From Alkalicoccus daliensis (GTDB lineage: Bacteria; Bacillota; Bacilli; Bacillales; Salisediminibacteriaceae), in contig NZ_FNIL01000002.1 in NCBI RefSeq assembly GCF_900103955.1, positions 186,001 to 250,000 on the forward strand: DNA of 64,000 bases, given 5' to 3'. The notes beneath the pieces are model-generated. The model worked only from the letters and a program-made list of their open reading frames with translations. It did not search any database and was not told the DNA's origin. Made by a program: the position numbers and the translations under genes. Position 1 is the stretch's first letter. Every line of letters starts with the position of its first letter. This document shows positions 1-64,000 of this stretch, in pieces.

Positions 1-468
1 ATTTCGCCGATCTTCAATCTGATCTCTGGACTTGGTCTGCGTAACAGCTATATGGGGCTGGTTATTCCTTATATTACAATCAGTCTTCCGCTTGCAATCT
101 GGATTCTGGCTACTTTCTTTAAGAAAATACCTTATGAGCTGGAGGAGTCTGCGAAACTGGACGGAGCAACGCCGTTTCAGACGTTCCGAAAAATTATTTT
201 TCCGCTGGCTGCACCAGGTGTTTTTACGACCGCAATTCTCGTATTTATCGCTGCGTGGAATGAATTTTTGTTCGCGCTGACGATTAACTCTGATGATAAC
301 TGGCGCACGGTGCCGGTCGGACTTTCCCTTTACCAGTCGCAGTACACCATTCCCTGGGGGGATATAACTGCAGCGACGGTACTCGTGACAATACCGATTG
401 TGATTATCGTGTTAATTTTCCAGCGTCGTATTGTAGCTGGACTAACATCAGGTTCCGTAAAAGAATAA
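1..468 (+). CDS. Carbohydrate ABC transporter permease, MalG type (5' end cut by window)
   Basis: The reading frame is open from base 1, so the N-terminus lies outside the window. The visible 155 residues contain the cytoplasmic EAA loop (ELEESAKLDGA, then a G 18 residues on) that docks on the ATPase, followed by two hydrophobic segments and the usual short C-terminal tail of MalG-type permeases (GLTSGSVKE). The family imports sugars with a lipoprotein binding protein, a second permease and an ATPase. It is the last gene of its operon, since a terminator follows 14 bases after the stop. The substrate cannot be told from this fragment. Confidence 0.9.
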   Translation: MSPIFNLISGLGLRNSYMGLVIPYITISLPLAIWILATFFKKIPYELEESAKLDGATPFQTFRKIIFPLAAPGVFTTAILVFIAAWNEFLFALTINSDDNWRTVPVGLSLYQSQYTIPWGDITAATVLVTIPIVIIVLIFQRRIVAGLTSGSVKE

Positions 469-481
469 CAGTTATAGAGGA

Positions 482-518
482 AGAGCGTCTGTGTAAACAG
501 CAGGCGTTCTTTTTTTTA
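482..518 (+). terminator. Rho-independent terminator after sugar permease
   Basis: AGAGCGTCTG (482-491) pairs with CAGGCGTTCT (501-510), allowing G-U pairs, and is followed by eight T. Confidence 0.85.
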
Positions 519-569
519 TGAAAAATTCGTATCATTTTCCCTCTCCAAGCTCAGGAAAACTGCCGTTTC

Positions 570-598
570 TTTTCATTTGAAGGCTGGAAAGATATAAT
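570..598 (+). promoter_or_regulatory. Possible promoter of rng
   Basis: TATAAT at 593-598 lies 17 bases after a weak TTTTCA (570-575) and 67 bases before the rng start. The -10 is good, the -35 poor. Confidence 0.4.
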
Positions 599-665
599 AA
601 GTACAGTTTACCGGAGACTGCGCGGAGATTTGCGGAGCAGTGCCGGGGAAAGGACGTTGTTGCTA

Positions 666-2138
666 ATGAATCGACAGGTAGTAATTGAAAAGATACGGGA
701 AGGCCACCGCGGCGCAGTACTTGAAAATGAAAAAGTACAGGAATGGATGCTGGATGATCCTGGGGCCCCACTGCAGGATGGGATGATCCTCAGCGGAAAA
801 GTAAGCAATGTGATCGGCAATATGGAAGCAGCTTTTATTGATATCGGAGCGGCAAAGCATGGATATTTACATAAGAAAGAACATCCCGCGCACCAGCAGT
901 GGAAAATCTCGCAGGAGGGCAGGGAACCGAATATAAGTTCACTGCTCCAGCCTGGGGATAAGGTGCTTGTGCAGGTGAAAAAAGAAGCTGCCGGTACAAA
1001 AGGCGCTACGCTTACGATGCTGCTTAATTTCCCGGGGAATTATGTGGTGTTTATGCCTTACGGCGGCTATGCTGCAATTTCCAAAAAACTCGATGATGAG
1101 AAGCGTTCGGAGTTGCGGACGGCAGCGAAAACCTGGCTCCGCGGAGATGAAGGTCTGATTGTTAGGACGAATGCTGGAGAGCAGCCGGCAGAGGTGCTGG
1201 AAAAAGAATTCTACGCATTGAAAGAAGATTTTGAAGCACTTGCGGAGCAGGGACCGGGGGCACCGGGCACGATTCATCTGGATCAGTCGTCTGTCGTGTC
1301 GCGCACAGAAAGAGATTTTTTAACAGATGGAGAAACGGAAATTTTAACAAATGATGCTTCACTAGTGGCAAGGTGGAAGCGGCAGCATCCGGAAACAGCT
1401 TCCCGGATTCACTGGAGATCAGAAGTGAGCCTGTTTATCACGATGGGACTGGACCGGGAACTCGAAAAAGCACTCCGCCCATTTGCCTGGATGAAAAACG
1501 GGGCCTCGCTGATGATAGAGCAGACAGAGGCAATGACAATTATCGATGTGAATTCTGCAAAGTATACCGGTAAAGGAGCAGGAGAGCTCAGTGGCACAGC
1601 AAAAGAAGTAAATCTGGCTGCGGCGCTGGAAATCGCAAGACAGCTCCGTCTTCGGAACATTGGCGGCATTATCATTATTGATTTTATCGACATGAAAACA
1701 GACGAGGAAAGAGAAGAAGTGCTGAGCGCCCTAAAGCGGGCTGTCAAACTGGACAGGACGATTACGAATGTGATCGGGTTTACCGGGCTCGGGTATGTGG
1801 AGATGACGAGAAAGCAGTCCCGCCGCACGCTGGAATATATGCTGACAGATACTTGTGACACATGCGGGGGTGCGGGCAGAATCGTAAGAAATTCCGCGTT
1901 GGGTGAAGATCTGCACCGGACGCTCCTCGCACTCGACAGCGTGGAAGCCGCACTTATCGACGTTTCCCCGCGGTTCTACCGCTGGCTTTTGAGGGAAGGA
2001 AAAGAGAGAGTATTGGAAGGGGTAAAAACAGAAGTGGTGCTCCGCGAAAATCCTGCTGCAGGACACTTTCAGCTGGCACGTACAGGTACAATGGAAACGC
2101 TTCGCACGAAAGGGGATTTAATTCAGGAAAACAATTGA
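666..2138 (+). CDS. rng: Ribonuclease E/G family protein (RNase G)
   Basis: A 490-residue endoribonuclease of the RNase E/G family, which cleaves single-stranded RNA with 5'-end sensing. The N-terminal S1 RNA-binding region is visible (GKVSNVIGNMEAAFIDIG, about residues 44-61). The metal-binding Asp residues of the DNase I-like subdomain sit in IDVNS and IDFIDM. The Zn-link motif follows as CDTCGG. The ATG at 666 was chosen over an upstream TTG at 630 because the family starts near this position; the nearest SD-like run is GGGGAAAGGA at a slightly long distance. It directly precedes the L21 operon, and its stop overlaps the -35 of that promoter. Being next to ribosomal protein genes fits an rRNA-processing or mRNA-decay role (inference). 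Confidence 0.93.
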   Translation: MNRQVVIEKIREGHRGAVLENEKVQEWMLDDPGAPLQDGMILSGKVSNVIGNMEAAFIDIGAAKHGYLHKKEHPAHQQWKISQEGREPNISSLLQPGDKVLVQVKKEAAGTKGATLTMLLNFPGNYVVFMPYGGYAAISKKLDDEKRSELRTAAKTWLRGDEGLIVRTNAGEQPAEVLEKEFYALKEDFEALAEQGPGAPGTIHLDQSSVVSRTERDFLTDGETEILTNDASLVARWKRQHPETASRIHWRSEVSLFITMGLDRELEKALRPFAWMKNGASLMIEQTEAMTIIDVNSAKYTGKGAGELSGTAKEVNLAAALEIARQLRLRNIGGIIIIDFIDMKTDEEREEVLSALKRAVKLDRTITNVIGFTGLGYVEMTRKQSRRTLEYMLTDTCDTCGGAGRIVRNSALGEDLHRTLLALDSVEAALIDVSPRFYRWLLREGKERVLEGVKTEVVLRENPAAGHFQLARTGTMETLRTKGDLIQENN

Positions 2139-2164
2139 CTCGCTTGAAATAAATGTGATATGAT
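2135..2164 (+). promoter_or_regulatory. Promoter of the rplU-prp-rpmA operon
   Basis: TTGACT (2135-2140), an 18-base spacer and TATGAT (2159-2164), a SigA-type promoter that overlaps the last codon of rng. Confidence 0.75.
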
Positions 2165-2170
2165 TTCCTT

Positions 2171-2262
2171 TGTTAGTTATTTGGCTGCGCCCAAATGACT
2201 GTAACCGCACGGAGCAGGTTTAAAGCGTTTTACGCACCTGCAATGGCGAGTCTGAGTCCAAG
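2171..2262 (+). promoter_or_regulatory. L21 leader RNA (rplU autoregulatory leader)
   Basis: The untranslated stretch between the promoter and rplU is GC-rich and foldable, for example GCAGGT at 2214-2219 against ACCTGC at 2236-2241. It sits exactly where Bacillales carry the L21 leader, a structured mRNA element thought to bind L21 and repress the operon. Assigned by position and foldability, not by a covariance search. Confidence 0.65.
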
Positions 2263-2276
2263 AGGAGGTGCGCAAC

Positions 2277-2585
2277 GTGTACGCAATTATTGAAACTGGT
2301 GGAAAACAAGTGAAAGTAGAAGAAGGCCAGGAGGTCTACGTAGAGAAATTGGACGTAGAAGCTGGGGAGACTGTAACTTTTGACCGTGTACTGCTTGTAG
2401 GTGGTGACGAAACAAAAGTAGGAGCTCCATTACTTGAAGGTGCTACAGTAACAGGTAAGGTTGAAAAGAATGGCCGTGCGAAAAAGATTACTGTATTCAA
2501 GTATAAGGCGAAGAAGAACTATCGCCGTAAGAAAGGTCACCGTCAGCCTTACACAAAGGTAACGATTGATTCAATCAGCCTGTAA
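2277..2585 (+). CDS. rplU: 50S ribosomal protein L21
   Basis: A 102-residue protein beginning [17 protein letters not shown], the signature N-terminus of bL21, with a basic C-terminal half ([17 protein letters not shown]) that contacts 23S rRNA. The GTG at 2277 is chosen because AGGAGGTG (2263-2270) lies six bases upstream and this gives the standard family length; a GTG at 2268 would overlap the SD. First gene of the L21-Prp-L27 operon. Confidence 0.98.
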
Positions 2586-2596
2586 GGGGACGTTCC

Positions 2597-2926
2597 ATGA
2601 TACAAATTCGATTTGATCGAAATAACCGTGGAAAAATTACATCGTTTACGATGAGCGGCCATGCAGAATCAGGTCCTTACGGATATGATCTGGTCTGTGC
2701 CGGTGCATCCGCTGTTTCCTTCGGAGCTGTCAATGCGATTTACGCACTGACAGAAACGGAGCTGGAACTGCAGATGGAAGGCGGAGGCGGCTACTTATCA
2801 GGAAAAGTTCCGGAAGGACTTTCCGAAACGGTGTATGAGAAAATTCAATTATTGCTCGAAGGAATGCTCGTTTCTTTCTTAACGATGGAAGAGCAGTACG
2901 GAGAGTTTATTTCAGTAAAATCCTAG
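2597..2926 (+). CDS. prp: Ribosomal-processing cysteine protease Prp
   Basis: A 109-residue YsxB-type cysteine protease that trims the N-terminal extension of L27. The catalytic pair is visible as His22 (SGHAESG) and Cys34 (DLVCAGASA), at the same positions as in the characterised staphylococcal enzyme. It lies 11 bases after rplU and 19 bases before rpmA, between the two ribosomal genes, and its substrate is encoded next door with the expected cleavage motif. Confidence 0.96.
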
Positions 2927-2945
2927 AATCCAGGAGGTGAAGACT

Positions 2946-3251
2946 ATGTTATTGAAGTTGGATCTTCAGTTTTTCGCACAGAAAAAAGGTGTAGGTAGTA
3001 CGAAAAACGGTCGTGACTCTATCTCGAAGCGCCTTGGTGCCAAGCGCGCAGACGGACAGTCTGTCACTGGCGGTTCGATCCTCGTGCGTCAGCGCGGGAC
3101 TCGTATTTACCCAGGTGTGAACGTTGGTAAAGGCGGAGACGATACTCTTTTTGCGAAAGTGGACGGCGTGGTTAAGTTTGAGCGCGTTGGACGTGACCGT
3201 AAGCGAGTGAGCGTATACCCAGTACCAGCTGCAGAAGCAGTAGAAGCTTAA
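2946..3251 (+). CDS. rpmA: 50S ribosomal protein L27 with Prp-cleaved N-terminal extension
   Basis: A 101-residue bL27. The N-terminus [15 protein letters not shown] matches the Firmicutes extension cut by Prp, most likely between FF and A (residues 10 and 11), exposing the N-terminus that reaches the peptidyl transferase centre. The ATG at 2946 is set by AGGAGGTGA at 2932-2940; the GTG at 2937 lies inside that SD. A strong terminator follows, so the spo0B-obg genes that usually follow rpmA in Bacillus are not in this operon. Confidence 0.98.
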
Positions 3252-3260
3252 ATAATAAAT

Positions 3261-3298
3261 CCCGGTATTTCCTTTCGAGGAAGTACCGGGATTTTTTT
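3261..3298 (+). terminator. Terminator of the L21 operon
   Basis: CCCGGTATTTCCT (3261-3273) pairs with AGGAAGTACCGGG (3278-3290) around a TTCG loop, one G-U pair, then a T-run. Confidence 0.93.
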
Positions 3299-3398
3299 GT
3301 GGCCTGTATTTACTGGGAAAAGAAAGTTAGGAAATCTGTTAAATGAATGTTATTAAATTGTAAATGGGAGGTATGGAAAAAGTAAGGAGGGGTTATAG

Positions 3399-4532
3399 AT
3401 GAAAAAAATCCGTGGAAGCGCAGGATTTATTGCAGCCTCGCTGCTTATCGTCGGATGCCAGAATGCAGAGGAAACAGAAGAAGGGAATGCTGCACCGGCA
3501 GAGGGGAGTGTTGCAGAGGACCGGGAACTGAATGAAAATGAAGATGTTGAGAGAAAAGATGAAAGCAATGAAAATATTGAAGCGGATGCTGCTGCAGAAG
3601 ATAACAAAGGAGCAGAGAACAGCGGGAATGAAGAAAACGTATCTTCAAATACAGAGGACGACGGTGATGAAAATACAGAAGAAGCGTCTGGAAACAATGA
3701 CAGCGGTAATAATGGGGAAGCTGCTGCTGAAATTCAGGAAACTTCTGGTTACTTTATTGATACAAACACTTTAGAAGAGGAAGTCGACGGTATTGTGCAA
3801 TTTTATACAGCAATTTCTTTTGCGCGAGCAGAAGAAGAGCAGCTGCCGCTGGAAGAACAAATAGAGCAGTCACTGACCGATGGAGACCCAACAGAACAGG
3901 AGATTCTCCGTTCCTACGCAGATATTTCCACAGATGGGCCTGCGCTTGATCTGCAGTTTCAGGAAGATGGAAATCAGCTTTCCACCACTACTGCACAATC
4001 GGGTTTGTTTTATACATCGCTTTTTACAATAAGTGATTTATACGGAATGGAAGAAATATCTTTTTTTAATCCGGAGGAAGAGTTGGATATCATTGTAGCA
4101 GAACGCGGGATTCAGGAGCCCTTAAACGTGCAGGAGGAAAGAGACATGACGCGCGGTTATTACACGGTCTATGACGAAGAATTAGAGGAAACCCTGTTTC
4201 TGGCCGGCGGAGAAGTAGAGGAACAAATAACAAACGAAGCGGAAGATCCGTTGAATTTTCCGGAAACGATTGAAACAATGACAGCGGTCGAACGTGAAGA
4301 TGCATTTTACTCCTCAGCGATGGCAGAAGGAATCGAGGTCACGCAAGTAATGCTTGAGGACGGGAATGCTGCCGTAAACTACACGATGGAGGAAGAAAGT
4401 GTTTCGGAAGCAGACCGAATCGTATTCGAAAAAGCCGTGCAGCTTGCAGCACTTGATTTTCACGCGGAGGAAATAATTCTGATCAATGAGACGAAGGAAG
4501 AACGAATCATATACCCATTAATAGAACAGTAA
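3399..4532 (+). CDS. Acidic lipoprotein, possibly GerMN-like
   Basis: A 377-residue predicted lipoprotein. Residues 1-20 form a signal peptide ending in the lipobox IVGC (Cys20). Residues 21-110 are a disordered Glu/Asn/Asp/Ala-rich linker. The rest may hold two copies of a beta-alpha domain resembling GerMN: each has an 'EDGN' hairpin (about residues 195 and 325) followed by a helix and a final strand. That assignment is tentative. RBS AAGGAGG lies upstream. It appears monocistronic, downstream of the L21 terminator. Very acidic composition suits exposure to a salty exterior. Confidence 0.75.
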   Translation: MKKIRGSAGFIAASLLIVGCQNAEETEEGNAAPAEGSVAEDRELNENEDVERKDESNENIEADAAAEDNKGAENSGNEENVSSNTEDDGDENTEEASGNNDSGNNGEAAAEIQETSGYFIDTNTLEEEVDGIVQFYTAISFARAEEEQLPLEEQIEQSLTDGDPTEQEILRSYADISTDGPALDLQFQEDGNQLSTTTAQSGLFYTSLFTISDLYGMEEISFFNPEEELDIIVAERGIQEPLNVQEERDMTRGYYTVYDEELEETLFLAGGEVEEQITNEAEDPLNFPETIETMTAVEREDAFYSSAMAEGIEVTQVMLEDGNAAVNYTMEEESVSEADRIVFEKAVQLAALDFHAEEIILINETKEERIIYPLIEQ

Positions 4533-4633
4533 TACACATAGAGGAAGCTGCTGAAGGCTGTGCTTCAGCTGGCGCAGTAGATGTGGATGCTGATAATTCT
4601 CTAAAAAAAGCACCTGGAAAAGGATGTGTTTAA

Positions 4634-5371
4634 ATGAAATTGACAGTTGCAGGATACTGGGGAGGCTATCCGGAAAAAGGCAGTGCAACGAGCTGTTACG
4701 TGGTGGAATCCGGGAGCGAGACGTTTTTGCTCGACTGTGGCAGCGGTGCGCTCGCTGCGCTGCCGTATATTACTGAGTTAACAAATATCAATTCTATGGT
4801 GATCAGCCACCGCCATCACGACCATGTGGCGGATATCGGCTCCTTTGTCTACAGCAGGCTGGTCGCACTGGCACTGAAAAAAACCTCAAGCCAGCTGCAG
4901 CTGTATGCGCCGGCAGAGGAAGAAGAATTTTTCCGGTCCTTTGAGAAAAAACAGACGTGTAATATTTACACCTACGAGCAGCCGGATACCGTACAGATCG
5001 GGGACACAGAAATTACGTTTCTGCCGACAGGGCACCCGGTTCCCTGCTACGCCATGCGTTTAATTGAAAATAACACGAAAATCGTTTACACAGCGGACGC
5101 GGTATTTGATGAAGGGCTGATTCCATTCTGTAAAGATGCGGATCTGCTGATTGCCGAATGCAGCTTCTACGGGGATCAGGATGCAAAAGAGTATGGCCAC
5201 ATGAACAGCCGGGAAGCTGCAGAAATCGCAGAGCGTGCCGGAGTGAAGGAACTCTGGCTTACACATCTTCCTCATTTCGGAGAGCATACGGATCTGCTGA
5301 AAGAAGCGGCCGAGATCTTCAGCGGGACGATTCAGCTCGCACACCGGGAGCTTTCCTGGGAAAATTATTAA
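4634..5371 (+). CDS. yhfI: Metallo-beta-lactamase fold hydrolase, YhfI type
   Basis: A 245-residue cytosolic MBL-fold hydrolase of the RNase Z-like branch. The metal motif HxHxDH is H59-R-H61-H62-D63-H64, further ligands are in TGHPVPC (His), YTADAVFD (Asp) and LTHLPHFG (His). N-terminal MKLTVAGYWGGYP resembles Bacillus YhfI. Substrate is not known; a phosphodiester is likely from the family. No signal peptide. It follows the lipoprotein at 101 bases and seems to be its own unit. Confidence 0.85.
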   Translation: MKLTVAGYWGGYPEKGSATSCYVVESGSETFLLDCGSGALAALPYITELTNINSMVISHRHHDHVADIGSFVYSRLVALALKKTSSQLQLYAPAEEEEFFRSFEKKQTCNIYTYEQPDTVQIGDTEITFLPTGHPVPCYAMRLIENNTKIVYTADAVFDEGLIPFCKDADLLIAECSFYGDQDAKEYGHMNSREAAEIAERAGVKELWLTHLPHFGEHTDLLKEAAEIFSGTIQLAHRELSWENY

Positions 5372-5382
5372 TTATAAACTGG

Positions 5383-5409
5383 CCTGTCTCTCCTGCAAGG
5401 GCAGACAGG
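5383..5409 (+). terminator. Hairpin after yhfI without a T-run
   Basis: CCTGTCT (5383-5389) pairs with AGACAGG (5403-5409), but the downstream sequence is not T-rich. It resembles the true terminator at 6104-6141, on the other side of the repeat cluster. Confidence 0.4.
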
Positions 5410-5639
5410 TGTTCGGAGTGTTTATAAAAGAAGTTAAGTCCATATTTTTATAAATTTCTATAGATGGATGCGCCTTCGCTTACCAACGAAAATTTGCCTG
5501 CTCGAAAAGCATTCCCAGTGGAATAAAGGCTGCAAGTAAAACGTGAAATTATATATGATAAGTTCCGCCACGTCTGTTGATTATCCATTTATTTGAAAAA
5601 AGGCCGTTAGGTTACGATAATGCAGTATCTGCGGTTTCT

Positions 5640-5740
5640 ATTTCTTCGCTTGCCGTGGAGAAAGCTTTCAGCTTCCCCGGGAGTACACCGGGGTGATCTT
5701 CAAACTTTCTTTTTCCACAGGCGTCTCGAAATAACACCTT
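5640..5740 (-). repeat. Module B copy 1 (short form)
   Basis: Read on the minus strand: GAGACGCCTGTGGAAAAAG, then TGAAGATC, a hairpin, and TTTCTCCACGGCAAGCGAAG. The same blocks occur in the copies at 27654 and 51793. The central hairpin here is CCCCGG (5675-5680) with CCGGGG (5688-5693), a sequence unlike the hairpins of other copies. No coding potential seen. Confidence 0.75.
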
Positions 5741-5852
5741 GCCACTGCGAAATGTCTTTTATTACGAGTAAAATATAATGGCAACTCCTCCCTTCATAAA
5801 ACTACAGCATCACTTTTCTAAAAGTAATTAAAAAAAGCAATACGGTCAAAAA

Positions 5853-5975
5853 AGAGCGGCGCGCAGCTGGCTGCTCCGGGAGGAAATAGGACGATTCGAA
5901 GATCCGGCTGCCGAAGGCAGACTAGCTGAGAAAGTCCCCTCCGGAAAGCGTCCAGCGGAAGCAGAGCGTCTTACC
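5853..5975 (+). repeat. Module A copy 1
   Basis: Contains ACGATTCGAAGATCC, a small hairpin CTGCC-GAA-GGCAG, TAGCTGAGAAAG, and CCCCTCCGGAAAGCGTCC. Closely matched by the copy at 36390-36530. Non-coding. Confidence 0.7.
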
Positions 5976-6103
5976 GTATTCCAGATAAGAAGCTCTTTCG
6001 TTCGTTTTTAGATAGGAAACACGAGATATTATTTGGATAATATTGGCTAATCAACAGACGTGAAGTTCCGCATATATATTGAAAAATTATTTTTAAAGCC
6101 CGT

Positions 6104-6141
6104 ACCTGTTACTCCCCCAAGGGAGCAGACAGGTTTTTTTG
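6104..6141 (+). terminator. Terminator upstream of pstS
   Basis: ACCTGT and CTCCC (6104-6116) pair with GGGAG and ACAGGT (6121-6134) across a small internal mismatch, followed by seven T. It isolates pstS from transcription coming through the repeat cluster. Confidence 0.8.
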
Positions 6142-6157
6142 AATTGTGAAGCAAATC

Positions 6158-6221
6158 TTTACATATCATTTACAATCCTTTACATGAAATTCATGCTGGA
6201 TTAACAAACGGAGACTATACT
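6158..6221 (+). promoter_or_regulatory. PhoP-type promoter of pstS
   Basis: TTTACA at 6158, TTTACA at 6169, TTTACA at 6179, a weak TTCATG at 6190 and TTAACA at 6201 are spaced 10-11 bases apart, the direct-repeat pattern bound by PhoP~P in Bacillus. A -10 TATACT lies at 6216-6221. Predicts induction by phosphate starvation. Confidence 0.82.
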
Positions 6222-6277
6222 CGGACTTGTGAGAGAGATTATTAAACAGCTTTTTAAAACCAAGGAGGAATTGTACT

Positions 6278-7339
6278 GTGAAAAAGTTTGGTCTGAGTTT
6301 AGTTGCAATGAGTTCGATTGTATTTATGGCAGCATGCGGAGGAAATGAAGGAAATACAGGCGGTAACACGGATAACGCCAACGCTGCTTCTAATAATGAA
6401 GCGAACGCAGAAGAAAACAATGAAGCGAATGCAAATGCAGAAGCAAACGAAAATGCTGATAACGCGGAAGCTGCAGAAGACATTTCAGGTTCTGTCAGCA
6501 TCGACGGTTCCGGTACAGTGTATCCTTTGATGTCCCGAATTGCAGAAGATTATATGACAAATGTGAATAGCGAAGTAAGTGTAGAAGTAAGCCGTGCAGG
6601 TACAAGTGCCGGTATGCAGCGTTACGTGCAGGGAGAAACAGATTTCTCCAATGCGTCCCGTGAAGTAAAGGACGAAGAGCTGGAAGAAATGGAAGCAAAC
6701 GGAATTGATTCAATGGAATTTCCGGTAGCACTGGACGGTATGACTATCGTAATTCACCCGGAAAATGACTGGGCGACAGAAATGACAGTGGAAGAAGTTG
6801 AATCTATCTTTATCTCAGGTGCTGTCAATGACGATGATGTAGTAATGTGGTCTGATATCAATGCTGACTGGCCGGAAGAAGAAATTAATACTTACGGGCC
6901 GAACGAAAACCACGGCACGTACGAGTTTTTCGTTGATGAACTACTTGATGAGCAGCCGCTGAAGGAAGGTACAAACCTGCAGCAGGAGTATCCGACACTC
7001 GTGGAACTCGTAAATGATGACGAAAACGGAATCGGCTTCTTCGGCTTCGGATACTATGAAGCGAATACAGATAACCTCGGCGTTGTTTCTATCGATTTCG
7101 GTGAAGGCAATATTACTCCTGCACTGGATAACATCGACTTAGAAGGTGACTATGCACCGTATACACGCCAGGTATTTACAAACTTGAATCTTGATTCCGC
7201 CCGTGAAAATCCTGCGGTAAAAGACTTTGCGACGCACGTTTTCGATGTAGCTGATGAACTTGCTGCAGACGCTGGATTTGCACCGCTGCCGGAAGATGAA
7301 CTGGAAGAATACAAAGCGGAAGTTGAAGCAATCAATTAA
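6278..7339 (+). CDS. pstS: Phosphate ABC transporter substrate-binding lipoprotein PstS
   Basis: A 353-residue lipoprotein that captures phosphate outside the cell for PstCAB. Signal peptide with lipobox MAAC (Cys20), then an Asn/Ala/Glu-rich linker to about residue 68. The binding domain starts VSIDGSGTVYPL, with the phosphate-loop features SGTVYP and SRAGTSAGMQRY and the segment GPNENHGTYEFF. GTG start at 6278, set by AAGGAGGA at 6262-6269. First gene of the pst operon behind the PhoP boxes; probably expressed above the distal genes because of the hairpin that follows. Confidence 0.96.
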   Translation: MKKFGLSLVAMSSIVFMAACGGNEGNTGGNTDNANAASNNEANAEENNEANANAEANENADNAEAAEDISGSVSIDGSGTVYPLMSRIAEDYMTNVNSEVSVEVSRAGTSAGMQRYVQGETDFSNASREVKDEELEEMEANGIDSMEFPVALDGMTIVIHPENDWATEMTVEEVESIFISGAVNDDDVVMWSDINADWPEEEINTYGPNENHGTYEFFVDELLDEQPLKEGTNLQQEYPTLVELVNDDENGIGFFGFGYYEANTDNLGVVSIDFGEGNITPALDNIDLEGDYAPYTRQVFTNLNLDSARENPAVKDFATHVFDVADELAADAGFAPLPEDELEEYKAEVEAIN

Positions 7340-7349
7340 GGGAATACGG

Positions 7350-7386
7350 GCAGGTGCCGGCGATTCAGCTTGCTCCTGCTTTCTTT
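7350..7386 (+). terminator. Possible attenuating hairpin between pstS and pstC
   Basis: GCAGG (7350-7354) can pair with CCTGC (7375-7379) ahead of TTTCTTTTT. The stem is short with a long loop, so at most a leaky terminator, in the place where pst operons often reduce downstream expression. Confidence 0.35.
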
Positions 7387-7424
7387 TTCATCCACAGGGG
7401 ATATTTAGAGAGGAGATTTAGGGG

Positions 7425-8351
7425 ATGGCTCAATCAGTAAGTGAAATGATCAGAGAGAAAAGAAAATCAAGTAAGAGGCAGAAGCTGGAGAAGCTTGTAC
7501 CAGGGCTTTTATTTGCAGCAGCATCTGTATCAGTATTAACAACGGTAGGAATATTGCTCACCTTAGTCGTTGAAACGTTTATGTTTTTTACAGAAGTTCC
7601 GTTCAGTCAATTTTTCTTCTCCACAGAAATGCAGCCGCTCAACCGTTCAGAACCGACGTTCAGTATTCTGCCACTGCTTTCGGCAACCCTGCTTTCTACA
7701 GTAATTGCGATGCTTGTGGCAATACCAATTGGTCTGACAACTGCTGTATATCTTAGTGAATATGCAACAGACAGAGCGAGAAGAGTGTTAAAACCGATTG
7801 TCGAAGTTTTAGCAGGAATCCCAACAATTGTATATGGATTCTTTGCATTTACATTTGTCACACCGGTGCTTCAGAATATTATACCGATTCTGGACCGGAC
7901 GAACATTCTCAGTCCCGGAATAGTGATGGGAATCATGATTATTCCAATGGTTGCTTCCTTATCGGAAGATGCGCTCAGCTCTGTACCGCTTTCGATGCGG
8001 GAGGGTGCGATGGCGTTCGGGGCTACGAAGTTTGAAACGACAGTCCGTGTTGTGATTCCTGCTGCAATTTCAGGAATTATTGCTTCCTTCGTTCTCGGAA
8101 TTTCCAGGGCGATTGGTGAAACGATGATCGTGACAATTGCGAGCGGAAGTAACAAAAACCTGACGTTTGATATTACCCAGTCCATGCAGACAATGACTGC
8201 CTACATTGTAGAAGTAACAAGCGGAGATGCAGGAGCTGGAACCACAGCTTATTACAGTCTGTATGCAGTGGCTATCACACTTTTTGTCTTTACATTAGCG
8301 ATGAATATGCTTGCGAAATATATTTCAAAACGTTACCGGGAGGAGTATTAA
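7425..8351 (+). CDS. pstC: Phosphate ABC transporter permease PstC
   Basis: A 308-residue membrane permease. A cytosolic N-terminus of about 25 residues is followed by about six transmembrane segments, the second group starting LLSATLLSTVIAMLVAIPIG. The EAA-type loop reads REGAMAFGATKFETTVRVV. ATG at 7425 follows AGAGGAGA. The stop is immediately followed by the pstA start codon, indicating coupled translation. Forms the membrane channel with PstA. Confidence 0.95.
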   Translation: MAQSVSEMIREKRKSSKRQKLEKLVPGLLFAAASVSVLTTVGILLTLVVETFMFFTEVPFSQFFFSTEMQPLNRSEPTFSILPLLSATLLSTVIAMLVAIPIGLTTAVYLSEYATDRARRVLKPIVEVLAGIPTIVYGFFAFTFVTPVLQNIIPILDRTNILSPGIVMGIMIIPMVASLSEDALSSVPLSMREGAMAFGATKFETTVRVVIPAAISGIIASFVLGISRAIGETMIVTIASGSNKNLTFDITQSMQTMTAYIVEVTSGDAGAGTTAYYSLYAVAITLFVFTLAMNMLAKYISKRYREEY

Positions 8352-9242
8352 ATGGAACAGAACTACATTAATCAGGAAGAAGTGTCACGCCGCATTCCCG
8401 GAAGACTTGCGGTCAATAAAGTGGTCCGAGGATTATTTCTTACCTCGACGCTGTTCGGCCTGGTAGTACTGGCAATACTGCTGTACGACGTAATCACCGA
8501 CAGCTGGGGCTGGATTGACTGGCAGTTTTTAACGAGCGTGATGTCCTTCAATGAAGAAGCAGCAGGAATTATCGGTGCAATCAGCGGCACCCTCTGGCTG
8601 ATGCTGATTGTTGGGCCGGTTACGATGATCATCGGCGTTGCAACAGCAATTTACCTGGAAGAGTATGTGAAAGAAGGAAGAGTACGGACCTTTTTTGAAA
8701 CGAACGTAGCCAACCTTGCAGGAGTTCCTTCTATTGTTTTCGGCCTGCTGGGACTTACCGTTTTTGTACGCTTAATGAATATGGGTTCTGTTGTGCTTGC
8801 CGGGGGGCTCACAATGTCACTGCTCGTGCTGCCGATTGTAATCGTGTCGGCGCAGGAATCCCTTCGTGCCGTACCTTCTTATTTAAGGGAAGCTTCTTTC
8901 GGAATGGGGGCGACACGCTGGCAGACGATCCGCAGTGTGGTTCTTCCAGCAGCACTGCCGAGTATTTTAACAGGGATGATCCTTGCTATGTCGCGCGCGA
9001 TTGGGGAAACTGCTCCATTGATTGCACTTGGCATTCCGGCACTGCTGATTCCACTGCCATCCGGCCTGTTTGACAGCTTTACCGTACTGCCGGTGCAGGT
9101 GTACTACTGGACGATTGACGCCGCGTTAAATCAGAACTATGCATCACTTGCTGCCGCAACGATCGTTGTACTGCTCGTACTGATGTTTATCTTAAACTCT
9201 GCTGCTATCTTAATCCGAAATAAATTCCAGCAGCGGTTTTAA
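8352..9242 (+). CDS. pstA: Phosphate ABC transporter permease PstA
   Basis: A 296-residue permease with about six transmembrane helices and an EAA-type loop, REASFGMGATRWQTIRSVVLP, that binds PstB. The segment SRAIGETAPLIALG is typical of PstA. Starts directly after the pstC stop, using the SD GGGAGGAG within the end of pstC. Confidence 0.95.
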   Translation: MEQNYINQEEVSRRIPGRLAVNKVVRGLFLTSTLFGLVVLAILLYDVITDSWGWIDWQFLTSVMSFNEEAAGIIGAISGTLWLMLIVGPVTMIIGVATAIYLEEYVKEGRVRTFFETNVANLAGVPSIVFGLLGLTVFVRLMNMGSVVLAGGLTMSLLVLPIVIVSAQESLRAVPSYLREASFGMGATRWQTIRSVVLPAALPSILTGMILAMSRAIGETAPLIALGIPALLIPLPSGLFDSFTVLPVQVYYWTIDAALNQNYASLAAATIVVLLVLMFILNSAAILIRNKFQQRF

Positions 9243-9284
9243 ATAGTGCACAGCATAAATTTCTATCAAAGGGGATGAAGAAAG

Positions 9285-10106
9285 ATGAGTATAAATTCAC
9301 TGCAGGAACGTCCATCAAGAGAAGAAGCAACAGTAACACAGGAGGAAGCAAGGGAAGCTGTCTTTCGCACAGAAGGGCTGAACCTGTGGTACGGGAATAC
9401 ACAGGCACTTCATAATATTGAACTCGATCAGCGCGCCAATGAAGTAACGGCAATTATCGGTCCATCCGGCTGCGGAAAGTCCACTTATATTAAAACGCTG
9501 AACCGCATGGTGCAGATGAATCCGATCGTAAAAGTAACCGGCAAGGTATACTACCGGGATCAAAACATTTTTGACCGGAAATTCCCGGTGGAAGAACTGC
9601 GTACCCGTGTAGGAATGGTATTCCAAAAGCCGAATCCGTTTCCAAAAACAATTTTTGAAAATGTTGCCTATGGGCCGAAAATTCACGGGATCCGCAATAA
9701 AAAGCTGCTTGCAGAAATTGTGGAAGAAAGCCTGAAAGGTGCTGCAATCTGGGAGGAAGTAAAAGACCGCCTCCAGGAAAATGCATTCGGGCTTTCCGGC
9801 GGGCAGCAGCAGCGTCTCTGTATTGCACGCTGCCTTGCGATTGAGCCGGATGTAATTTTGATGGATGAGCCGACTTCGGCGCTTGATCCGAAATCCACCT
9901 TAAAAGTGGAAGAGCTTGTGCAGCAGCTGAAAAGTAAATACTCCATTATGATTGTGACGCATAATATGCAGCAGGCAGCGCGGATTTCTGACAGAACTGC
10001 ATTTTTCTTAAATGGAGAAGTAATTGAATTTGACGAAACTGATAAAATTTTCTCCAACCCTTCTGACAAGCGGACAGAAGATTATATTACAGGAAGATTC
10101 GGTTAA
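9285..10106 (+). CDS. pstB: Phosphate ABC transporter ATP-binding protein PstB
   Basis: A 273-residue ATPase that powers the Pst importer. Walker A is GPSGCGKST (59-67), Q-loop VFQKPNPFP (112-120), signature LSGGQQQ (170-176) and Walker B ILMDEP (191-196), with the H-loop His in IVTHNMQQA. The 27-residue N-terminal tail before the ABC fold is a little longer and more acidic than usual. The [10 protein letters not shown]-loop and LSGGQQQ signature are PstB hallmarks. Confidence 0.97.
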
Positions 10107-10121
10107 GGAGGGACAGCAGGA

Positions 10122-10766
10122 ATGAGCAGAGAAATTTTTATTACAGAGCTGGATGAGCTGCAGCAGGAAATTTATGCGCTTGGCAGACATATTGAATCAA
10201 CGTTTAAAAAAGTAGTGCAGGCAATGAACAAAGGAGAAAAAGCGGTGCTGCAGGATTTAATTGAAGCAGATGAAGAAGTAAATGAAGTAGAGCTGAAAAT
10301 TAATGAACAGGCGACGCTGATGATTACAAAACAGCAGCCGGTGGCAAGTGATCTGCGGCATATTATCGTCTGCCTGAAAATCAGCAGTGATTTAGAAAGA
10401 ATGGGAGATCTGAGCGTGGATATGGCAAAAGCATATCTGCATATGCCTTCCAATCAGGCGTACCAGGCATATCGCCCGGAGCTTGATGCGATGGTAAGCA
10501 AAGTGGAAATCATGGTCCGCCAGGTGATGGAGGCATATGATTCCAAGGATATGCTGAAAGCCCAGCAGCTTGCGGCTATGGATGATGATATTGATCAGGC
10601 TTACGGAAAGCTCGTAAAAGATTTATTCCGTTCGGAATACAGCGTAGACCAGACAGCCCAGCTTGCTTTTATTGCCCGCTATATGGAGCGAATCGGCGAT
10701 TACTGCACGAATATTTCCGAGTGGATTATTTATGAGGTGAATGGCAAACGTTTTGACCTGAACTAA
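10122..10766 (+). CDS. phoU: Phosphate signalling protein PhoU
   Basis: A 214-residue all-helical protein with two three-helix PhoU repeats (about 15-105 and 120-205). The metal-binding acidic clusters are visible: SDLERMGDLSVDMA in the first repeat and ARYMERIGDYCTNI in the second. PhoU damps Pst uptake and Pho signalling when phosphate is plentiful. 15 bases after pstB, SD AAGGAGGGA, the operon continuing into an unusual response regulator. Confidence 0.96.
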   Translation: MSREIFITELDELQQEIYALGRHIESTFKKVVQAMNKGEKAVLQDLIEADEEVNEVELKINEQATLMITKQQPVASDLRHIIVCLKISSDLERMGDLSVDMAKAYLHMPSNQAYQAYRPELDAMVSKVEIMVRQVMEAYDSKDMLKAQQLAAMDDDIDQAYGKLVKDLFRSEYSVDQTAQLAFIARYMERIGDYCTNISEWIIYEVNGKRFDLN

Positions 10767-10785
10767 GGTGACAGGTGGTGGAGCA

Positions 10786-11511
10786 ATGAGTGAACAGACC
10801 ATTTTAATCGTGGAAAAAGAAGCATCACTGCAAAAGGAAATTGAACATGCGTTTCAGCAGGCTGGTTTCCGAAGCTGGAAAACGAGCCTGCAGGAAGAAG
10901 CAATGAATATGATCCAGCAGATGAAACCGGCAGGTGTTGTCATTGGTTCGGAATTAAAGGATGGAAGCGGTCTGGATCTCTGCCGCGCCATACGTCAGGC
11001 GAAAAATTGGACCCCGCTGGTGATGGTGACGGAAGCAGCCAATGAAATAGACTGTGTCCTCAGTCTGGAACTTGGTGCGGATGACTATGTAACAAAACCG
11101 CTCCGCTTAAAGGAGCTGGTCGCCCGTATGAAAGCAGTTCTCCGGCGGGGAAGTCTCTGCTGCGGTACGGAAGTGGAACGCACTGAGCCAGGTATTTTAA
11201 GAAATGGTGAACTGAAAATAAACAGTGAGCAGTTTGCGGTATCTTTTCGAGGAGAATGGATTGATGTCACCAGAAAGGAATTTGAACTGCTTGTGTTTTT
11301 TGCGAATCATCTGGACCAGTCTTTTTCAAGAGAAGAGCTGCTTGAAGCCATCTCCACAGAAGAACAGGGAATGGATAAACGGATTATTGATGTATTTGTC
11401 AGCAGAATTCGGCAGAAGATTGAACCGAATAAGCAGCATCCGAATTATATTAAGACAGTCAGAGGCGTAGGTTATATGATGCGTTCCCAGACCTCTTCCA
11501 TCGCCAGGTAA
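10786..11511 (+). CDS. OmpR/PhoB-type response regulator with degenerate receiver
   Basis: A 241-residue protein with a CheY-like receiver (5-122) and a winged-helix DNA-binding domain (about 140-235, ending YIKTVRGVGYMM). The receiver lacks the phosphorylation residues. The Asp-Asp pair after strand 1 is Glu10-Lys11 (LIVEKE), and the phospho-acceptor Asp at the end of strand 3 is Gly54 (VVIGSELKDGSG). The later Thr (VMVTEA) and Lys (YVTKPL) remain. ATG at 10786, with AGGTGGTGG just before, is preferred to GTG at 10768. No sensor kinase gene lies nearby. It is likely a phosphorylation-independent regulator tied to the Pst/PhoU operon; the canonical PhoP is expected elsewhere (inference). Confidence 0.88.
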   Translation: MSEQTILIVEKEASLQKEIEHAFQQAGFRSWKTSLQEEAMNMIQQMKPAGVVIGSELKDGSGLDLCRAIRQAKNWTPLVMVTEAANEIDCVLSLELGADDYVTKPLRLKELVARMKAVLRRGSLCCGTEVERTEPGILRNGELKINSEQFAVSFRGEWIDVTRKEFELLVFFANHLDQSFSREELLEAISTEEQGMDKRIIDVFVSRIRQKIEPNKQHPNYIKTVRGVGYMMRSQTSSIAR

Positions 11512-11627
11512 TAATTTTCATAAACTTTATGTGATCTTTACACAACCCTAATATCTGCTTCATAAACAGGGTGTAAAATAAAATTATGTAATGGGACCCC
11601 CCTTCTTTCATTGCATATCCCCTTATT

Positions 11628-11654
11628 CCAGGTCATTGCGGCCTGGTTTTTTTA
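11628..11654 (+). terminator. Terminator of the pst-phoU operon
   Basis: CCAGG (11628-11632) pairs with CCTGG (11642-11646), followed by seven T. Confidence 0.75.
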
Positions 11655-11720
11655 TTGGTTTTAATAAGAATCTTTAACTGAGAGAGCAGAAAGATTAAGC
11701 TTGATAGGGCTTTCTTTTCA

Positions 11721-11775
11721 GCAGCAAAAACCCCTGCGGACTTTCGCCTGTTCTCTGGGGTTTTTGCTGCGTTTT
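11721..11775. terminator. Long hairpin, probable bidirectional terminator
   Basis: GCAGCAAAAACCCC (11721-11734) is perfectly complementary to GGGGTTTTTGCTGC (11757-11770), 14 bp, with T-rich sequence on either side. Confidence 0.65.
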
Positions 11776-11923
11776 AAATTTATGGTATGCTGAAAGATAA
11801 ACGTTCAGGGGAAGTCCGGCAGGCAGCTTGTGCTTAGCATAAATTCAGTGTAAAACGGGTAGTGGAATTAGTATTCTGAGCATTTTATAATATACGGAAC
11901 AAATTTATAGGAGTCGGTAGAAG

Positions 11924-12784
11924 ATGACAGCAGGAACAGAAATAATACACAAGAAAATAATAATAGATCAGGTGGAGATCCATTGTGAAGCAGCGGTAAA
12001 TGAGAAACCGGCTTTATTACTCGTGCACGGTTTTATGTCCTCCACCTTTACCTTTCGCAAAGTTATTCCGATGCTGGCAGAACATTTTTCCGTCGTGGCA
12101 ATTGATCTTCCTGGATTCGGGCAGAGTGAAAAATCTGTTTCCTTCATTTATTCTTATGAGAACTACGCACGGATCGTTTTAAAAGCCATGGATTATTTTC
12201 AATTTGATAAAGTGTCTCTTATTGGTCATTCCATGGGAGGACAGATTGCCTTGAACGCAGCCAGACTTGCGCCTGACAGAATAGAAAAGCTGGTGCTGCT
12301 TGGAAGCTCGGGTTATTTAAACAAAGCGAAAAAATATATGGTATTAAGCACGTATCTGCCGTTTTTTGATAAATATATATACTATTACATTCAAAAAAGA
12401 GGCGTGAAAAGTGCCCTGGAAAACGTTTTGTTCGACTCGTCCAACGTCACTACGGACTTAATTCATCAATTCGGCGAGCCGCTGAAAGACAGGAACATGT
12501 ATAAAGCGCTTGTCAGATTACTGCGCTACCGCGAAGGGGATCTGTCTTCCGAACAGCTGCAGCAAATTCATACGCCCTCCTTATTGATATGGGGAGAAGA
12601 AGATAAAGTAGTGCGTCCGCAGGTGGGAAGAAGGCTTGCAAAGGATCTGCCGGGTGCAGAATTTATTACTTTTCAGCAGGCAGGACACCTGATCACAGAA
12701 GAACGTCCAAAAGAAGTATTTGAAAAAATTCTGCAGTTTCTTGGAGAGGGGAAGGAGCTGGAGCATGCTTTCGGACAGGTGTAA
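11924..12784 (+). CDS. Alpha/beta hydrolase
   Basis: A 286-residue cytosolic alpha/beta hydrolase. The oxyanion-hole motif is LLVHGFMSS (33-40), the nucleophile elbow GHSMGG with Ser103, the acid Asp is in LLIWGEEDKVV and the catalytic His in QQAGHLITEERP near the end. It resembles the broad YugF-like esterase group and the substrate is unknown. ATG follows AGGAGTCGG. It converges on the PAP2 phosphatase gene with only 8 bases between stops. Confidence 0.85.
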   Translation: MTAGTEIIHKKIIIDQVEIHCEAAVNEKPALLLVHGFMSSTFTFRKVIPMLAEHFSVVAIDLPGFGQSEKSVSFIYSYENYARIVLKAMDYFQFDKVSLIGHSMGGQIALNAARLAPDRIEKLVLLGSSGYLNKAKKYMVLSTYLPFFDKYIYYYIQKRGVKSALENVLFDSSNVTTDLIHQFGEPLKDRNMYKALVRLLRYREGDLSSEQLQQIHTPSLLIWGEEDKVVRPQVGRRLAKDLPGAEFITFQQAGHLITEERPKEVFEKILQFLGEGKELEHAFGQV

Positions 12785-12792
12785 TATGAAAA

Positions 12793-13329
12793 TTAGAAAA
12801 AACCTGCTGCCAGTACGGCGATAATACAGGAGCTGGCACTGCCGATAACCGCACCGATCAGGCAGTCTGTCGGATAATGCAGACCGAGATACATTCGGGA
12901 AAAGGCAACGGTTGCTGCTGCCGGAAGAAGCAGGAAAGCCAGTAGAGGAAGGTAGATGGAAAACATCACTGCCAGGGAGAAGGCTGCTGTAGAATGTCCG
13001 GAAGGAAAAGAAAAATCCTTGAGTGCTTTGGAAGACAGCGTCACGTTTTGCAGACGCTCATAGGGTCTTGGTCTTGAGAATCTTTTTTTAATTACATGCA
13101 CAATCAGGTGGCTGAAAACCAGAGAAAACAGCGCACTTAATATCCACCGTGCTTCTAAGCTGTTTGGATACAGAAATAAAAAACCGAGCATGGAAATAGT
13201 AAAGACAGCACCGCCTAAATGAGTGATTTTCGGTAACGCATGATCGAACAGCCTGCATCTGAACTGCTGGTGGCACGTATGAAATATCTGCAGATCGTAT
13301 TTCACTACCCAGTCAACAAAGCGTTCCAT
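12793..13329 (-). CDS. PAP2-family membrane phosphatase
   Basis: A 178-residue integral membrane protein with about five helices and the three PAP2 phosphatase motifs: KRFSRPRPYE, PSGHSTA and SRMYLGLHYPTDC, containing the catalytic His residues. Members dephosphorylate undecaprenyl diphosphate, phosphatidylglycerophosphate or related lipids on the outer face. ATG at 13329 with GGAGGCGGAAC before it. It is divergent from the glycosyltransferase gene and could share its phosphate-responsive intergenic region (inference). Confidence 0.88.
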   Translation of the reverse strand: MERFVDWVVKYDLQIFHTCHQQFRCRLFDHALPKITHLGGAVFTISMLGFLFLYPNSLEARWILSALFSLVFSHLIVHVIKKRFSRPRPYERLQNVTLSSKALKDFSFPSGHSTAAFSLAVMFSIYLPLLAFLLLPAAATVAFSRMYLGLHYPTDCLIGAVIGSASSCIIAVLAAGFF

Positions 13330-13426
13330 CGTTCCGCCTCCTTTATCTTTCCTGGATTCATAATTTCATTATAACCGGCAGATATTAAGGGAACGTTAAG
13401 GGGATGTTTAGTTTCTCCTGTAATTT

Positions 13427-13469
13427 TTACATGAAATCCATTTTCCTTTTACATTCATCTGCTACATTG
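13427..13469 (+). promoter_or_regulatory. Probable PhoP-type promoter of the glycosyltransferase
   Basis: TTTACA at 13427-13432 and TTTACA at 13449-13454 are exactly 22 bases (two 11-base turns) apart with a weak middle hexamer TCCATT at 13438. TACATT at 13464-13469 can serve as -10. Weaker than the pstS and ppk sites. Confidence 0.55.
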
Positions 13470-13510
13470 GTAGTGAAAGCAGTAGCGATGATATGTGAGG
13501 AGGAAAAAGA

Positions 13511-14653
13511 ATGCGGATAGCGATTTTCTCAGATACTTATGATCCCGATGTGAACGGTGTGGCGAAAACCTTGAAAAGATATACAGATTATTTAAAAAAT
13601 CAAGATGTCGAGTATCGGATTTACGTGCCTGCGAATCAGCAGGGAACGTCAGACTTTCCCAATGTAGAACGATTTACAAGTATTCCATTTCTGTTGTATC
13701 CTGAATGCAGAATTGCCCTTCCAAACCTGCTTCATATGAAACACTCCCTCGATAAATTCCAGCCGGATCTTATCCACGTGGCCACTCCTTTTAATCTTGG
13801 ACTTTACGGAATGTATTATGGTAAAAAACACGAGATTCCGATGGTTGCTTCCTACCACACCCATTTTGACCAATATTTAAAATACTATCATGTTCCTTTC
13901 TTAAAGCAGCTGTTATGGCGGTATATGAAGTGGTTTCACTTTCCTTTCGACCGTGTGTTTGTGCCCTCCCCCAGCACAAAAGCTGCATTGGAGGAAGAGG
14001 AGCTGCATCAGGATATAGGCATTTGGGGAAGGGGCGTGGAGCACCAGTTTTATGCCCCGTGGAAACGCTCGGAAGCAGTGAGAAATCGTTACAATATTCA
14101 GGAGAAATCGATTCTGCTGTATGCAGGAAGGCTGGCTCCTGAAAAAGATATTGATACGCTGCTGAAGACGTTTCAATCCCTGCCGGAAAACTTGAAGAAG
14201 GATACACATCTCTTAATAGTAGGAGACGGACCGATGTATGACCGAATTTTCAAGGAAAAGCTAGCGAATGTGACACTCACCGGGTTTTTAAAAGGAGAAG
14301 CCCTGGCAGAGGCTTACGCTTCGAGTGATGCCTTTCTCTTTCCCTCTTCGACAGAAACTTTTGGAAACGTTGTGTTGGAGGCACTTTCTTCCGGACTCCC
14401 GGTTCTCGGTGCCGATGCAGGAGGCGTCAAACATTTGGTCGATCATGGGAAAAACGGTTTTCTGTCAGCACCGGGAGATGTTACCGGCTTCGTTTCCAAT
14501 ACTTGCAGGCTGCTTGAAAATAAACAGTTAAGAGCGCAGATGGGCGATGAAGCGAGACAATCGGCTCTGAGTCAATCCTGGGAGGAAATTTTTTCTCAGC
14601 TGCTCGTAAGTTTTGAACAGGTAAGGAAATGGAGAATAAAACGGCCAGCCTGA
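13511..14653 (+). CDS. Glycosyltransferase family 4 (GT-B fold)
   Basis: A 380-residue retaining GT-B glycosyltransferase. The N-terminus MRIAIFSDTYDPDVNGVAKT has the acceptor-domain glycine loop. The donor domain begins ILLYAGRLAPEKD and carries the nucleotide-sugar E-x7-E motif in STETFGNVVLEA. Relatives of this type glycosylate diacylglycerol or cell-wall carriers. Placement behind a PhoP-like promoter suggests synthesis of phosphate-free glycolipid or anionic wall polymer during phosphate starvation (inference). ATG at 13511 with GGAGGAAAAAG. Confidence 0.88.
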   Translation: MRIAIFSDTYDPDVNGVAKTLKRYTDYLKNQDVEYRIYVPANQQGTSDFPNVERFTSIPFLLYPECRIALPNLLHMKHSLDKFQPDLIHVATPFNLGLYGMYYGKKHEIPMVASYHTHFDQYLKYYHVPFLKQLLWRYMKWFHFPFDRVFVPSPSTKAALEEEELHQDIGIWGRGVEHQFYAPWKRSEAVRNRYNIQEKSILLYAGRLAPEKDIDTLLKTFQSLPENLKKDTHLLIVGDGPMYDRIFKEKLANVTLTGFLKGEALAEAYASSDAFLFPSSTETFGNVVLEALSSGLPVLGADAGGVKHLVDHGKNGFLSAPGDVTGFVSNTCRLLENKQLRAQMGDEARQSALSQSWEEIFSQLLVSFEQVRKWRIKRPA

Positions 14654-14753
14654 CAAGAAAAGCGCTGCTGGAGACTTTTCAGCCTGCATCACCTATACAC
14701 GAACACTATTCTGGAATGTTACTTTTCCCCAGTCTTTCTTTACTGTTTATGCG

Positions 14754-14787
14754 GCAGAGGCACACAATCCTCTGCTTATTTTTATTG
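14754..14787 (+). terminator. Terminator downstream of glycosyltransferase
   Basis: GCAGAGG (14754-14760) pairs with CCTCTGC (14769-14775), then TTATTTTTATT. Confidence 0.75.
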
Positions 14788-14856
14788 CTTCAGAAAAAAA
14801 CGATCAGCAGTCTTAGGGTTTTCAGTATTAGACAACAGGAAAAAATTTAGAAAACT

Positions 14857-14910
14857 TTTACAAAAGATTTATAAAAGGTTTATAAATTTCTTATAAAATA
14901 GATGTACATA
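14857..14910 (+). promoter_or_regulatory. PhoP box array, probable promoter of ppk
   Basis: Hexamers TTTACA (14857), TTTATA (14868), TTTATA (14879) and CTTATA (14890) repeat at exactly 11 bases, the strongest PhoP-type array in the window. TACATA (14905-14910) is a plausible -10. The next gene is ppk at 15228, so the transcript would have a leader of about 310 bases. Confidence 0.75.
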
Positions 14911-14999
14911 GTTTTTTTACAGGAGAAATTCATAAATATACTTGCTGAGCCAATTCATCATGCAATTTTATGGCTGTTTTAAAGAAACAATAAAGACGT

Positions 15000-15165
15000 T
15001 CGTATAAAAGGCAGAGATCGAAACGTAAGACGGCGACTCGGATGGAGAAAAGTGAAGCCTGAAAATTCATTTTGGCAGCGCATAGCGGTGGAAAAATTAG
15101 TGGAAGCTGAGCCCGATGGAAAGAATCCGTCTGAAGAGGAAGCCGTTTTCAGTGTTCGAAAATAA
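15000..15165 (+). repeat. Degenerate module A relative in the ppk leader
   Basis: Shares scattered blocks with module A, for example TTCATTTTGGCAG, AAAATTAGTGGAAGCTGAG and CCGATGGAAAG, but is too diverged for certainty. It occupies most of the gap between the PhoP boxes and ppk. No coding potential was seen. Confidence 0.35.
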
Positions 15166-15227
15166 TACTGCGACATCAACTGATGAAATTGATTTTACTG
15201 TAAGTATTAATAAAAGGAGGAAAATCT

Positions 15228-17423
15228 ATGACACATCCATCACTGGATCACCCAAAACTATACAATAACCGTGAACTCAGCTGGCTCGCTTTTAACCAGA
15301 GGGTATTGGAAGAGGCCATGGATGAAAGAAACCTGCATCTGGAGAGGTGTAAATTTCTGGCGATTTTCAGTGCCAATCTGGATGAATTTTTTATGGTGCG
15401 CGTTGCCGGACTGAAAGAGCAGGTGAAGGCAGGATTTACAGAGCCGGATAATAAATCAGGATTAACACCAAAGCAGCAGCTGGGAAGAATCTCAGAAAAA
15501 ACAAACACGCTGATCCAGCAGCAGTACAATACATACACGAATCAACTTCTGCCTGCATTGAAAAACAAACAGATTCACATAACGAAAATGAAAGATTTAA
15601 AAAGCACGCAGCGGAACAGGCTGGAAACGTATTTTACGGAAGAAATATATCCTGTGCTGACGCCCCGTGCAATTGACAGCTATCACCCATTCCCCCAGCT
15701 GTTAAGCAAAAGTTTAAATTTAGCGGTGATTTTAAAGGGGCGGCGCAGTTCCAGTGAAACCCTCAGCCAGCTGGGAGGGAAATTTGCCATTCTGCAGGTG
15801 CCTGGGGTGCTGGATCGTCTTGTAAAAGTACACGGGACAGAAAGAACTTTCGTACTGCTGGAAGATGTCATTGCTTATTTCTCCGCTGATTTATTTCCAG
15901 GGCATGAGCTTGTCAGCGTGACGCCATTCCGCATTACGAGAAATGCAGATTTAACGATAGAGGAAGACGGGGCATCGGATCTGCTCAATGTGATTGAAGA
16001 AGAAATTAAAAAGCGGCGCTGGGGTGCAGAAATCAGATTAGAAGTGGAAGGGCCGGATTACGATAAAAAGGTACTCCAATACCTGCAGCGGAGATTAAAT
16101 ATTCACGTACGGGATACGTTTATTCTCCAGGGGCCGCTGGATATGACCTTTCTCTTTTCTTTATACAGCTGGGCGGAAAAACAGGTGGAAACGCTCGTAG
16201 AAGCACCTCTTCCCGCGAGAATTCCCCCAGGTCTACAACATGGCAAAGAATTATTTGCGACAGCGCTGAAGAAAGATATTTTGCTGTACCATCCATACGA
16301 TTCGTTTATTCCCGTTGTCGACTTTATTGCCGAAGCTGCAGCGGATCCTTCTGTGCTGGCAATTAAACAGACCTTATACCGGGTCAGTAAAAATTCCTCA
16401 ATCATTCAGGCATTGAAGCAGGCAGCGATGAACGGGAAACAGGTAACGGTACTTGTGGAGCTGAAAGCAAGATTCGATGAAGAAAACAATGTCGGCTGGG
16501 CAAAGGAACTGGAAAAAGAAGGATGCCACGTGATTTATGGCGTGACGCATGTAAAAACGCACAGCAAAATTACGCTTGTGGTGCGTAAAAGACAGGGAAA
16601 AATAGAACGGTTTGTCCATCTCGGCACAGGAAATTACAATGACGCTACTGCGAAGCTGTACACAGATACGGCGATCATTACGACGAATAAAAAGATCGGC
16701 ATTGACGCAACGAACTTCTTTAATTATTTAAGCGGCTACAGCTCCAAGCCCGATTATTATTATTTGTCAGTAGCGCCGCTGGATATCAGAAAAGATCTTA
16801 TTCAGCTGATAGACAGGGAAATTGCTTATCATAAAGAGCACGGTGATGGCCATATTATCATTAAAATTAATTCGTTTTCTGATAACGTCCTCATAAAAAA
16901 ATGTTATGAAGCTTCGATAGCCGGGGTGAAAATTGATTTAATTGTACGCGGTATCTGCTGCCTGCGTCCTGGAATTCCGGAAGTAAGTGAAAACATCCGG
17001 GTCATCAGCATTGTGGGCAGATTTTTGGAACACAGCCGTATTTTTTACTTTTATCATCATGGGCAGGAAAAAACATTTTTCTCTTCCGCAGATTTAATGA
17101 CGCGGAATATGGAAATGAGGATTGAAATCTTATTTCCTATTTTAGAAGCACCGCTGAAAAAGCAGGTGAAGGAATGGCTGTTTTTATATTTAGCAGATAA
17201 CGTAAAGGCAAGGGAGCAGGATGCGTCCGGAAATTATCATTATGTGCAGCAGGAAGAAGGCGCTCCATCCATTAACAGCCAGCTTGCGATAAAAGACCAG
17301 ATCGATTCGGCAGTGGAACTTCCCGAAGAGATCAGAGAAATACAGGAAAAAAAGCAGCTCCGCATGTTTGACGGGCTGCTGCATTTATTACAAGGCTTCT
17401 CCCGCAACAAAAAGTCCTGGTAA
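15228..17423 (+). CDS. ppk: Polyphosphate kinase 1
   Basis: A 731-residue PPK1, which polymerises the gamma phosphate of ATP into polyphosphate. The N-terminal domain begins YNNRELSWLAFNQRVLEEA. The catalytic phospholipase-D-like domains carry the autophosphorylated His445 (VKTHSKITL) and the second essential His602 (FLEHSRIFYF). Usual length is 690-740. ATG at 15228 with AAAGGAGGAAAA. With the PhoP array upstream, polyphosphate storage appears to be part of the phosphate-starvation response. No exopolyphosphatase lies next to it, unlike many ppk-ppx pairs. Confidence 0.97.
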   Translation: MTHPSLDHPKLYNNRELSWLAFNQRVLEEAMDERNLHLERCKFLAIFSANLDEFFMVRVAGLKEQVKAGFTEPDNKSGLTPKQQLGRISEKTNTLIQQQYNTYTNQLLPALKNKQIHITKMKDLKSTQRNRLETYFTEEIYPVLTPRAIDSYHPFPQLLSKSLNLAVILKGRRSSSETLSQLGGKFAILQVPGVLDRLVKVHGTERTFVLLEDVIAYFSADLFPGHELVSVTPFRITRNADLTIEEDGASDLLNVIEEEIKKRRWGAEIRLEVEGPDYDKKVLQYLQRRLNIHVRDTFILQGPLDMTFLFSLYSWAEKQVETLVEAPLPARIPPGLQHGKELFATALKKDILLYHPYDSFIPVVDFIAEAAADPSVLAIKQTLYRVSKNSSIIQALKQAAMNGKQVTVLVELKARFDEENNVGWAKELEKEGCHVIYGVTHVKTHSKITLVVRKRQGKIERFVHLGTGNYNDATAKLYTDTAIITTNKKIGIDATNFFNYLSGYSSKPDYYYLSVAPLDIRKDLIQLIDREIAYHKEHGDGHIIIKINSFSDNVLIKKCYEASIAGVKIDLIVRGICCLRPGIPEVSENIRVISIVGRFLEHSRIFYFYHHGQEKTFFSSADLMTRNMEMRIEILFPILEAPLKKQVKEWLFLYLADNVKAREQDASGNYHYVQQEEGAPSINSQLAIKDQIDSAVELPEEIREIQEKKQLRMFDGLLHLLQGFSRNKKSW

Positions 17424-17669
17424 TGGAAACAGTGGTTTAGGAGCAAAATGTGGAGTTATTAGCAGCCGTGGGAATTAATTCTTTCCCTGCAGCTGTGAAA
17501 TCTTAAAAGCAGCTCAGGTGCCGCTGAAAATGGAATATGAATTGTTATGTACAGAAAAATAGACAGGTCTGAACAAAGAAACCACCTTTCTAAAACAGTT
17601 TTGCACAGAAAACCTTTTTCCGATATAATGATGCGAGGTACGACTGTTTTTAGAAGGGAGGGACACATT

Positions 17670-18029
17670 TTGAACTATAGTGTATTTTTACATTCACATT
17701 CTCTATTTTGGCTTGTAGCGGTTATTTTATTCGTATTAATTACGACATTTTATCGTTCCGGGAAAGCAAAGCCAGCAAAAATCATGCATATGGTGCTGCG
17801 CTTATTTTATATACTGCTGCTTATTACAGGAGTCAGTATGGTGATTATGAATTTTTACTGGGCAACAGCGGTAAAAGGGGCACTGGCGATCTGGCTGATT
17901 TATACAATGGAGCTGATTGCAACACGTATGGGCAAAGGCACATTAACCGGCGCAGCAAAAACGAACTTCTGGATTCAATTTGCGCTTGCACTGCTTGCAG
18001 TGCTTGTATTTGGATTTGTACTGACTTAA
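17670..18029 (+). CDS. yisL: YisL family (DUF1516) membrane protein
   Basis: A 119-residue protein with four hydrophobic segments and the conserved stretches HMVLRLFYILLLITG and KGALAIWLIYTMELI. Length and layout match Bacillus YisL; function is unknown. The TTG at 17670 is taken as start because GGGAGGG lies nine bases before and the family starts just ahead of the first helix; an ATG at 17547 would add 41 residues of non-conserved sequence. Confidence 0.85.
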   Translation: MNYSVFLHSHSLFWLVAVILFVLITTFYRSGKAKPAKIMHMVLRLFYILLLITGVSMVIMNFYWATAVKGALAIWLIYTMELIATRMGKGTLTGAAKTNFWIQFALALLAVLVFGFVLT

Positions 18030-18040
18030 TAAAACAATCA

Positions 18041-18076
18041 GCGGCCTGGAAACAGAAATGTTTCCAGGCCGCTTTT
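18041..18076 (+). terminator. Terminator of yisL
   Basis: GCGGCCTGGAAACA (18041-18054) pairs perfectly with TGTTTCCAGGCCGC (18059-18072) around GAAA, then TTTT. Confidence 0.9.
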
Positions 18077-18082
18077 AACGTG

Positions 18083-18120
18083 CTGAAAAACCTGAACGGG
18101 GGTACGCTCAGGTTTTTCAG
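18083..18120. terminator. Hairpin, likely terminator for the SinI-like gene
   Basis: CTGAAAAACCTGA (18083-18095) and TCAGGTTTTTCAG (18108-18120) form a perfect 13-bp stem 24 bases downstream of the minus-strand SinI-like stop. Confidence 0.6.
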
Positions 18121-18143
18121 AAATATATGTTGCATAATTCCGT

Positions 18144-18293
18144 CTATGGGATGCATTTTCCAGTAAAGAAAATAGGGTTCTTCCCTTTTTTAAGGAGATA
18201 AGTACGTATTTCTTGTTTAGAAATTCCCTGTTTCTTTGCTTGAATAATCAGCCCGCCCCAATCCAGGTACTCTGCCACTGTCCTTTCCCTCAT
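18144..18293 (-). CDS. SinI-like anti-repressor peptide (Sin domain)
   Basis: A 49-residue protein beginning MRERTVAEYLDWGG. The segment LIIQAKKQGISKQEIRTYL matches the SinI dimerisation helix-turn-helix pair (pattern: hydrophobic x2, Ala-Lys, G-I-S-x-x-E-I-R-x-Y/F-L). In Bacillus, SinI binds the repressor SinR and frees biofilm matrix genes. The start is firm: AAGGAG lies nine bases before the ATG at 18293. No SinR-type repressor or matrix genes are seen in the window, so the partner must be elsewhere. The C-terminal tail NPIFFTGKCIP is unlike that of SinI. Assigned by motif only. Confidence 0.72.
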   Translation of the reverse strand: MRERTVAEYLDWGGLIIQAKKQGISKQEIRTYLLKKGKNPIFFTGKCIP

Positions 18294-18670
18294 TCAGATT
18301 CGCTCCTTCCCCAGTCTAGACTGCTAGGCAGCAGGACATCCATAGCAGAGACACACCGTAGGATCCTGCATTTGCGCAGCTTTCTTTCAAAAGCCTGGCC
18401 TTTTTCTAGAGTCGAATCGCCCAATAAATTTGATACTTTATACTTATAATATAGACGATATCTTTCGTTTTAAAACCTATATCGTGAATTTTTTCATATT
18501 TATAAGGGGATTTTACATAAAAAAATAAATAAAGAACTGGTGCTTTTGTATGTATTATTAGAGATAATCCATCTGGTTTATCCATAAAATCCAAAATTAT
18601 CCTTTACATTATTTTCTTTTTCCCGTAAACTGGAAATATTCAAAATATTAAATGAAAGGAGCGTTGTCCC
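18294..18670. other. AT-rich intergenic region between divergent small genes
   Basis: No gene found. Contains a 7-bp hairpin ACGATAT (18455-18461) with ATATCGT (18479-18485). Promoters for the divergent SinI-like and YrzI-cluster genes should lie here but none is clear. Confidence 0.5.
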
Positions 18671-18742
18671 ATGTTGGCATTAACTGCGGTATCTCAAAGT
18701 ACAAGATTTCCATTCATGGGCGACGTTTCCTTGCTTCTGTAG
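18671..18742 (+). CDS. 23-residue peptide upstream of YrzI
   Basis: A 23-codon frame, MLALTAVSQST followed by RFPFMGDVSLLL, with a full SD AAAGGAG eight bases before the ATG. It ends just before a long terminator hairpin. Unknown family. Worth keeping because three such short frames with strong ribosome binding sites stand in a row here, the middle one being a recognisable YrzI protein. Confidence 0.45.
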   Translation: MLALTAVSQSTRFPFMGDVSLLL

Positions 18743-18762
18743 CATTACAGAAGAATATAAAG

Positions 18763-18867
18763 GCCGGAGTCCATTCCCCGTGTCCAGTGTATTTGTCGAT
18801 GAAACATCAGTCGCCCGGCTGATTGGAGACAAAGAGCTGCACGGGAAGGACTCCGGCTTTTTATTTT
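18763..18867 (+). terminator. Long terminator hairpin after the 23-residue peptide
   Basis: GCCGGAGTCC (18763-18772) is exactly complementary to GGACTCCGGC (18848-18857), followed by TTTTTATTTTT. The 75-base interior can fold further. Confidence 0.75.
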
Positions 18868-18969
18868 TGACTGCAGAAGGCAGGTCTTCGGCAGGCACAT
18901 AGAAAGGAGGAACTAAAAAGAGAGCGAGCCTTCCGCGCAGAAGCACAGCGGGCGCAGGAGGGATATAAG

Positions 18970-19119
18970 ATGCAGCTGAATTTATTTTTTTTCTCTATTA
19001 TTATTCAAAAACGAAAACTCTCTGCAAAGGAATTGAAGCGCGAACAGCAATTGATGGAAAAGCAGAAAGCATTCAAACAAGCACAGGACCGCAGCATAGA
19101 GCACCGGCGTATGCTGTAA
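18970..19119 (+). CDS. yrzI: YrzI family small protein
   Basis: A 49-residue protein with a hydrophobic N-terminus, MQLNLFFFSIIIQKRK, followed by a charged helix (KELKREQQLMEKQKAFK). This is the build of the Bacillus YrzI small-protein family. SD AGGAGGG lies seven bases before ATG 18970. Function is not established with certainty. It is flanked by two still shorter frames, each with its own strong SD and terminator; from memory, B. subtilis yrzI also lies among very short peptide genes. Confidence 0.75.
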   Translation: MQLNLFFFSIIIQKRKLSAKELKREQQLMEKQKAFKQAQDRSIEHRRML

Positions 19120-19139
19120 AATTAAAGGAGGAGATAGCT

Positions 19140-19202
19140 ATGCTATTATATGAATGGACGAAAGTGGTAATGATAGGCGATATTCGGACGGGATTTATAT
19201 AG
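19140..19202 (+). CDS. 20-residue peptide downstream of YrzI
   Basis: A 20-codon frame, MLLYEWTKVVMIGDIRTGFI, starting five bases after AAAGGAGGAG and ending before a terminator. It shares a loose M-x(0-1)-G-D-I/V motif with the 23-residue peptide at 18671. Too short for family assignment; the SD quality is the main support. Confidence 0.45.
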   Translation: MLLYEWTKVVMIGDIRTGFI

Positions 19203-19240
19203 CAGAAGCAGCGGTTGTAAAAGTTGCTGCATCTGGAAAG

Positions 19241-19276
19241 CACCGGCGGAGGACTGATCCTTTGCCGGTGTTTTTT
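19241..19276 (+). terminator. Terminator of the YrzI cluster
   Basis: CACCGGC (19241-19247) pairs with GCCGGTG (19264-19270), followed by six T. Confidence 0.85.
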
Positions 19277-19368
19277 CATTTCTTAAGGTGGAACGGTTGT
19301 GGAAAATTATGTTAGCATTTAAAGAAGAGAAGATACATAATAATCGGAGGAAAGCAGGGGAGGGGTGA

Positions 19369-19800
19369 ATGATTATGGGAGTTGAGCCTGTATTCTGGGT
19401 GGAACTGATCCTGCTGCTGGCTGGAATGATCATGATGATAATGGCTTTTAATTCTGCCATGCGAAAATTTTTCAAAGTGGAAAAGCAGAAGCCGTTTACG
19501 AATGTACATATGAATGATGTGCATAAGAAGGCGGATTGGACCGTAAGAGGCTTCGTCATCCTTTATTTAATAGTAGGACATTTTGCGAATATTCATAGAG
19601 AGCCTGCAGAGCAGATCTGGTATTTTAATTTTATATTTATTCTGGTTGTTTCGATCGTCGCAACAGAAGGAGTCCAGGCAGTGATGGAGAAGAAGTATGC
19701 GGAAAACCCCAATGCCTATAAACTGACACTAAGCCGAATGATATTTGTAGTTTTGTTATTACTAGTGCTGATTATTACAGATTTTTTTGGTCTGATTTAG
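19369..19800 (+). CDS. DUF4181-like membrane protein
   Basis: A 143-residue integral membrane protein with four hydrophobic segments and a conserved-looking cytosolic loop after the first (FKVEKQKPFTNVHMNDVHKK), which resembles DUF4181. Function unknown. ATG at 19369 follows GGGGAGGGGT; a second ATG lies two codons on. Monocistronic by spacing. Confidence 0.65.
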   Translation: MIMGVEPVFWVELILLLAGMIMMIMAFNSAMRKFFKVEKQKPFTNVHMNDVHKKADWTVRGFVILYLIVGHFANIHREPAEQIWYFNFIFILVVSIVATEGVQAVMEKKYAENPNAYKLTLSRMIFVVLLLLVLIITDFFGLI

Positions 19801-19984
19801 TGGTGGGTTATTTTAAGGCTTTGTGAAAAACAAAAAGGTGAGCCAGCGGCTTCTCTACCTGCCGCGGAGTTTCCTTAGGAAATAAGCAAGGTTCCATGTA
19901 GTGAACTCCAAGCGGAACAAACACCGTTTTCTGGGATGTAAAAATCGCAGCTGGCTTCGTACTGCAGCTGTCTTGGTTTTCTCG

Positions 19985-20446
19985 TTATTGTATTTCTATA
20001 GTAAATGTGTAGGAGTTAGTACCGTTTTCCCAATCCGCCACCACTTCATAAATATAAGTACCAAAACCAGGAGGAGCAGTAAATTGCGCATGCTGGTGTT
20101 CTACTTTTTCTTTTGTTCCGCTCTCGTCCCAAAGGTATAGAGTTATATCAGGATTTTCTTCCACCTGAATGTTGATAGTTTCATTTGGCTGAACAGCAAT
20201 TGCTTCGAGCTCCACAGCGATCTGGAGGGGAGAGGCATGATCAGTCTGGACCACTTCTGTTTCCGTACCTTTCTGCCTTTCCCATTCCTACCCGCCAGGT
20301 TCCATTTCATATTCCGTATCATTAATCACAACTTCTCCAGTGAGCGATGGGGGGAACTCATTATCGAGCATGCCTGTTCCGTTCGCTGTGCAGCCGACTG
20401 TTACAAATAATCCGCACAGTATTATGTTAAATCGTTGAAATCTCAT
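19985..20446 (-). pseudogene. Lipoprotein gene broken by an in-frame TAG
   Basis: The frame starts at ATG 20446 with SD GGGGG and encodes a lipoprotein signal, MRFQRFNIILCGLFVTVGC (lipobox TVGC), then about 35 residues. A TAG at 20290-20288 interrupts it; the same frame then continues without shift to 19985 with a beta-sandwich-like domain (TLYLWDESG, GFGTYIYEVVADW). One base change (for example CAG to TAG) would explain it. The second part has a later in-frame GTG codon at 20254 but no evident SD. Function unknown. Confidence 0.7.
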
Positions 20447-20560
20447 AATATTCCCCCTTAATTTTTTTGATGAAAGCTGAATAATATGGTTTTTTCAGGA
20501 CTTTTACTTTCTGGCAGTGATGCAAAGAATACAATAGTGACTTTTAATATATGATTGAAA

Positions 20561-20911
20561 TCAAAGCATTTTGCTTCGGATTTCTTCAGGTATCATGATT
20601 ACTTCCGGTGTTAAATCTATCGGTGTAAAGGTTTCATCAATGCATTCTTTCCAGAACTCCAAATGCTTTTTATCAATCCAGTGGGTAGAGTCAGTTACCT
20701 CTTGTCCGCCGTGACCCTGCACAGAGTACCAGTACATAAATTCTTCCCCATGTAAATCCTCTCTGAAAATCGTCTCCACATACATTTTTTCATCATCTAA
20801 TGTAAGAAGTACCTCTTCCATATGTTCGTTTAAAAACTTAATCCATTCATCTACGCGTTTTGTTTTATCTTTTTTTACTTTGAATCTGGTTAATTCTACA
20901 GTTAATTTCAT
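20561..20911 (-). CDS. DUF6176 family protein
   Basis: A 116-residue cytosolic protein beginning MKLTVELTRFKVKKDK. The family features are RVDEWIKFLNEHMEEVL, EEFMYWYSVQG and HWIDKKHLEFWKECID; the fold is probably a dimeric alpha/beta barrel. Function unknown. The ATG at 20911 is preferred over the in-frame GTG five codons earlier because GAAGGAG lies just upstream of the ATG. Confidence 0.7.
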   Translation of the reverse strand: MKLTVELTRFKVKKDKTKRVDEWIKFLNEHMEEVLLTLDDEKMYVETIFREDLHGEEFMYWYSVQGHGGQEVTDSTHWIDKKHLEFWKECIDETFTPIDLTPEVIMIPEEIRSKML

Positions 20912-20956
20912 TGAAAGCTCCTTCACTGATTATCTTATAGGTAGGACAGTATTAAT

Positions 20957-21262
20957 TTAGTTAGTTTCTGTTTTATTTTGAGAAAAAACTTTTTCCTGCT
21001 TTATCGTTATTAATATATGCCAGGAAACTAGAAGAGTAACAGCAGGAAGAATTAAATTCCAGGAGGAATAATTTGTTGCAGCTCCAGAATAAAAGGTGTA
21101 ATGATACATAATTTCGTAAAGCAGCGTCAGAAACAGCGTAACAATGGGACCAAAAATCAATTTTCTAAACACAAGCAACGCTGCAATACCTAAACCGACA
21201 GCAGTAAATGGAAGAACAATTAGCTGTTCCACGAATGGATCCAGACCGGGTATAAATGTCAT
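20957..21262 (-). CDS. Small membrane protein, possibly DUF2651
   Basis: A 101-residue protein with three hydrophobic segments (about 10-33, 36-57, 68-88) and a short charged tail (KQEKVFSQNKTETN). The first two segments resemble small Bacillus membrane proteins such as DUF2651, but this is a weak match. SD AAGGAG before the ATG at 21262. It may be cotranscribed with the DUF6176 gene 45 bases downstream. Confidence 0.5.
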   Translation of the reverse strand: MTFIPGLDPFVEQLIVLPFTAVGLGIAALLVFRKLIFGPIVTLFLTLLYEIMYHYTFYSGAATNYSSWNLILPAVTLLVSWHILITIKQEKVFSQNKTETN

Positions 21263-21469
21263 AGTACAACTCCTTAAAGTGAATTAAAAAATACATTTTT
21301 TTCCTATTAAAGGTATAATACACTGCGAACAAAGAAATAGACAGCTTAAATAAAATATTTTAGGGGGTATAGTTTTTAATTTCGATCATCACCTGAAAAT
21401 TTCTATAGTGAAAGAACTGCACGGAGAACAGGAATCGCCACGCAGATTATCTTTCGCATTAAAAAAAAA

Positions 21470-21539
21470 TTGACAGATCACTTATAAGAAGGTATGTTAT
21501 TTATTAAGTGATATTGATAATCATTCTCATTATCAATAT
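21470..21539 (+). promoter_or_regulatory. Promoter and Fur box of the siderophore-binding protein gene
   Basis: TTGACA (21470-21475), 17 bases, TATGTT (21493-21498). Just downstream, ATATTGATAAT (21511-21521) and ATTATCAATAT (21529-21539) form a perfect inverted repeat around CATTCTC, containing the classic Fur/PerR-like 7-1-7 core. It predicts iron repression. Confidence 0.85.
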
Positions 21540-21582
21540 CAGCAAATAGATAGTAATTATCATAAAGGGGATCTGAAGGAAG

Positions 21583-22491
21583 ATGAAATTGAAAAATATG
21601 CTGTACGCAACATCTATGTTATTTTTATTTACTGCCTGCTCTGACGGAGAAGATGCCGAGACAAGTGCAGCGGAGGAAGATGGAACGATTACATATGAGT
21701 CAGAGGCCGGTCCGGTGGAAGTGCCAGCAAATCCTGAGCGAATTATTACGCTGACGAACGGACCGAATGTGCTGGCACTGGATGGAAATGTGGTAGGCGT
21801 GGACAGCTGGACAAAAGCGAATCCGTTGTTTACAGAAAAGCTGGAAGACGTAGAGGAAGTATCTGAAGAAAACCTGGAGAAAATTATTGAATTGGAGCCG
21901 GATCTTATTATCGGCGGTACGCATATGAATAATGTGGAGCAGCTGCAGGAAATTGCACCGACAGTACTTTTTACCTGGGGCGAGCTTGATTATCTTTCCC
22001 AGCAGGTGGAGATTGGGAAGCTGCTGAATAAAGAAGAGGAAGCACAGGACTGGGTGGAGGATTTTGAAGCGCGTGCAAAGGCAAGCGGCGAAGAGATTAA
22101 AGAAAAACATGGGGAAGATGTGACTGTGTCGGTGTTTGAAAACGGAGACAAGGAAGTGTATGTTTTCGGAAATAACTATGCCAGAGGCACAGAAATTCTT
22201 TATCAGGCGATGGAACTGGAGATGCCGGAAAAAGTAGAAGCAGATGCACTGGAGGCAGGCGTGCATACGATGTCTTCTGAAGTAGTTCCTGAATATGCAG
22301 GAGATTATATTGTGCTCAGCAGATCGCAGCAGGGAGATAATTCCTTTATGGAAACGGACACGTGGAACAACATTCCTGCTGTAGCCGATGGAAATGTGAT
22401 TGAAATTGATACAGAGGCTTCCACCTACAGTGATCCGATTACGCTGGAGCATTTACTGGAAGTGTTTGAAGAAGGATTTTTAGAAGAATAA
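21583..22491 (+). CDS. Iron-siderophore ABC transporter substrate-binding lipoprotein
   Basis: A 302-residue class III periplasmic binding protein on a lipid anchor (lipobox FTAC, Cys19). The domain begins GPVEVPANPERIITL, has the first-lobe helix signature LEKIIELEPDLIIGG, and ends with the usual C-terminal lobe. It binds ferric siderophore or citrate and hands it to a FecCD-type permease; no permease or ATPase gene is adjacent, so it is an orphan that uses components encoded elsewhere. The Fur box upstream supports the iron role. Confidence 0.9.
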   Translation: MKLKNMLYATSMLFLFTACSDGEDAETSAAEEDGTITYESEAGPVEVPANPERIITLTNGPNVLALDGNVVGVDSWTKANPLFTEKLEDVEEVSEENLEKIIELEPDLIIGGTHMNNVEQLQEIAPTVLFTWGELDYLSQQVEIGKLLNKEEEAQDWVEDFEARAKASGEEIKEKHGEDVTVSVFENGDKEVYVFGNNYARGTEILYQAMELEMPEKVEADALEAGVHTMSSEVVPEYAGDYIVLSRSQQGDNSFMETDTWNNIPAVADGNVIEIDTEASTYSDPITLEHLLEVFEEGFLEE

Positions 22492-22516
22492 AAGCTGAAT
22501 ATGGTGCAACAAACAA

Positions 22517-22546
22517 AGAAAGACAGCAGATTTCTGCTGTCTTTCT
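22517..22546. terminator. Bidirectional terminator between the siderophore-binding protein gene and ald
   Basis: AGAAAGACAGCAGA (22517-22530) pairs with TCTGCTGTCTTTCT (22533-22546), perfect 14 bp, between convergent genes. Confidence 0.75.
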
Positions 22547-22547
22547 G

Positions 22548-23669
22548 TTATTTTATCGACAATGCTTTTTCCGGAGGCAGATAGTCGAAGCCGAGATCGT
22601 TTGCGACCGCTTCGTAGGTTACATGCCCGGCAGCTGTGTTGACACCTTTCATGAGCGGTGGGGACGATTGCAGTGCTGGAAGTAATCCTTTATTGGCAAT
22701 TTTCAGCGCATAGGAAACAGTTACATTTGTCAGGCCGGTCGTGGACGTTCTCGGCACGGCCCCCGGCATATTTGCTACAGCGTAATGCAGTACGCCATGC
22801 TTCGTATACGTGGGATCGTCGTGCGTCGTAATATGATCTATCGTTTCTACAATGCCCCCCTGATCAATTGCCACATCCACGATCACAGAGCCTGGGTGCA
22901 TCGTTTTTACCATATCTTCTGTGACGAGCCTTGGCGCTTTCGCACCCGGAATCAGTACTGCGCCGATCAGCAGGTCAGATTCCTGCACAGATAAAGCGAT
23001 ATTGAGCGGATTGCTCATCAGGGTATTAATTTCCGCGCCGAACAAATCATCCAGCTGCCGCAGGCGGTCGGCATTCAGATCAATGATAGTAACGTCCGCA
23101 CCGAGCCCAATGGCAATTTTTGCAGCGTTTGTGCCCACGACACCCCCACCGATAATTGTTACTTTCCCGCGTCTCACACCGGGAATTCCCGAAAGCAGGA
23201 CGCCGCTGCCTCCGCGTGATTTTTCTAAAAACTGTGCTCCGATCTGTGCTGCCATCCGGCCGGCAACCTCGCTCATCGGCGTCAGCAACGGAAGTGTATG
23301 ATCTACCTCCACCGTTTCATAAGCAATAGCCGTCACTTTATGTTTTGTCAGAGCTTCTGCAAGCTCGGGGACATTTGCTAAATGGAGATAGGTGAATAAA
23401 ATCAGGTCTTCCCGAAAGAATTTATATTCTTTCTCGAGCGGTTCCTTCACCTTCATAATCATCTCTGCTTCCTTCCAGACGTTTTCTGCGTCTTCACGCA
23501 GGAAAGCACCTGCCTCTTCATATTCCCTGTTAGAAAAACCGCTTTCGATTCCGGCACCATTTTCTATGAGCACCTGGTGTCCTGCCTGAGTGAGTGTCAT
23601 GACGCCTGCGGGGGTTAAAGCAACTCTGTTTTCGTTGTTTTTAATTTCTCTGGGCACACCGATAATCAT
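22548..23669 (-). CDS. ald: Alanine dehydrogenase
   Basis: A 373-residue NAD-dependent enzyme interconverting L-alanine and pyruvate plus ammonia. The N-terminus [20 protein letters not shown] and the NAD-binding loop [14 protein letters not shown] are diagnostic, and length equals the family's. Ald feeds alanine into central metabolism during growth on amino acids and sporulation. SD GGGAGG before ATG 23669. Monocistronic and convergent with the siderophore-binding protein gene. Confidence 0.97.
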
Positions 23670-23830
23670 TCATATTTCCTCCCTTGTAAAAAAATAAATT
23701 TTTATTTCAGGGTGTTTCGCTGGATATCTACGGTGAGGTCCTGTGACAGCTGGAGAAGAGGCATGGTACAGGAAAAGCCTATCTGACAATATGTCATGAT
23801 AGGCGAAGGATCTCCGTATGAAAATGATCC

Positions 23831-24058
23831 TTATTTGGATTCTCCTTCTGTAAGATCCCGGTAAGGAAATTTCGGTTTAATTTCATTCTCGAAGTAAGCA
23901 GTCTTATCATCACTGGACAAAAGACCGACGTACTGTTGATCCTGCACTTCATAGTAAATCACATAAGCACCGGAGTTATAACGAATGTGTAACTGTTTCA
24001 ACTCTTCATCAAAGCCGATTTCTTTCATATCTGCAGCAGCAATATTCGTCCATTCCAT
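23831..24058 (-). CDS. KTSC domain protein
   Basis: A 75-residue protein that is essentially one KTSC domain: short strands IAAADMKEIGFDEE, LHIRYNSGAYVIYYEV and the helix-containing end. Members occur alone or next to lysyl-tRNA synthetase domains and may bind nucleic acid; function unsettled. SD AAAGGGGG before ATG 24058. Confidence 0.75.
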   Translation of the reverse strand: MEWTNIAAADMKEIGFDEELKQLHIRYNSGAYVIYYEVQDQQYVGLLSSDDKTAYFENEIKPKFPYRDLTEGESK

Positions 24059-24257
24059 TATTGACTACCCCCTTTAGTATATATAATTCCATTCCCAGCC
24101 GGTTATTTTCATAAACCTGAAGTGAAACAGAAGGATGCAACGATTTAGAAAAACAAGGAGAAAATTTACATTAATTATGAAAATATTTCCTTCCGTAAGT
24201 CGAAAGATATGGTAGGATAGAAGGGTGTATAAAGAATGAGGGAACGGGGCGATCAAA

Positions 24258-25997
24258 GTGAGTGATTTACATAATGAAAGTCTCAGCCAGGAGGTTGAGA
24301 GAAATACACTAGCTGACCTCCTTCCTGTATTGAACGAAGCTGACTTACAGCGAATGCTTCAATTGCTGGATCAGGCTGCCTGTGCAGCGGTTGTAGATGA
24401 TACCGGCATAATCGTCCATGCAAGCAGGGAATTTGCCGGTAAGTTAAAGGCAGACAGGCAGGATCTTGTTGGTAAACTTTACGGGGATATTATAAACACG
24501 CAGGGATCTTCTGCCCCTTTTGACGGGGAATACCAGCATTTTAATTTGCCGGACAAGGGAACTGCGAAAAGAAAAGATGGGTCGAGAATTTATTTCGAGA
24601 TAAAAAGCACTCCGCTGGAATTTAAAGACAATCAGCGAAAAGGAAATCTTCTGCTTCACTTTGACGTAAGTGCATTAATTGCAGCGGAAGATAAATTTGA
24701 AAAGCTTGCAAAAATAGATCCGTTGACAAAGCTGAAAAACCGGAAGCAGTTTCAGCGGGAGGTAAACAACGCGGTTTTTGGCAGAGAAGCGATTACCCTT
24801 TTGTTTATTAATCTGGACAGATTTAAATATTATAATGATACACTTGGCCATTTTACGGGCGATGCATTGATTTTATCCATTTCCAAAGCGCTGCAGAAAC
24901 TCGAAACAAAGCATTTCCGTGTGTACCGTTATGCGGGAGATGAATTTGCGGTGCTGCTTAGGGGTGTTCATCATGAAGAAGCGGCAGCAAATTTTGCGCA
25001 ACGAGTAATGAAAGTATTTGCGAAGCCTTTTTCCATTCAAACTAAAGAGTTGAAAGTTTCTGCCAGTATCGGAATTTCCCGTTTTCCGGGAGGTGCTTCC
25101 ACTGCCGCTGAGCTGATACAGCAGGCAACGACCGCAATGCAGTCGGCAAAGGAAATGGGGCGGGACAGCTACAAATCCTATGCGCCGCAGCTGACGACGA
25201 AATATGATCAAAAGCTATTGATTGAAAAGAAGCTTCGGCATGCACTGGAACTGCGTTCATTTGAGCTTTTTTACCAGCCACAGGTCGATTTGAAAAACCA
25301 GCAGGTGGTAGGTGCGGAGGCACTGCTGCGCTGGCATGATAAAGAGCTTGGAACGCTGCCGCCGGATGTGTTTATTCCTATCGCTGAAAAGTCAGGGCTG
25401 ATTATTCAAATCGGGGACTGGGTGCTGGAGGAAGCGTGCAGGGAAGCAAAAACATGGGCAGATAACGGACAGGCGCTGCGCGTCGGTGTGAATATTTCAC
25501 CACTCCAGTTCCAGCGGCCGGATTTTGTCAATAAAGTGAAAAAGGTGCTGCAGCGGACAGGGCTGGATCCGTCGCTGCTGGACCTGGAAATCACAGAAAA
25601 TGATCTTTTATATCATCAGGAAGAAAGTCTGGATACGCTGCGCAGGCTGAAAGCCGAAGGAATCCGCATTTCCATTGATGATTTTGGAACGGGCTACAGT
25701 TCGTTAAGCTACCTGCGCCAGTTCCCAGTCGATACACTGAAAATCGATAAATCTTTTATTAAAGATGTGCTCATGAACAAAAAAGATCAGGCAATCGTCA
25801 CTTCGATTATTCAGCTGGCACATAATATGAAAATGCGCGTCATTGCAGAAGGTGTGGAAACAAAAAACATGCTCCCATTTTTATTTGAGCAGCAGTGTGA
25901 CGAAATGCAGGGGTTTCTTTACAGCAGGCCCGTCCCGGCGGCTTCGCTGGCAGAGTATATGGAAGCTTCCCGGTCTGCACAGCTGTTTGTCAATTAA
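24258..25997 (+). CDS. PAS-GGDEF-EAL cyclic-di-GMP turnover protein
   Basis: A 579-residue cytosolic protein. A PAS-like domain (about 35-140) is followed by a GGDEF domain (150-305) with AGDEF at 226-230 and no RxxD inhibitory site, then an EAL domain (320-570). The EAL catalytic set looks complete: EALLRWH (E354), ITEND, IDDFGTGYSSL, KIDKSF and AEGVE, so phosphodiesterase activity is expected. The cyclase may still work, since A/SGDEF variants can be active. GTG at 24258. Short spacing to the methyltransferase gene suggests cotranscription. Confidence 0.9.
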   Translation: MSDLHNESLSQEVERNTLADLLPVLNEADLQRMLQLLDQAACAAVVDDTGIIVHASREFAGKLKADRQDLVGKLYGDIINTQGSSAPFDGEYQHFNLPDKGTAKRKDGSRIYFEIKSTPLEFKDNQRKGNLLLHFDVSALIAAEDKFEKLAKIDPLTKLKNRKQFQREVNNAVFGREAITLLFINLDRFKYYNDTLGHFTGDALILSISKALQKLETKHFRVYRYAGDEFAVLLRGVHHEEAAANFAQRVMKVFAKPFSIQTKELKVSASIGISRFPGGASTAAELIQQATTAMQSAKEMGRDSYKSYAPQLTTKYDQKLLIEKKLRHALELRSFELFYQPQVDLKNQQVVGAEALLRWHDKELGTLPPDVFIPIAEKSGLIIQIGDWVLEEACREAKTWADNGQALRVGVNISPLQFQRPDFVNKVKKVLQRTGLDPSLLDLEITENDLLYHQEESLDTLRRLKAEGIRISIDDFGTGYSSLSYLRQFPVDTLKIDKSFIKDVLMNKKDQAIVTSIIQLAHNMKMRVIAEGVETKNMLPFLFEQQCDEMQGFLYSRPVPAASLAEYMEASRSAQLFVN

Positions 25998-26024
25998 ATC
26001 AGCGGAGGCAGAAGGGAGAATACA

Positions 26025-26777
26025 TTGCTGAGTTATTATAGTAAGCTTTCAGCGGAAGTTTATGATCTGGATAAATATGTAGGGAGATCTTTTGGAGATG
26101 TGGAGTACTACCAGGAACGGCTGGCCGACTGTAAAGGACCTGTATTGGAACCGGGTGCAGGAAACGGCCGGCTGTTAATTCCCTTGTTGGAAAAGGGTTT
26201 TGATGTAGATGGTCTTGACGTTTCCACCGACATGCTGGATATCTGCCGGCATCACTGTGAGAAGCGGGGGCTGGAAACAAATTTATTCACTGGCAGGATG
26301 GAATCTTTCTCCCTGGAAAAAAGGTATGAAGCAATTATTATTCCTACAGGATCTTTTCTGCTCCTGCATCAAAGAGAAGATGCCGTCCGGGCGCTGGAAA
26401 ACTTCCAGAAGCACCTTAATAAGGACGGCAGGCTGCTCATAGATATATTTCTGCAGAAAGACGTTTCTCTTCATACAGTATCTACTCGGTCATGGGAGAC
26501 AGCGAACGACGAATTGATTACACTGGAGACAAAACTGGTGGAAGTAGATTATGTTCATCAGTATTCCCTGTCTCATCACCGTTACGAAAAATGGAAAAAA
26601 GGAGCGCTTTTAGAAACGGAGCTTGAGCTGTTTCCGCTTCGCTGGTTTGGGGTAGAGGAATTCAGGCTGCTGCTTCTGCAGCATGGCTTTAAAGACATTA
26701 CGATTTCAGCGGATTACCAGTATGGACAATATCCAACGAATACCAGCGAAATCATTACTTTTGAAGCCCGGGTGTAA
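26025..26777 (+). CDS. Class I SAM-dependent methyltransferase
   Basis: A 250-residue methyltransferase with SAM motif I VLEPGAGNGRLLIPL (about 43-57), an acidic residue ending strand 2 (VDGLDVS), and a Rossmann core followed by a beta-rich end (ETELELFPLRWFGVEEF). The substrate is unknown. TTG start at 26025, set by GAAGGGAG; 27 bases after the c-di-GMP gene. Confidence 0.82.
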   Translation: MLSYYSKLSAEVYDLDKYVGRSFGDVEYYQERLADCKGPVLEPGAGNGRLLIPLLEKGFDVDGLDVSTDMLDICRHHCEKRGLETNLFTGRMESFSLEKRYEAIIIPTGSFLLLHQREDAVRALENFQKHLNKDGRLLIDIFLQKDVSLHTVSTRSWETANDELITLETKLVEVDYVHQYSLSHHRYEKWKKGALLETELELFPLRWFGVEEFRLLLLQHGFKDITISADYQYGQYPTNTSEIITFEARV

Positions 26778-26789
26778 AGTACGCAATAA

Positions 26790-26818
26790 AGCAGCTGTGC
26801 GGAAACAGCTGCTTTTTT
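26790..26818 (+). terminator. Terminator after methyltransferase
   Basis: GCAGCTG (26791-26797) pairs with CAGCTGC (26806-26812), then six T. Confidence 0.85.
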
Positions 26819-26846
26819 CGTGAAAATAACCAGTGGAACTTTTGCT

Positions 26847-27365
26847 TCAATTACAATGTTTCGTCCACTGATAATGGACAAATTGACATAGCTCGCCGTT
26901 CATTTCAAAATGTTCTTTGTCTTGAGAGATCCATTCAAACCCGTTTTTCTCAAGCACTTTTTGAGAAGCAATATTGTTGGTGGTAGTTTTCGCAGCGATT
27001 TGCTGGATGGGCTCTTTCTGCATCAGCTGCAGAAGTATGGCGAGGGATTTCTTAGCAATTCCTTTCCCTGCAAAAGACTCACCGATACGATATCCGAGAA
27101 ATCCTGATTGATGTGAAGCGTCCACATCACCGATATTCATCCGGCCGAGGATGGTGCCTTGTGGGTTCTTTACGAGATAATAATAGCCCTCTTTCTTTTC
27201 CTGCTCCAGCAGCAGTGCCTGATGTCTGAGAAGGAACTCATCGTACTGATAATAGCTTTCTCCGCGTCCCGGCACCATTTTTTCAAAAAAACTTCTGTTG
27301 TCCCCTTCAAATGCAAACAGCTTTTCAGCATCTCTCTCCGTTAATTGTTCCAGCAGTATGTTCAT
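26847..27365 (-). CDS. GNAT family N-acetyltransferase (RimJ/RimL type)
   Basis: A 172-residue acetyltransferase. The acetyl-CoA loop is FAGKGIAKKSL (the R/Q-x-x-G-x-G/A motif), followed by the typical KTTTNNIASQKVLEKNGF segment shared with ribosomal-protein and small-molecule acetyltransferases. Substrate not predictable. ATG 27365 follows GAGGAAAAAC. Confidence 0.85.
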   Translation of the reverse strand: MNILLEQLTERDAEKLFAFEGDNRSFFEKMVPGRGESYYQYDEFLLRHQALLLEQEKKEGYYYLVKNPQGTILGRMNIGDVDASHQSGFLGYRIGESFAGKGIAKKSLAILLQLMQKEPIQQIAAKTTTNNIASQKVLEKNGFEWISQDKEHFEMNGELCQFVHYQWTKHCN

Positions 27366-27463
27366 TTGTTTTTCCTCACTTTAAATTTTATGTATTGGAT
27401 GAAATTGATTTTATAAAGGTTGCTTCCCCTTAGTAGGGCATCTTTCATTTTATCATTTTAAAA

Positions 27464-27643
27464 GTTACCTTGAAAATAAAAGTTCCGCTAAAAAGAAGTA
27501 AGACTGCTGCTTCACTTTCGGAGCGGCTTCCCCAAGGGCTTGTTCTCGACTAATTTTGACGGAAAAAACGTCCGCCCAAATGGATTCTCCAGCTGCGCTC
27601 GTGCGTCCTCTCCTTCGTTACACAGCAGTATTAATTTTCATAC
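27464..27643 (-). repeat. Module A copy 2
   Basis: Near-identical over about 180 bases to the reverse complement of 52092-52278, including AAGTTCCGCTAAAAAGAAGT at the outer edge, CTGCTGCTTCACTTTCGGAG, CTTGTTCTCGACTAATTTTG and TCCTCTCCTTCGTTACACAG. It contains a partly paired hairpin ATTTTGACGGA / TCCGCCCAAAT (27553-27581). Any reading frame through it lacks conservation and is rejected. Confidence 0.9.
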
Positions 27644-27653
27644 TTTTTTAAAG

Positions 27654-27914
27654 AATATAGAAGCCAAGGGGATTTTTCGAGACGCCTGCGGGAAAAGAAA
27701 GCGTGAAGATCAAAGGTTCGTCTCGAACTACAGACGAACTCGTAAAACAGGTGTGCAGCCAGCCGGGATCTTGAATCCAAGCAAGGCGGTTGGATTGGCT
27801 GCGCGGAACCCTGATTATTCCGAGGGGATAGCGGAAGGATTTCTCCGCGGCAAGCGAAGAAAAAAAGAGCCGCAGGCGTACCTTTCTTATATCAACACCT
27901 GCTTTAACAGAGCC
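27654..27914 (+). repeat. Module B copy 2 (long form)
   Basis: Shares blocks with 51793-52064: GAGACGCCTGCGG, AGAAAGCGTGAAGATC, GGATTTCTCCGCGGCAAGCG and ATATCAACACCTGC. Outer arms ACGCCTGCGG / CCGCAGGCGT pair. Inner hairpins are GTTCGTCT (27716-27723) with AGACGAAC (27732-27739) and AATCCAA (27774-27780) with TTGGATT (27790-27796). Their sequences differ from the other copies but pairing is kept. Confidence 0.9.
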
Positions 27915-28057
27915 ATTTTAAAAGACATGGAAGGAACCGGAACTGCGCCTGCTGAAGCTAAAGAAAGCTAACATTTTTTCTGACACAGGACGTTTATCCT
28001 TTCCTTTACAAAAGAAAGTGAATTCGCTATAGTTTTACTAGAATAGGGGAGAGGTCA

Positions 28058-28480
28058 ATGGAAAAACAATTGGAAGCTCTGCTTGCGGGAGCCTGGGCAG
28101 CAGCGCTCGCAGCGACACTGGGATCTTTATATTTCTCGGAAATTATGGGGTTTGTGCCCTGTGAACTCTGCTGGGTCCAACGGATATTTATGTATCCACT
28201 TGCGTTGACTTTGGCAATTGCCACTGTGAAAAAAGACGCGAAGCATGCGTATTATGCGCTGCCGCTTTCTATCATCGGCGCTGGTTTTTCAATGTATCAT
28301 TATTTGATTCAGAAGGTGCCGGCACTGCAGGAAGCTGGAACGGCCTGCGGCATTGTCCCTTGTAATGCCCAGTACATAAATGTATTTGGGTTTATTACGA
28401 TACCGTTTCTAGCGTTTACTGCTTTTACAATTATTTCTGTGCTGCTTATTTTTGTGATTATTGTGGATAAAAGGAGATAG
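28058..28480 (+). CDS. bdbC: Disulfide bond formation protein, DsbB/BdbC type
   Basis: A 140-residue quinone-linked membrane oxidoreductase with four helices. The first redox pair is Cys35-x-x-Cys38 (PCELCWVQR) and the second is Cys97 and Cys102 (TACGIVPC), both in extracellular loops. It re-oxidises a thioredoxin-like partner outside the membrane. The neighbouring gene, 4 bases downstream, encodes just such a partner. SD GGGGAGAGG before ATG 28058. Confidence 0.92.
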   Translation: MEKQLEALLAGAWAAALAATLGSLYFSEIMGFVPCELCWVQRIFMYPLALTLAIATVKKDAKHAYYALPLSIIGAGFSMYHYLIQKVPALQEAGTACGIVPCNAQYINVFGFITIPFLAFTAFTIISVLLIFVIIVDKRR

Positions 28481-28484
28481 AGGG

Positions 28485-28952
28485 ATGAAAAAGATTTTAA
28501 TCATTGGCGGGGCGATTATTGTTATATTTGCAGCGCTCATATTTGTAACAAACTATCAGAACCAGCAGCAGGCGGAGGGGAATCCGTTTGGACTGGACAC
28601 ACTTGAACAGGAAACGATTGATCAGCTGGATGATCCAAACTATGAAAATATCATTCTGCCTGATGAGCTGGAACGGCGTCTGGCAGCCGGTGAAGATGCG
28701 ACTGTTTATTTTTACAGCGGCCAGTGCCAATACTGTAATGAAACTACGCCTGTTATCGTTCCTATGGCAGAGGAAATGGGTGTAGATCTGGAATTATACA
28801 ATATTCTTGAATTTGAACAGGGATGGAACACTTTCGCAATTGAAGGCACCCCGACCGTGATTCATTTCGAAGACGGAGAAGAAGAAGCACGTGTGGAAGG
28901 TGGCCAGGAGCCTGCCGTGTATGAACAGTTTTTTGAGCAGGTGAATGATTAA
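28485..28952 (+). CDS. Membrane-anchored thioredoxin-like protein
   Basis: A 155-residue protein with one N-terminal helix (3-22), a short linker and a thioredoxin fold with active site Cys81-Gln-Tyr-Cys84 and cis-Pro in EGTPTVI. Its placement right after bdbC points to a role as the oxidase or thiol-exchange partner of BdbC. ATG 28485 is selected by AAGGAG at 28471-28476; an upstream ATG would overlap bdbC. Confidence 0.88.
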   Translation: MKKILIIGGAIIVIFAALIFVTNYQNQQQAEGNPFGLDTLEQETIDQLDDPNYENIILPDELERRLAAGEDATVYFYSGQCQYCNETTPVIVPMAEEMGVDLELYNILEFEQGWNTFAIEGTPTVIHFEDGEEEARVEGGQEPAVYEQFFEQVND

Positions 28953-29024
28953 AAGGCACGAAAATGTGGAAAAGAACCTATAGAAACTCTTTTCTTAATT
29001 ACAAAGATAGAAAGGATAATTTTC

Positions 29025-29285
29025 ATGAATCGATTAGTAATGTGGATCGGTATCACGATTTTTCTCGGCTGGACTGCGGCAATGATCGTAAATTACGGAA
29101 TTTACAGTCAGGATCCCGGACCGGCAGTGATTACTCCATTTTTTGACGGTATTTTGTTTATGGCATTGATGCTCGGGATGTATTTTTTAATTTACTATAT
29201 TTATCAGACGCGCCGGCGGCTGGCAACGATGATTCTCTCCATTACCGGAGCGGTGGTGCTCGTCTTTGCCGTGCTGATGTGGTAA
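29025..29285 (+). CDS. Small two- or three-helix membrane protein
   Basis: An 86-residue protein with hydrophobic segments at about 4-25, 39-60 and 66-85 and an RRR motif between the last two. No family recognised. It follows the bdbC pair by 72 bases and ends at a strong terminator, so it may be the third gene of that unit. Confidence 0.6.
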   Translation: MNRLVMWIGITIFLGWTAAMIVNYGIYSQDPGPAVITPFFDGILFMALMLGMYFLIYYIYQTRRRLATMILSITGAVVLVFAVLMW

Positions 29286-29297
29286 CATTTTTTATTA

Positions 29298-29333
29298 AAA
29301 AACGCCTTTTCCATTTCTGGAAAAGGCGTTTTT
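29298..29333. terminator. Bidirectional terminator shared with clpE
   Basis: AAAAACGCCTTTTCC (29298-29312) pairs perfectly with GGAAAAGGCGTTTTT (29319-29333). Confidence 0.93.
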
Positions 29334-29334
29334 G

Positions 29335-31350
29335 CTACTTAGCTTTTAATACTATCTTCTCGTCTTCTACGAAAACTTCCATACTCGTCAGCTGGTCACT
29401 CGCCAGCATTTCATCAACAATTTTGTCTTCAATATGCTCCTGAATCGTTCTGCGCAGCGGACGGGCACCGTATTTCGGATCGTATCCGTTCTCTGCAAGC
29501 CATTCAACAGCTTCTTCGGTAAAAGTGATGGCTACATTTTGCGCTTCGCTGTGCTGCTTTACTTCTTCCAGCATCAGCGTAACGATTTTCTTCAAGTCTT
29601 CTTTCTCAAGTGCTTCAAATCCGACAACGCGGTCAAGGCGGTTGAGAAATTCCGGCTTAAAGTATGCGTCGAGCGGATTGGCGTTTGTTGTCATAACGAT
29701 GATCGTATCCTTAAAGCTGACGGTGCGGCCGTGGCTGTCCGTCAACCTGCCGTCTTCAAGCACCTGCAGGAACATATGCTGCACGTCCGGATGCGCTTTT
29801 TCCATTTCATCAAGAAGAATAATGGAATACGGCCGGCGGCGGACCTGCTCGGTAAGCTGGCCGGCTTCTTCATGCCCGACGTAGCCCGGCGGAGAGCCGA
29901 TCAGTTTGGAAACGGTGTGTTTCTCCATATACTCACTCATATCAAGCCGGAGCATGGCTTCCCGGCTGCCGAACATTTCTTCTGCAAGAATGCGGGTCAG
30001 CTCTGTTTTGCCGACACCCGTTTGTCCATGGAACATAAAGGAGGCAATTGGCCGGCCTTCCCGGCGGAATCCTGCACGCCCGCGGCGGACTGCTTTGGCA
30101 ACTGCTTCGACAGCTGCTTTCTGGCCGATGACCCGGGATCCTAGCCGTTCTTCTAAATGCTGCAGCTTTTTTTGTTCCGAAGCTTCCAGCTTCTGCACCG
30201 GTATTCCTGTTTTCTTCTCGATAATCTGCTGGAGGTCGCTAATTTTCACTTCCGGTACAGTTTTATTTTCGCTGCTGTGCAGCTTATCCTGCAGCTGCAG
30301 TTCTTCCTGGCGCAGTCTCGCTGCTTCTTCATACTGCTCTGCTTCCGCTGCCTGCTGCTTTTCTTTTTCAATTTCTCTTAGCCGGCGCTCCAGTTCATCT
30401 TTACTGCTCGTGCCGTGCCGCAGATTCAGCTTCGCTCCGGAAACGTCCATTAAATCAATTGCTTTGTCCGGCATTCTTCTGTCCTGAATATAGCGGTCGG
30501 AAAGGCGGGCACATGCTTCCAGCACTTCCTCAGAATAATGGACGCCGTGATACGCCTCATATTTCGGCGCAAGTCCTTTCAGGATTGCAATCATGTCTTC
30601 CACTTTTGGCTCTTTCACGGTAATCGGTTCAAAACGGCGTTCCAGCGCTGCATCTTTTTCTACGGTGCGGTATTCCTGGAAGGTGGTCGCGCCGATCACC
30701 TGAATCTGGCCGGCTGCGAGTGCCGGCTTTAGAATGTTGCCCGCGTCGGTGGAGCCTTCTGTTTTTCCAGCGCCGACAAGCTGATGAATTTCATCGATAA
30801 ACAGGATGATGGCCGGATCATCTTCCAGCTCCTTGACGATCTGCTTCATTTTTTCTTCAAACTGTCCGCGGTAGCTGGTGCCGGAGAGGATAGATGCGAC
30901 GTCCAGAGAGATCAGCTTTTTGTTCTTCAGCTTTTCCGGCACATCTCCTTCATTGATTTTCAGCGCAAGGCCTTCTGCGATCGCTGTCTTGCCGACACCC
31001 GGCTCTCCGATGAGCACCGGGTTATTCTTGTTGCGGCGGTTTAATACTTCCGCTACCTGCTCCATTTCCTCGTCCCTGCCAATAACCGGGTCTATCAGGC
31101 CTTTTTTCGCCTGCGCAGTTAAATCTCTGCCGAATGTCTCCAGCATGCTTTCTTCTTTTTCCTGTGCAGGTGCTCCCTGAGAAAATGATCCTTGCTGCGG
31201 CTGGGAGAAAGACTGCCTGCCGTTCTGCTGTGCCTGCTTTGCCAAGCTTTCATAGCAGCTGCTGCAGAGCTGGGCTGCCTGCTCTTCTCCATTAACATTG
31301 ACGCGATAATAAATCGTTGCTTCGCTTTGATGACAATGTTGACATTTCAT
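29335..31350 (-). CDS. clpE: Clp protease ATPase subunit ClpE
   Basis: A 671-residue Hsp100 unfoldase. The N-terminal zinc finger has Cys3, Cys6, Cys29 and Cys32, which distinguishes ClpE from ClpC. Two AAA+ modules follow: Walker A GEPGVGKT (115-122) and, after a UVR-type coiled segment (EAEQYEEAARLRQEE), Walker A GQTGVGKT. It delivers misfolded proteins to ClpP under heat or protein stress. Slightly shorter than B. subtilis ClpE. Three CtsR operators cover its promoter. SD AAAGGAGG before ATG 31350. Confidence 0.97.
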   Translation of the reverse strand: MKCQHCHQSEATIYYRVNVNGEEQAAQLCSSCYESLAKQAQQNGRQSFSQPQQGSFSQGAPAQEKEESMLETFGRDLTAQAKKGLIDPVIGRDEEMEQVAEVLNRRNKNNPVLIGEPGVGKTAIAEGLALKINEGDVPEKLKNKKLISLDVASILSGTSYRGQFEEKMKQIVKELEDDPAIILFIDEIHQLVGAGKTEGSTDAGNILKPALAAGQIQVIGATTFQEYRTVEKDAALERRFEPITVKEPKVEDMIAILKGLAPKYEAYHGVHYSEEVLEACARLSDRYIQDRRMPDKAIDLMDVSGAKLNLRHGTSSKDELERRLREIEKEKQQAAEAEQYEEAARLRQEELQLQDKLHSSENKTVPEVKISDLQQIIEKKTGIPVQKLEASEQKKLQHLEERLGSRVIGQKAAVEAVAKAVRRGRAGFRREGRPIASFMFHGQTGVGKTELTRILAEEMFGSREAMLRLDMSEYMEKHTVSKLIGSPPGYVGHEEAGQLTEQVRRRPYSIILLDEMEKAHPDVQHMFLQVLEDGRLTDSHGRTVSFKDTIIVMTTNANPLDAYFKPEFLNRLDRVVGFEALEKEDLKKIVTLMLEEVKQHSEAQNVAITFTEEAVEWLAENGYDPKYGARPLRRTIQEHIEDKIVDEMLASDQLTSMEVFVEDEKIVLKAK

Positions 31351-31386
31351 TGAAATTCCTCCTTTTTTCTATCTTGGATGGCATCG

Positions 31387-31468
31387 TTTGACCATCTTTG
31401 ACCTTTTATTAACTTTAGTATAATTCATTAGTCAAAGAAGGTCAATAATTATTTGACCAATTTTGACC
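31387..31468 (-). promoter_or_regulatory. clpE promoter with three CtsR operators
   Basis: On the minus strand GGTCAAA-N3-GGTCAAA lies at 31403-31387 and at 31468-31452, both perfect CtsR tandem heptads. A third, AGTCAAA-N3-GGTCAAT, is on the plus strand at 31430-31446. The promoter TTGACC (31445-31440), 17 bases, TATACT (31422-31417) is sandwiched between them, so CtsR would block it completely. Confidence 0.93.
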
Positions 31469-31480
31469 TTTAAAATAAAT

Positions 31481-31510
31481 TTGTTAGATGCTTTTGAAAA
31501 AAATTATAAT
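31481..31510 (+). promoter_or_regulatory. Probable promoter of iadA
   Basis: TTGTTA (31481-31486), 18 bases, TATAAT (31505-31510), 37 bases before the iadA start and 12 bases from the nearest CtsR operator. Confidence 0.55.
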
Positions 31511-31546
31511 AAAGAAAGAGAAAATGTTTTTTGAAGGAGGAAAAGT

Positions 31547-32701
31547 ATGCTGACATTAATTAAAAACGCAGAGGTTTTTACACCAGAAGCGCTTGGGAAA
31601 AATGATGTGCTGCTCGGAGGCGGAAAAATTATTGCGGTAAAGCCGCAGATAGAAGCAACGGCAGAAATGGAAGTCATGGAAGGAAAGGGAAAGCTGCTCG
31701 TACCGGGGCTGATTGATGGACATGTACATATTTCCGGAGGCGGTGGAGAGGGAGGATTTTCCACAAGAACGCCCGAGCTGCAGCTTTCTGACTGTATCGC
31801 CGGAGGAGTTACTACAGTCATCGGCGTGATCGGAACAGACGGAATTTCGAGAACGATGGCGGAGCTTGTGGCAAAAGCAAAGGGACTTACAGAAGAAGGA
31901 ATTACCTGCTGCTGCCTGAGCGGGAATTATTACGTGCCGGTCACCACACTGACAGGATCGCTTCAAAAAGACATAATGATGGTACAGGAAATTATCGGAG
32001 CAGGTGAAATTGCGGTCGCAGATCACCGGTCCTCTCAGCCGACAGTGCAGGAGCTTGCCAGACTTGCAAGCGAAGCGAGAATCGGGGGACTGCTGGCAGG
32101 AAAAGGAGGAGTGGTCAATATTCACACAGGGGACGGCAGTGATTTGCTTTCTTCGATAGAAGCAGTAGTGGATACAACTGACATTCCGATTTCCCAGTTC
32201 TGGCCGACGCATATCAATCGCAACGAAAAACTTCTCGAAGCAGGGATCGCTTTCGCAAAACGAGGAGGCACGGTGGATTTAACGACGAGTATTGCTTCCG
32301 GTGATCCGGTATTAAAGTGCAGCCGTGTGTTGAAAAAAATGCTGGAGGCGGGGGTGCCGGACAGCCAGATTACATTTACTTCAGATGGACAGGGAAGTCT
32401 GCCGCAGTTTGATGCGGACGGAAATTTCACAGGACTCGGTATTGGCAGAGTCTCTTCCTTACTGGAGGAGCTGCGCGATGCCATATTCACAGAAAAGCTG
32501 CCGCTCTCCCAAGTGTGGAAAACAGCAAGTGAGAATCCTGCGCGTCACTTAAAGCTGCGTAATAAAGGAACAATTGCTCCAGGGAAAGATGCAGACTTAC
32601 TTTTATTGAAGAAAGAAGACTTGAAAATCACAGATATTCTTGCAAAAGGCGAGTGGCTGCAGCAGGGGACGGTAAAAAGAAAAGGAACCTTTGCACAGTA
32701 A
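31547..32701 (+). CDS. iadA: Isoaspartyl dipeptidase (beta-aspartyl peptidase)
   Basis: A 384-residue metal-dependent amidohydrolase that splits beta-aspartyl dipeptides arising from damaged proteins. Metal ligands are visible as GHVH (HxH near 65), further His residues in VNIHTGDG and PTHINRNE, and the catalytic Asp in TSDGQGS. The IadA-specific segments ADHRSSQPT and SGNYYVP are present. SD GAAGGAGGAAA before ATG 31547. It is divergent from clpE, another protein-quality gene. Confidence 0.93.
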   Translation: MLTLIKNAEVFTPEALGKNDVLLGGGKIIAVKPQIEATAEMEVMEGKGKLLVPGLIDGHVHISGGGGEGGFSTRTPELQLSDCIAGGVTTVIGVIGTDGISRTMAELVAKAKGLTEEGITCCCLSGNYYVPVTTLTGSLQKDIMMVQEIIGAGEIAVADHRSSQPTVQELARLASEARIGGLLAGKGGVVNIHTGDGSDLLSSIEAVVDTTDIPISQFWPTHINRNEKLLEAGIAFAKRGGTVDLTTSIASGDPVLKCSRVLKKMLEAGVPDSQITFTSDGQGSLPQFDADGNFTGLGIGRVSSLLEELRDAIFTEKLPLSQVWKTASENPARHLKLRNKGTIAPGKDADLLLLKKEDLKITDILAKGEWLQQGTVKRKGTFAQ

Positions 32702-32782
32702 TATTTTTCTCGAAAAAGTTTAACTGCGGAGAAAAAGGTGAATCTATCCTTACAATCTGTTTCTTGAAAGGAGGTTTTTCCC

Positions 32783-33226
32783 ATCGCAGCAGAGAGCAAT
32801 GCTAAATACGTAAAGATAGGAAGTTTCTTACTCGGCTTCGGTTTTCTCGGAGCAATGGACGGTATTGTATTTCACCAGCTCCTCCAGTGGCACAGTGTGG
32901 TGATGGATACATCGAGAACGATGCAGATCGTAAGCGATGGCATCTTCCATTTTGCAGTAACCCTCACACTAATTGCAGGGGCAATACTTATCTGGCTTGG
33001 CGGTAATCCCGGAAGCTTTCGTTACGGTGCCCGCCTGATCGGCAGTTATTTTCTGATGGGAGGCGGGATTTTTAACTTTGCGGAGGGCATCATTAATCAT
33101 CATCTGCTGCAGATTCACCGGGTGCATCCGGATGCAGCCAATCCGCTGTTTTACGACCTGGCGTTTTTAGCAAGCGGCCTGGTGCTGTTTGCTGCAGGTT
33201 TCCTCCTGAAAAAAGGATTGAAATAA
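32783..33226 (+). CDS. DUF2243 membrane protein with an apparent ATC start
   Basis: A four-helix membrane protein of the DUF2243 family; the conserved core is MDGIVFHQLLQWH. The family includes about 24 residues ahead of that Met, and these are present in frame (AAESNAKYVKIGSFLLGFGF). No ATG, GTG or TTG exists there: the codon nine bases after AAGGAGG (32767-32773) is ATC (32783), followed by GCA GCA GAG. Start at ATC gives 147 residues; the only normal start, ATG 32855, has no SD and would cut the first helix. Either a rare ATC start or a start-codon mutation. Confidence 0.7.
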   Translation: MAAESNAKYVKIGSFLLGFGFLGAMDGIVFHQLLQWHSVVMDTSRTMQIVSDGIFHFAVTLTLIAGAILIWLGGNPGSFRYGARLIGSYFLMGGGIFNFAEGIINHHLLQIHRVHPDAANPLFYDLAFLASGLVLFAAGFLLKKGLK

Positions 33227-33227
33227 T

Positions 33228-33683
33228 ATGGCTTACCGTATATTAAGTTTTATTGTATTGTTCCTGTTTGTCACTGTGACGCTTTATTTTTATACGATGA
33301 ACAGCCACTTTGTGATGGAAGCGGCCGGCGGGCACGATCACGGCATGATCGAAGTGCCGGAAGAAACAGAACATCCGCCGCAGATTACTGCAGAAGTGAA
33401 AGAAAAAGAAGATGGTACAGCGGTGCTGCAGACGACAGTAAAACATTTTGTTTTTGTCAGAAACAGTGAGGGGGAAGCAACTTTCCGCGAAGGACATGCC
33501 CACGTGTATATTAATGGGGAAAAAGAAGGCCGGCTGTATGGAGCGGAGTATCCACTGGGCAGGGTGGAAGAAGATCTGGACATCCGTGTTGTACTAAGCA
33601 CCCATGACCACCGGCTGCTTATGTGGAACGGTGCAGAAATTGAAGCAGAGCTTGTGTACAATGCAGGAAACGTGGAAAAATAA
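33228..33683 (+). CDS. Membrane-anchored extracytoplasmic protein, His-rich
   Basis: A 151-residue protein with one N-terminal helix (4-23) and a beta-rich outer domain. It carries several His clusters: GGHDHGM (34-40), REGHAHVY and STHDHRL, which could bind metal. Not assigned to a family. The gene starts one base after the DUF2243 stop, so the two are translationally coupled and probably work together; DUF2243 genes are often near copper or oxidase-assembly genes (recollection, not tested). Confidence 0.68.
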   Translation: MAYRILSFIVLFLFVTVTLYFYTMNSHFVMEAAGGHDHGMIEVPEETEHPPQITAEVKEKEDGTAVLQTTVKHFVFVRNSEGEATFREGHAHVYINGEKEGRLYGAEYPLGRVEEDLDIRVVLSTHDHRLLMWNGAEIEAELVYNAGNVEK

Positions 33684-33762
33684 ATTTTCATTTTTTGTAA
33701 ACATTTTTCTGAAATAAAGGTAATATATAACTAACAGCTGTTAAAAATAAGGAGGGTTTGCC

Positions 33763-34431
33763 ATGCAAGTGAAACAAGTGTCCGAGAACGTCTGGAAGCT
33801 GAGCGTCTGGATGGGAATTACGATCAGTGTGTGGCTGGTGAAGGAAGAAGATGGAGTGACACTGGTGGACTGTGGCATCCCCTCGATGGGTACAGGGATT
33901 TTAAAAGAAATAGAAGCACTGGAGCTCGGTCCGCTCCATCGGATTTTGCTTACCCACGGGCATTCAGATCACACAGGAGCGCTGGAGAAACTCCGGACAG
34001 AAGCTTCAGTGACAGTATTTGCGCATGAGAAAGAAATTCCTTATATGGAAGGAAAAAAGCCTTATCCAGGGCGAAGCAAAGCGACAGCTGTGGCGAAGCG
34101 GGGGACAGTGAAGCCGCTGAAAGAAGAAAGTGACACATTTACTGCGGTCGGCTCCCTGCAGCCTTACTATACTCCCGGCCATTCGCCGGGCCATATGGTG
34201 TATTATCATGAGCAGGATAATGTACTGATTGGAGGAGATTTATTTACCTCCTTTAAAAACGAAAAGCTGCGCCGTCCGATCCCGATGTTTACCGCAAACA
34301 TGGGAGAAGCGATTAAGAGCGGGGCGATCGTAAAACAGCTGGAACCGGAAATTCTGAGTCTCTGCCACGGGACGGAAATACCTAAACCGCATACACAGTA
34401 TGATGAATATAAGGAAAAATGGCTTTCTTAA
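33763..34431 (+). CDS. Metallo-beta-lactamase fold hydrolase
   Basis: A 222-residue cytosolic hydrolase with HxHxDH at 65-70 (THGHSDHTG), then YTPGHSPGHMVYY, GGDLFTS and a final His in LCHGTEIP. This is the general glyoxalase II-like MBL layout, substrate unknown. SD AAGGAGGG before ATG 33763. Monocistronic, followed by repeat modules. Confidence 0.85.
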   Translation: MQVKQVSENVWKLSVWMGITISVWLVKEEDGVTLVDCGIPSMGTGILKEIEALELGPLHRILLTHGHSDHTGALEKLRTEASVTVFAHEKEIPYMEGKKPYPGRSKATAVAKRGTVKPLKEESDTFTAVGSLQPYYTPGHSPGHMVYYHEQDNVLIGGDLFTSFKNEKLRRPIPMFTANMGEAIKSGAIVKQLEPEILSLCHGTEIPKPHTQYDEYKEKWLS

Positions 34432-34473
34432 ATAGAGTGGAGTAGGGAGTACTGCTTCTTCAAAATATGATAG

Positions 34474-34605
34474 TGTTTTCCTTCGCTTTCCGGCGGAAGC
34501 TTGCCGTGGGGTTGTCTTCAGCTCTTTGGAACACCTCCTGGCATTCCAAAGGATCTTTAGACAGCGCTTTATCCCACAGGCGTCACCGCCGGACGCTTCG
34601 AAGAA
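34474..34605 (-). repeat. Module B copy 3 (short form)
   Basis: Outer arms CCGGCGG (34490-34496) and CCGCCGG (34586-34592); inner GCC-GTGGG / CCCACAGGC; central hairpin TTTGGAA (34525-34531) with TTCCAAA (34544-34550). The order and blocks (CTTCGC, TTGCCGTGG, CACAGGCGTC) match copy 1 at 5640, with a different hairpin sequence. Confidence 0.75.
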
Positions 34606-34669
34606 ACATTATTTATTTGTAGAGGAGATCTCCTGTCATATTTTTTCTTGAAATTACTTTTTAAGGGGA

Positions 34670-34758
34670 CGCTGAAAGGATAAAAAACGATTCGAAGAGC
34701 ACTCATGCAGTTCAGTTGAAAGAGTTTCTATCGGAAGCGTTATTTGAAAGCGAAAGTA
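34670..34758 (+). repeat. Diverged module A copy
   Basis: ACGATTCGAAGA is shared with copy 1, followed at matching distances by AAGAGTTTCTATCGGAAGCGT and a closing GAAAGCGAAAGT. Together with the B copy just upstream it repeats the B(-)A(+) order seen at 5.6-6.0 kb. Confidence 0.5.
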
Positions 34759-34792
34759 TACTTTTACATGAAAATCTATTTTTTACACTCTG

Positions 34793-34826
34793 AAATCAGC
34801 TCCATCAGCAGGGCTGATTTTTTTAC
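34793..34826 (+). terminator. Terminator-like hairpin just upstream of the 34843 lipoprotein gene
   Basis: AAATCAGC (34793-34800) pairs with GCTGATTT (34813-34820), then T. It lies only 16 bases before the next start codon, so it either ends upstream transcription or acts in the leader. Confidence 0.55.
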
Positions 34827-34842
34827 ATAGGAGGTATTCAAG

Positions 34843-35250
34843 ATGATGAAATTATCTATCGCAGGGTTAATGATTTTTGGACTTCTTACTGCTGGATGCA
34901 GCTTTGGTTTATATGTAAATTCTTTCAGCGTGGATGAAATCAGGCTTTATGAAACAGACAGTTTTTACTCAGAAAATCTGGAATTATTTGAAGTATATGA
35001 AGAATCGAAAGATATCAAACGATTCCTCCGGGCGGTGAATAATACATCAAAGCTGGATGGGGCTGTGGATATGGCAGATCCTGATTTTGAAGTGGATCTG
35101 ATAAAAGAGGGAGAACTGTTCAAAGGATATTATCTCTGGGTATCGGAGGACGGTGCTTCCCTTATGGATAGAGATGATACACATACTTTATACAGAGTTA
35201 AAGAGAAAGGACAAGAAATCTTTCGGGGGGTAACAGCAGTAGAGGAATAA
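34843..35250 (+). CDS. Small lipoprotein, YhfM-like
   Basis: A 135-residue predicted lipoprotein: MMKLSIAGLMIFGLLTAGC with lipobox LTAGC. The remainder begins SFSVDEIRLYETDSFY and contains VYEESKDIKRFLRAVNNTSK and GYYLWVSEDGASLM, a layout similar to small Bacillus lipoproteins such as YhfM. Function unknown. SD ATAGGAGGT before ATG 34843. Confidence 0.62.
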   Translation: MMKLSIAGLMIFGLLTAGCSFGLYVNSFSVDEIRLYETDSFYSENLELFEVYEESKDIKRFLRAVNNTSKLDGAVDMADPDFEVDLIKEGELFKGYYLWVSEDGASLMDRDDTHTLYRVKEKGQEIFRGVTAVEE

Positions 35251-35417
35251 TTTTTACGCAGGAACATATTTTTTATGGAAGAGGCTTTTATTTATTCCTC
35301 ATCCACATTCTTCAAAGACCTGCATTCATTTCGATTCTCCAACAGGCGGCATTATCCTGAAAAAGGCCAGTTTTCGTATGTATACAATTGAGGAAGGGTC
35401 TTTTAAAACGAATATTG

Positions 35418-35630
35418 TTAAACAGACTTGACCCTTCTTCTGTACCGCAGCACTCCTTCGCAGACAAATCCTGCTGCAAATCCTCCCACAATCGGCAGGA
35501 GGGAAACCTCCGTGTAATCAAGGGAAATGTGTAATTGTAAAACAGCTATATTAAAGAAATAACCCACGCCATATAACACGATCATTACACCAAAGGCTGC
35601 CAGCAGTGGCATCCAGAAAGGCCTCTTCAT
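35418..35630 (-). CDS. Small two-helix membrane protein
   Basis: A 70-residue protein with two hydrophobic segments (6-33 and 43-60) and a basic end, RYRRRVKSV. No family recognised. ATG 35630 is chosen because GGAGGGGG lies just upstream on the minus strand; longer frames from 35702 lack an SD. Confidence 0.55.
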   Translation of the reverse strand: MKRPFWMPLLAAFGVMIVLYGVGYFFNIAVLQLHISLDYTEVSLLPIVGGFAAGFVCEGVLRYRRRVKSV

Positions 35631-35804
35631 GTTTCTTCCCCCTCCAACAGGCAGGAATTCTCCTGCAGTTTTTTCTTTTCTTCCTATAGTAAATTTTACC
35701 ATAGATAAGCACTTGGCTGACCGTTAGCTTTTTCTTTTTTCGTCCACAACTCTCATTCTGGGAAATATATTTCTCCTGAAATTTATTTGCTGATAAAATA
35801 TATG

Positions 35805-36254
35805 CTACTCCAATGTGATCAAAATGAGCTGGTCTGTAGTATCTTGGCAGTTTTCGAGAATGTAATCAGCTCCTTCTCCAGTTTCGACTGTTTGAATGGA
35901 GTTGCAGGTCGCAGTAGTTATACTTCCTTCACCATATTCATCTCTTCTTGAATCCATTGTTAACTTTATCTCTCCTGCATCGTAAGCAAGGTCATAAAGT
36001 ATTGGATCGCCTTCTGTTGTATATCTGACAAGTCTTAAATTATCTTTTTTCTCTTCTTCCACATGATTAAGAAACTGCTTAAACCTTTCCTCATTTTCAA
36101 TTTCCCCGTGCATATCTACCACATCTTCAGCTGAAGGAGTGTAAGCAGAAACCGTATGTTCTTCCTGATTGCCGGCAGAGGAATACTCCGTATTTTGACA
36201 ACCTGCAATAAAGAATATAAGTAATAAAACAATGGAAAATGTAATTTTTTTCAC
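35805..36254 (-). CDS. DUF4362 domain lipoprotein
   Basis: A 149-residue lipoprotein: MKKITFSIVLLLIFFIAGC with lipobox FIAGC, then a DUF4362 domain recognised by VVDMHGEIENEERFKQFLNHV, LVRYTTEGDPILYDL and a Cys in TTATCNS pairing perhaps with ENCQD. Function unknown. GTG start at 36254 with AAGGGGG before it; an ATG nine codons earlier overlaps the SD. Confidence 0.78.
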   Translation of the reverse strand: MKKITFSIVLLLIFFIAGCQNTEYSSAGNQEEHTVSAYTPSAEDVVDMHGEIENEERFKQFLNHVEEEKKDNLRLVRYTTEGDPILYDLAYDAGEIKLTMDSRRDEYGEGSITTATCNSIQTVETGEGADYILENCQDTTDQLILITLE

Positions 36255-36389
36255 TATGTATACCCCCTTCTTGCAACACATAGACGTTTTTCTTTCAGGG
36301 AAGTTTCATGTCGCACTTTTTCCCGGCAAGAGAAAATAACTATGATTGTTTCGACTGAAAATTAACAAAAACAAGTTTAAAAGTGAGGA

Positions 36390-36530
36390 AAGTAAATGAA
36401 TCAAGTGTGCGAAACGCAGCCGGCGACTCCCTGGAGGACTGTGGACGAATTGAACATCCAGCTGCTGAAGGCAGCTTAGCTGAGAGAGTCCCCTCCGGAA
36501 AGCGTCCGGCGAAAGTGGAGCACCCACCAC
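36390..36530 (+). repeat. Module A copy 3
   Basis: GGCGACTCC, ATCCAGCTGCTGAAGGCAGC, TTAGCTGAGAGAG and CCCCTCCGGAAAGCGTCC, GGCGAAAGTGGAGC follow in the same order as copy 1. The hairpin AGCTGC-TGAAG-GCAGCT replaces the CTGCC/GGCAG hairpin of copy 1. Confidence 0.75.
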
Positions 36531-36632
36531 ATTTCATAAAAGAAAATCATGTCTTAATGTTCTTTATAAGAAGTGAAGTTGTTTTTTATTTTCCCCTTCA
36601 CAAAACCGACATATTTTTCCGAGGTGTCGTCT

Positions 36633-36687
36633 TTGACTATGAAAAAAAGTTACTTTATAGTTTAGAAAGTTAACAGTTTAACAACTT
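36633..36687 (+). promoter_or_regulatory. Promoter and likely operator of the MarR-RND operon
   Basis: TTGACT (36633-36638), 17 bases, TATAGT (36656-36661). Six bases further on, AAGTTAACAGTTTAACAACTT (36667-36687) is an imperfect palindrome (AAGTT ... AACTT), and ATAGTTTA is repeated around it. A MarR autorepression site is likely. Confidence 0.68.
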
Positions 36688-36708
36688 AATAGTTTACGGG
36701 GTGTATAG

Positions 36709-37161
36709 ATGAAAAAACTGGAGTATATTGATCAGATCGACCAATTTATTATTGATATCAGTCTGACGATGTCCCACGAATTCGGCGCGGATGTGGAGGT
36801 AGATCTTTCCTCCAACCAGCAGTTAATGATTTATTTAATTGCGAAAAAGAATATCGTGAGGGTGAAAGAACTCGCTTTTTATATGAATGTTTCTGCCAGT
36901 GCGATCAGCCAGATGGCAGGAAAGCTGGAACAGCTCGACCTGCTTGAGCGGTCCATTGATGAATGCAACCGGCGCCAGACGGTGCTGCGCCTGCTTCCCA
37001 AAGGAGAAAATTTTGTAAAAGAGATGGAAGAAAAACGCCACGCAATCATGCGGAAATACTTATCCAGACTGCCGGAAGATGAGCTGGAAACAATGCGGGA
37101 TACATTCGCCAATTTGTCGCAGCTGATTCTGGAAAGCCAGAAAGAAGGAGAGGAATCATGA
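36709..37161 (+). CDS. MarR family transcriptional regulator
   Basis: A 150-residue winged-helix repressor. The recognition region is VRVKELAFYMNVSASAISQM, then the wing ERSIDECNRRQTVLRLLPKG. Its stop overlaps the start of the RND pump by four bases (ATGA), so it almost surely controls that pump, probably released by a hydrophobic ligand. ATG at 36709 with a weak SD, CGGGGTG. Confidence 0.9.
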   Translation: MKKLEYIDQIDQFIIDISLTMSHEFGADVEVDLSSNQQLMIYLIAKKNIVRVKELAFYMNVSASAISQMAGKLEQLDLLERSIDECNRRQTVLRLLPKGENFVKEMEEKRHAIMRKYLSRLPEDELETMRDTFANLSQLILESQKEGEES

Positions 37162-40100
37162 AAATAACAAACTTTTCTATTGCGCGCCCGGTTTTTACAA
37201 TGGTTACGATGGCCTTGTTTCTGCTGCTCGGGTTCGTATCACTTACAAATATTCCATTAAAATTAATCCCGGACATTGATCCGCCGATTGCGGCAGTAGT
37301 AACATCATATGATGATGCAGGACCGGAAGAAGTAGTGGAGCAGATATCGCGGCCGATGGAGCAGAATTTATCTACCGTCGGCGGTTTGAATAATATCTCC
37401 ACCATTTCCATGGAGGGGCAGTCCCTCACAATCCTGGAGTTTTCCTGGACGACTTCGATTGATGATGTGGAGAATGACATTATCACTTCGATGAACCAGG
37501 TGCCGCTGCCAAATGATGCGGGACAGCCGCAGTTTATTAAATTTGATCCGGCACAGTTCCCGATTATTCAGCTTTCCCTTTCTTCCGATAATGGCGGGGA
37601 TATGCAGGCGCTCGTGGAAGACCTGGAAAGGGACCTGCTCCGTGTGGATGGAGTAGCAACGATTGATCTTATGGGAGACGCAGTGGAAGAAATTTCTGTC
37701 ACCCTGGACCAGGAAGCCCTGGAAGAAAATAATCTCGTGCAGTCTGATATTGTGCAGGTGCTGCAGACACATAATATCACTGCACCGGGCGGCGTCGTGG
37801 AAGACGGTGGCGATGAGCTGACTACCCGGGTGCTGTTTGAACTCGGCAGTCTGGAAGACATAGAAAATATCGTCGTTACAGAAACGATTACGGAGGAAGA
37901 AGAAACGGAAACGGTCACGCTTTCGGAAGTAGCGGAAGTGGAAAGAGGACCGGAGCCGACAGATATTATTACCCGCACAAATCAGGAAGATGCCATTTTA
38001 TTAAGCGTACAGCAGCAGGCAGATGCAAATACTGCCGGGGTCGCTTCAGAAGTAATGGCGGAGCTGGATGAACTGCTGGAAACAGGAGATTACGAGGACC
38101 TGCAGGCAGATGTCCTGTTTAATCAGGGCGAATTTATTGAAGATGCCATTTCCAACGTCGCACTTGCATTAATCGGCGGGGGAATTATTGCGATGGTCGT
38201 GCTGTTTTTCTTTTTGCGGAGCTTTAAAACACCATTACTCATCGGAATCGCTATTCCGTTTTCTGTAATTGTCACGTTCGTACTGCTGTACTTTACGAAC
38301 TTCTCGTTAAACATCATGACACTCGGCGGACTTGCGCTCGGGATCGGGATGCTTGTTGATAACTCCATTGTGGTAATTGAAAACATTTACAGGCATTTAT
38401 CGATGAAAAAGTCACCCCGGCAGGCGGCGGCAGACGGAACGAAAGAAGTCGCAACTGCGATTACCGCTAGTACACTGACGACGATTTCCGTATTTTTACC
38501 GGTCGTATTTATCAGTGGAATTGTCGGAAATTTATTCCGGGAATTTGCGCTTACCGTATCCTTCAGTCTGCTTGCTTCTCTGGCAGTGGCCCTTACGGTT
38601 GTGCCGATGATTGCAAGCCGCTGGCTGAAGGCGCCGAAGGAAGATGTAGAAGAAAAGCGCCAGAAATCACGATTTATCACCTTTTTTGATAAAACGGCCC
38701 GCTGGTCGCTGAAGAACAGAATGATTGTCTTTTTAGTCACGGTGGCGCTGCTTATAGCAGGCGGATTTGGCATCACGACTGTCGGCACACAGTTTTTGCC
38801 GGCCACTGATGAAAGCTTTCTGCAGATTGAAGTGGAAAATGAAACAGGTACACCGCTTGATACAACGTTTGAAGATGTCCAGGCAATTGAGGAAGTATTG
38901 GACGAGCACGGGGAGATTGAAGCGTATACTTCTGTCACAGGTTCCGGCGGAGACCAGGGACCAATGGCGGAAGGCACCCAGGGGAACCAGGCAGTCGTGT
39001 ATGTAACGATGGTTCCGGTCGGGGAGCGCGACATCTCCACGATTGATTTCGGCGAAGAAATCCGCCGCGACGTGGAGAACGCAGCACCGGATGCAGAAGT
39101 AAATCTTGCAGTGGAAGCTTCCTTTGGCGGGGATCCGAATACGTTCAGCTTTGATTTAACTGATCAGGATCCCGTCCAGCTGCAGGAAGTGGCAGAGGAT
39201 CTGCTGGCAGAATTTGAAGATATGCCAGAGTTTACAGAAGTAACGAACACGTATGAAGAAACAACACCGGAGCTGCAGGTGCTGATTGATGAAGAAGCAG
39301 CCCGGGAAGAAGGCCTTACGCCGGCCGAAATTGCTGAGGCAGTGGATACAAACACCCGCGGCGCCTTTGCGACTCAGATTGTCACAGAGCAAAATGACGT
39401 ACTGGAAGTAAACGTCCGGCTCGCAGAAGAGTTCACGGAAGACGTGGAAGCGCTGGAAGACTTGCTGCTGCGTAACCAGGAAGGGGAGTTCGTCGCCCTG
39501 AATGAAGTGGCAGACATTGAACGCGGAGAAGGCCCGGAAACAATTAACCGGATCAACCAGGAAGAATCTGTGCAGTTCTCGCTCACGTATTCTACAGATT
39601 ATAACTTAGGGGAAATTAATCAGCTCGTGGACGATACAGTAGAGGATTACGGTCTCCCATCCGGTACGACGCTTTCCTACACAGGGGATCAGCAGCTGCT
39701 GGACGATGCGATCAGTGATTTAACGCTCGCTTTAATCCTTGCCGTAGTATTCGTTTACTTCGTCATGGCAGCGCAGTTTGAATCATTGAAATATCCGCTT
39801 GTTGTCATGTTTACGGTGCCGCTCGTATTAATCGGCGTGACGCTCAGTCTCACGCTTACGAGAACGCCGATCAGCGTGACCGCCTTTATTGGGCTCATCG
39901 TCCTCGTCGGAATCGTCGTCAATAACTCGATTGTACTTGTCGACTACATTAACAGGCAGAAAGAGTACGGCTTAAAGAGTTATGATGCTATTGTAGAAGG
40001 AGTGAAGGATAGAGCACGTCCGATCCTTATGACAGCTTCTACGACAATTCTGGCGCTGATTCCGCTTGCGATGGGTCTCGGAGAAGGATCGGAAATTCAG

Positions 40101-40535
40101 CAGCCGCTTGCGATAACCGTGATCGGCGGCATGGTGAGTGCTACTTTCTTAACACTTGTACTGATTCCGGTCGTTTACAGCTTTTTTGATAAAGAGACAC
40201 GGAATTTAAACAAAAAGTATATGACACCGGACGGGCAGATTGTTCCTGCCTACCTGCTGGAAGATTCATATAGGAAAGAAGATGGAGCCTCCCGTAAGCA
40301 CTTTTCCATCGAATCAGAGGACCGGCCGCTCGATAAAGCAGAATTGAATGATTTTTATAAAGGCATGGACGACGAACTCGATCCAGCCTTTAAGGAAGCA
40401 ACTTCTGCAGAAGAGGCCGGCGATGAAAGTGAATTTTTAACAGAACGCAGGGAAGACAAAGACACGTCGAAAATGTCGAAGGAAGAATTGCTGGAGGTAC
40501 TGGAAGAATTAATCAAGCGTAATAAAAAAGAATAA
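37158..40535 (+). CDS. RND efflux transporter, SwrC/AcrB type
   Basis: A 1125-residue proton-driven multidrug pump. Duplicated halves each have one helix, a large outer domain (about 35-330 and 560-865) and five or six helices. N-terminal signature ITNFSIARPVFTMVTM; transmembrane helix 4 carries GIGMLVDNSIVVIENIYRHL with the proton-relay Asp; helix 10-11 has GIVVNNSIVLVDYIN. It resembles Bacillus SwrC/YerP, which exports lipopeptides. An unusual acidic cytosolic tail of about 115 residues follows the last helix, ending EELLEVLEELIKRNKKE. No membrane-fusion protein gene is adjacent. Confidence 0.93.
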   Translation: MKITNFSIARPVFTMVTMALFLLLGFVSLTNIPLKLIPDIDPPIAAVVTSYDDAGPEEVVEQISRPMEQNLSTVGGLNNISTISMEGQSLTILEFSWTTSIDDVENDIITSMNQVPLPNDAGQPQFIKFDPAQFPIIQLSLSSDNGGDMQALVEDLERDLLRVDGVATIDLMGDAVEEISVTLDQEALEENNLVQSDIVQVLQTHNITAPGGVVEDGGDELTTRVLFELGSLEDIENIVVTETITEEEETETVTLSEVAEVERGPEPTDIITRTNQEDAILLSVQQQADANTAGVASEVMAELDELLETGDYEDLQADVLFNQGEFIEDAISNVALALIGGGIIAMVVLFFFLRSFKTPLLIGIAIPFSVIVTFVLLYFTNFSLNIMTLGGLALGIGMLVDNSIVVIENIYRHLSMKKSPRQAAADGTKEVATAITASTLTTISVFLPVVFISGIVGNLFREFALTVSFSLLASLAVALTVVPMIASRWLKAPKEDVEEKRQKSRFITFFDKTARWSLKNRMIVFLVTVALLIAGGFGITTVGTQFLPATDESFLQIEVENETGTPLDTTFEDVQAIEEVLDEHGEIEAYTSVTGSGGDQGPMAEGTQGNQAVVYVTMVPVGERDISTIDFGEEIRRDVENAAPDAEVNLAVEASFGGDPNTFSFDLTDQDPVQLQEVAEDLLAEFEDMPEFTEVTNTYEETTPELQVLIDEEAAREEGLTPAEIAEAVDTNTRGAFATQIVTEQNDVLEVNVRLAEEFTEDVEALEDLLLRNQEGEFVALNEVADIERGEGPETINRINQEESVQFSLTYSTDYNLGEINQLVDDTVEDYGLPSGTTLSYTGDQQLLDDAISDLTLALILAVVFVYFVMAAQFESLKYPLVVMFTVPLVLIGVTLSLTLTRTPISVTAFIGLIVLVGIVVNNSIVLVDYINRQKEYGLKSYDAIVEGVKDRARPILMTASTTILALIPLAMGLGEGSEIQQPLAITVIGGMVSATFLTLVLIPVVYSFFDKETRNLNKKYMTPDGQIVPAYLLEDSYRKEDGASRKHFSIESEDRPLDKAELNDFYKGMDDELDPAFKEATSAEEAGDESEFLTERREDKDTSKMSKEELLEVLEELIKRNKKE

Positions 40536-40543
40536 GACATGCA

Positions 40544-40581
40544 GGCAGCGCAGACAAGAAAGTCTGCGCTGCCCGTTTGTT
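40544..40581 (+). terminator. Terminator of the MarR-RND operon
   Basis: GGCAGCGCAGAC (40544-40555) pairs perfectly with GTCTGCGCTGCC (40562-40573), then GTTTGTTT. Confidence 0.85.
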
Positions 40582-40624
40582 TATAAAGTTATAGGTATGA
40601 TATATTTATAGCTTTCTATATATT

Positions 40625-40680
40625 GGGTTCTCCTTCGCTTTCCGGCGCAAGCGTTCGCCGAAAGTGAAGCAGCAAAGAAA
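40625..40680 (+). repeat. Short remnant of the repeat family
   Basis: CTCCTTCGCTTTCCGGCG and GCCGAAAGTGAAGCAGC correspond to the edges of modules B and A; the middle is missing. It fits a deletion derivative. Confidence 0.5.
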
Positions 40681-40848
40681 GCTATTAATTTACAAAAAAC
40701 AGTTTTGTTTTCAAAGAAGCTTTAAATAACAACCTGCTGATACCTTTCCGACAACGAACAGGAGAAAATTGTAAAGTTTTCCTAGGCAAATGGATTCTCT
40801 TTTTGTATGATGGATAGAGAGAATTGGCAAAGAAAAGAGGGCTGGACC

Positions 40849-41490
40849 GTGAAAATGAAACATTTACTATTGGCAGCTGCGCTGATCAGTCTTGCCGCCT
40901 GTGCAAATAATGAAGACGGGGAAGAGGCTGCCCAGCAGGACGAAGAAAGGGAGCTGGAATCACTGCGGGAAAGTGAAGCGGCGCTTGCGGAACAGCTGGA
41001 AGAGGAACGGGAACGCACCTCGGAACTGGAAGAAAGAGTCGAAGACCTTTATGAAGAAAACATGCAGTTAAAAGATGATTTACTGACGTATAAACAGGAC
41101 TTAATCGACCGGCAGGCGGAACATGAGCAGGAGCTTGCGGAACGCCAGGAACTCGATGACACAGCGAGACAGCTTTTTCAGGCAATGCACGAAAGGGATA
41201 CGGACCTGCTGGCTGAGCTTCTGGCAGAGGAAGTGCAGATTGACAGCGACGCAGAGCTGCTTACTTTTACAAGAGATGAGATGGAGCGGTCGTTTCATTT
41301 TCTGCAGCTGGAACGAGTGAATTTTGTCCGGCAGCGTTCCCTTGAGGTGAATGAGGGCGAAGCAGTGGCAGAATACGAATTTTACGACGCGGACGAAGAG
41401 GAACTTTATTTGGATGGCGCTGTGGAAGTCAGCTTTGAGCAGATCGAGGAAAATGACTGGTCAGTCGTCTATGTACAGTTTATCAACTAA
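40849..41490 (+). CDS. Coiled-coil lipoprotein
   Basis: A 213-residue lipoprotein, MKMKHLLLAAALISLAAC (lipobox SLAAC), followed by a long acidic coiled coil (about 35-105, EERERTSELEERVEDLYEEN) and a C-terminal domain (about 110-213) of the SnoaL/NTF2-like kind (ARQLFQAMHERDTDLLAELL). Function unknown. The GTG at 40849 fits the lipoprotein signal and the preceding AGAGGG; earlier ATGs would put charged residues before it. Confidence 0.7.
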   Translation: MKMKHLLLAAALISLAACANNEDGEEAAQQDEERELESLRESEAALAEQLEEERERTSELEERVEDLYEENMQLKDDLLTYKQDLIDRQAEHEQELAERQELDDTARQLFQAMHERDTDLLAELLAEEVQIDSDAELLTFTRDEMERSFHFLQLERVNFVRQRSLEVNEGEAVAEYEFYDADEEELYLDGAVEVSFEQIEENDWSVVYVQFIN

Positions 41491-41494
41491 ATGA

Positions 41495-41528
41495 AGGGCC
41501 CTTCCTGGCAAGCAGGAAAGGCTCTTTT
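41495..41528 (+). terminator. Terminator of the coiled-coil lipoprotein gene
   Basis: AGGGCCCTTCCTG pairs with CAGGAAAGGCTCT with one mismatch and one G-U, then TTTTT. Confidence 0.8.
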
Positions 41529-41533
41529 TCTAA

Positions 41534-41716
41534 TTAATGCAGATGATTTTCCGCTGGGCCGGGAGGTTTTAATTCCGGGGGGAGCGGTCGTCCGGCAGCA
41601 AGGCTGAGGATGGAACGGTTAATCGTATCAAGCTTCTTTTCCATCCGGTAGAGCAGATAAAAAGTGATCGTGACCGGAAAGCCGAATTCCCCCAGTACCT
41701 GTATCCAGAACTCCAT
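41534..41716 (-). CDS. YvrJ family small protein
   Basis: A 60-residue protein. MEFWIQVLGEFGFPVTITFY then LLYRMEKKLDTI is the YvrJ signature: one transmembrane helix followed by a short amphipathic helix. The C-terminal extension is Pro-rich. Function unknown. ATG 41716 is set by AAAGGAGATG. Last of three small genes read in the order DUF1659, DUF2922, YvrJ. Confidence 0.82.
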   Translation of the reverse strand: MEFWIQVLGEFGFPVTITFYLLYRMEKKLDTINRSILSLAAGRPLPPELKPPGPAENHLH

Positions 41717-41894
41717 GGGCGCATCTCCTTTCTGCTGGGATCCGTGGCTGCACTGCTTGCAGATATCTTCTATGAAATACATCGGACAGCTTGTGTAATT
41801 GATCGGGAAAAGCCACTCATAAGCTGAAAAGAGTAAAAATCTCATAATAAAAAGCTCTCCCGTCACAAAGGCAACGGGAGCAGCTCGGAAAAAC

Positions 41895-42116
41895 TTATAT
41901 ACCGATATCGATTGTGTCTACGTTTCGTTCCACGAGACGGGCACCGCGTTTTTCAACGAAGTTGCCGCTGGCACCGAAAAACACATCCGCAGCGAGGATC
42001 TCATCCATCGCCTGTGTGACTGCTGCTGCATCTACGGGTTCTTTCGGAGAATCCACTGCAATCGTAGCGCTGGTACCTGCTTCTGTAGTAAACAAAAGTT
42101 CTAAACGTTTTGTCAT
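41895..42116 (-). CDS. DUF2922 family protein
   Basis: A 73-residue protein, MTKRLELLFTTEAGTSATIA and DSPKEPVDAAAVTQAMDEIL, matching DUF2922. Function unknown; it is almost always next to a DUF1659 gene, as here. SD AAGGAGGG before ATG 42116. Confidence 0.85.
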   Translation of the reverse strand: MTKRLELLFTTEAGTSATIAVDSPKEPVDAAAVTQAMDEILAADVFFGASGNFVEKRGARLVERNVDTIDIGI

Positions 42117-42132
42117 CTTTTATCCCTCCTTA

Positions 42133-42345
42133 TTATTCAGATAGTTCGTACACGTTATTTCGTTCTACACTGTACACCAAGTGCTGCTGCAGGGAGGCAA
42201 TTGCCATCCCGGCCTGGTAAAGTGCTGCATCTTCCGACTGAGATTTTACATTGCGGAAATTGCGTGTCTGAAACAGGATGTTGCCGTCTTCATCATAACC
42301 AGCATTGAAAGTAAGAATCAGGCGAGTCTGCGTTAAATGATTCAT
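42133..42345 (-). CDS. DUF1659 family protein
   Basis: A 70-residue protein with TRLILTFNAGYDEDGN and TRNFRNVKSQSEDAAL, the DUF1659 core. It resembles DUF2922 in layout and the two may pair. ATG 42345 follows AAAGGGGGTGA; longer upstream frames are not conserved. First gene of the trio, 16 bases ahead of DUF2922. Confidence 0.85.
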   Translation of the reverse strand: MNHLTQTRLILTFNAGYDEDGNILFQTRNFRNVKSQSEDAALYQAGMAIASLQQHLVYSVERNNVYELSE

Positions 42346-42459
42346 TGTGTCACCCCCTTTCACTCCATAAGTACATCGAAAGTAAAAAAAGGGAGGAAGG
42401 AAACTTGAAAAAAATTTGAAAACAGGAGAAAATAGACAAAGAGACAGGGGGGCCACTTC

Positions 42460-43086
42460 GTGAAGATACTGCTGACAGGGTTTGAGCCGTTTGGAGACAT
42501 GGATATAAACCCATCGCATTTATTAATGGAATGGGCTGCGACACAGGAATTTGAGGGAGTGGAGATAAAAACGCTTTCTCTGCCGGTGGTGTATGCTCTC
42601 TGTGCGGAAAAAGCACTGGAGGAAATGAAACGCTGGGAGCCGGACGCAGTCGTTCATTTCGGGGTAGCCGCCGGACGGGAAGCGGTAAATGTGGAGAGAA
42701 TTGCGGTGAATCTGGAAGATGCTGCATCGTTCCCCGATAACAGCGGGGATACGCCCCAGGACAGACCGGTCGTAAACAACGGGCCGGATGGGATATTTGC
42801 AACACTTCCTGTACGCAGATTGACAGCGCAGCTGCAAAGCAGGGGAGTGCCGGCAGTACTTTCCTACAGTGCCGGTACTTATATCTGCAATACGACGTTA
42901 TACCGCACGCTGCACCTGATTACACAGGAGAACCTCCCCTGCCAGGCCGGATTTATACATCTGCCCGCGCTGCCGGAAATGGTAACTGGAACACGGCTTC
43001 CTTCCATGGCAATGGAAACGCAGCAGCAGGCGCTTCGTATTATAGTAGAAACAATAACGGAGGAGAAGAGCCATGATAAAAGATAA
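42460..43086 (+). CDS. pcp: Pyrrolidone-carboxylate peptidase
   Basis: A 208-residue cysteine peptidase (C15) that removes N-terminal pyroglutamate. The catalytic triad is Glu79 (GREAVNVER), Cys143 (SAGTYICNT) and His167 (AGFIHLP). Start signature MKILLTGFEPFG. GTG start at 42460 behind AGGGGGG. Its end overlaps arsR by 14 bases, so pcp, arsR and perhaps arsC are cotranscribed, an unexpected pairing. Confidence 0.96.
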   Translation: MKILLTGFEPFGDMDINPSHLLMEWAATQEFEGVEIKTLSLPVVYALCAEKALEEMKRWEPDAVVHFGVAAGREAVNVERIAVNLEDAASFPDNSGDTPQDRPVVNNGPDGIFATLPVRRLTAQLQSRGVPAVLSYSAGTYICNTTLYRTLHLITQENLPCQAGFIHLPALPEMVTGTRLPSMAMETQQQALRIIVETITEEKSHDKR

Positions 43087-43417
43087 AATGAGCTATGAAG
43101 ATGCAGCTGTATTATTTAAGCTACTTGGGGATAAAACCCGGTTGACGATGGTGTCACTGCTGTCCGCTGATGATGTATGTGTCTGTGAATTTGTAGAGAT
43201 TTTTCAGACGAGCCAGCCTTCCGTGAGCCAGCATCTGAGAAAACTCCGTGATAAGGGACTTGTGAAAGAAAGAAAGCAGGGACAGTGGGTTTTTTATTCG
43301 CTGAATGAATCTTCCATTCATTATCCGATGGCGATGGCACTCGTGCAGGAGCTGCCGGATCCGAAAATTATGCTGAACCAGATTGAAGCAGATGGCCTGC
43401 GCGTTACCTGCTGCTGA
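43073..43417 (+). CDS. arsR: ArsR family metalloregulator
   Basis: A 114-residue winged-helix repressor. The arsenic-sensing pair Cys36-x-Cys38 is in SADDVCVCEF, the recognition helix in TSQPSVSQHLRKL, and an extra VTCC closes the protein. It should release DNA on binding As(III) or Sb(III). ATG 43073 lies inside the end of pcp with GGAGAAG before it. arsC follows 89 bases on. Confidence 0.92.
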   Translation: MIKDKMSYEDAAVLFKLLGDKTRLTMVSLLSADDVCVCEFVEIFQTSQPSVSQHLRKLRDKGLVKERKQGQWVFYSLNESSIHYPMAMALVQELPDPKIMLNQIEADGLRVTCC

Positions 43418-43506
43418 TTTTCTTCATACTTTCTTTACATTTTGATAAAAGAAATCATGTTATTATATAAGTGAATGATTATATGAAAAATACTGGAGGC
43501 TTTCGA

Positions 43507-43926
43507 ATGTCAAAACGAACAATTTACTTTTTATGTACAGGGAATTCCTGCCGCAGCCAAATGGCAGAAGGCTGGGCGAAACACTATCTCGAGAATGGAT
43601 GGGATGTGTACTCCGCAGGCATTGAAGCACACGGAGTCAACCCGGATGCGGTAAAAGCCATGGGGGAAGTGGATATTGATATTTCCAGTCAGTCTTCTGA
43701 TAAAATTGATCCGGAGCTGCTGCAGCAGGCAGATCTCGTCGTTACGCTCTGTGACCACGCAGATGAAGTCTGCCCGGCAACGCCACCGAATAAAGAACGT
43801 GTACACTGGGGATTTGAAGATCCTGCGAAAGCCGGCGGCACCCCGGAGGAACGCTGGGCGGTATTTCAGCGTGTACGTGATGAAATCGGAGAACGCATCC
43901 GCTTATTTCAGGAAACAGGTCAATAA
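43507..43926 (+). CDS. arsC: Arsenate reductase, thioredoxin-coupled
   Basis: A 139-residue low-molecular-weight phosphatase-like arsenate reductase. The P-loop is C10-TGNSC15-RS and the redox relay uses Cys82 and Cys89 ([10 protein letters not shown]), exactly the numbering of the Bacillus/staphylococcal enzyme. It turns arsenate into arsenite. ATG 43507 follows GGAGG. No arsenite pump (ArsB or Acr3) lies next to it, so export must be encoded elsewhere. Confidence 0.96.
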
Positions 43927-43927
43927 T

Positions 43928-43964
43928 AAAATCCCCGGCCATTAATTGGTCGGGGATTTTTTTT
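43928..43964. terminator. Bidirectional terminator after arsC
   Basis: AAAATCCCCGGCC pairs with GGTCGGGGATTTT around ATTAATT, then T; it serves both convergent genes. Confidence 0.9.
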
Positions 43965-44478
43965 GGTCCTTTTCTTTTTCCACATATACATAGTCAGCCA
44001 GAAAATTTTCCAGCCGCTGCTTTTCTTCATTCGGTACTGTCGTTTTGATCCGCTGTCCTTTTACAAGTTCCATAATCAGCTGCCGCCTGTGCCTGCGCTG
44101 CTTTCCCCATTTAATAATACGGATTTTTGACCACTTGGCGTGGTAGCCTGCGAAAATAACCGCATCCCCCTGAACCTGGAAAACTTTATCCAGCGTAAGC
44201 AGAATAAACATGCCAAGCAGAAATACGACGACAAATAACAGCGTCGCAGTAGTGAAATTGGTGAACAACTGCATAAACAGCAGGATCGACAGCAGGAACA
44301 CTATATAGCAGGCATAAATAGAGCTTTTATAAATGATGGAAGAAGTCGATATTTTTTTCGGATCGTCTAATTCAAAAAGAACGGTATTGCCCGAAAGCTT
44401 CCGGAATCGGTCGGTAAAAAGATGATACACAGCAAGTATGGACATGACAACTGCTGTAATAAGATAAAGCCACTGCAT
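43942..44478 (-). CDS. Membrane protein of unknown function
   Basis: A 178-residue protein with four hydrophobic segments (about 3-20, 47-68, 74-95 and a weaker one) and a C-terminal cytosolic part rich in basic residues (KWGKQRRHRRQLIMELVKG), which looks like a small PH-like domain beginning VFQVQGDAVIFAGY. No family recognised with certainty. Its final codons overlap the bidirectional terminator. Confidence 0.65.
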   Translation of the reverse strand: MQWLYLITAVVMSILAVYHLFTDRFRKLSGNTVLFELDDPKKISTSSIIYKSSIYACYIVFLLSILLFMQLFTNFTTATLLFVVVFLLGMFILLTLDKVFQVQGDAVIFAGYHAKWSKIRIIKWGKQRRHRRQLIMELVKGQRIKTTVPNEEKQRLENFLADYVYVEKEKDQKKSPTN

Positions 44479-44544
44479 ACAACACTCTCCCTCGTACGAA
44501 ACGTCCTGTCTATCATACCATTTCGCAGATGGAGAAAAAAGAAA

Positions 44545-44835
44545 CTACGTATATTTCTGGAACAGCCGGTCGTAGGCGTGGGCAGATTCAAAATCTTTCT
44601 GGGTTAACCCTCCTTCATCAATCGTACTTAACTTCAGCGTCACCTGTTTATGATCAATAATTGTGTATGGATGGTGCTGCCGGTCCTCTGCAATCTGCGC
44701 GACAGACTGCACGAACTGAATTGCTTTCGGATAGGAAGAGAAAGTATATTTTTTGGCAATCCAGCTTTCCCCCTCCAGCTCCCAGCCGTCTGAATCTTCG
44801 ATGTTCTGCGTTACTTCTTCTTTCGTTAACGTCAT
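44545..44835 (-). CDS. 4a-hydroxytetrahydrobiopterin dehydratase (pterin carbinolamine dehydratase)
   Basis: A 96-residue PCD/DCoH protein. The active-site stretch is QHHPYTIIDHKQVTLKLST, with the EDRQHHP His residues that dehydrate the pterin carbinolamine. Starts MTLTKEEVTQNIEDSDGW. No aromatic hydroxylase gene is near, and in bacteria lacking one these proteins may serve molybdopterin metabolism (family knowledge). SD AAAGGAGG before ATG 44835. Confidence 0.92.
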   Translation of the reverse strand: MTLTKEEVTQNIEDSDGWELEGESWIAKKYTFSSYPKAIQFVQSVAQIAEDRQHHPYTIIDHKQVTLKLSTIDEGGLTQKDFESAHAYDRLFQKYT

Positions 44836-44984
44836 ATGTTCATTCCTCCTTTATAGTGTGAACATTCTGTCAATTACCTGCATCATAGCATGTTCCGGGT
44901 TGATTGTATAGTTGTGTAAAAACAGGTTAGGACCATGCCCGGGAAGGGAATAACAGAGTAAAGAGAACGAAAGGGGCCGTGCAT

Positions 44985-45725
44985 ATGCTAGCTGCGGTAA
45001 AAGATAAATATTTTCAATTGCTGGCGAAAAGATCCATAAAAAAATTCGGGAGAGAAAAAATTCAGTCTCTTGTTATCCCGGAGAAGCCAATGAGCGAATG
45101 GCGTGTTTCTTTTTTAACGACGGCAGGTGTACATTTGGCGGAGGAAGACCCTTTTGACGTAGAAGCAGGGGACTGGAGTGTACGCTTTATTCCCGCAGAC
45201 ACTGAACCTGAAAAGCTTACCGTGTCCCACACGCATTACGATACGAAGGCAGTAAAGGAAGATGTAAATACAGTATTTCCGCTGCATGCACTGCGGGACC
45301 TGGAAGCGGAGAAAAAAATAGGGGCAGTCACGCCGACGCTGTTCGGGATGATGGGGTATATACCTAGGACAGACAAGCTGATGAAAAAAAGCGTGCCTAT
45401 TATCCTGAAGCGTCTGCAGGAGGAAAACGCAGATATTCTGCTGTTATCCCCCGGCTGATATATCTGCCATCAATCGGTCGGATTGATACAGAAAGAAGTG
45501 GAAAAGGCAGGAATTGCTACAATGTCGATGACTCATTTTCCAGATTTAACAAAGCTTGTACATGCCCCGAGAGCGCTTCACATCAAGTTTCCGCTGGGAA
45601 GAACATTTGGCCAGCCGGAAAGAAAAGACCTGCAGAAGAAAATCACAGTCGATATGTTAGATAATCTCACAACAATGGAGAAAGAAGACTTGAAAGTTCT
45701 CTCCTATCGATGGAAGAGGGACTAA
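44985..45725 (+). CDS. Probable selenoprotein of the glycine/sarcosine/betaine reductase B (GrdB-like) family, in-frame TGA read as Sec
   Basis: A 246-residue protein if TGA at 45456-45458 is read as selenocysteine (residue 158). The first half has GrdB-family landmarks: SFLTTAGVHLAEEDPFD, SHTHYDTKAVKEDVNTVFPL and FGMMGYIP. The second half continues in the same frame with YICHQSVGLIQKEVEKAGI, HAPRALHIKFPLGRTFGQP. The TGA falls exactly on the first position of the family's (C/U)-x-x-C redox motif, giving U-Y-I-C before HQSVG. A hairpin at bacterial SECIS distance follows (separate entry). ATG 44985 is set by AAAGGGG at 44970-44976. Conventional annotation would split it into 44985-45458 and 45483-45725. 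Substrate unknown; orphan members are thought to be thiol/selenol redox enzymes. A nonsense-mutated pseudogene is the alternative. Confidence 0.85.
45456..45492 (+). promoter_or_regulatory. Bacterial SECIS element for the in-frame TGA
   Basis: After TGA (45456-45458) come 17 bases, then loop GGTCG (45476-45480). The stem ATCAATC (45469-45475) pairs with GATTGAT (45481-45487), 7 bp. After a small internal loop, TCTG (45463-45466) pairs with CAGA (45489-45492). The E. coli fdhF SECIS has a GGTC apical loop about 18 bases after TGA, so spacing and loop fit SelB binding. Confidence 0.8.
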
Positions 45726-45816
45726 AGACTTATATTTCGTAAAAAGTATCAACTAATAGGTTTTTTGAACTACGAATTAGGGTATAATAAAGGAAATGTT
45801 ATTAAAGGGGAAGATG

Positions 45817-46872
45817 GTGGAAATTATGGAAGCATGTCAGCTTTGTCAGGGGAAAATTCCATTAAATGAATCAGGACGAATGATGTTATTCAGTTCAGTG
45901 CCGGGCGTGATCCGGACGCTGCACCGTGCATTCCGCAGAGTACAGACGGAATTCACCGAGGAAAACCGTCTGTTTGTAAATTATACTGCATGGATGGAAC
46001 TGCAGCAGCATATGGAGCAGATTGAAAAAGTGCTTCCGGAAGAAGAGCAGGAGAGTCTCCGGGGAAGTCTCATCTCTGCAGAAGGAAACACTTATCTTCC
46101 GGGGAATGAATTTCCCATCCAGCAGCTGCGCGAGCAGATTGCTAATCCGATGTTCGTAAAGGTTATTCAGGAAAAATTGTTTCAATCCTATATGCAGCCG
46201 GTAATCGACACAAAAACCGGCAAGCCGTTCGGCTACGAGTTCCTCCTGCGGCCGAACAGTAAGCTGTATCCGTTCAACCCTGGCGAGCTGTTTGCTTTCT
46301 CCCAGCGGTCGGGACTGCAGTCTATGCTCGACAGCCAGGCCCGCATCAATGCCATCCGGACTGGCGCACACATGCTTGAGCGCGGGACGAAGCGGTTTAT
46401 TAATTTTCTGCCCTCTTCCATTTATGATCCGCGCCACTGCCTGCAGAGCACTTTTAAAGCGGTGCGTGAATATAAAGTGGACCCTGATGATCTTGTTTTT
46501 GAAGTGGTGGAAACAGAAAAAATTGAAGATATTTCTCATCTGCAGTTTATCTTTGATGAATATAAGAAAGCAGGGATCCGCGTAGCGCTTGATGATCTGG
46601 GCAGCGGATATTCCACGGTGGAAGTAATGGAAGCCCTGCAGCCGGATTACGCAAAAATTGACCGGAAACTCGTGCAGGACTGTCATCTGCGCCCGGAAAA
46701 AATTGAGCAAATTAAGCAGTTAAAAGAATCTGCCGGGAAAATCGGGACGCTTCTGCTTGCAGAAGGTATTGAAAAACCCGAGGAGTACGAAGCAGTTAAA
46801 CCAATTGTCGATTACGTTCAGGGATATTTCTTCGGCAAACCGCTGATTAAACCCGCAAAAGATCAAAAATAA
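45817..46872 (+). CDS. EAL domain protein, probably catalytically impaired
   Basis: A 351-residue cytosolic protein. A short N-terminal Cys pair (ACQLCQGK) precedes a helical region (about 20-110) and an EAL domain (about 120-345). Several catalytic motifs are altered: EFLLRP replaces EALLRW and DDLGSGYS replaces DDFGTGYS, while E in VVETEKI, KIDRKL and AEGIE remain. It may bind c-di-GMP rather than hydrolyse it. GTG 45817 is six bases after AAAGGGG; ATG 45826 is an alternative. TATAAT at 45783-45788 is a likely -10. Confidence 0.82.
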   Translation: MEIMEACQLCQGKIPLNESGRMMLFSSVPGVIRTLHRAFRRVQTEFTEENRLFVNYTAWMELQQHMEQIEKVLPEEEQESLRGSLISAEGNTYLPGNEFPIQQLREQIANPMFVKVIQEKLFQSYMQPVIDTKTGKPFGYEFLLRPNSKLYPFNPGELFAFSQRSGLQSMLDSQARINAIRTGAHMLERGTKRFINFLPSSIYDPRHCLQSTFKAVREYKVDPDDLVFEVVETEKIEDISHLQFIFDEYKKAGIRVALDDLGSGYSTVEVMEALQPDYAKIDRKLVQDCHLRPEKIEQIKQLKESAGKIGTLLLAEGIEKPEEYEAVKPIVDYVQGYFFGKPLIKPAKDQK

Positions 46873-46884
46873 TTTGAAATGCTT

Positions 46885-46925
46885 AAAAACCTATCAGGAC
46901 GGCGGACGTCAGGATAGGTTTTTTA
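46885..46925 (+). terminator. Terminator after EAL protein gene
   Basis: AAAAACCTATC (46885-46895) pairs with GATAGGTTTTT (46913-46923); the interior GACG/CGTC extends the stem. Confidence 0.88.
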
Positions 46926-46947
46926 TTGAAAAGAAAGGAGTTATCTT

Positions 46948-47523
46948 ATGCGCATCATGTACATATACATGCATCCTGCTTACGACAGCTTTAACGGAGC
47001 CATCTTTCAGGCTATCCAGGAAAAGCTGCCGGAAGTAGATGTTTTTTCTCCAGGTACAGAAAGCTTCGAACCGAAACTTACGATAGAAGAATATCAGGCA
47101 TCGATGGAAGGACACTACGCTCCGGATGTGAAAGAGGCGCAGGCAGCGCTGCAGAAGGCAGATCACGTAATTTTTCAGTTTCCACTTTGGTGGGGGTCTT
47201 TTCCCGCGCCTGGGAAGGGATTCATCGACCGGGTGTTTGCCTATGGCATCGCCTACGAGCTCGAAGGGGAAACGCCTGTCCCGCTGCTTAACGGCACAAA
47301 GGCATCTCTCGTTTTTACCACAGGATCCCCGCCGGACGAATTTCATACCGCGGGGCTGTATGAAAATGTTGTCACCGGGATTGATAAGCATTTGCTTCAG
47401 TTCTGCGGGCTAGAGCTTGCAGAAGTGCTGCATTTTGGGGACGTCATCCAGGAAAGCGATGAAGCGAGGCAGAAAATGCTGGAAAAAGCAGCGGCGTTCG
47501 CAGAAACGCTCCACGGCAAATAA
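46948..47523 (+). CDS. NAD(P)H-dependent oxidoreductase, flavodoxin-like fold (NQO1/KefG family)
   Basis: A 191-residue FMN or FAD quinone reductase. Recognised by HVIFQFPLWWGSFPAPGKGF and IDRVFAYGIAYE, and by the final FTTGSPPDEF loop. It makes two-electron reductions of quinones or nitro compounds and can pair with KefC-type potassium channels, none of which is nearby. SD AAAGGAG before ATG 46948. Confidence 0.9.
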   Translation: MRIMYIYMHPAYDSFNGAIFQAIQEKLPEVDVFSPGTESFEPKLTIEEYQASMEGHYAPDVKEAQAALQKADHVIFQFPLWWGSFPAPGKGFIDRVFAYGIAYELEGETPVPLLNGTKASLVFTTGSPPDEFHTAGLYENVVTGIDKHLLQFCGLELAEVLHFGDVIQESDEARQKMLEKAAAFAETLHGK

Positions 47524-47534
47524 AAATGTATACA

Positions 47535-47577
47535 AAAAAGCTGCAGATCAAAGTTACACGCTGCAGCTTTTTCGTAT
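47535..47577. terminator. Bidirectional terminator
   Basis: AAAAAGCTGCAG (47535-47546) pairs perfectly with CTGCAGCTTTTT (47561-47572), between convergent genes. Confidence 0.9.
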
Positions 47578-47578
47578 T

Positions 47579-48355
47579 TTATTCCTCCTGTCCTTTATCA
47601 AGCGGAACAGTCAGCGACAGCCGCCATTGCGGGAGGGAGGTGGTTGTACGCTGTATTTGCAGCGTGACAGGGAAGGAAAATTCCTGGCTGAACTGCAGAT
47701 CCACTTCTGCGTAGGGACCATCCTGCTCAATATTTTTAAAAAGGGGATAAATTCGTTCTCCTTCTTTTTCCTGCATGAAGGAGTACTGAATTTCCCGCTG
47801 CCTGGCAGCACTGTGCTGGTCTTCCAGCGTAAAGCGGAGCCGCTGTTCCTGCGCAGTCACGTTCACCAGGGCAAGATCTCCCTGAAATACTGCCTCCATT
47901 TCTTCTTCTGTTATGACATACTCGTAACCGGAAGCATACAGCTGCGGTACAAGCAGGAAGGGGAGGTGGAGCTGTTTTCCCGCTGTATTGTTCGGCGGCG
48001 GTCCCGCTTCAATCGTTATTCCCAGCTGGTGGGAAGAAAGAGAGCTGCCCCGAAAATCATCCTCATGATAAGTAACGTCATACACTTCATAGGGAATCCC
48101 TTCTTCATCATACAGAAATGCAGGCAAATCAAACTCGTAGTCACCGCTGCTAATCTGTGTTTCATCCTCGTGGGCTGCAATAAAATAAAGATGCATCTTA
48201 TTATCTTCTATCTCTGTCCCCTGATAAGCAAGCCAAAAAGGTTCCTGGGAAATAGATTCTGTAAGAGGAAGGGATGATTCGGATTCATTTTCTTCGGAGG
48301 CTGTATTGCTGCATCCTGCAAGAATTATTAAAGCAAGCCATAAAAGCCATTTCAT
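47579..48355 (-). CDS. Lipoprotein of unknown function
   Basis: A 258-residue predicted lipoprotein, MKWLLWLALIILAGC with lipobox ILAGC, then a Ser/Glu-rich linker and a beta-rich body containing AYQGTEIEDNKMHLYFIAA, ITIEAGPPPNN and VTLQIQRTTT. No family recognised. ATG 48355 fits AAAGGATGAG spacing; two earlier in-frame ATGs (48379, 48364) would lengthen the signal peptide n-region. Confidence 0.65.
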   Translation of the reverse strand: MKWLLWLALIILAGCSNTASEENESESSLPLTESISQEPFWLAYQGTEIEDNKMHLYFIAAHEDETQISSGDYEFDLPAFLYDEEGIPYEVYDVTYHEDDFRGSSLSSHQLGITIEAGPPPNNTAGKQLHLPFLLVPQLYASGYEYVITEEEMEAVFQGDLALVNVTAQEQRLRFTLEDQHSAARQREIQYSFMQEKEGERIYPLFKNIEQDGPYAEVDLQFSQEFSFPVTLQIQRTTTSLPQWRLSLTVPLDKGQEE

Positions 48356-48569
48356 CAAACTCATCCTTTGTTCACTCATTTGAACGATTTTGTTAAATCA
48401 ATTTTACTACGAATTCCGTTTCCTATGGGAAAGATAGAGAAAATCTTCTGCACAAGACGAAATTTTCTATATTATTCTGGAAAAATAAGTTAATATATAG
48501 ATATTATCGCTTTCTACCGATATTTAATAAAAACATCCACTTATACATTTTTAGTAAAGGAGGACTCGT

Positions 48570-49025
48570 ATGAGTTTATTTAAAAGGTTATTACTTTCTG
48601 CACTCATTTTAGCTGTCTTTTCCAGCGGTTATCTACTAGGAAGTTTTCAAGGGACCGCGGTGTCGAAAGAACTGAGAATCGGGTATCAAAACAGTTCGCA
48701 TTCCGGCCAGATTGATTATCCTTATATTTTCACAGATACGAAGGATGATACGGTTATTGATAATTTCTTAATGATTTATTTGTACCCAGATAAGGTGGAG
48801 GAAGCAGAGGTAAACTTAGAAAATCCGGATCTCTATGTACTCATGCTCAACCCGGATCGCGGGATAGGTATGATTGACTCCAGGATTTGGTTCCAGAAAG
48901 AAGAGGCAGTGATCGCAGAGCGAATCGGAGAAACCTGGGAGGAAGTTGAGTATTTTCAAGTCGATAAGAATACTGCTGATTATATAAAAGAAGTCATAGA
49001 AGAGGAAGCAGGAGAAGCTGAATAA
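48570..49025 (+). CDS. Protein of unknown function with an N-terminal membrane anchor
   Basis: A 151-residue protein with one N-terminal helix (5-25, LLLSALILAVFSSGYLLGSF) and an acidic outer domain containing IDYPYIFTDTKDDT, VLMLNPDRGIGMIDSRIWF and a C-terminal helix. No family recognised. SD AAAGGAGGA before ATG 48570. Confidence 0.6.
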   Translation: MSLFKRLLLSALILAVFSSGYLLGSFQGTAVSKELRIGYQNSSHSGQIDYPYIFTDTKDDTVIDNFLMIYLYPDKVEEAEVNLENPDLYVLMLNPDRGIGMIDSRIWFQKEEAVIAERIGETWEEVEYFQVDKNTADYIKEVIEEEAGEAE

Positions 49026-49066
49026 GAAAGCAGCGTCTGAAGAAAGGGAAATAAGTGTCTTTACAT

Positions 49067-49104
49067 AAGAAACCTGCCCGGAATTGGCGCCGGACAGGTT
49101 TCTT
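49067..49104. terminator. Bidirectional terminator shared with kamA
   Basis: AAGAAACCTGCCCGG (49067-49081) pairs with CCGGACAGGTTTCTT (49090-49104), one mismatch. Confidence 0.9.
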
Positions 49105-49110
49105 ACATAA

Positions 49111-50286
49111 TTATTTTGTTTCGAGTACTTCTTTTTCTTTCTGGCTGATTTTATCATTGGCTCCCTGGAAGTCGACCCACTTTTTCTGTGGTGCTCTCCA
49201 GTGCGCTTCATTGCCGGGAAGGTCATCAAACCATGCTGCATCGTCCGGACAGTCAAGCACCATGAATTTGCCGTACTCATTGTCTCTGGACTGATGATAC
49301 TTCAGGTAAGCTTTTCCGTCTTCAATCGCAAGGATCTCAATTTTTCCGGAAGTGTGGCTCATAGAAAGGCGTACACGTTTTCCGAGACCGGAAGTTTTCG
49401 CTTTCGCCTGCTCTGTAATTTCATACGCTTCCTTCAGGGAAAGCACGAAATCGTTGTTTCCTGCAACCGGACGGTTGATAAAGAAGTAGTAAGGTGTAAC
49501 CCCTGCCCAGGAAAGCTTATCAAGCAGTTCTGCAAGCACTTCCGGATCATCATTGATGCCGCGCAGCACCGGCGTCTGGTTTACGACAATTGCTCCGGCG
49601 TTATGCAGGAATTCAAAGCCTTTTTTCGCTTCTTCTGTAATTTCACGCGGATGGTTAATGTGCGCCATCACGTAGATTCGCTGCTCCGGAGTGGAAAATT
49701 CGCGGATCAGATCATGGAGGTCCTGGTCTTCATAAATGCGCATCGGGTTGAAAACCGGCATTTTTGAACCGAGACGGATAATCTTCACGTGCGGGATTTC
49801 CCGGAGCTGCTCGATAATTTTACGGAGCTTGCGCGTCGCAAGAATTAAGGAGTCACCGCCTGTAAGAAGCACGTTCGTAATTTCAGGATGTTCACGGATA
49901 TATTCGATGCCGGGAGATACATCAGACATCGCTTCTTTGATATCATTACGGAAGAGCCGCTTACGGAAGCAGTACCGGCAGTAAGCACCGCACACTTCAG
50001 AGACGATAAGCAGGGCAGTCTGGTCATATTTATGCTGGCAGCCTGGAACAACATAGTTCGTATCTTCATCAGAGGAATCCCAGCGTCCGTACTCCTCGAG
50101 TTCTCCTTCGTTCGGGATAACGAGTTTTCGGATCGGGTCTTTCGGATCTCCCCAGTCGATGAGACCTAAATAATATTCATTCACACGGAAAACAAATTTC
50201 TCCGTTATTTGTTTGAGTTTTGCTTTTTCCTCATCTGATAAGTGCGGGACTTTTTCAATGTTCATAATATACTTTGGCTGTGCCAT
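49111..50286 (-). CDS. kamA: Lysine 2,3-aminomutase family radical SAM enzyme
   Basis: A 391-residue radical SAM and PLP enzyme turning L-lysine into beta-lysine. The [4Fe-4S] motif is Cys99-x3-Cys103-x2-Cys106 (VCGAYCRYCFRKR). The PLP lysine region is near the C-terminal half (TPYYFFINRPVAGNNDF). Beta-lysine derivatives are compatible solutes in some halophiles, but the acetyltransferase (ablB) that would complete that route is not adjacent. SD AAGGGGAG before ATG 50286. Confidence 0.9.
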   Translation of the reverse strand: MAQPKYIMNIEKVPHLSDEEKAKLKQITEKFVFRVNEYYLGLIDWGDPKDPIRKLVIPNEGELEEYGRWDSSDEDTNYVVPGCQHKYDQTALLIVSEVCGAYCRYCFRKRLFRNDIKEAMSDVSPGIEYIREHPEITNVLLTGGDSLILATRKLRKIIEQLREIPHVKIIRLGSKMPVFNPMRIYEDQDLHDLIREFSTPEQRIYVMAHINHPREITEEAKKGFEFLHNAGAIVVNQTPVLRGINDDPEVLAELLDKLSWAGVTPYYFFINRPVAGNNDFVLSLKEAYEITEQAKAKTSGLGKRVRLSMSHTSGKIEILAIEDGKAYLKYHQSRDNEYGKFMVLDCPDDAAWFDDLPGNEAHWRAPQKKWVDFQGANDKISQKEKEVLETK

Positions 50287-50479
50287 GATGTATCTCCCCT
50301 TTCGAAGTTCTTATCTTATTAAAACACAAGCTTCAAAATTGGTCAAAAATGGTTGAAAACTTTGAAAATTAGCACAAAAGTGAATGATATCTTTCATTTT
50401 TTAAAGCGCTTTCCTGATTGCTCCGGACTACAAATTTTTCTTCAGATCAAGTAAACTAAAGAGAGAGGAGAGTGGTTGG

Positions 50480-51340
50480 ATGAGTGATATGGATGTGTTT
50501 GCAAAAATCAGCCGCGAGCAGGCCTCGCTGAGTAAATCCCATAAAAAAATTGCCCGATATTTAATAGAGCACCGGGAGGCAGCACCATTTCTTACTGCAT
50601 CCCGCCTGGCGCAGAATGCAGAGGTGGGGGAGGCGACGGTGATCCGTTTTGCCACAGTGCTCGGATACCGCGGCTATCCGGATCTCCAGCGCCATCTGCA
50701 GGAAGCACTGCAGAAAAAGCTTACGTCCGCAGAAGTGCTGAAACGAACGACCCAGGGAACGGAAAAATCGAAAGAAACCATCCGCGAAGTACTGACGGAT
50801 GATATTCATAATTTAAATACGACCATGGAGCAGATAAGTCCGGAAGAATTTGAAGCGATCGTGATGGATTTAATTCAGGCAAAAAGAATTTATATCGTTG
50901 CTTACCGGAGTGCGGCAAGCATTGGTTCCTATCTTGCTTTTTATCTGGATCTTGTACTGCAGAATACAGAATTAATTGAAGAAGCGGATGGGGTATCAGA
51001 GCATCTGCTTGATATTACGGAGGAAGATGTAGTGCTCGGTCTGGGATTTGCGCGTTACACGAAGAGGACGGTGGAAGTGATGAAGTACGTGAAAGCGCGC
51101 GGCGCAAACACGATCGTTATGACGGATCACCTCTTAAGCCCGCTGTATCCCTATGGAAACAAACATCTGATCACCGCAACGGAAATCAATTCGTTTATCG
51201 ATTCCTTTGCAGCGCCGATGAGCGTCGCAAGTGCCCTGATTACCGCGCTCACTCGCTCCGAGCATAAAAAAGTAGCAAAACGGCTGGAGGAGCTGGAGAC
51301 ACTTTGGGAAACGTTTGACGTTTTTTATGATGGAAAATAA
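50480..51340 (+). CDS. MurR/RpiR family transcriptional regulator
   Basis: A 286-residue regulator with an N-terminal RpiR helix-turn-helix (about 15-80; LAQNAEVGEATVIRFATVLG) and a C-terminal SIS sugar-phosphate domain (about 125-255; IYIVAYRSAASIGSYLAFYL). It likely responds to a phosphosugar. No sugar genes are adjacent, so the target is unknown. SD GAGAGGAG before ATG 50480. Confidence 0.9.
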   Translation: MSDMDVFAKISREQASLSKSHKKIARYLIEHREAAPFLTASRLAQNAEVGEATVIRFATVLGYRGYPDLQRHLQEALQKKLTSAEVLKRTTQGTEKSKETIREVLTDDIHNLNTTMEQISPEEFEAIVMDLIQAKRIYIVAYRSAASIGSYLAFYLDLVLQNTELIEEADGVSEHLLDITEEDVVLGLGFARYTKRTVEVMKYVKARGANTIVMTDHLLSPLYPYGNKHLITATEINSFIDSFAAPMSVASALITALTRSEHKKVAKRLEELETLWETFDVFYDGK

Positions 51341-51452
51341 TAATGATTTCAGTTCAATTAAATGAAGAAACGGTGAATTCGTCGTCTGTTAGTCATTATA
51401 ATTAGATACTGTGTAAAAGAAATAAATAGAAAAATAACCCAACTGAATGGAA

Positions 51453-51486
51453 AAAGAGGATGCCCACGAAGGACATCCTCTTTCTT
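51453..51486 (+). terminator. Terminator after the RpiR regulator
   Basis: AAAGAGGATG (51453-51462) pairs with CATCCTCTTT (51474-51483). Nearly the same hairpin recurs at 52288-52320. Confidence 0.8.
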
Positions 51487-51535
51487 ATGAATTAGCTCTG
51501 TTAATGCTCGTTATTGATAAGAGAAAACTTCACTA

Positions 51536-51735
51536 GCCTGCCGTGGACGAGCTCCTTCGCTGTGATCTGCCGAGTTCGTTCTTCCAGAGGCTGTGAGAAC
51601 TTTCTCAGCCGAAAGCTTTTACGTAGCCGACCAAAGGATTTTAAAGTCATCTTCACGATCTCTATAAAGATGAATGCTGGTCGGGTGGAGCAATGCTCTC
51701 TCTAACACAGGCGTCCACCGGTTTTCGCTTCGTTC
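51536..51735 (-). repeat. Diverged module B copy
   Basis: GCCTGCCGTGGACGAGCTC at one end and CACAGGCGTCCACCGG at the other correspond to B edges on the minus strand. Interior hairpins include CATCTT / AAGATG (51648-51672). Diverged, so boundaries are approximate. Confidence 0.5.
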
Positions 51736-51792
51736 TTCCTTTTTAAAACAAAAGATAGGGACTGTTCCTTTCTACTTTCTTCTCCTAAATAA

Positions 51793-52064
51793 AACAAAGC
51801 CAAGGCGAGTTTTCAAGACGCCTGCGGAAAAAGAAAGCGTGAAGATCGAAAGTTTGTCCGGTCTCTGGACAAACTTACAAAGGAGGAGTGAAGCCAGCCA
51901 GGGTTTTGAATGTTCGTAAGACGGTCTTGGTCTTACGAACATTGGCTGCGCGAAACCCTACTCTCTTGTAAGGAGGGATAGCTGAAGGATTTCTCCGCGG
52001 CAAGCGAAGAAAAAAGAGCCACAGGCGTAGTTTCCTTATATCAACACCTGCTTTTAACAGAGAC
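51793..52064 (+). repeat. Module B copy 4 (long form)
   Basis: Outer arms ACGCCTGCGG and CCACAGGCGT; hairpin 1 AGTTTGTCC (51851-51859) with GGACAAACT (51867-51875); hairpin 2 AATGTTCGTAAGAC (51909-51922) with GTCTTACGAACATT (51930-51943), perfect 14 bp. Flanking blocks are nearly identical to 27654-27914 while the hairpin arms differ. Confidence 0.92.
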
Positions 52065-52091
52065 ACTCATGTAAAATTTTTGCACCATGAA

Positions 52092-52278
52092 GTATGAAAA
52101 TTAATACTGCTGTGTAACGAAGGAGAGGACGCCCAAAGGACTAGCGCAGTTGGAGAATCCATTTTGGCGGACGTTCTTTCCGCCAAAATTAGTCGAGAAC
52201 AAGCCCTTGGGCAAGCCTCTCCGAAAGTGAAGCAGCAGTATTACTTCTTTTTAGCGGAACTTTTGTTTTCAAGGTAGC
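52092..52278 (+). repeat. Module A copy 4
   Basis: Near-identical inverse of 27464-27643. Contains a perfect hairpin ATTTTGGCGGA (52161-52171) with TCCGCCAAAAT (52179-52189), then TTAGTCGAGAACAAGCCC and GAAAGTGAAGCAGCAG, ending with the inverse of AAGTTCCGC (52254-52262). Confidence 0.92.
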
Positions 52279-52287
52279 TTACAAATA

Positions 52288-52320
52288 AAAGAGGATGCCC
52301 TATAAGCGGGCATCCTCTTT
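52288..52320 (-). terminator. Terminator of the TRAP operon
   Basis: AAAGAGGATGCCC (52288-52300) pairs perfectly with GGGCATCCTCTTT (52308-52320), with T-rich sequence downstream on the minus strand. Confidence 0.88.
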
Positions 52321-52326
52321 CTTAGA

Positions 52327-54288
52327 TTAAGCTTCCTGTTTCTTTTTGCGTGCTCTCTGTACAATAGCGATCAGCACTAAGAGTACGAGTCCGGTTCCTT
52401 CCACAATCAAATGCCCCGGCCAGATAAGCATAATACCGGCCGCAAGGAGCAGTGGTTTTTCGTACCACTTAAATGTATTGAAGAAATATCCCATCATCGT
52501 CGCACTTATCGCAGCCATCCCGATCAATGCGGTAATCACAAGATAAATGACCGTAAAGAACTCTGCATCGACTAAAAGCAGCTGCGGGTTGTACACAAAG
52601 ACATATGGAATAATAAACCCTGCAATGGCGAGCTTGAAGGCGGTCACCCCGGCTTTCATCGGGTTCGCCTTGGCTATTCCGGCGCCGGCATAAGCAGCTA
52701 AACACACTGGAGGTGTAATGTCGGCAACAATACCGAAGTAGAACACGAAAAAGTGTGCTGCGACTTCCGGAACACCGAAGTTAATTAATGCAGGTGCCGC
52801 CATAGAAGCTGTAACTACATAGTTGGCAGTTGTCGGCAGACCCATTCCAAGCAGGATACAGGCGATCATCGTAAAGAACAGGAGCAGGAATAAGCTGTCG
52901 CCTGCCATCGCAAGCAGTCCGCCTGCGATCCGGCCGCCAAGTCCTGTGAATACTACTGTACCTACGATAATACCTGCGGTCGCACACGCTGCGATAACAG
53001 GGAGGGCGATTTTTGCACCGTCTTCAAACGCCTGAATAATATCTTTCGGCGTTAATCTCGTCTGTTTCTTTATATAACTTACGGCAAAGGCTGTACCAAT
53101 ACCAGTGAGCGCTGCGTAGGTCGGCGTAAAGCCGTTTACCAGCATCGTTACAATTAACACAAGCGGCAGCAGCAGATAGGAATCTTTTAACAGGCCTTTT
53201 TTCGAAGGAAGCTGGTCCTTCGGCAGTCCGTGAATCCCATGCCGTTTCGCTTCAAAGTGCGTACCCATGAATACCCCAGTGAAATATAAAATTGCCGGAA
53301 TAATACCAATAATAATAATATCACTGTATGAAACAGTAGAAACATATTCTGCCATGATAAAAGCAGCAGCACCCATGATCGGCGGCATAATCTGCCCGCC
53401 GGTGGAAGCGGAAGCTTCAGCAGCAGCCGCAAATTCCGGACGGAACTTCGCCCGCTTCATCATTGGGATCGTAAACGAACCGGAGGCCACCGTGTTGGCA
53501 ACGGAGCTTCCTGTAACCGTCCCCTGCATGGCAGACGCAGCAACAGCGGCTTTTGCGGTACCGCCGGTGAAGCGTCCGGTCAGCCCGAATGCCAGATCGT
53601 TAAAATACTGCCCGACACCGGTTTTTGTCAGCATGACGCCAAAGAATAAGAATAAGTATATATACGTGGAGGATATTTGAATAGGTGTACCGAATATCGC
53701 GTCGGAAGAGAAAAACAAACGCCTTGATAATCCAGTCCAGTCAAACCCGCCGTGGCCAAAATATGGTATATTCGTGCCGAATAACCCGTATAAGATTGCT
53801 AAAGAACCAATGACAACAATAGGTATCCCGACAGCCCGCCGCGTTGCTTCGAGAAGAAGCACAATCCCTATCGTCGCAACGATAATGTCGACCGTGGTGA
53901 AGCCCATAATTCTGGCTGCACCCGTAATCCAGTCATACCGGAAGAGAATATAATAACTGGCTGCCATGCCGAGAAATGCAAATACGACATCGTACCAGGG
54001 CACGCCGACTTTCTTTTCGCCGCCTCGTTTCAGGGGATAAAGAAGAAAAATAAGTCCCATTGCTGTACCGAGGTGGACGGCTCCCTGCATAAGAGAGACA
54101 AGTGGCCCATTCTGTGGAAAGGCTCTGTAAATATGAAAAGCCGTGAGGGAGACTGCAATAAATGTAATCGCCCAGGCCCATTTTCCGGTTTTTTGGCGAA
54201 TAGAAGATTCTTTATCATACTTCGCCAGCATTTCATCTCTTTCTTCATCGGATAGTAAGTCGAGATCTTTCTCTTTTTCTCTGTCCAT
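52327..54288 (-). CDS. TRAP transporter permease, fused DctQ-DctM type (TAXI class)
   Basis: A 653-residue fused permease. About four DctQ-like helices (residues 35-180) are joined to the large DctM part, which has motifs TGRFTGGTAKAAVAASAMQG, GGQIMPPIMGAAAF and GMGLPTTANYVV. It imports organic acids or glutamate-like substrates with sodium, using the TAXI binding protein encoded upstream. ATG 54288 is set by GAGGTGGG; a GTG four codons earlier overlaps that SD. Confidence 0.93.
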   Translation of the reverse strand: MDREKEKDLDLLSDEERDEMLAKYDKESSIRQKTGKWAWAITFIAVSLTAFHIYRAFPQNGPLVSLMQGAVHLGTAMGLIFLLYPLKRGGEKKVGVPWYDVVFAFLGMAASYYILFRYDWITGAARIMGFTTVDIIVATIGIVLLLEATRRAVGIPIVVIGSLAILYGLFGTNIPYFGHGGFDWTGLSRRLFFSSDAIFGTPIQISSTYIYLFLFFGVMLTKTGVGQYFNDLAFGLTGRFTGGTAKAAVAASAMQGTVTGSSVANTVASGSFTIPMMKRAKFRPEFAAAAEASASTGGQIMPPIMGAAAFIMAEYVSTVSYSDIIIIGIIPAILYFTGVFMGTHFEAKRHGIHGLPKDQLPSKKGLLKDSYLLLPLVLIVTMLVNGFTPTYAALTGIGTAFAVSYIKKQTRLTPKDIIQAFEDGAKIALPVIAACATAGIIVGTVVFTGLGGRIAGGLLAMAGDSLFLLLFFTMIACILLGMGLPTTANYVVTASMAAPALINFGVPEVAAHFFVFYFGIVADITPPVCLAAYAGAGIAKANPMKAGVTAFKLAIAGFIIPYVFVYNPQLLLVDAEFFTVIYLVITALIGMAAISATMMGYFFNTFKWYEKPLLLAAGIMLIWPGHLIVEGTGLVLLVLIAIVQRARKKKQEA

Positions 54289-54434
54289 CCTGTAACCCAC
54301 CTCACTTCATCAAGATCGTTTTATTCCGTACGAATCGATCGAAGAAAAGGTAGGAGCTGCTGCTCCTGCATTTTCTTCGATGTTCTGTCTCTTGTAACAG
54401 AGCAAAGGATCCGCAGGAAATAGGAAAGAAGGAG

Positions 54435-54460
54435 ACCGGACGATAAAACGCTTGTCCGGC
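54435..54460 (-). terminator. Hairpin between TAXI gene and TRAP permease
   Basis: CCGGAC (54436-54441) pairs with GTCCGG (54454-54459), followed on the minus strand by CTCCTTCTTTCC. Probably a partial terminator that keeps binding-protein mRNA in excess. Confidence 0.5.
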
Positions 54461-54476
54461 CTCATCTTTCAATATG

Positions 54477-55598
54477 CTATTCGTCCAGAATACCTGCTTC
54501 TTCAAAGTAACGCTCAGCACCTGGGTGCATTGGAAGTCCGTCCGAACCGTTAAGCGCGTCCTCTTCCGTAATTGCCTCTCCCTGAGGGTGGGCAATATCT
54601 CCAGTGTTTTCGAACATTGCTTTTGTGATTTCATAGCCTAGCTCTTCATCAATAGTATCTAAAGAACCAACGAGAATCGCGTAAGCAGTGATTGCCTGCA
54701 CGTCCTCTTCCATGAAGTCATAGGAATCACCAGGAATATCAAATGCAGCGTAGCCGCTGTTTTCTTCTACATAAGCAATACCTTCATCTGTTAGAGATAA
54801 AAGCTCTACATCTGCAGAAACAGCAAGCTCTTCAATTCCGCCTGCCGGAAGTCCGAGAAGGCCGAAGGAAGCGTCAAGCTGTCCATCCTGAATACGGCCC
54901 TGTGCATCATCAAAGCCTTCTTCAAAAGCTTCGTAGTCGCCTTCTTCCAGGCCGTACGCCTCAAGAATCAGACGGGCCGCAGCCTGCGTTCCGCTTCCTG
55001 GAGGCCCGATTGCAATAGAAGCACCTTCAAGGTCCGCTACTGTTTCGAATCCGGAATCTGCAGGAACAACAATCTGCATTACTTCAGGATAAATGTGGCC
55101 CATAAAACCAAAGTTATTGATTTCCACGCCTTCAAAATCGCCGTCACCTGTAAGGGCATCAAGCGCTGGAAGGTGTACCGTCATACCAAGGTCCATTTCT
55201 CCCTGGTAAATACTTACGATGTTATCCACAGAAGCACCGGAAGATACCGCACTTAAGTCGAAGTCATCGAAGTTTTCAATGTTGTTATTGATCGTTGTTG
55301 CAATTTCCTGGCCAAGCGGGTAGTACGTACCGCCGGTAGAACCAGTACCAAGCTGCATGTTGCTGATGTCTCCAGCTTCGCCTTCTTCCCCAGCAGCTGG
55401 ATCATTTGCGTTTTCGTTCTCATTCACGTCTTCCACAGCGTTGCCGTCTTCACTGTTGTCCACTTCACCGGACAGGTTGTTGTTGGTAGTTTCGTTGTTG
55501 ACAGTGTCGTTTCCGGCATTGTCACCATCGTTACCGCAGGCAGCCATGAAAAGCGCAGATGAAATAAGTAAAGCTGATAAAGATGTTACTTTTTTCAC
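54477..55598 (-). CDS. TAXI family TRAP transporter solute-binding lipoprotein
   Basis: A 373-residue lipoprotein (lipobox FMAAC, Cys21) with a long Asn/Asp/Glu-rich linker (22-75) before the TAXI domain, which begins LGTGSTGGTYYPLGQEIA and includes VSSGASVDNIVSIYQGEMDL and IAIGPPGSGTQ. It captures the substrate for the TRAP permease encoded downstream. GTG 55598 fits AAGGGGG; a longer frame from 55640 would destroy the signal peptide. Confidence 0.93.
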   Translation of the reverse strand: MKKVTSLSALLISSALFMAACGNDGDNAGNDTVNNETTNNNLSGEVDNSEDGNAVEDVNENENANDPAAGEEGEAGDISNMQLGTGSTGGTYYPLGQEIATTINNNIENFDDFDLSAVSSGASVDNIVSIYQGEMDLGMTVHLPALDALTGDGDFEGVEINNFGFMGHIYPEVMQIVVPADSGFETVADLEGASIAIGPPGSGTQAAARLILEAYGLEEGDYEAFEEGFDDAQGRIQDGQLDASFGLLGLPAGGIEELAVSADVELLSLTDEGIAYVEENSGYAAFDIPGDSYDFMEEDVQAITAYAILVGSLDTIDEELGYEITKAMFENTGDIAHPQGEAITEEDALNGSDGLPMHPGAERYFEEAGILDE

Positions 55599-55831
55599 TA
55601 TGAATTCCCCCTTTTCCTTCGTAAGTATAGTAAATACCACAATCTGCGATATTCTCCTTTATTTAATCAGATAGGAGCAGGATTGTCAAAAGTTTACCTA
55701 CAGGAAGAAGGGGGTATAGAAACTGTTCTACACTGCACGGAAGCTACACAAGACTGGAACACAGCTCTTTCAGCAGAGGTGTATCATTCGCTTCTGCTGA
55801 ATAAAATAGTACAGCAGTCCAAACAGTATTT

Positions 55832-57238
55832 TTACATAAATGCCTCACTTTTTTTCTCGCTGTTGCTATCTTCTATTTCTTCACGTATATCTGTGGTAAA
55901 GGACATTTTTTTCCACTTCTTTGAATTCCAGCGCCGCAGCATTAGTATGCCCCGGAGCCATTCATCAAGTGTCATCGCAATCCAGATGCCGACAAGACCG
56001 AATCCGAGCCAGATACCTGCAGCGTAGGAGATGGTAACTGCGACCCCCCACATGGACATAATTCCAATATAGACGGGGAATTTCACATCTCCTGCCGCCC
56101 GGAGCGCATTAATGACGATCAGGTTAAAGGCGCGTCCAGGTTCGAGAAGAATTGTAAGCAATAGCAGCAGTGAGCCGAGCTGGATAATTTCCTGGTTGGA
56201 AGTGAAAATAGAGAAAAGCTGCTCACTGAATGTAAAGAACATAATTGAAACAAACGTGGAGACGGCAATGCCGATCCAAAGACTCCGGAGGCAGCGCTGA
56301 TAAGCTTCTTCATACCGTTTTTCCCCGATCATATGCCCGATTAAAATCTGCGTGCCCTGGCCGATCGCAATCGAAAACAGCAGTGCGAACATAATGATAT
56401 TTAGTGCATACACTCTTGTCGTCAGCGCCACGGTGCCCATCGAAGCAATAAAAATCGTGATCACCATCTGCGATCCGTTATACGCCAGATGCTCGCCGGC
56501 AGTTGGAACACCGATTTTCAGTAAATCGCGGACTTCTCTTTTCGGGAACGCAGCGATTAAATATTTCCACGGCAGAAAGTCAGGTGTCCGTTTTAATAGA
56601 AGATAAAATAATACAACGGTCCCTAAAGTGCGGCTGGCTGCCGTACTTGCGGCTACTCCCATAACCCCGAGTTCCGGCGCGCCGAAAGCGCCGAAGATCA
56701 GCACGTAATTTCCGAACACATTGAGTAAATTCATGCCGAAGGTGACGTACATTACATCTTTCGTGAAGCCGTGGCTTTTTAATACAGCACCGATCGTCAT
56801 AATGACTGCCTGTACAAATGCAAAGCCGCCGACAATCTGCAGGTAAATTAAAGCAGGCTCCATCAGCTCCTGCGGCAGGTTCATTGCCGTAAGAATCGGA
56901 CGACCGAAGCCAAACAGCAGCACGCTTAAGAGAAGGCCGGCAATAATATTCATGACAATGGAAACGACAGCTACCTGCCCGGCTCCCTGATGATTTTTTG
57001 CACCGAGGTACTGGGCGACGAGAATCGTAGTCCCGGTAGCCACAAAACCGAACATGACAATAATAACGCTCATAATCTGGTTGGACACTCCGACGGCAGC
57101 CACAGCTTCATCGCTGTACTGGCTCAGCATCAGCGTATCTGCATTTCCCATCAGCATATGCAGCATAATTTCAATAAAAATGGGCCATGTGAGGGCGAAG
57201 AGAGATAATTTTGCAACGTTTTTCTTAGTATGGCTCAT
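55832..57238 (-). CDS. MATE family efflux transporter
   Basis: A 468-residue transporter with 12 helices in two homologous halves. Signatures: NADTLMLSQYSDEAVAAVGV in helix 2, and the second-half KIGVPTAGEHLAYNGSQMVI. It exports cationic drugs or metabolites with sodium or protons. An acidic cytosolic tail (REEIEDSNSEKKSEAFM) ends it. ATG 57238 is set by AAAGGAG; a longer frame from 57292 lacks support. Confidence 0.92.
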   Translation of the reverse strand: MSHTKKNVAKLSLFALTWPIFIEIMLHMLMGNADTLMLSQYSDEAVAAVGVSNQIMSVIIVMFGFVATGTTILVAQYLGAKNHQGAGQVAVVSIVMNIIAGLLLSVLLFGFGRPILTAMNLPQELMEPALIYLQIVGGFAFVQAVIMTIGAVLKSHGFTKDVMYVTFGMNLLNVFGNYVLIFGAFGAPELGVMGVAASTAASRTLGTVVLFYLLLKRTPDFLPWKYLIAAFPKREVRDLLKIGVPTAGEHLAYNGSQMVITIFIASMGTVALTTRVYALNIIMFALLFSIAIGQGTQILIGHMIGEKRYEEAYQRCLRSLWIGIAVSTFVSIMFFTFSEQLFSIFTSNQEIIQLGSLLLLLTILLEPGRAFNLIVINALRAAGDVKFPVYIGIMSMWGVAVTISYAAGIWLGFGLVGIWIAMTLDEWLRGILMLRRWNSKKWKKMSFTTDIREEIEDSNSEKKSEAFM

Positions 57239-57514
57239 GGCGCATCTCCTTTCAGCGGATGGTTCTATTGGAACAGTAAGCGTATGATTCAAGTGAGAAA
57301 CGATGAATAAATGAAAATTCTCTTTATGAAAAACCAGTAAATCGGCTTTTATGTACAGTAAATGCCTTCAAAGGAGAATACACGTCCGTCCAGCTTTCTT
57401 CTATATAATAGGAAACCTGTATTTTTCAAGAATTTTGATAAAAATATGGTTCATCACCACGAAGTGCAGTTGACAAGAAAAAATCGAAAAAGATTTTACC
57501 CAAAATAACACTGC

Positions 57515-57660
57515 TTCTGCAGCCAAAGTGGAAATGGGGCGGCTCCGAGGCAAAATTGGCCGACTCGAAGATCCATTTTGCCCGACGAACCGGAGGAAGG
57601 AATTAGCTGAAGCCGGCCCGCCCGGAAAGCGTCCCTATGGACACAAAGGCTGCAATCATC
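57515..57660 (+). repeat. Module A copy 5
   Basis: CCGACTCGAAGATCCATTTT, TTAGCTGAAGCC and CCCGGAAAGCGTCC follow in the A order, ending with CAAAGGCTGCAAT, which also occurs near 5524. GCAAAATTGG and CCATTTTGC can pair. Confidence 0.7.
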
Positions 57661-57844
57661 AAAGGGAAAAAATAACTATCTGTATTTCACCTACATGTTA
57701 TGGTGAAGAACTAAAAATATCCCAAAGTTTTCTCCTATAGGACAGATCCGCTCTTAATCTTTTCATAGCTTACTCGAAAAGATATACTGAACAAAGGAAG
57801 AAAAACGAAGCAACATGGACAAAACCGACCTGGAGGAAAAGAAA

Positions 57845-58711
57845 ATGACGTATCTGCTTACAGAAGTACCGCCGATGCCTACCTTTATAAAAGCCGGTAT
57901 TGGAAAGTTTCAGCCCGGCAAGCAGCATTTCTACCGCACCTTTCATTTATTTGATTTTATTTTTGTAAAGGAAGGAACGCTTTATATAGAAGAAAAAGGA
58001 ATACAGTATACCTTGCATAGAGGTGATTATCTTATTTTAGTGCCGGGGCGGCTGCACGGGGGGCCAAAGCCGTGCCAGGTAAAAACGGAATTTTACTGGG
58101 CGCATTTTTCGTTTCCGCATGACTTTCATTTGTCTGACCGGCAGGAAGTCGACTGGTCGACGATTTTAAAGAAGCGCAACACCTTTTTAACGCCTGATGT
58201 ATTCCAGCTGGCACTGCAGCAGCAGGGAAGCTTCCGCAGGCGGGATCAGGCGATGGCACTTTTTGAAACACTGCTGCAGCCGAACGCTTCCAACGATCCC
58301 GCAGAGCGGATGCGGCAGCAGCTGTATTTTTTCGACTTCCTGATTCACGTGCAGCAGGAATCACTCCAGGTTCCTTCGAGTGCCCAGCAAGTTGCGCATA
58401 AAACGATGAAGTATGTGCAGGAGCATGCACTCGATGAACCATTTCTCGTAAAGAATATGGCAGCGGAACTTCTTTATCACCCGGATTACATAACCAGATC
58501 GATGAAGCGCGTGACCGGGATGACGCCGAATCAGTATATGACGCACCACCGGCTGACACTCGCGAAGGAAATGCTCCAGCAGGGAGAATATCACCTGCAG
58601 GCAGTCGCGCAGGAATGCGGCTTTACCGATGTGAGCTATTTTTCCAGGGTGTTTAAACAGCGGGAAGGAGTTACACCGGGGGAGTACAGAAGACTGAGCG
58701 GGAAAAAATAA
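57845..58711 (+). CDS. AraC family transcriptional regulator
   Basis: A 288-residue regulator with an N-terminal cupin sensor (about 15-120; RTFHLFDFIFVKEGTLYI, HRGDYLILVPG) and a C-terminal double helix-turn-helix (about 190-285; VAQECGFTDVSYFSRVFK is the AraC signature). Its inducer is probably a sugar; the maltodextrin operon lies 520 bases downstream. ATG 57845 is eight bases after GGAGG; ATG 57815 is the alternative. Confidence 0.88.
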   Translation: MTYLLTEVPPMPTFIKAGIGKFQPGKQHFYRTFHLFDFIFVKEGTLYIEEKGIQYTLHRGDYLILVPGRLHGGPKPCQVKTEFYWAHFSFPHDFHLSDRQEVDWSTILKKRNTFLTPDVFQLALQQQGSFRRRDQAMALFETLLQPNASNDPAERMRQQLYFFDFLIHVQQESLQVPSSAQQVAHKTMKYVQEHALDEPFLVKNMAAELLYHPDYITRSMKRVTGMTPNQYMTHHRLTLAKEMLQQGEYHLQAVAQECGFTDVSYFSRVFKQREGVTPGEYRRLSGKK

Positions 58712-58960
58712 TACGCAGGCAGAGCTTTTGTATAAAAATTTTATGCAGAAGCTTTTTTACGGTGAAAAATTTTCAGCCTCTATAAAATAAAGTTAGTGAA
58801 AGTTTCACAGAATGCGCAACTTTGTTCCTTCATTTGCACAAAGTTTTCCCAGGATAAATCTGATGAAATTTTATAGTGAAATTTCTTTCTGAAACGTTGT
58901 TATATCAGCACTTGTGAATGAACTATACTAAAAATGGCGAAAAAAAATTTTAAAAAAAGC

Positions 58961-58989
58961 TTGTGTTTATTTAGGGGAAGTAGTATATT
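58961..58989 (+). promoter_or_regulatory. Promoter of the maltodextrin operon
   Basis: TTGTGT (58961-58966), 17 bases, TATATT (58984-58989), leaving a leader of about 230 bases that contains three operator-like sites. Confidence 0.6.
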
Positions 58990-59004
58990 GAATTCAGCAA
59001 GTAA

Positions 59005-59155
59005 TGCAAACGATTTCACGGAAACTATCTTCGTGGAATTTTATTTGGAAGCATTATGCAAGCGGTTGTCTTTATTTGCAGAGAGAATGTTACATAACGC
59101 TATCGTAAGTACAGTGGTGCTATTATTATTTTTCCAGGCTGTGCAAACGGTTACG
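59005..59155 (+). promoter_or_regulatory. Three cre/LacI-type operator sites in the maltodextrin leader
   Basis: TGCAAACGATTTCA (59005-59018) fits the CcpA cre consensus. TGCAAGCGGTTGTC (59057-59070) and TGCAAACGGTTACG (59142-59155) are one mismatch away and share TGCAA(A/G)CG(A/G)TT. They could bind CcpA, the LacI-type regulator encoded at 62998, or both. Confidence 0.7.
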
Positions 59156-59228
59156 GTAAGCGTTGTCATTCGCATGCAGGAGGAGATAATCTGAAAATGA
59201 AATTATCTATCAAGGGGGAAATGAGAAG

Positions 59229-60578
59229 ATGAAAAGAAGTAAATCGCTTATGTTTACACTGGCTATGGTACCTGCGCTGTCACTTGCACTTGTTGCATGC
59301 GGCGGAAATGATGCAGACGGCAACAACGACGCGGGTGGAAATGATAATGCTGCGAATAATGCAGCAGAGAATACAGATGACGCAGAAGGAAACAACGCAG
59401 AAGGCAATGGCGGAAATGAAGCAGCGGACGGCGAAGCGCCGGAAAAGCCGGAATCCTTGTCTATGTGGGTGAATGATGAAGAATCACAGCTCGATGCATA
59501 TGAAGAAATTGCAGAGCGTTTTACAGAAGAAGAGGGTATTGAAGTAGAAATTATTCCTTATTCTATGCTTGACCAGACAGAAGGTATGTCACTGGATGGA
59601 TCAGCAGGACAAGGCGCGGATCTTTTCTTCCAGCCGCATGACCGCTTGGGTGACATCCACCTGCAGGGGCTTGCAGCAGAGCTTGAATTAACAGATGACC
59701 AGCTGGAACGTCTGGAAGGCTATAACGAGGAAGCAGTTACTTCTTTCAGCTATGAAGGAATTCAATACGGTATTCCGGCAGTCGTGGAAACGTATGCACT
59801 TTTCTACAATACAGACCTCGTGCCGGAAGCACCGGAAACAATGGATGACCTGATGGATACAGCAAGAGACCTGACGGACGGTGATACTTACGGATTCCTG
59901 ATGGAAGCAACGAACTTTTACTTTACCTACCCATTCCTGACTGCAGAGGGCGGTTACGTATTTGCGCAGGATGAAGATGGTGTTTATGATCCGGAGGATA
60001 TCGGGTTAAATACAGAAGGTGCGGTTGCAGGAGCAGAAACAATTCAAACTTGGTTTGAAGAAGACCTCATTCCAACAGGAATTGACGGGGACATCATGAA
60101 TGGACTGTTTACAGAAGGAAATGCGGGGATGGTAGTAACCGGCCCATGGTCTATTCCAGAATATGAATCTGCACTCGGCGACAGCCTGGCTGTAGCGCCG
60201 CTGCCGGAACAGGATGGCGAGCGTCTCAGCTCTTTCTCCGGAAATAAAGGCTGGCTCGTAAACTATTACACAGAGAATGAATACTGGGCAACAGAGCTTG
60301 CTTTATTCTTAACAAATGAAGAAAACTCCACAACGTACTTTGAAACTGCAGGAGAACTGCCTGCACACACTGCGGTGGAAATCGATGATGAGTTCATGGC
60401 ACCGATCTTCGAGCAGACAGAATATGCGGAGCCAATGCCGAACATCCCTGAGATGACGCAGGTATGGGATCCAATCGGAGAAGCAATGGAGTTCATTTCC
60501 CAGGGAGATGACCCGCAGGAAGTATTGGACGAAGCAGTAGAACAGATTCGTGAGCAGATCGCGATCTCCGGCAACTAA
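59229..60578 (+). CDS. malE: Maltose/maltodextrin ABC transporter substrate-binding lipoprotein
   Basis: A 449-residue lipoprotein (lipobox LVAC, Cys24) with an Asn/Asp/Glu-rich linker to about residue 75, then a MalE-like domain: LSMWVNDEESQLDAYEEIAE, GADLFFQPHDRLGD and VVTGPWSIPEYE. It binds maltodextrins for the MalF-MalG permease encoded next. SD AAGGGGGAAATGAGA before ATG 59229. The ATPase (MsmX-like) is not in the operon. Confidence 0.92.
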   Translation: MKRSKSLMFTLAMVPALSLALVACGGNDADGNNDAGGNDNAANNAAENTDDAEGNNAEGNGGNEAADGEAPEKPESLSMWVNDEESQLDAYEEIAERFTEEEGIEVEIIPYSMLDQTEGMSLDGSAGQGADLFFQPHDRLGDIHLQGLAAELELTDDQLERLEGYNEEAVTSFSYEGIQYGIPAVVETYALFYNTDLVPEAPETMDDLMDTARDLTDGDTYGFLMEATNFYFTYPFLTAEGGYVFAQDEDGVYDPEDIGLNTEGAVAGAETIQTWFEEDLIPTGIDGDIMNGLFTEGNAGMVVTGPWSIPEYESALGDSLAVAPLPEQDGERLSSFSGNKGWLVNYYTENEYWATELALFLTNEENSTTYFETAGELPAHTAVEIDDEFMAPIFEQTEYAEPMPNIPEMTQVWDPIGEAMEFISQGDDPQEVLDEAVEQIREQIAISGN

Positions 60579-60652
60579 ATGAAGATGAAGACGAGGGGTT
60601 GGAAATGTTAATTTCCAATCCCGACTCTTTTAATGATCAGGAGGACACATTT

Positions 60653-61960
60653 ATGGCAGCAAAAAAAGAACAAGACAATAGAGTCCTGGTAAACCCGAAA
60701 CATAATCCGAAGACAGCGGCGCTGCTCTCGATTATCCCGGGGTTTGGACAAGCGTACAATAAACGATTTATCAAAGGTGCTGCCTTATTCATTCTCTTTG
60801 CTGCTTTTGTTATCGCTGCAATCGATTTTATTACTACTGGTCTGCAGGGCTTGGTAACACTGGGGGAAGTACCGCGGGAAGATGATTCACGGGTATTTTT
60901 AAGTAACGGGATACTGGCACTCATCCTGTCTACATTTTTCCTCGCTTTTTATACGCTGAATATTCAGGACGCGTTCAAAGACGCAAAGAGAATTCAATTA
61001 GGCTGGAAAGTACCAAATATTTCAGAAGGCTTTAAAAACGCATGGGATACAAGCTTTCCATACTTACTCGTAGGACCGGGATTAATACTGCTTATTTTCG
61101 TTGTCATTTTCCCGCTGCTTTTTATGGTATTTCTCGCATTCACAAACTACAATCTTTACAATGCACCGCCACGGAATATCCTGGAGTGGGTCGGCTTTGA
61201 GAATTTCGTAAATTTATTTGCCATCTCCGAATGGAGAAACACGTTTATTAACGTGCTTTCCTGGACGCTGATCTGGACATTTGTCGCAACGACACTGCAG
61301 ATTGCGCTCGCATTATTTCTGGCAACAATCGTCAACGATCCGCGCATTAAATTTAAAAAACTTATTCGCACAGTGTTCATTTTACCTTGGGCAGTGCCTG
61401 CGTTTACAACGATCATTATCTTTTCTGCATTATTTAACGACAACTTCGGTGCGATCAATACGGCGATTCTGCAACCGATTTTCGGGATGAGCATTCCCTG
61501 GCTGACAGACGCGCTGTGGACGAGAATTGCGATTATTATGATTCAGGTGTGGCTCGGCTTCCCGTTTGTTTACGCCCTTTTCACCGGTGTGCTGCAGAGT
61601 ATTTCTGCAGACTGGTATGAAGCGGCCGACATTGACGGCGCAAGCCGCTGGCAGAAGTTCCAGAACATAACATTCCCGCACGTGATGTTCGCAACGGCAC
61701 CGCTGCTGATTATGCAGTATTCGTTTAACTTTAATAACTTTAATATCATTTACCTCTTTAACCAGGGGGGCCCTGCCGTCCGGGGACAGACCGCCGGCGG
61801 CTCGGACATATTAATATCATGGATCTATGGACTGACGTTCGAAAACCAGCAGTTTAACATGGCTGCGGCAATTTCGATTATTCTTGGACTATTGGTCGCA
61901 GGCTTTGCCTTCTTCCAGTTCCGTCGTTCACGTTCCTTTAAAGAGGAGGGGACATTCTAA
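60653..61960 (+). CDS. malF: Maltodextrin ABC transporter permease MalF
   Basis: A 435-residue permease. The N-terminal part has an extra region with LLSIIPGFGQAYNKRFIKGA and two further helices, as in Bacillus maltodextrin permeases, before the six-helix core. The EAA loop is YEAADIDGASRWQKFQNITF. ATG 60653 is set by AGGAGGACA. Its stop overlaps the malG start by one base (TAATG). Confidence 0.92.
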   Translation: MAAKKEQDNRVLVNPKHNPKTAALLSIIPGFGQAYNKRFIKGAALFILFAAFVIAAIDFITTGLQGLVTLGEVPREDDSRVFLSNGILALILSTFFLAFYTLNIQDAFKDAKRIQLGWKVPNISEGFKNAWDTSFPYLLVGPGLILLIFVVIFPLLFMVFLAFTNYNLYNAPPRNILEWVGFENFVNLFAISEWRNTFINVLSWTLIWTFVATTLQIALALFLATIVNDPRIKFKKLIRTVFILPWAVPAFTTIIIFSALFNDNFGAINTAILQPIFGMSIPWLTDALWTRIAIIMIQVWLGFPFVYALFTGVLQSISADWYEAADIDGASRWQKFQNITFPHVMFATAPLLIMQYSFNFNNFNIIYLFNQGGPAVRGQTAGGSDILISWIYGLTFENQQFNMAAAISIILGLLVAGFAFFQFRRSRSFKEEGTF

Positions 61961-62826
61961 TGGCAGCTGCGAAAAGAAAACCAATGAGCAGAAAAGCAAA
62001 AACACGCCTGGAGCTGTTTGGCAGCTATACAGTAATTTTGATTATGTTTGTAATTATTCTGTACCCGCTTCTTTGGACGCTGGGAGTATCATTAAATACA
62101 GGAAGCGGCGTGTACGGCGCTTCCATCATCCCGGAAAACTTTACGCTGGAGCACTATGAGTGGCTGTTTTTTGACCCGCGCAGCAACTATCTGCTCTGGT
62201 ATCAGAACACTTTAATCGTGGCAGTTTCGGTAACGGTGATCGCGACCTTTATGATCGCTTTAACCGCATATGCATTTTCACGCTATCGATTTAAAGGACG
62301 GAAAAACGGCTTGTATGCGTTTCTGCTGCTGCAGATGTTCCCGGTCTTAATGGCGATGGTGGCACTATACATCCTGTTAAATACAGTGAACCTGCTCGAC
62401 AGCCTGATCGGCCTGATAATTATTTACATCGGCGGCGCGATCCCGATGAATGCGTTTCTTGTAAAAGGCTACTTTGACACAATTCCACGCGAGCTCGACG
62501 AATCAGCGAAAATCGATGGTGCCGGGCACTTCCGGATCTTCTTCCAGATCATGCTTCCGCTTGCGAAGCCGATTCTGGCAGTAGTTGCCTTGTTTAACTT
62601 TATGGCGCCGTTCATGGATTTCATCCTGCCGCGTATCGTGCTGCGGAGCCCGGAAAACTTCACGCTCGCGCTTGGACTGTTTAACTTCGTTAACGATCAG
62701 TTTGCAAACAACTTCACCCGGTTCGCAGCCGGCGCAATCCTGATCGCAGTTCCTATTGCTGCAGTATATCTCTTTTTACAGCGTTATCTTATTTCCGGCC
62801 TCACTTCCGGAGCAACAAAAGGATAA
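61960..62826 (+). CDS. malG: Maltodextrin ABC transporter permease MalG
   Basis: A 288-residue permease with six helices; the EAA loop is RELDESAKIDGAGHFRIFF and the tail ends YLISGLTSGATKG, very like the truncated permease at the start of the window. Translation is coupled to malF through the TAATG overlap. Last gene before the operon terminator. Confidence 0.93.
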   Translation: MAAAKRKPMSRKAKTRLELFGSYTVILIMFVIILYPLLWTLGVSLNTGSGVYGASIIPENFTLEHYEWLFFDPRSNYLLWYQNTLIVAVSVTVIATFMIALTAYAFSRYRFKGRKNGLYAFLLLQMFPVLMAMVALYILLNTVNLLDSLIGLIIIYIGGAIPMNAFLVKGYFDTIPRELDESAKIDGAGHFRIFFQIMLPLAKPILAVVALFNFMAPFMDFILPRIVLRSPENFTLALGLFNFVNDQFANNFTRFAAGAILIAVPIAAVYLFLQRYLISGLTSGATKG

Positions 62827-62839
62827 GGCAGCGAGAGCA

Positions 62840-62871
62840 AGAGAGGAGGCGCGCAGTCTCCTCTCTTTTTC
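62840..62871 (+). terminator. Terminator of the maltodextrin operon
   Basis: AGAGAGGAG (62840-62848) pairs with CTCCTCTCT (62858-62866), then TTTT. Confidence 0.88.
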
Positions 62872-62997
62872 ATGAAAGAAATAAAGGCGTCGGGAAGAAA
62901 GCCTTTGCATACAGCTAGAAAACATTTACAATAATAAGATATAACTAACAGCGGCCGGTAAATGAGCGGTCAGAACGTGAAGAAGGGATGAAACGTC

Positions 62998-64000
62998 ATG
63001 ACGGTAACGATAAAAGATGTAGCGAAGGTCGCAAAAGTTGCCCCGTCTACTGTCTCCCGTGTAATTTCCAATAGTCCCCGCATCAGCGAACGGACGAAGG
63101 AAAAGGTACGGGAAGCGATGAAGGAGCTGGGCTATCATCCGAACTTTAATGCGCGCAGTCTGGCAAATCAATCGACGAAGACTATCGGGATTATTATGCC
63201 GAACTCCGCGAATAAAACTTTCCAGAATCCGTTTTTCCCGGAAGTAATCCGCGGCATCAGCACGAAAGCGCACCAGCTGGAATACGGATTGTATCTTTCC
63301 ACCGGACAGTCGGATGAAGAAATAATTGAAGAAGTCCAGCACATGGTGCAGGGAAAGCGTGTGGACGGAATTATTCTGCTGTATTCCAAAGTGAATGATA
63401 AAGTGCTGAAATATCTGCACGAGCAGGATTTTCCTTTTACACTGATCGGCAGGCCCTATGATGAGTCTTTGTTCAATATTACTTATGTGAATAACGATAA
63501 CTTCAAAGCTGCGAAAACAGTGACAGAATATTTACTGCTGCTGGGACATAAGCAGATTGCGTTTGTCGGGGGCAACCTGGATAACGTCGTCACTATCGAC
63601 CATATGCAGGGATACAACCAGGCCCTGCGAAACGCAGGAATTGAGCCGCGGGATGAATACATTGTTTTTCATGAAGAACTTCAGGAAGGCGGACAGGAAG
63701 CGGTCATTGACTTGATGAGCCTTACAGAACGCCCGACGGCATTGATTGTCGCGGACGATATCATGACGTTCGGCGTCATGCGGATGCTGAGCGAAATGGA
63801 AGTGCGCGTGCCGGAAGACATCTCGATCATCAGCTTTAACAACGTGATGATTTCCGAGCTCTCCGCACCGCCGATGACGACGGTGGATATTAACATCTAC
63901 AGCCTCGGCTACGAAGCGGCGAATCTGCTCATTGATAAAATTCTGCACCCGTCCGTGGAACCAAAGAAAATGATCGTACCGCATAAAATGATCAAGCGGG
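62998..64000 (+). CDS. LacI family transcriptional regulator, probably of maltodextrin genes (3' end cut by window)
   Basis: An open frame from ATG 62998 to the window edge, 334 residues visible. The LacI helix-turn-helix is TIKDVAKVAKVAPSTVSRVI with the hinge helix NARSLANQ, then a periplasmic-binding-like sensor (TIGIIMPNSANKTFQNPFF, IVADDIMTFGVMRML, ISIISFNN). Lying behind malEFG suggests it senses maltose or maltodextrin and acts at the TGCAA(A/G)CG(A/G)TT sites. Only a few residues should be missing. Confidence 0.92.
   Translation, partial: MTVTIKDVAKVAKVAPSTVSRVISNSPRISERTKEKVREAMKELGYHPNFNARSLANQSTKTIGIIMPNSANKTFQNPFFPEVIRGISTKAHQLEYGLYLSTGQSDEEIIEEVQHMVQGKRVDGIILLYSKVNDKVLKYLHEQDFPFTLIGRPYDESLFNITYVNNDNFKAAKTVTEYLLLLGHKQIAFVGGNLDNVVTIDHMQGYNQALRNAGIEPRDEYIVFHEELQEGGQEAVIDLMSLTERPTALIVADDIMTFGVMRMLSEMEVRVPEDISIISFNNVMISELSAPPMTTVDINIYSLGYEAANLLIDKILHPSVEPKKMIVPHKMIKR

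What the first reader, a model, noticed from the sequence alone, without database searches (positions are those of the whole stretch)
44985..45725. Probable selenocysteine-containing GrdB-family protein in a Bacillus-type genome
Seen: one long frame is interrupted only by TGA at 45456-45458; both sides are coherent parts of one protein. The TGA sits at the first position of a U/C-x-x-C redox motif (U-Y-I-C-H-Q-S-V-G). Known: members of this reductase family carry either Cys or Sec here. A hairpin with a GGTC loop follows after 17 bases, close to the E. coli fdhF SECIS (about 18). Chance loss of frame at exactly the Sec site plus a SECIS is unlikely. Sec use is rare in Bacillaceae, and conventional callers would report two fragments.
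Basis: partly seen in the sequence, partly recalled or inferred. Interest (0 to 1): 0.93.

Follow-up and report, generated by a model that had tools for sequence, protein, structure and literature searches.

The report
PrdB-like selenoprotein without its partner
A salt- and alkali-loving Bacillus relative encodes what is almost certainly a real selenium-containing protein, its 'stop' codon being read as selenocysteine; it belongs to a branch of the proline-reductase selenium subunit that lacks the partner needed for that reaction, so its usual name is probably wrong and its job, likely a redox one, is open.

Summary
ATG 44985 to 45725 is one 246-residue frame broken only by TGA 45456, inside UYIC, with a SECIS-like hairpin 45469-45487 (GGTC loop after 17 nt). 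All 14 close homologues keep the TGA; the hairpin shows compensated changes and its codons are unusually conserved. The same genome has tRNA-Sec, selB, selA and a selD with its own in-frame TGA. In 397 genomes of the order, 50 of 50 genomes with a TGA-type homologue have selA (181 of 397 overall); the 3 with a TGA-less homologue lack it. So it is a real selenoprotein gene, and Sec use is not rare in this order. Refinement: it is neither GrdB nor PrdB proper. It misses every NCBIfam cut-off and its genome has no GrdE/PrdA (PF09338). On a 49-row tree, PrdA-less and PrdA-linked homologues part at a fully supported branch. Some PrdA-less relatives sit beside other UGA-containing redox genes (in one subclass a Sec-peroxiredoxin directly upstream, 11 of 11 regions read), but the window gene does not. 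Two relatives carry UxxU. Best reading: a Sec/Cys redox protein of a PrdA-less PrdB-like subfamily that the papers seen list under 'D-proline reductase'.

The parts
44985..45725 (+). PrdB-like selenoprotein gene, 246 aa, Sec at residue 158; no PrdA/GrdE partner found in the genome
44970..44976 (+). Shine-Dalgarno-like AAAGGGG, 8 nt before the ATG
   Evidence: sequence
45456..45458 (+). UGA read as selenocysteine, first position of UYIC
45463..45492 (+). SECIS-like hairpin: inner stem 45469-45475 / 45481-45487, GGTC loop 45476-45479, outer helix 45463-45466 / 45489-45492
45465..45467 (+). Cys codon (TGC) of the U-x-x-C motif, predicted resolving partner of Sec; invariant in the 19 rows of A1, replaced by a second TGA in two distant members (L144, L145)

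Best explanation
44985-45725 is a working selenoprotein gene. Shown by sequence: UGA 45456 is kept, followed by a hairpin with compensated changes, in a genome with the Sec genes. Inferred from established Sec biology: SelB with Sec-tRNA binds the hairpin and inserts Sec instead of terminating, giving a full-length protein of about 28 kDa. The protein is a Rossmann-like alpha/beta domain (predicted) with Sec158 and Cys161 as a U-x-x-C redox pair at the start of a helix. It belongs to a PrdB-like subfamily without PrdA, so it cannot do the pyruvoyl-dependent D-proline reaction as known. Most likely (inferred from the motif, the UxxU variants and the neighbours of relatives) it cycles between selenol/thiol and a selenenylsulfide, taking electrons from a thiol donor and handing them to, or reducing, an oxidised partner in the cell's peroxide/thiol defence.
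For: TGA kept in 14 of 14 close homologues (the other 13 are 54-70% identical to the window) in different chromosomal contexts. Hairpin changes and codon constraint. tRNA-Sec, selB, selA and a selD with its own in-frame TGA in the same genome. In 397 genomes of the order, 50 of 50 with a TGA-type match of at least 180 bits have selA, and 131 of the other 347; Fisher p 1.2e-19, not corrected for relatedness. No PF09338 in 58 of 60 genomes searched, own included; PrdA/GrdE seeds hit 0 of 56 regions around PrdA-less members and 18 of 18 PrdA-linked controls. Tree: 29 PrdA-less against 19 PrdA-linked rows part at a 100/100 branch. Redox context of relatives: Sec-Prx directly upstream in 11 of 11 UPLCHRT regions read; Sec-AhpD-like, Sec-DsbA-like, deiodinase-like and Trx-like genes beside others. 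UPIU in L144 and L145. AlphaFold2 model pLDDT 89.9.
Against: No experiment. The window gene has no such redox gene beside it: none of the seeds hit the window or eight of the nine other members of its 10-row clade; the ninth, L009, has one reductase-like hit 4 kb away. The redox role therefore rests on the motif and on relatives. In one search, 21 of 30 PrdA-less regions show no Sec-redox seed. One TGA-type genome, G034, has no selA match, but it is 76% complete. Hairpin energy alone is unremarkable. No solved structure of the family was found. In the GOS survey 'PrdB' has 110 Cys against 235 Sec homologues (passage of PMC2398784), so Sec is not universal in the wider family.
Confidence: 0.82

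Rival explanations
1. It is a functional D-proline (or glycine-type) reductase subunit, the Sec half of a Stickland reductase, with a partner too diverged to see.
For: Best family match is PrdB, 160 bits over 212 residues; Pfam GRDB passes its cut-off.
Against: No PF09338 match in the 99.98% complete genome, while the same model hits 26 of the 30 genomes that I passed on (some of these hits are GrdE); 160 bits against a cut-off of 300, where a true PrdB (L074) scores 430; YICHQS instead of GTCHRS; split on the tree.
Confidence: 0.05
2. The TGA is a real stop: a pseudogene, a sequencing error, or two separate short proteins.
For: Standard ORF listing gives two fragments, 159 and 80 aa.
Against: TGA kept in 14 of 14 close homologues with both halves conserved and no other stop; hairpin; link with selA. 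A really broken copy is seen in G671, which has no selA over cut-off.
Confidence: 0.02
3. It is a selenoprotein, but its work is in membrane, sulfur or selenium handling rather than peroxide defence: a cytosolic partner of the VTT-domain, flippase-like and rhodanese proteins found beside its own subclass.
For: VTT-domain gene on the same strand within about 5 kb in 10 of 21 window-type regions; LPG_synthase_TM (L124, L126, L128) and rhodanese genes (L126, L128) in some; selA about 1.1 kb upstream in L124.
Against: 0 of the 10 members of the window's own clade have the VTT neighbour; VTT and rhodanese genes are common and have many roles (recalled).
Confidence: 0.2

Closest known systems
PrdB, 26-kDa selenoprotein subunit of D-proline reductase (TIGR04483)
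   Same: Size, single PrdB-type domain, UxxC at the same place, Sec at UGA; best family match
   Different: 160 bits against a cut-off of 300; no PrdA in the genome; YICHQSVG instead of GTCHRSAV; other side of the main branch of the tree
GrdB/GrdF/GrdH, protein B of glycine, sarcosine and betaine reductase (PF07355, TIGR01917/01918)
   Same: Homologous to its C-terminal part; Pfam GRDB matched over its cut-off
   Different: 246 aa against profiles of 431-435; no GrdE partner; below the NCBIfam cut-offs
'Proline reductase PrdB' selenoproteins of marine metagenomes (PMC1088965, PMC2398784; passages read)
   Same: PrdB-type Sec proteins with UxxC; 42 Sec against 1 Cys in the Sargasso Sea set, 235 against 110 in GOS
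   Different: The Sargasso paper assigns them to proline metabolism in the passage read; whether they lack PrdA and belong to this subfamily was not tested here

Membership tests
Bacterial selenoproteins (Sec at UGA) | In-frame UGA at a redox motif, kept in homologues, with Cys at the site in other family members | tested here: met
   (Cys in L027)
Bacterial selenoproteins (Sec at UGA) | SECIS-like hairpin just downstream, conserved as structure | tested here: met
   no dedicated SECIS predictor was available
Bacterial selenoproteins (Sec at UGA) | selA, selB, selC (tRNA-Sec) and selD in the same genome | tested here: met
   for selC, selB and selA; selD recognised by its GUGCKIGPSDL motif (recalled), not by a family search
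Bacterial selenoproteins (Sec at UGA) | Selenium found in the full-length protein | not testable with these tools
   needs selenium-75 labelling or mass spectrometry
GRDB (Pfam PF07355) | Score over the gathering cut-off | tested here: met
   30.5 against 22 bits
D-proline reductase PrdB (TIGR04483) | Score over the curated cut-off | tested here: not met
   160.3 against 300; true PrdB control L074 430.3
D-proline reductase PrdB (TIGR04483) | PrdA partner encoded in the genome | tested here: not met
   no PF09338 match in G000
Glycine/sarcosine/betaine reductase protein B | Full-length (about 435 aa) with GrdE partner, over TIGR01917/01918 cut-offs | tested here: not met
   43.6 against 602.2 and 51.4 against 65.45 bits; no PF09338
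PrdB-like subfamily without PrdA (defined here) | On the PrdA-less side of the tree, no PrdA/GrdE nearby, UxxC followed by [HQN]-x-[ST] in most members | tested here: met

The most novel reading that the evidence does not exclude
The PrdA-less PrdB-like proteins are an undescribed family of almost obligately selenium-dependent redox enzymes, functionally coupled to Sec-peroxiredoxins and related peroxide/disulfide selenoproteins (a two-selenoprotein relay), and a large part of what surveys count as 'D-proline reductase' selenoproteins, above all in aerobes, has nothing to do with proline.
Probability: 0.4. Interest if true: 0.68.

Novelty: new variant of a known kind. Interest (0 to 1): 0.52.

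Why it matters
An aerobic-type Bacillota lineage (habit recalled, not tested) keeps a Sec protein homologous to an anaerobic amino-acid reductase subunit but without the partner that makes the reaction possible. In the order sampled, every genome with a TGA-type gene also has selA (50 of 50), so this family may help to explain why these bacteria retain Sec. The Sec-Prx plus PrdB-like pair of a sister subclass gives a directly testable hypothesis for a family now carried under a misleading name.

Full report
What is there. The window lies in contig C12 of a 3.78-Mb genome, 99.98% complete. From ATG 44985 a frame of 246 codons runs to TAA 45723 with a single TGA at 45456. Its product matches PrdB (160 bits) and more weakly GrdB and its kin.

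Is the TGA read as Sec? Among 60 genomes, own included, 20 have a homologue. Fourteen, the window included, form a close group, the other 13 being 54-70% identical to the window; all 14 have exactly one in-frame TGA, at the same column. Of the six remote ones, four are short proteins with a TGA (G033, G034, G053, G054), one is a Cys-type PrdB (G048, no selA) and one is a full-length GrdB with TGA (G010). The hairpin is present in all 14; L018 and L025 each carry a compensated change in the inner stem, and an outer pair varies C-G, U-A, U-G. Against: 6 of 13 distinct rows break one of the two outermost pairs, and some measures are not far from shuffles (39 of 500 as high). The codons of the hairpin are more conserved than those of other invariant residues.

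Machinery. tRNA-Sec scores 59.2 bits, over the Rfam cut-off of 47, and ARAGORN calls it SeC. It lies beside selB (387 bits); selA (518 bits) and selD are on the same contig within 6 kb. The selD frame holds a TGA at GUGCKIGPSDL. A peroxiredoxin on C11 (AhpC-TSA by Pfam) also has a TGA, at TPGU. So three selenoprotein genes are seen; the four FdhA-type matches have no stop.

Co-occurrence. In 397 genomes of the order I counted, from the listing, 61 matches of at least 180 bits; 58 hold at least one TGA, in 50 genomes, and each of these genomes has selA at E 2.1e-138 or better; selA passes its cut-off in 181 of 397. The three matches without an in-frame stop (G048, G573, G689, one genus; only G048 was read, Cys) lie in genomes without selA over cut-off. 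Ten weaker rows were not counted; one of their genomes, G671, has only broken pieces and no selA over cut-off. One of the 58, a second copy in G497, has two TGA and a TAG. An exception from the earlier set is G034, TGA-type without a selA match, 76% complete. In the phylum sample, a Cys-type PrdB beside PrdA is seen in G263; selA was not searched there.

What it is not. PF09338, which hits GrdE and PrdA, is absent from 58 of 60 genomes, including every genome of the close group. The same model hits 26 of the 30 genomes that I passed on from the 118 with matches. In 56 regions of 4 to 17 kb around PrdA-less members no PrdA/GrdE-like sequence is seen; in 18 of 18 PrdA-linked control regions it is, and also in L055, the region of the PrdA-linked G048 (the window itself is covered). 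On a careful tree of 49 rows the 29 PrdA-less rows lie on one side of a 100/100 branch; on a quick tree of 72 rows the split remains at one branch, though the PrdA-less rows are then several deep lineages. I therefore speak of a PrdA-less subfamily or grade, not of a proven clade.

Subclasses and neighbours. Motifs: UYICHQSVG (the window's; 21 rows), UPLCHRT (11), UPI[CU]HQS[IV]A (5), UG[SAE]CH (3) and forms of UP[ILV]C[QN]Q. True PrdB has UGTCHR[ST]A. In the 11 UPLCHRT regions read a Sec-peroxiredoxin (TPVUGAQM) ends 11-136 nt before the gene; other possible members were not fetched. Elsewhere there are an AhpD-like protein with C[HQ]YU (L108, L096, L111), DsbA-like proteins with UPFC (L104, L106, L127), and a deiodinase-like and a thioredoxin-like protein with an in-frame TGA (L103). 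MerR-type regulators with a C-terminal Cys cluster lie in 5 of 11 clostridial regions (L105, L107, L109, L111, L113; found by a pattern, L107 confirmed by Pfam). In the window's subclass 10 of 21 regions have a VTT-domain gene on the same strand, some with a pyridine-nucleotide disulfide reductase, LPG_synthase_TM or rhodanese genes; none of the ten members of the window's own clade has the VTT gene. The gene thus moves among contexts while keeping its TGA.

Two distant members (L144, L145, different families) have TGA at both ends of the motif, UPIU. A second Sec exactly where Cys normally stands supports the view that the two positions form the redox pair.

Mechanism. Shown: the conserved UGA, the hairpin and the machinery. 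Inferred: SelB-dependent insertion; a Sec158/Cys161 selenenylsulfide cycle; a thiol donor; a partner in peroxide/disulfide metabolism. The model (pLDDT 89.9) puts the motif between a strand (151-155) and a helix (159-174) of a Rossmann-like fold.

Known or new. PrdB as a Sec family with UxxC has been listed since 2005 and was among the most abundant in sea water (passages of PMC1088965 and PMC2398784). A 2026 review lists it as D-proline reductase in the passages read and, in its section on operons (read whole), does not name this pair (PMC13188914). A 2016 survey counts 131 'proline reductase' selenoproteins in 110 organisms, and a 2022 review ranks the family in the top five (passages of PMC5029168 and PMC9312934). 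A 2006 table gives Bacillales three selenoproteins (passage of PMC1794560). I saw no statement in these passages that PrdB homologues without PrdA form their own group. None of the five NCBIfam release 20 families that this protein matches reaches its cut-off.

Noticed in passing
L144:4980-5621 and L145:4989-5630: PrdB-like genes with two in-frame TGA codons at both positions of the motif (UPIU), in two different families of the order.
   Followed up: partly
L054, L052, L057, L131, L137-L139, L146, L148, L149, L151: Two-gene unit: Sec-peroxiredoxin (TPVUGAQM) followed by a Sec PrdB-like gene (UPLCHRT).
   Followed up: partly
L070:1494-1952 (own genome C11): Peroxiredoxin gene with an in-frame TGA at TPGU, a further selenoprotein candidate of this genome.
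   Followed up: partly
L056, TGA at 6458 on the minus strand (own genome C15): selD is itself a likely selenoprotein gene (GUGCKI), near selB, tRNA-Sec and selA.
   Followed up: partly
L106:1206-1775: DsbA-like gene with TGA at UPFC and, further on, an in-frame TAG in an otherwise conserved frame; decay or another recoding, not resolved.
   Followed up: no
L105, L107, L109, L111, L113: MerR-type regulators with a shared C-terminal Cys cluster near PrdA-less PrdB-like genes in clostridial genomes.
   Followed up: partly
L124:2468-5729: selA, a flippase-like membrane protein and the PrdB-like selenoprotein gene in a row in G734.
   Followed up: no
L131:3214-3576 and L141:6544-6173: Possible thioredoxin-like genes with WASW-U-RC near PrdB-like genes (weak hits).
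   Followed up: no
window:18324-18410: c-di-GMP-I riboswitch on the minus strand; L21 leader at 2193-2263.
   Followed up: no
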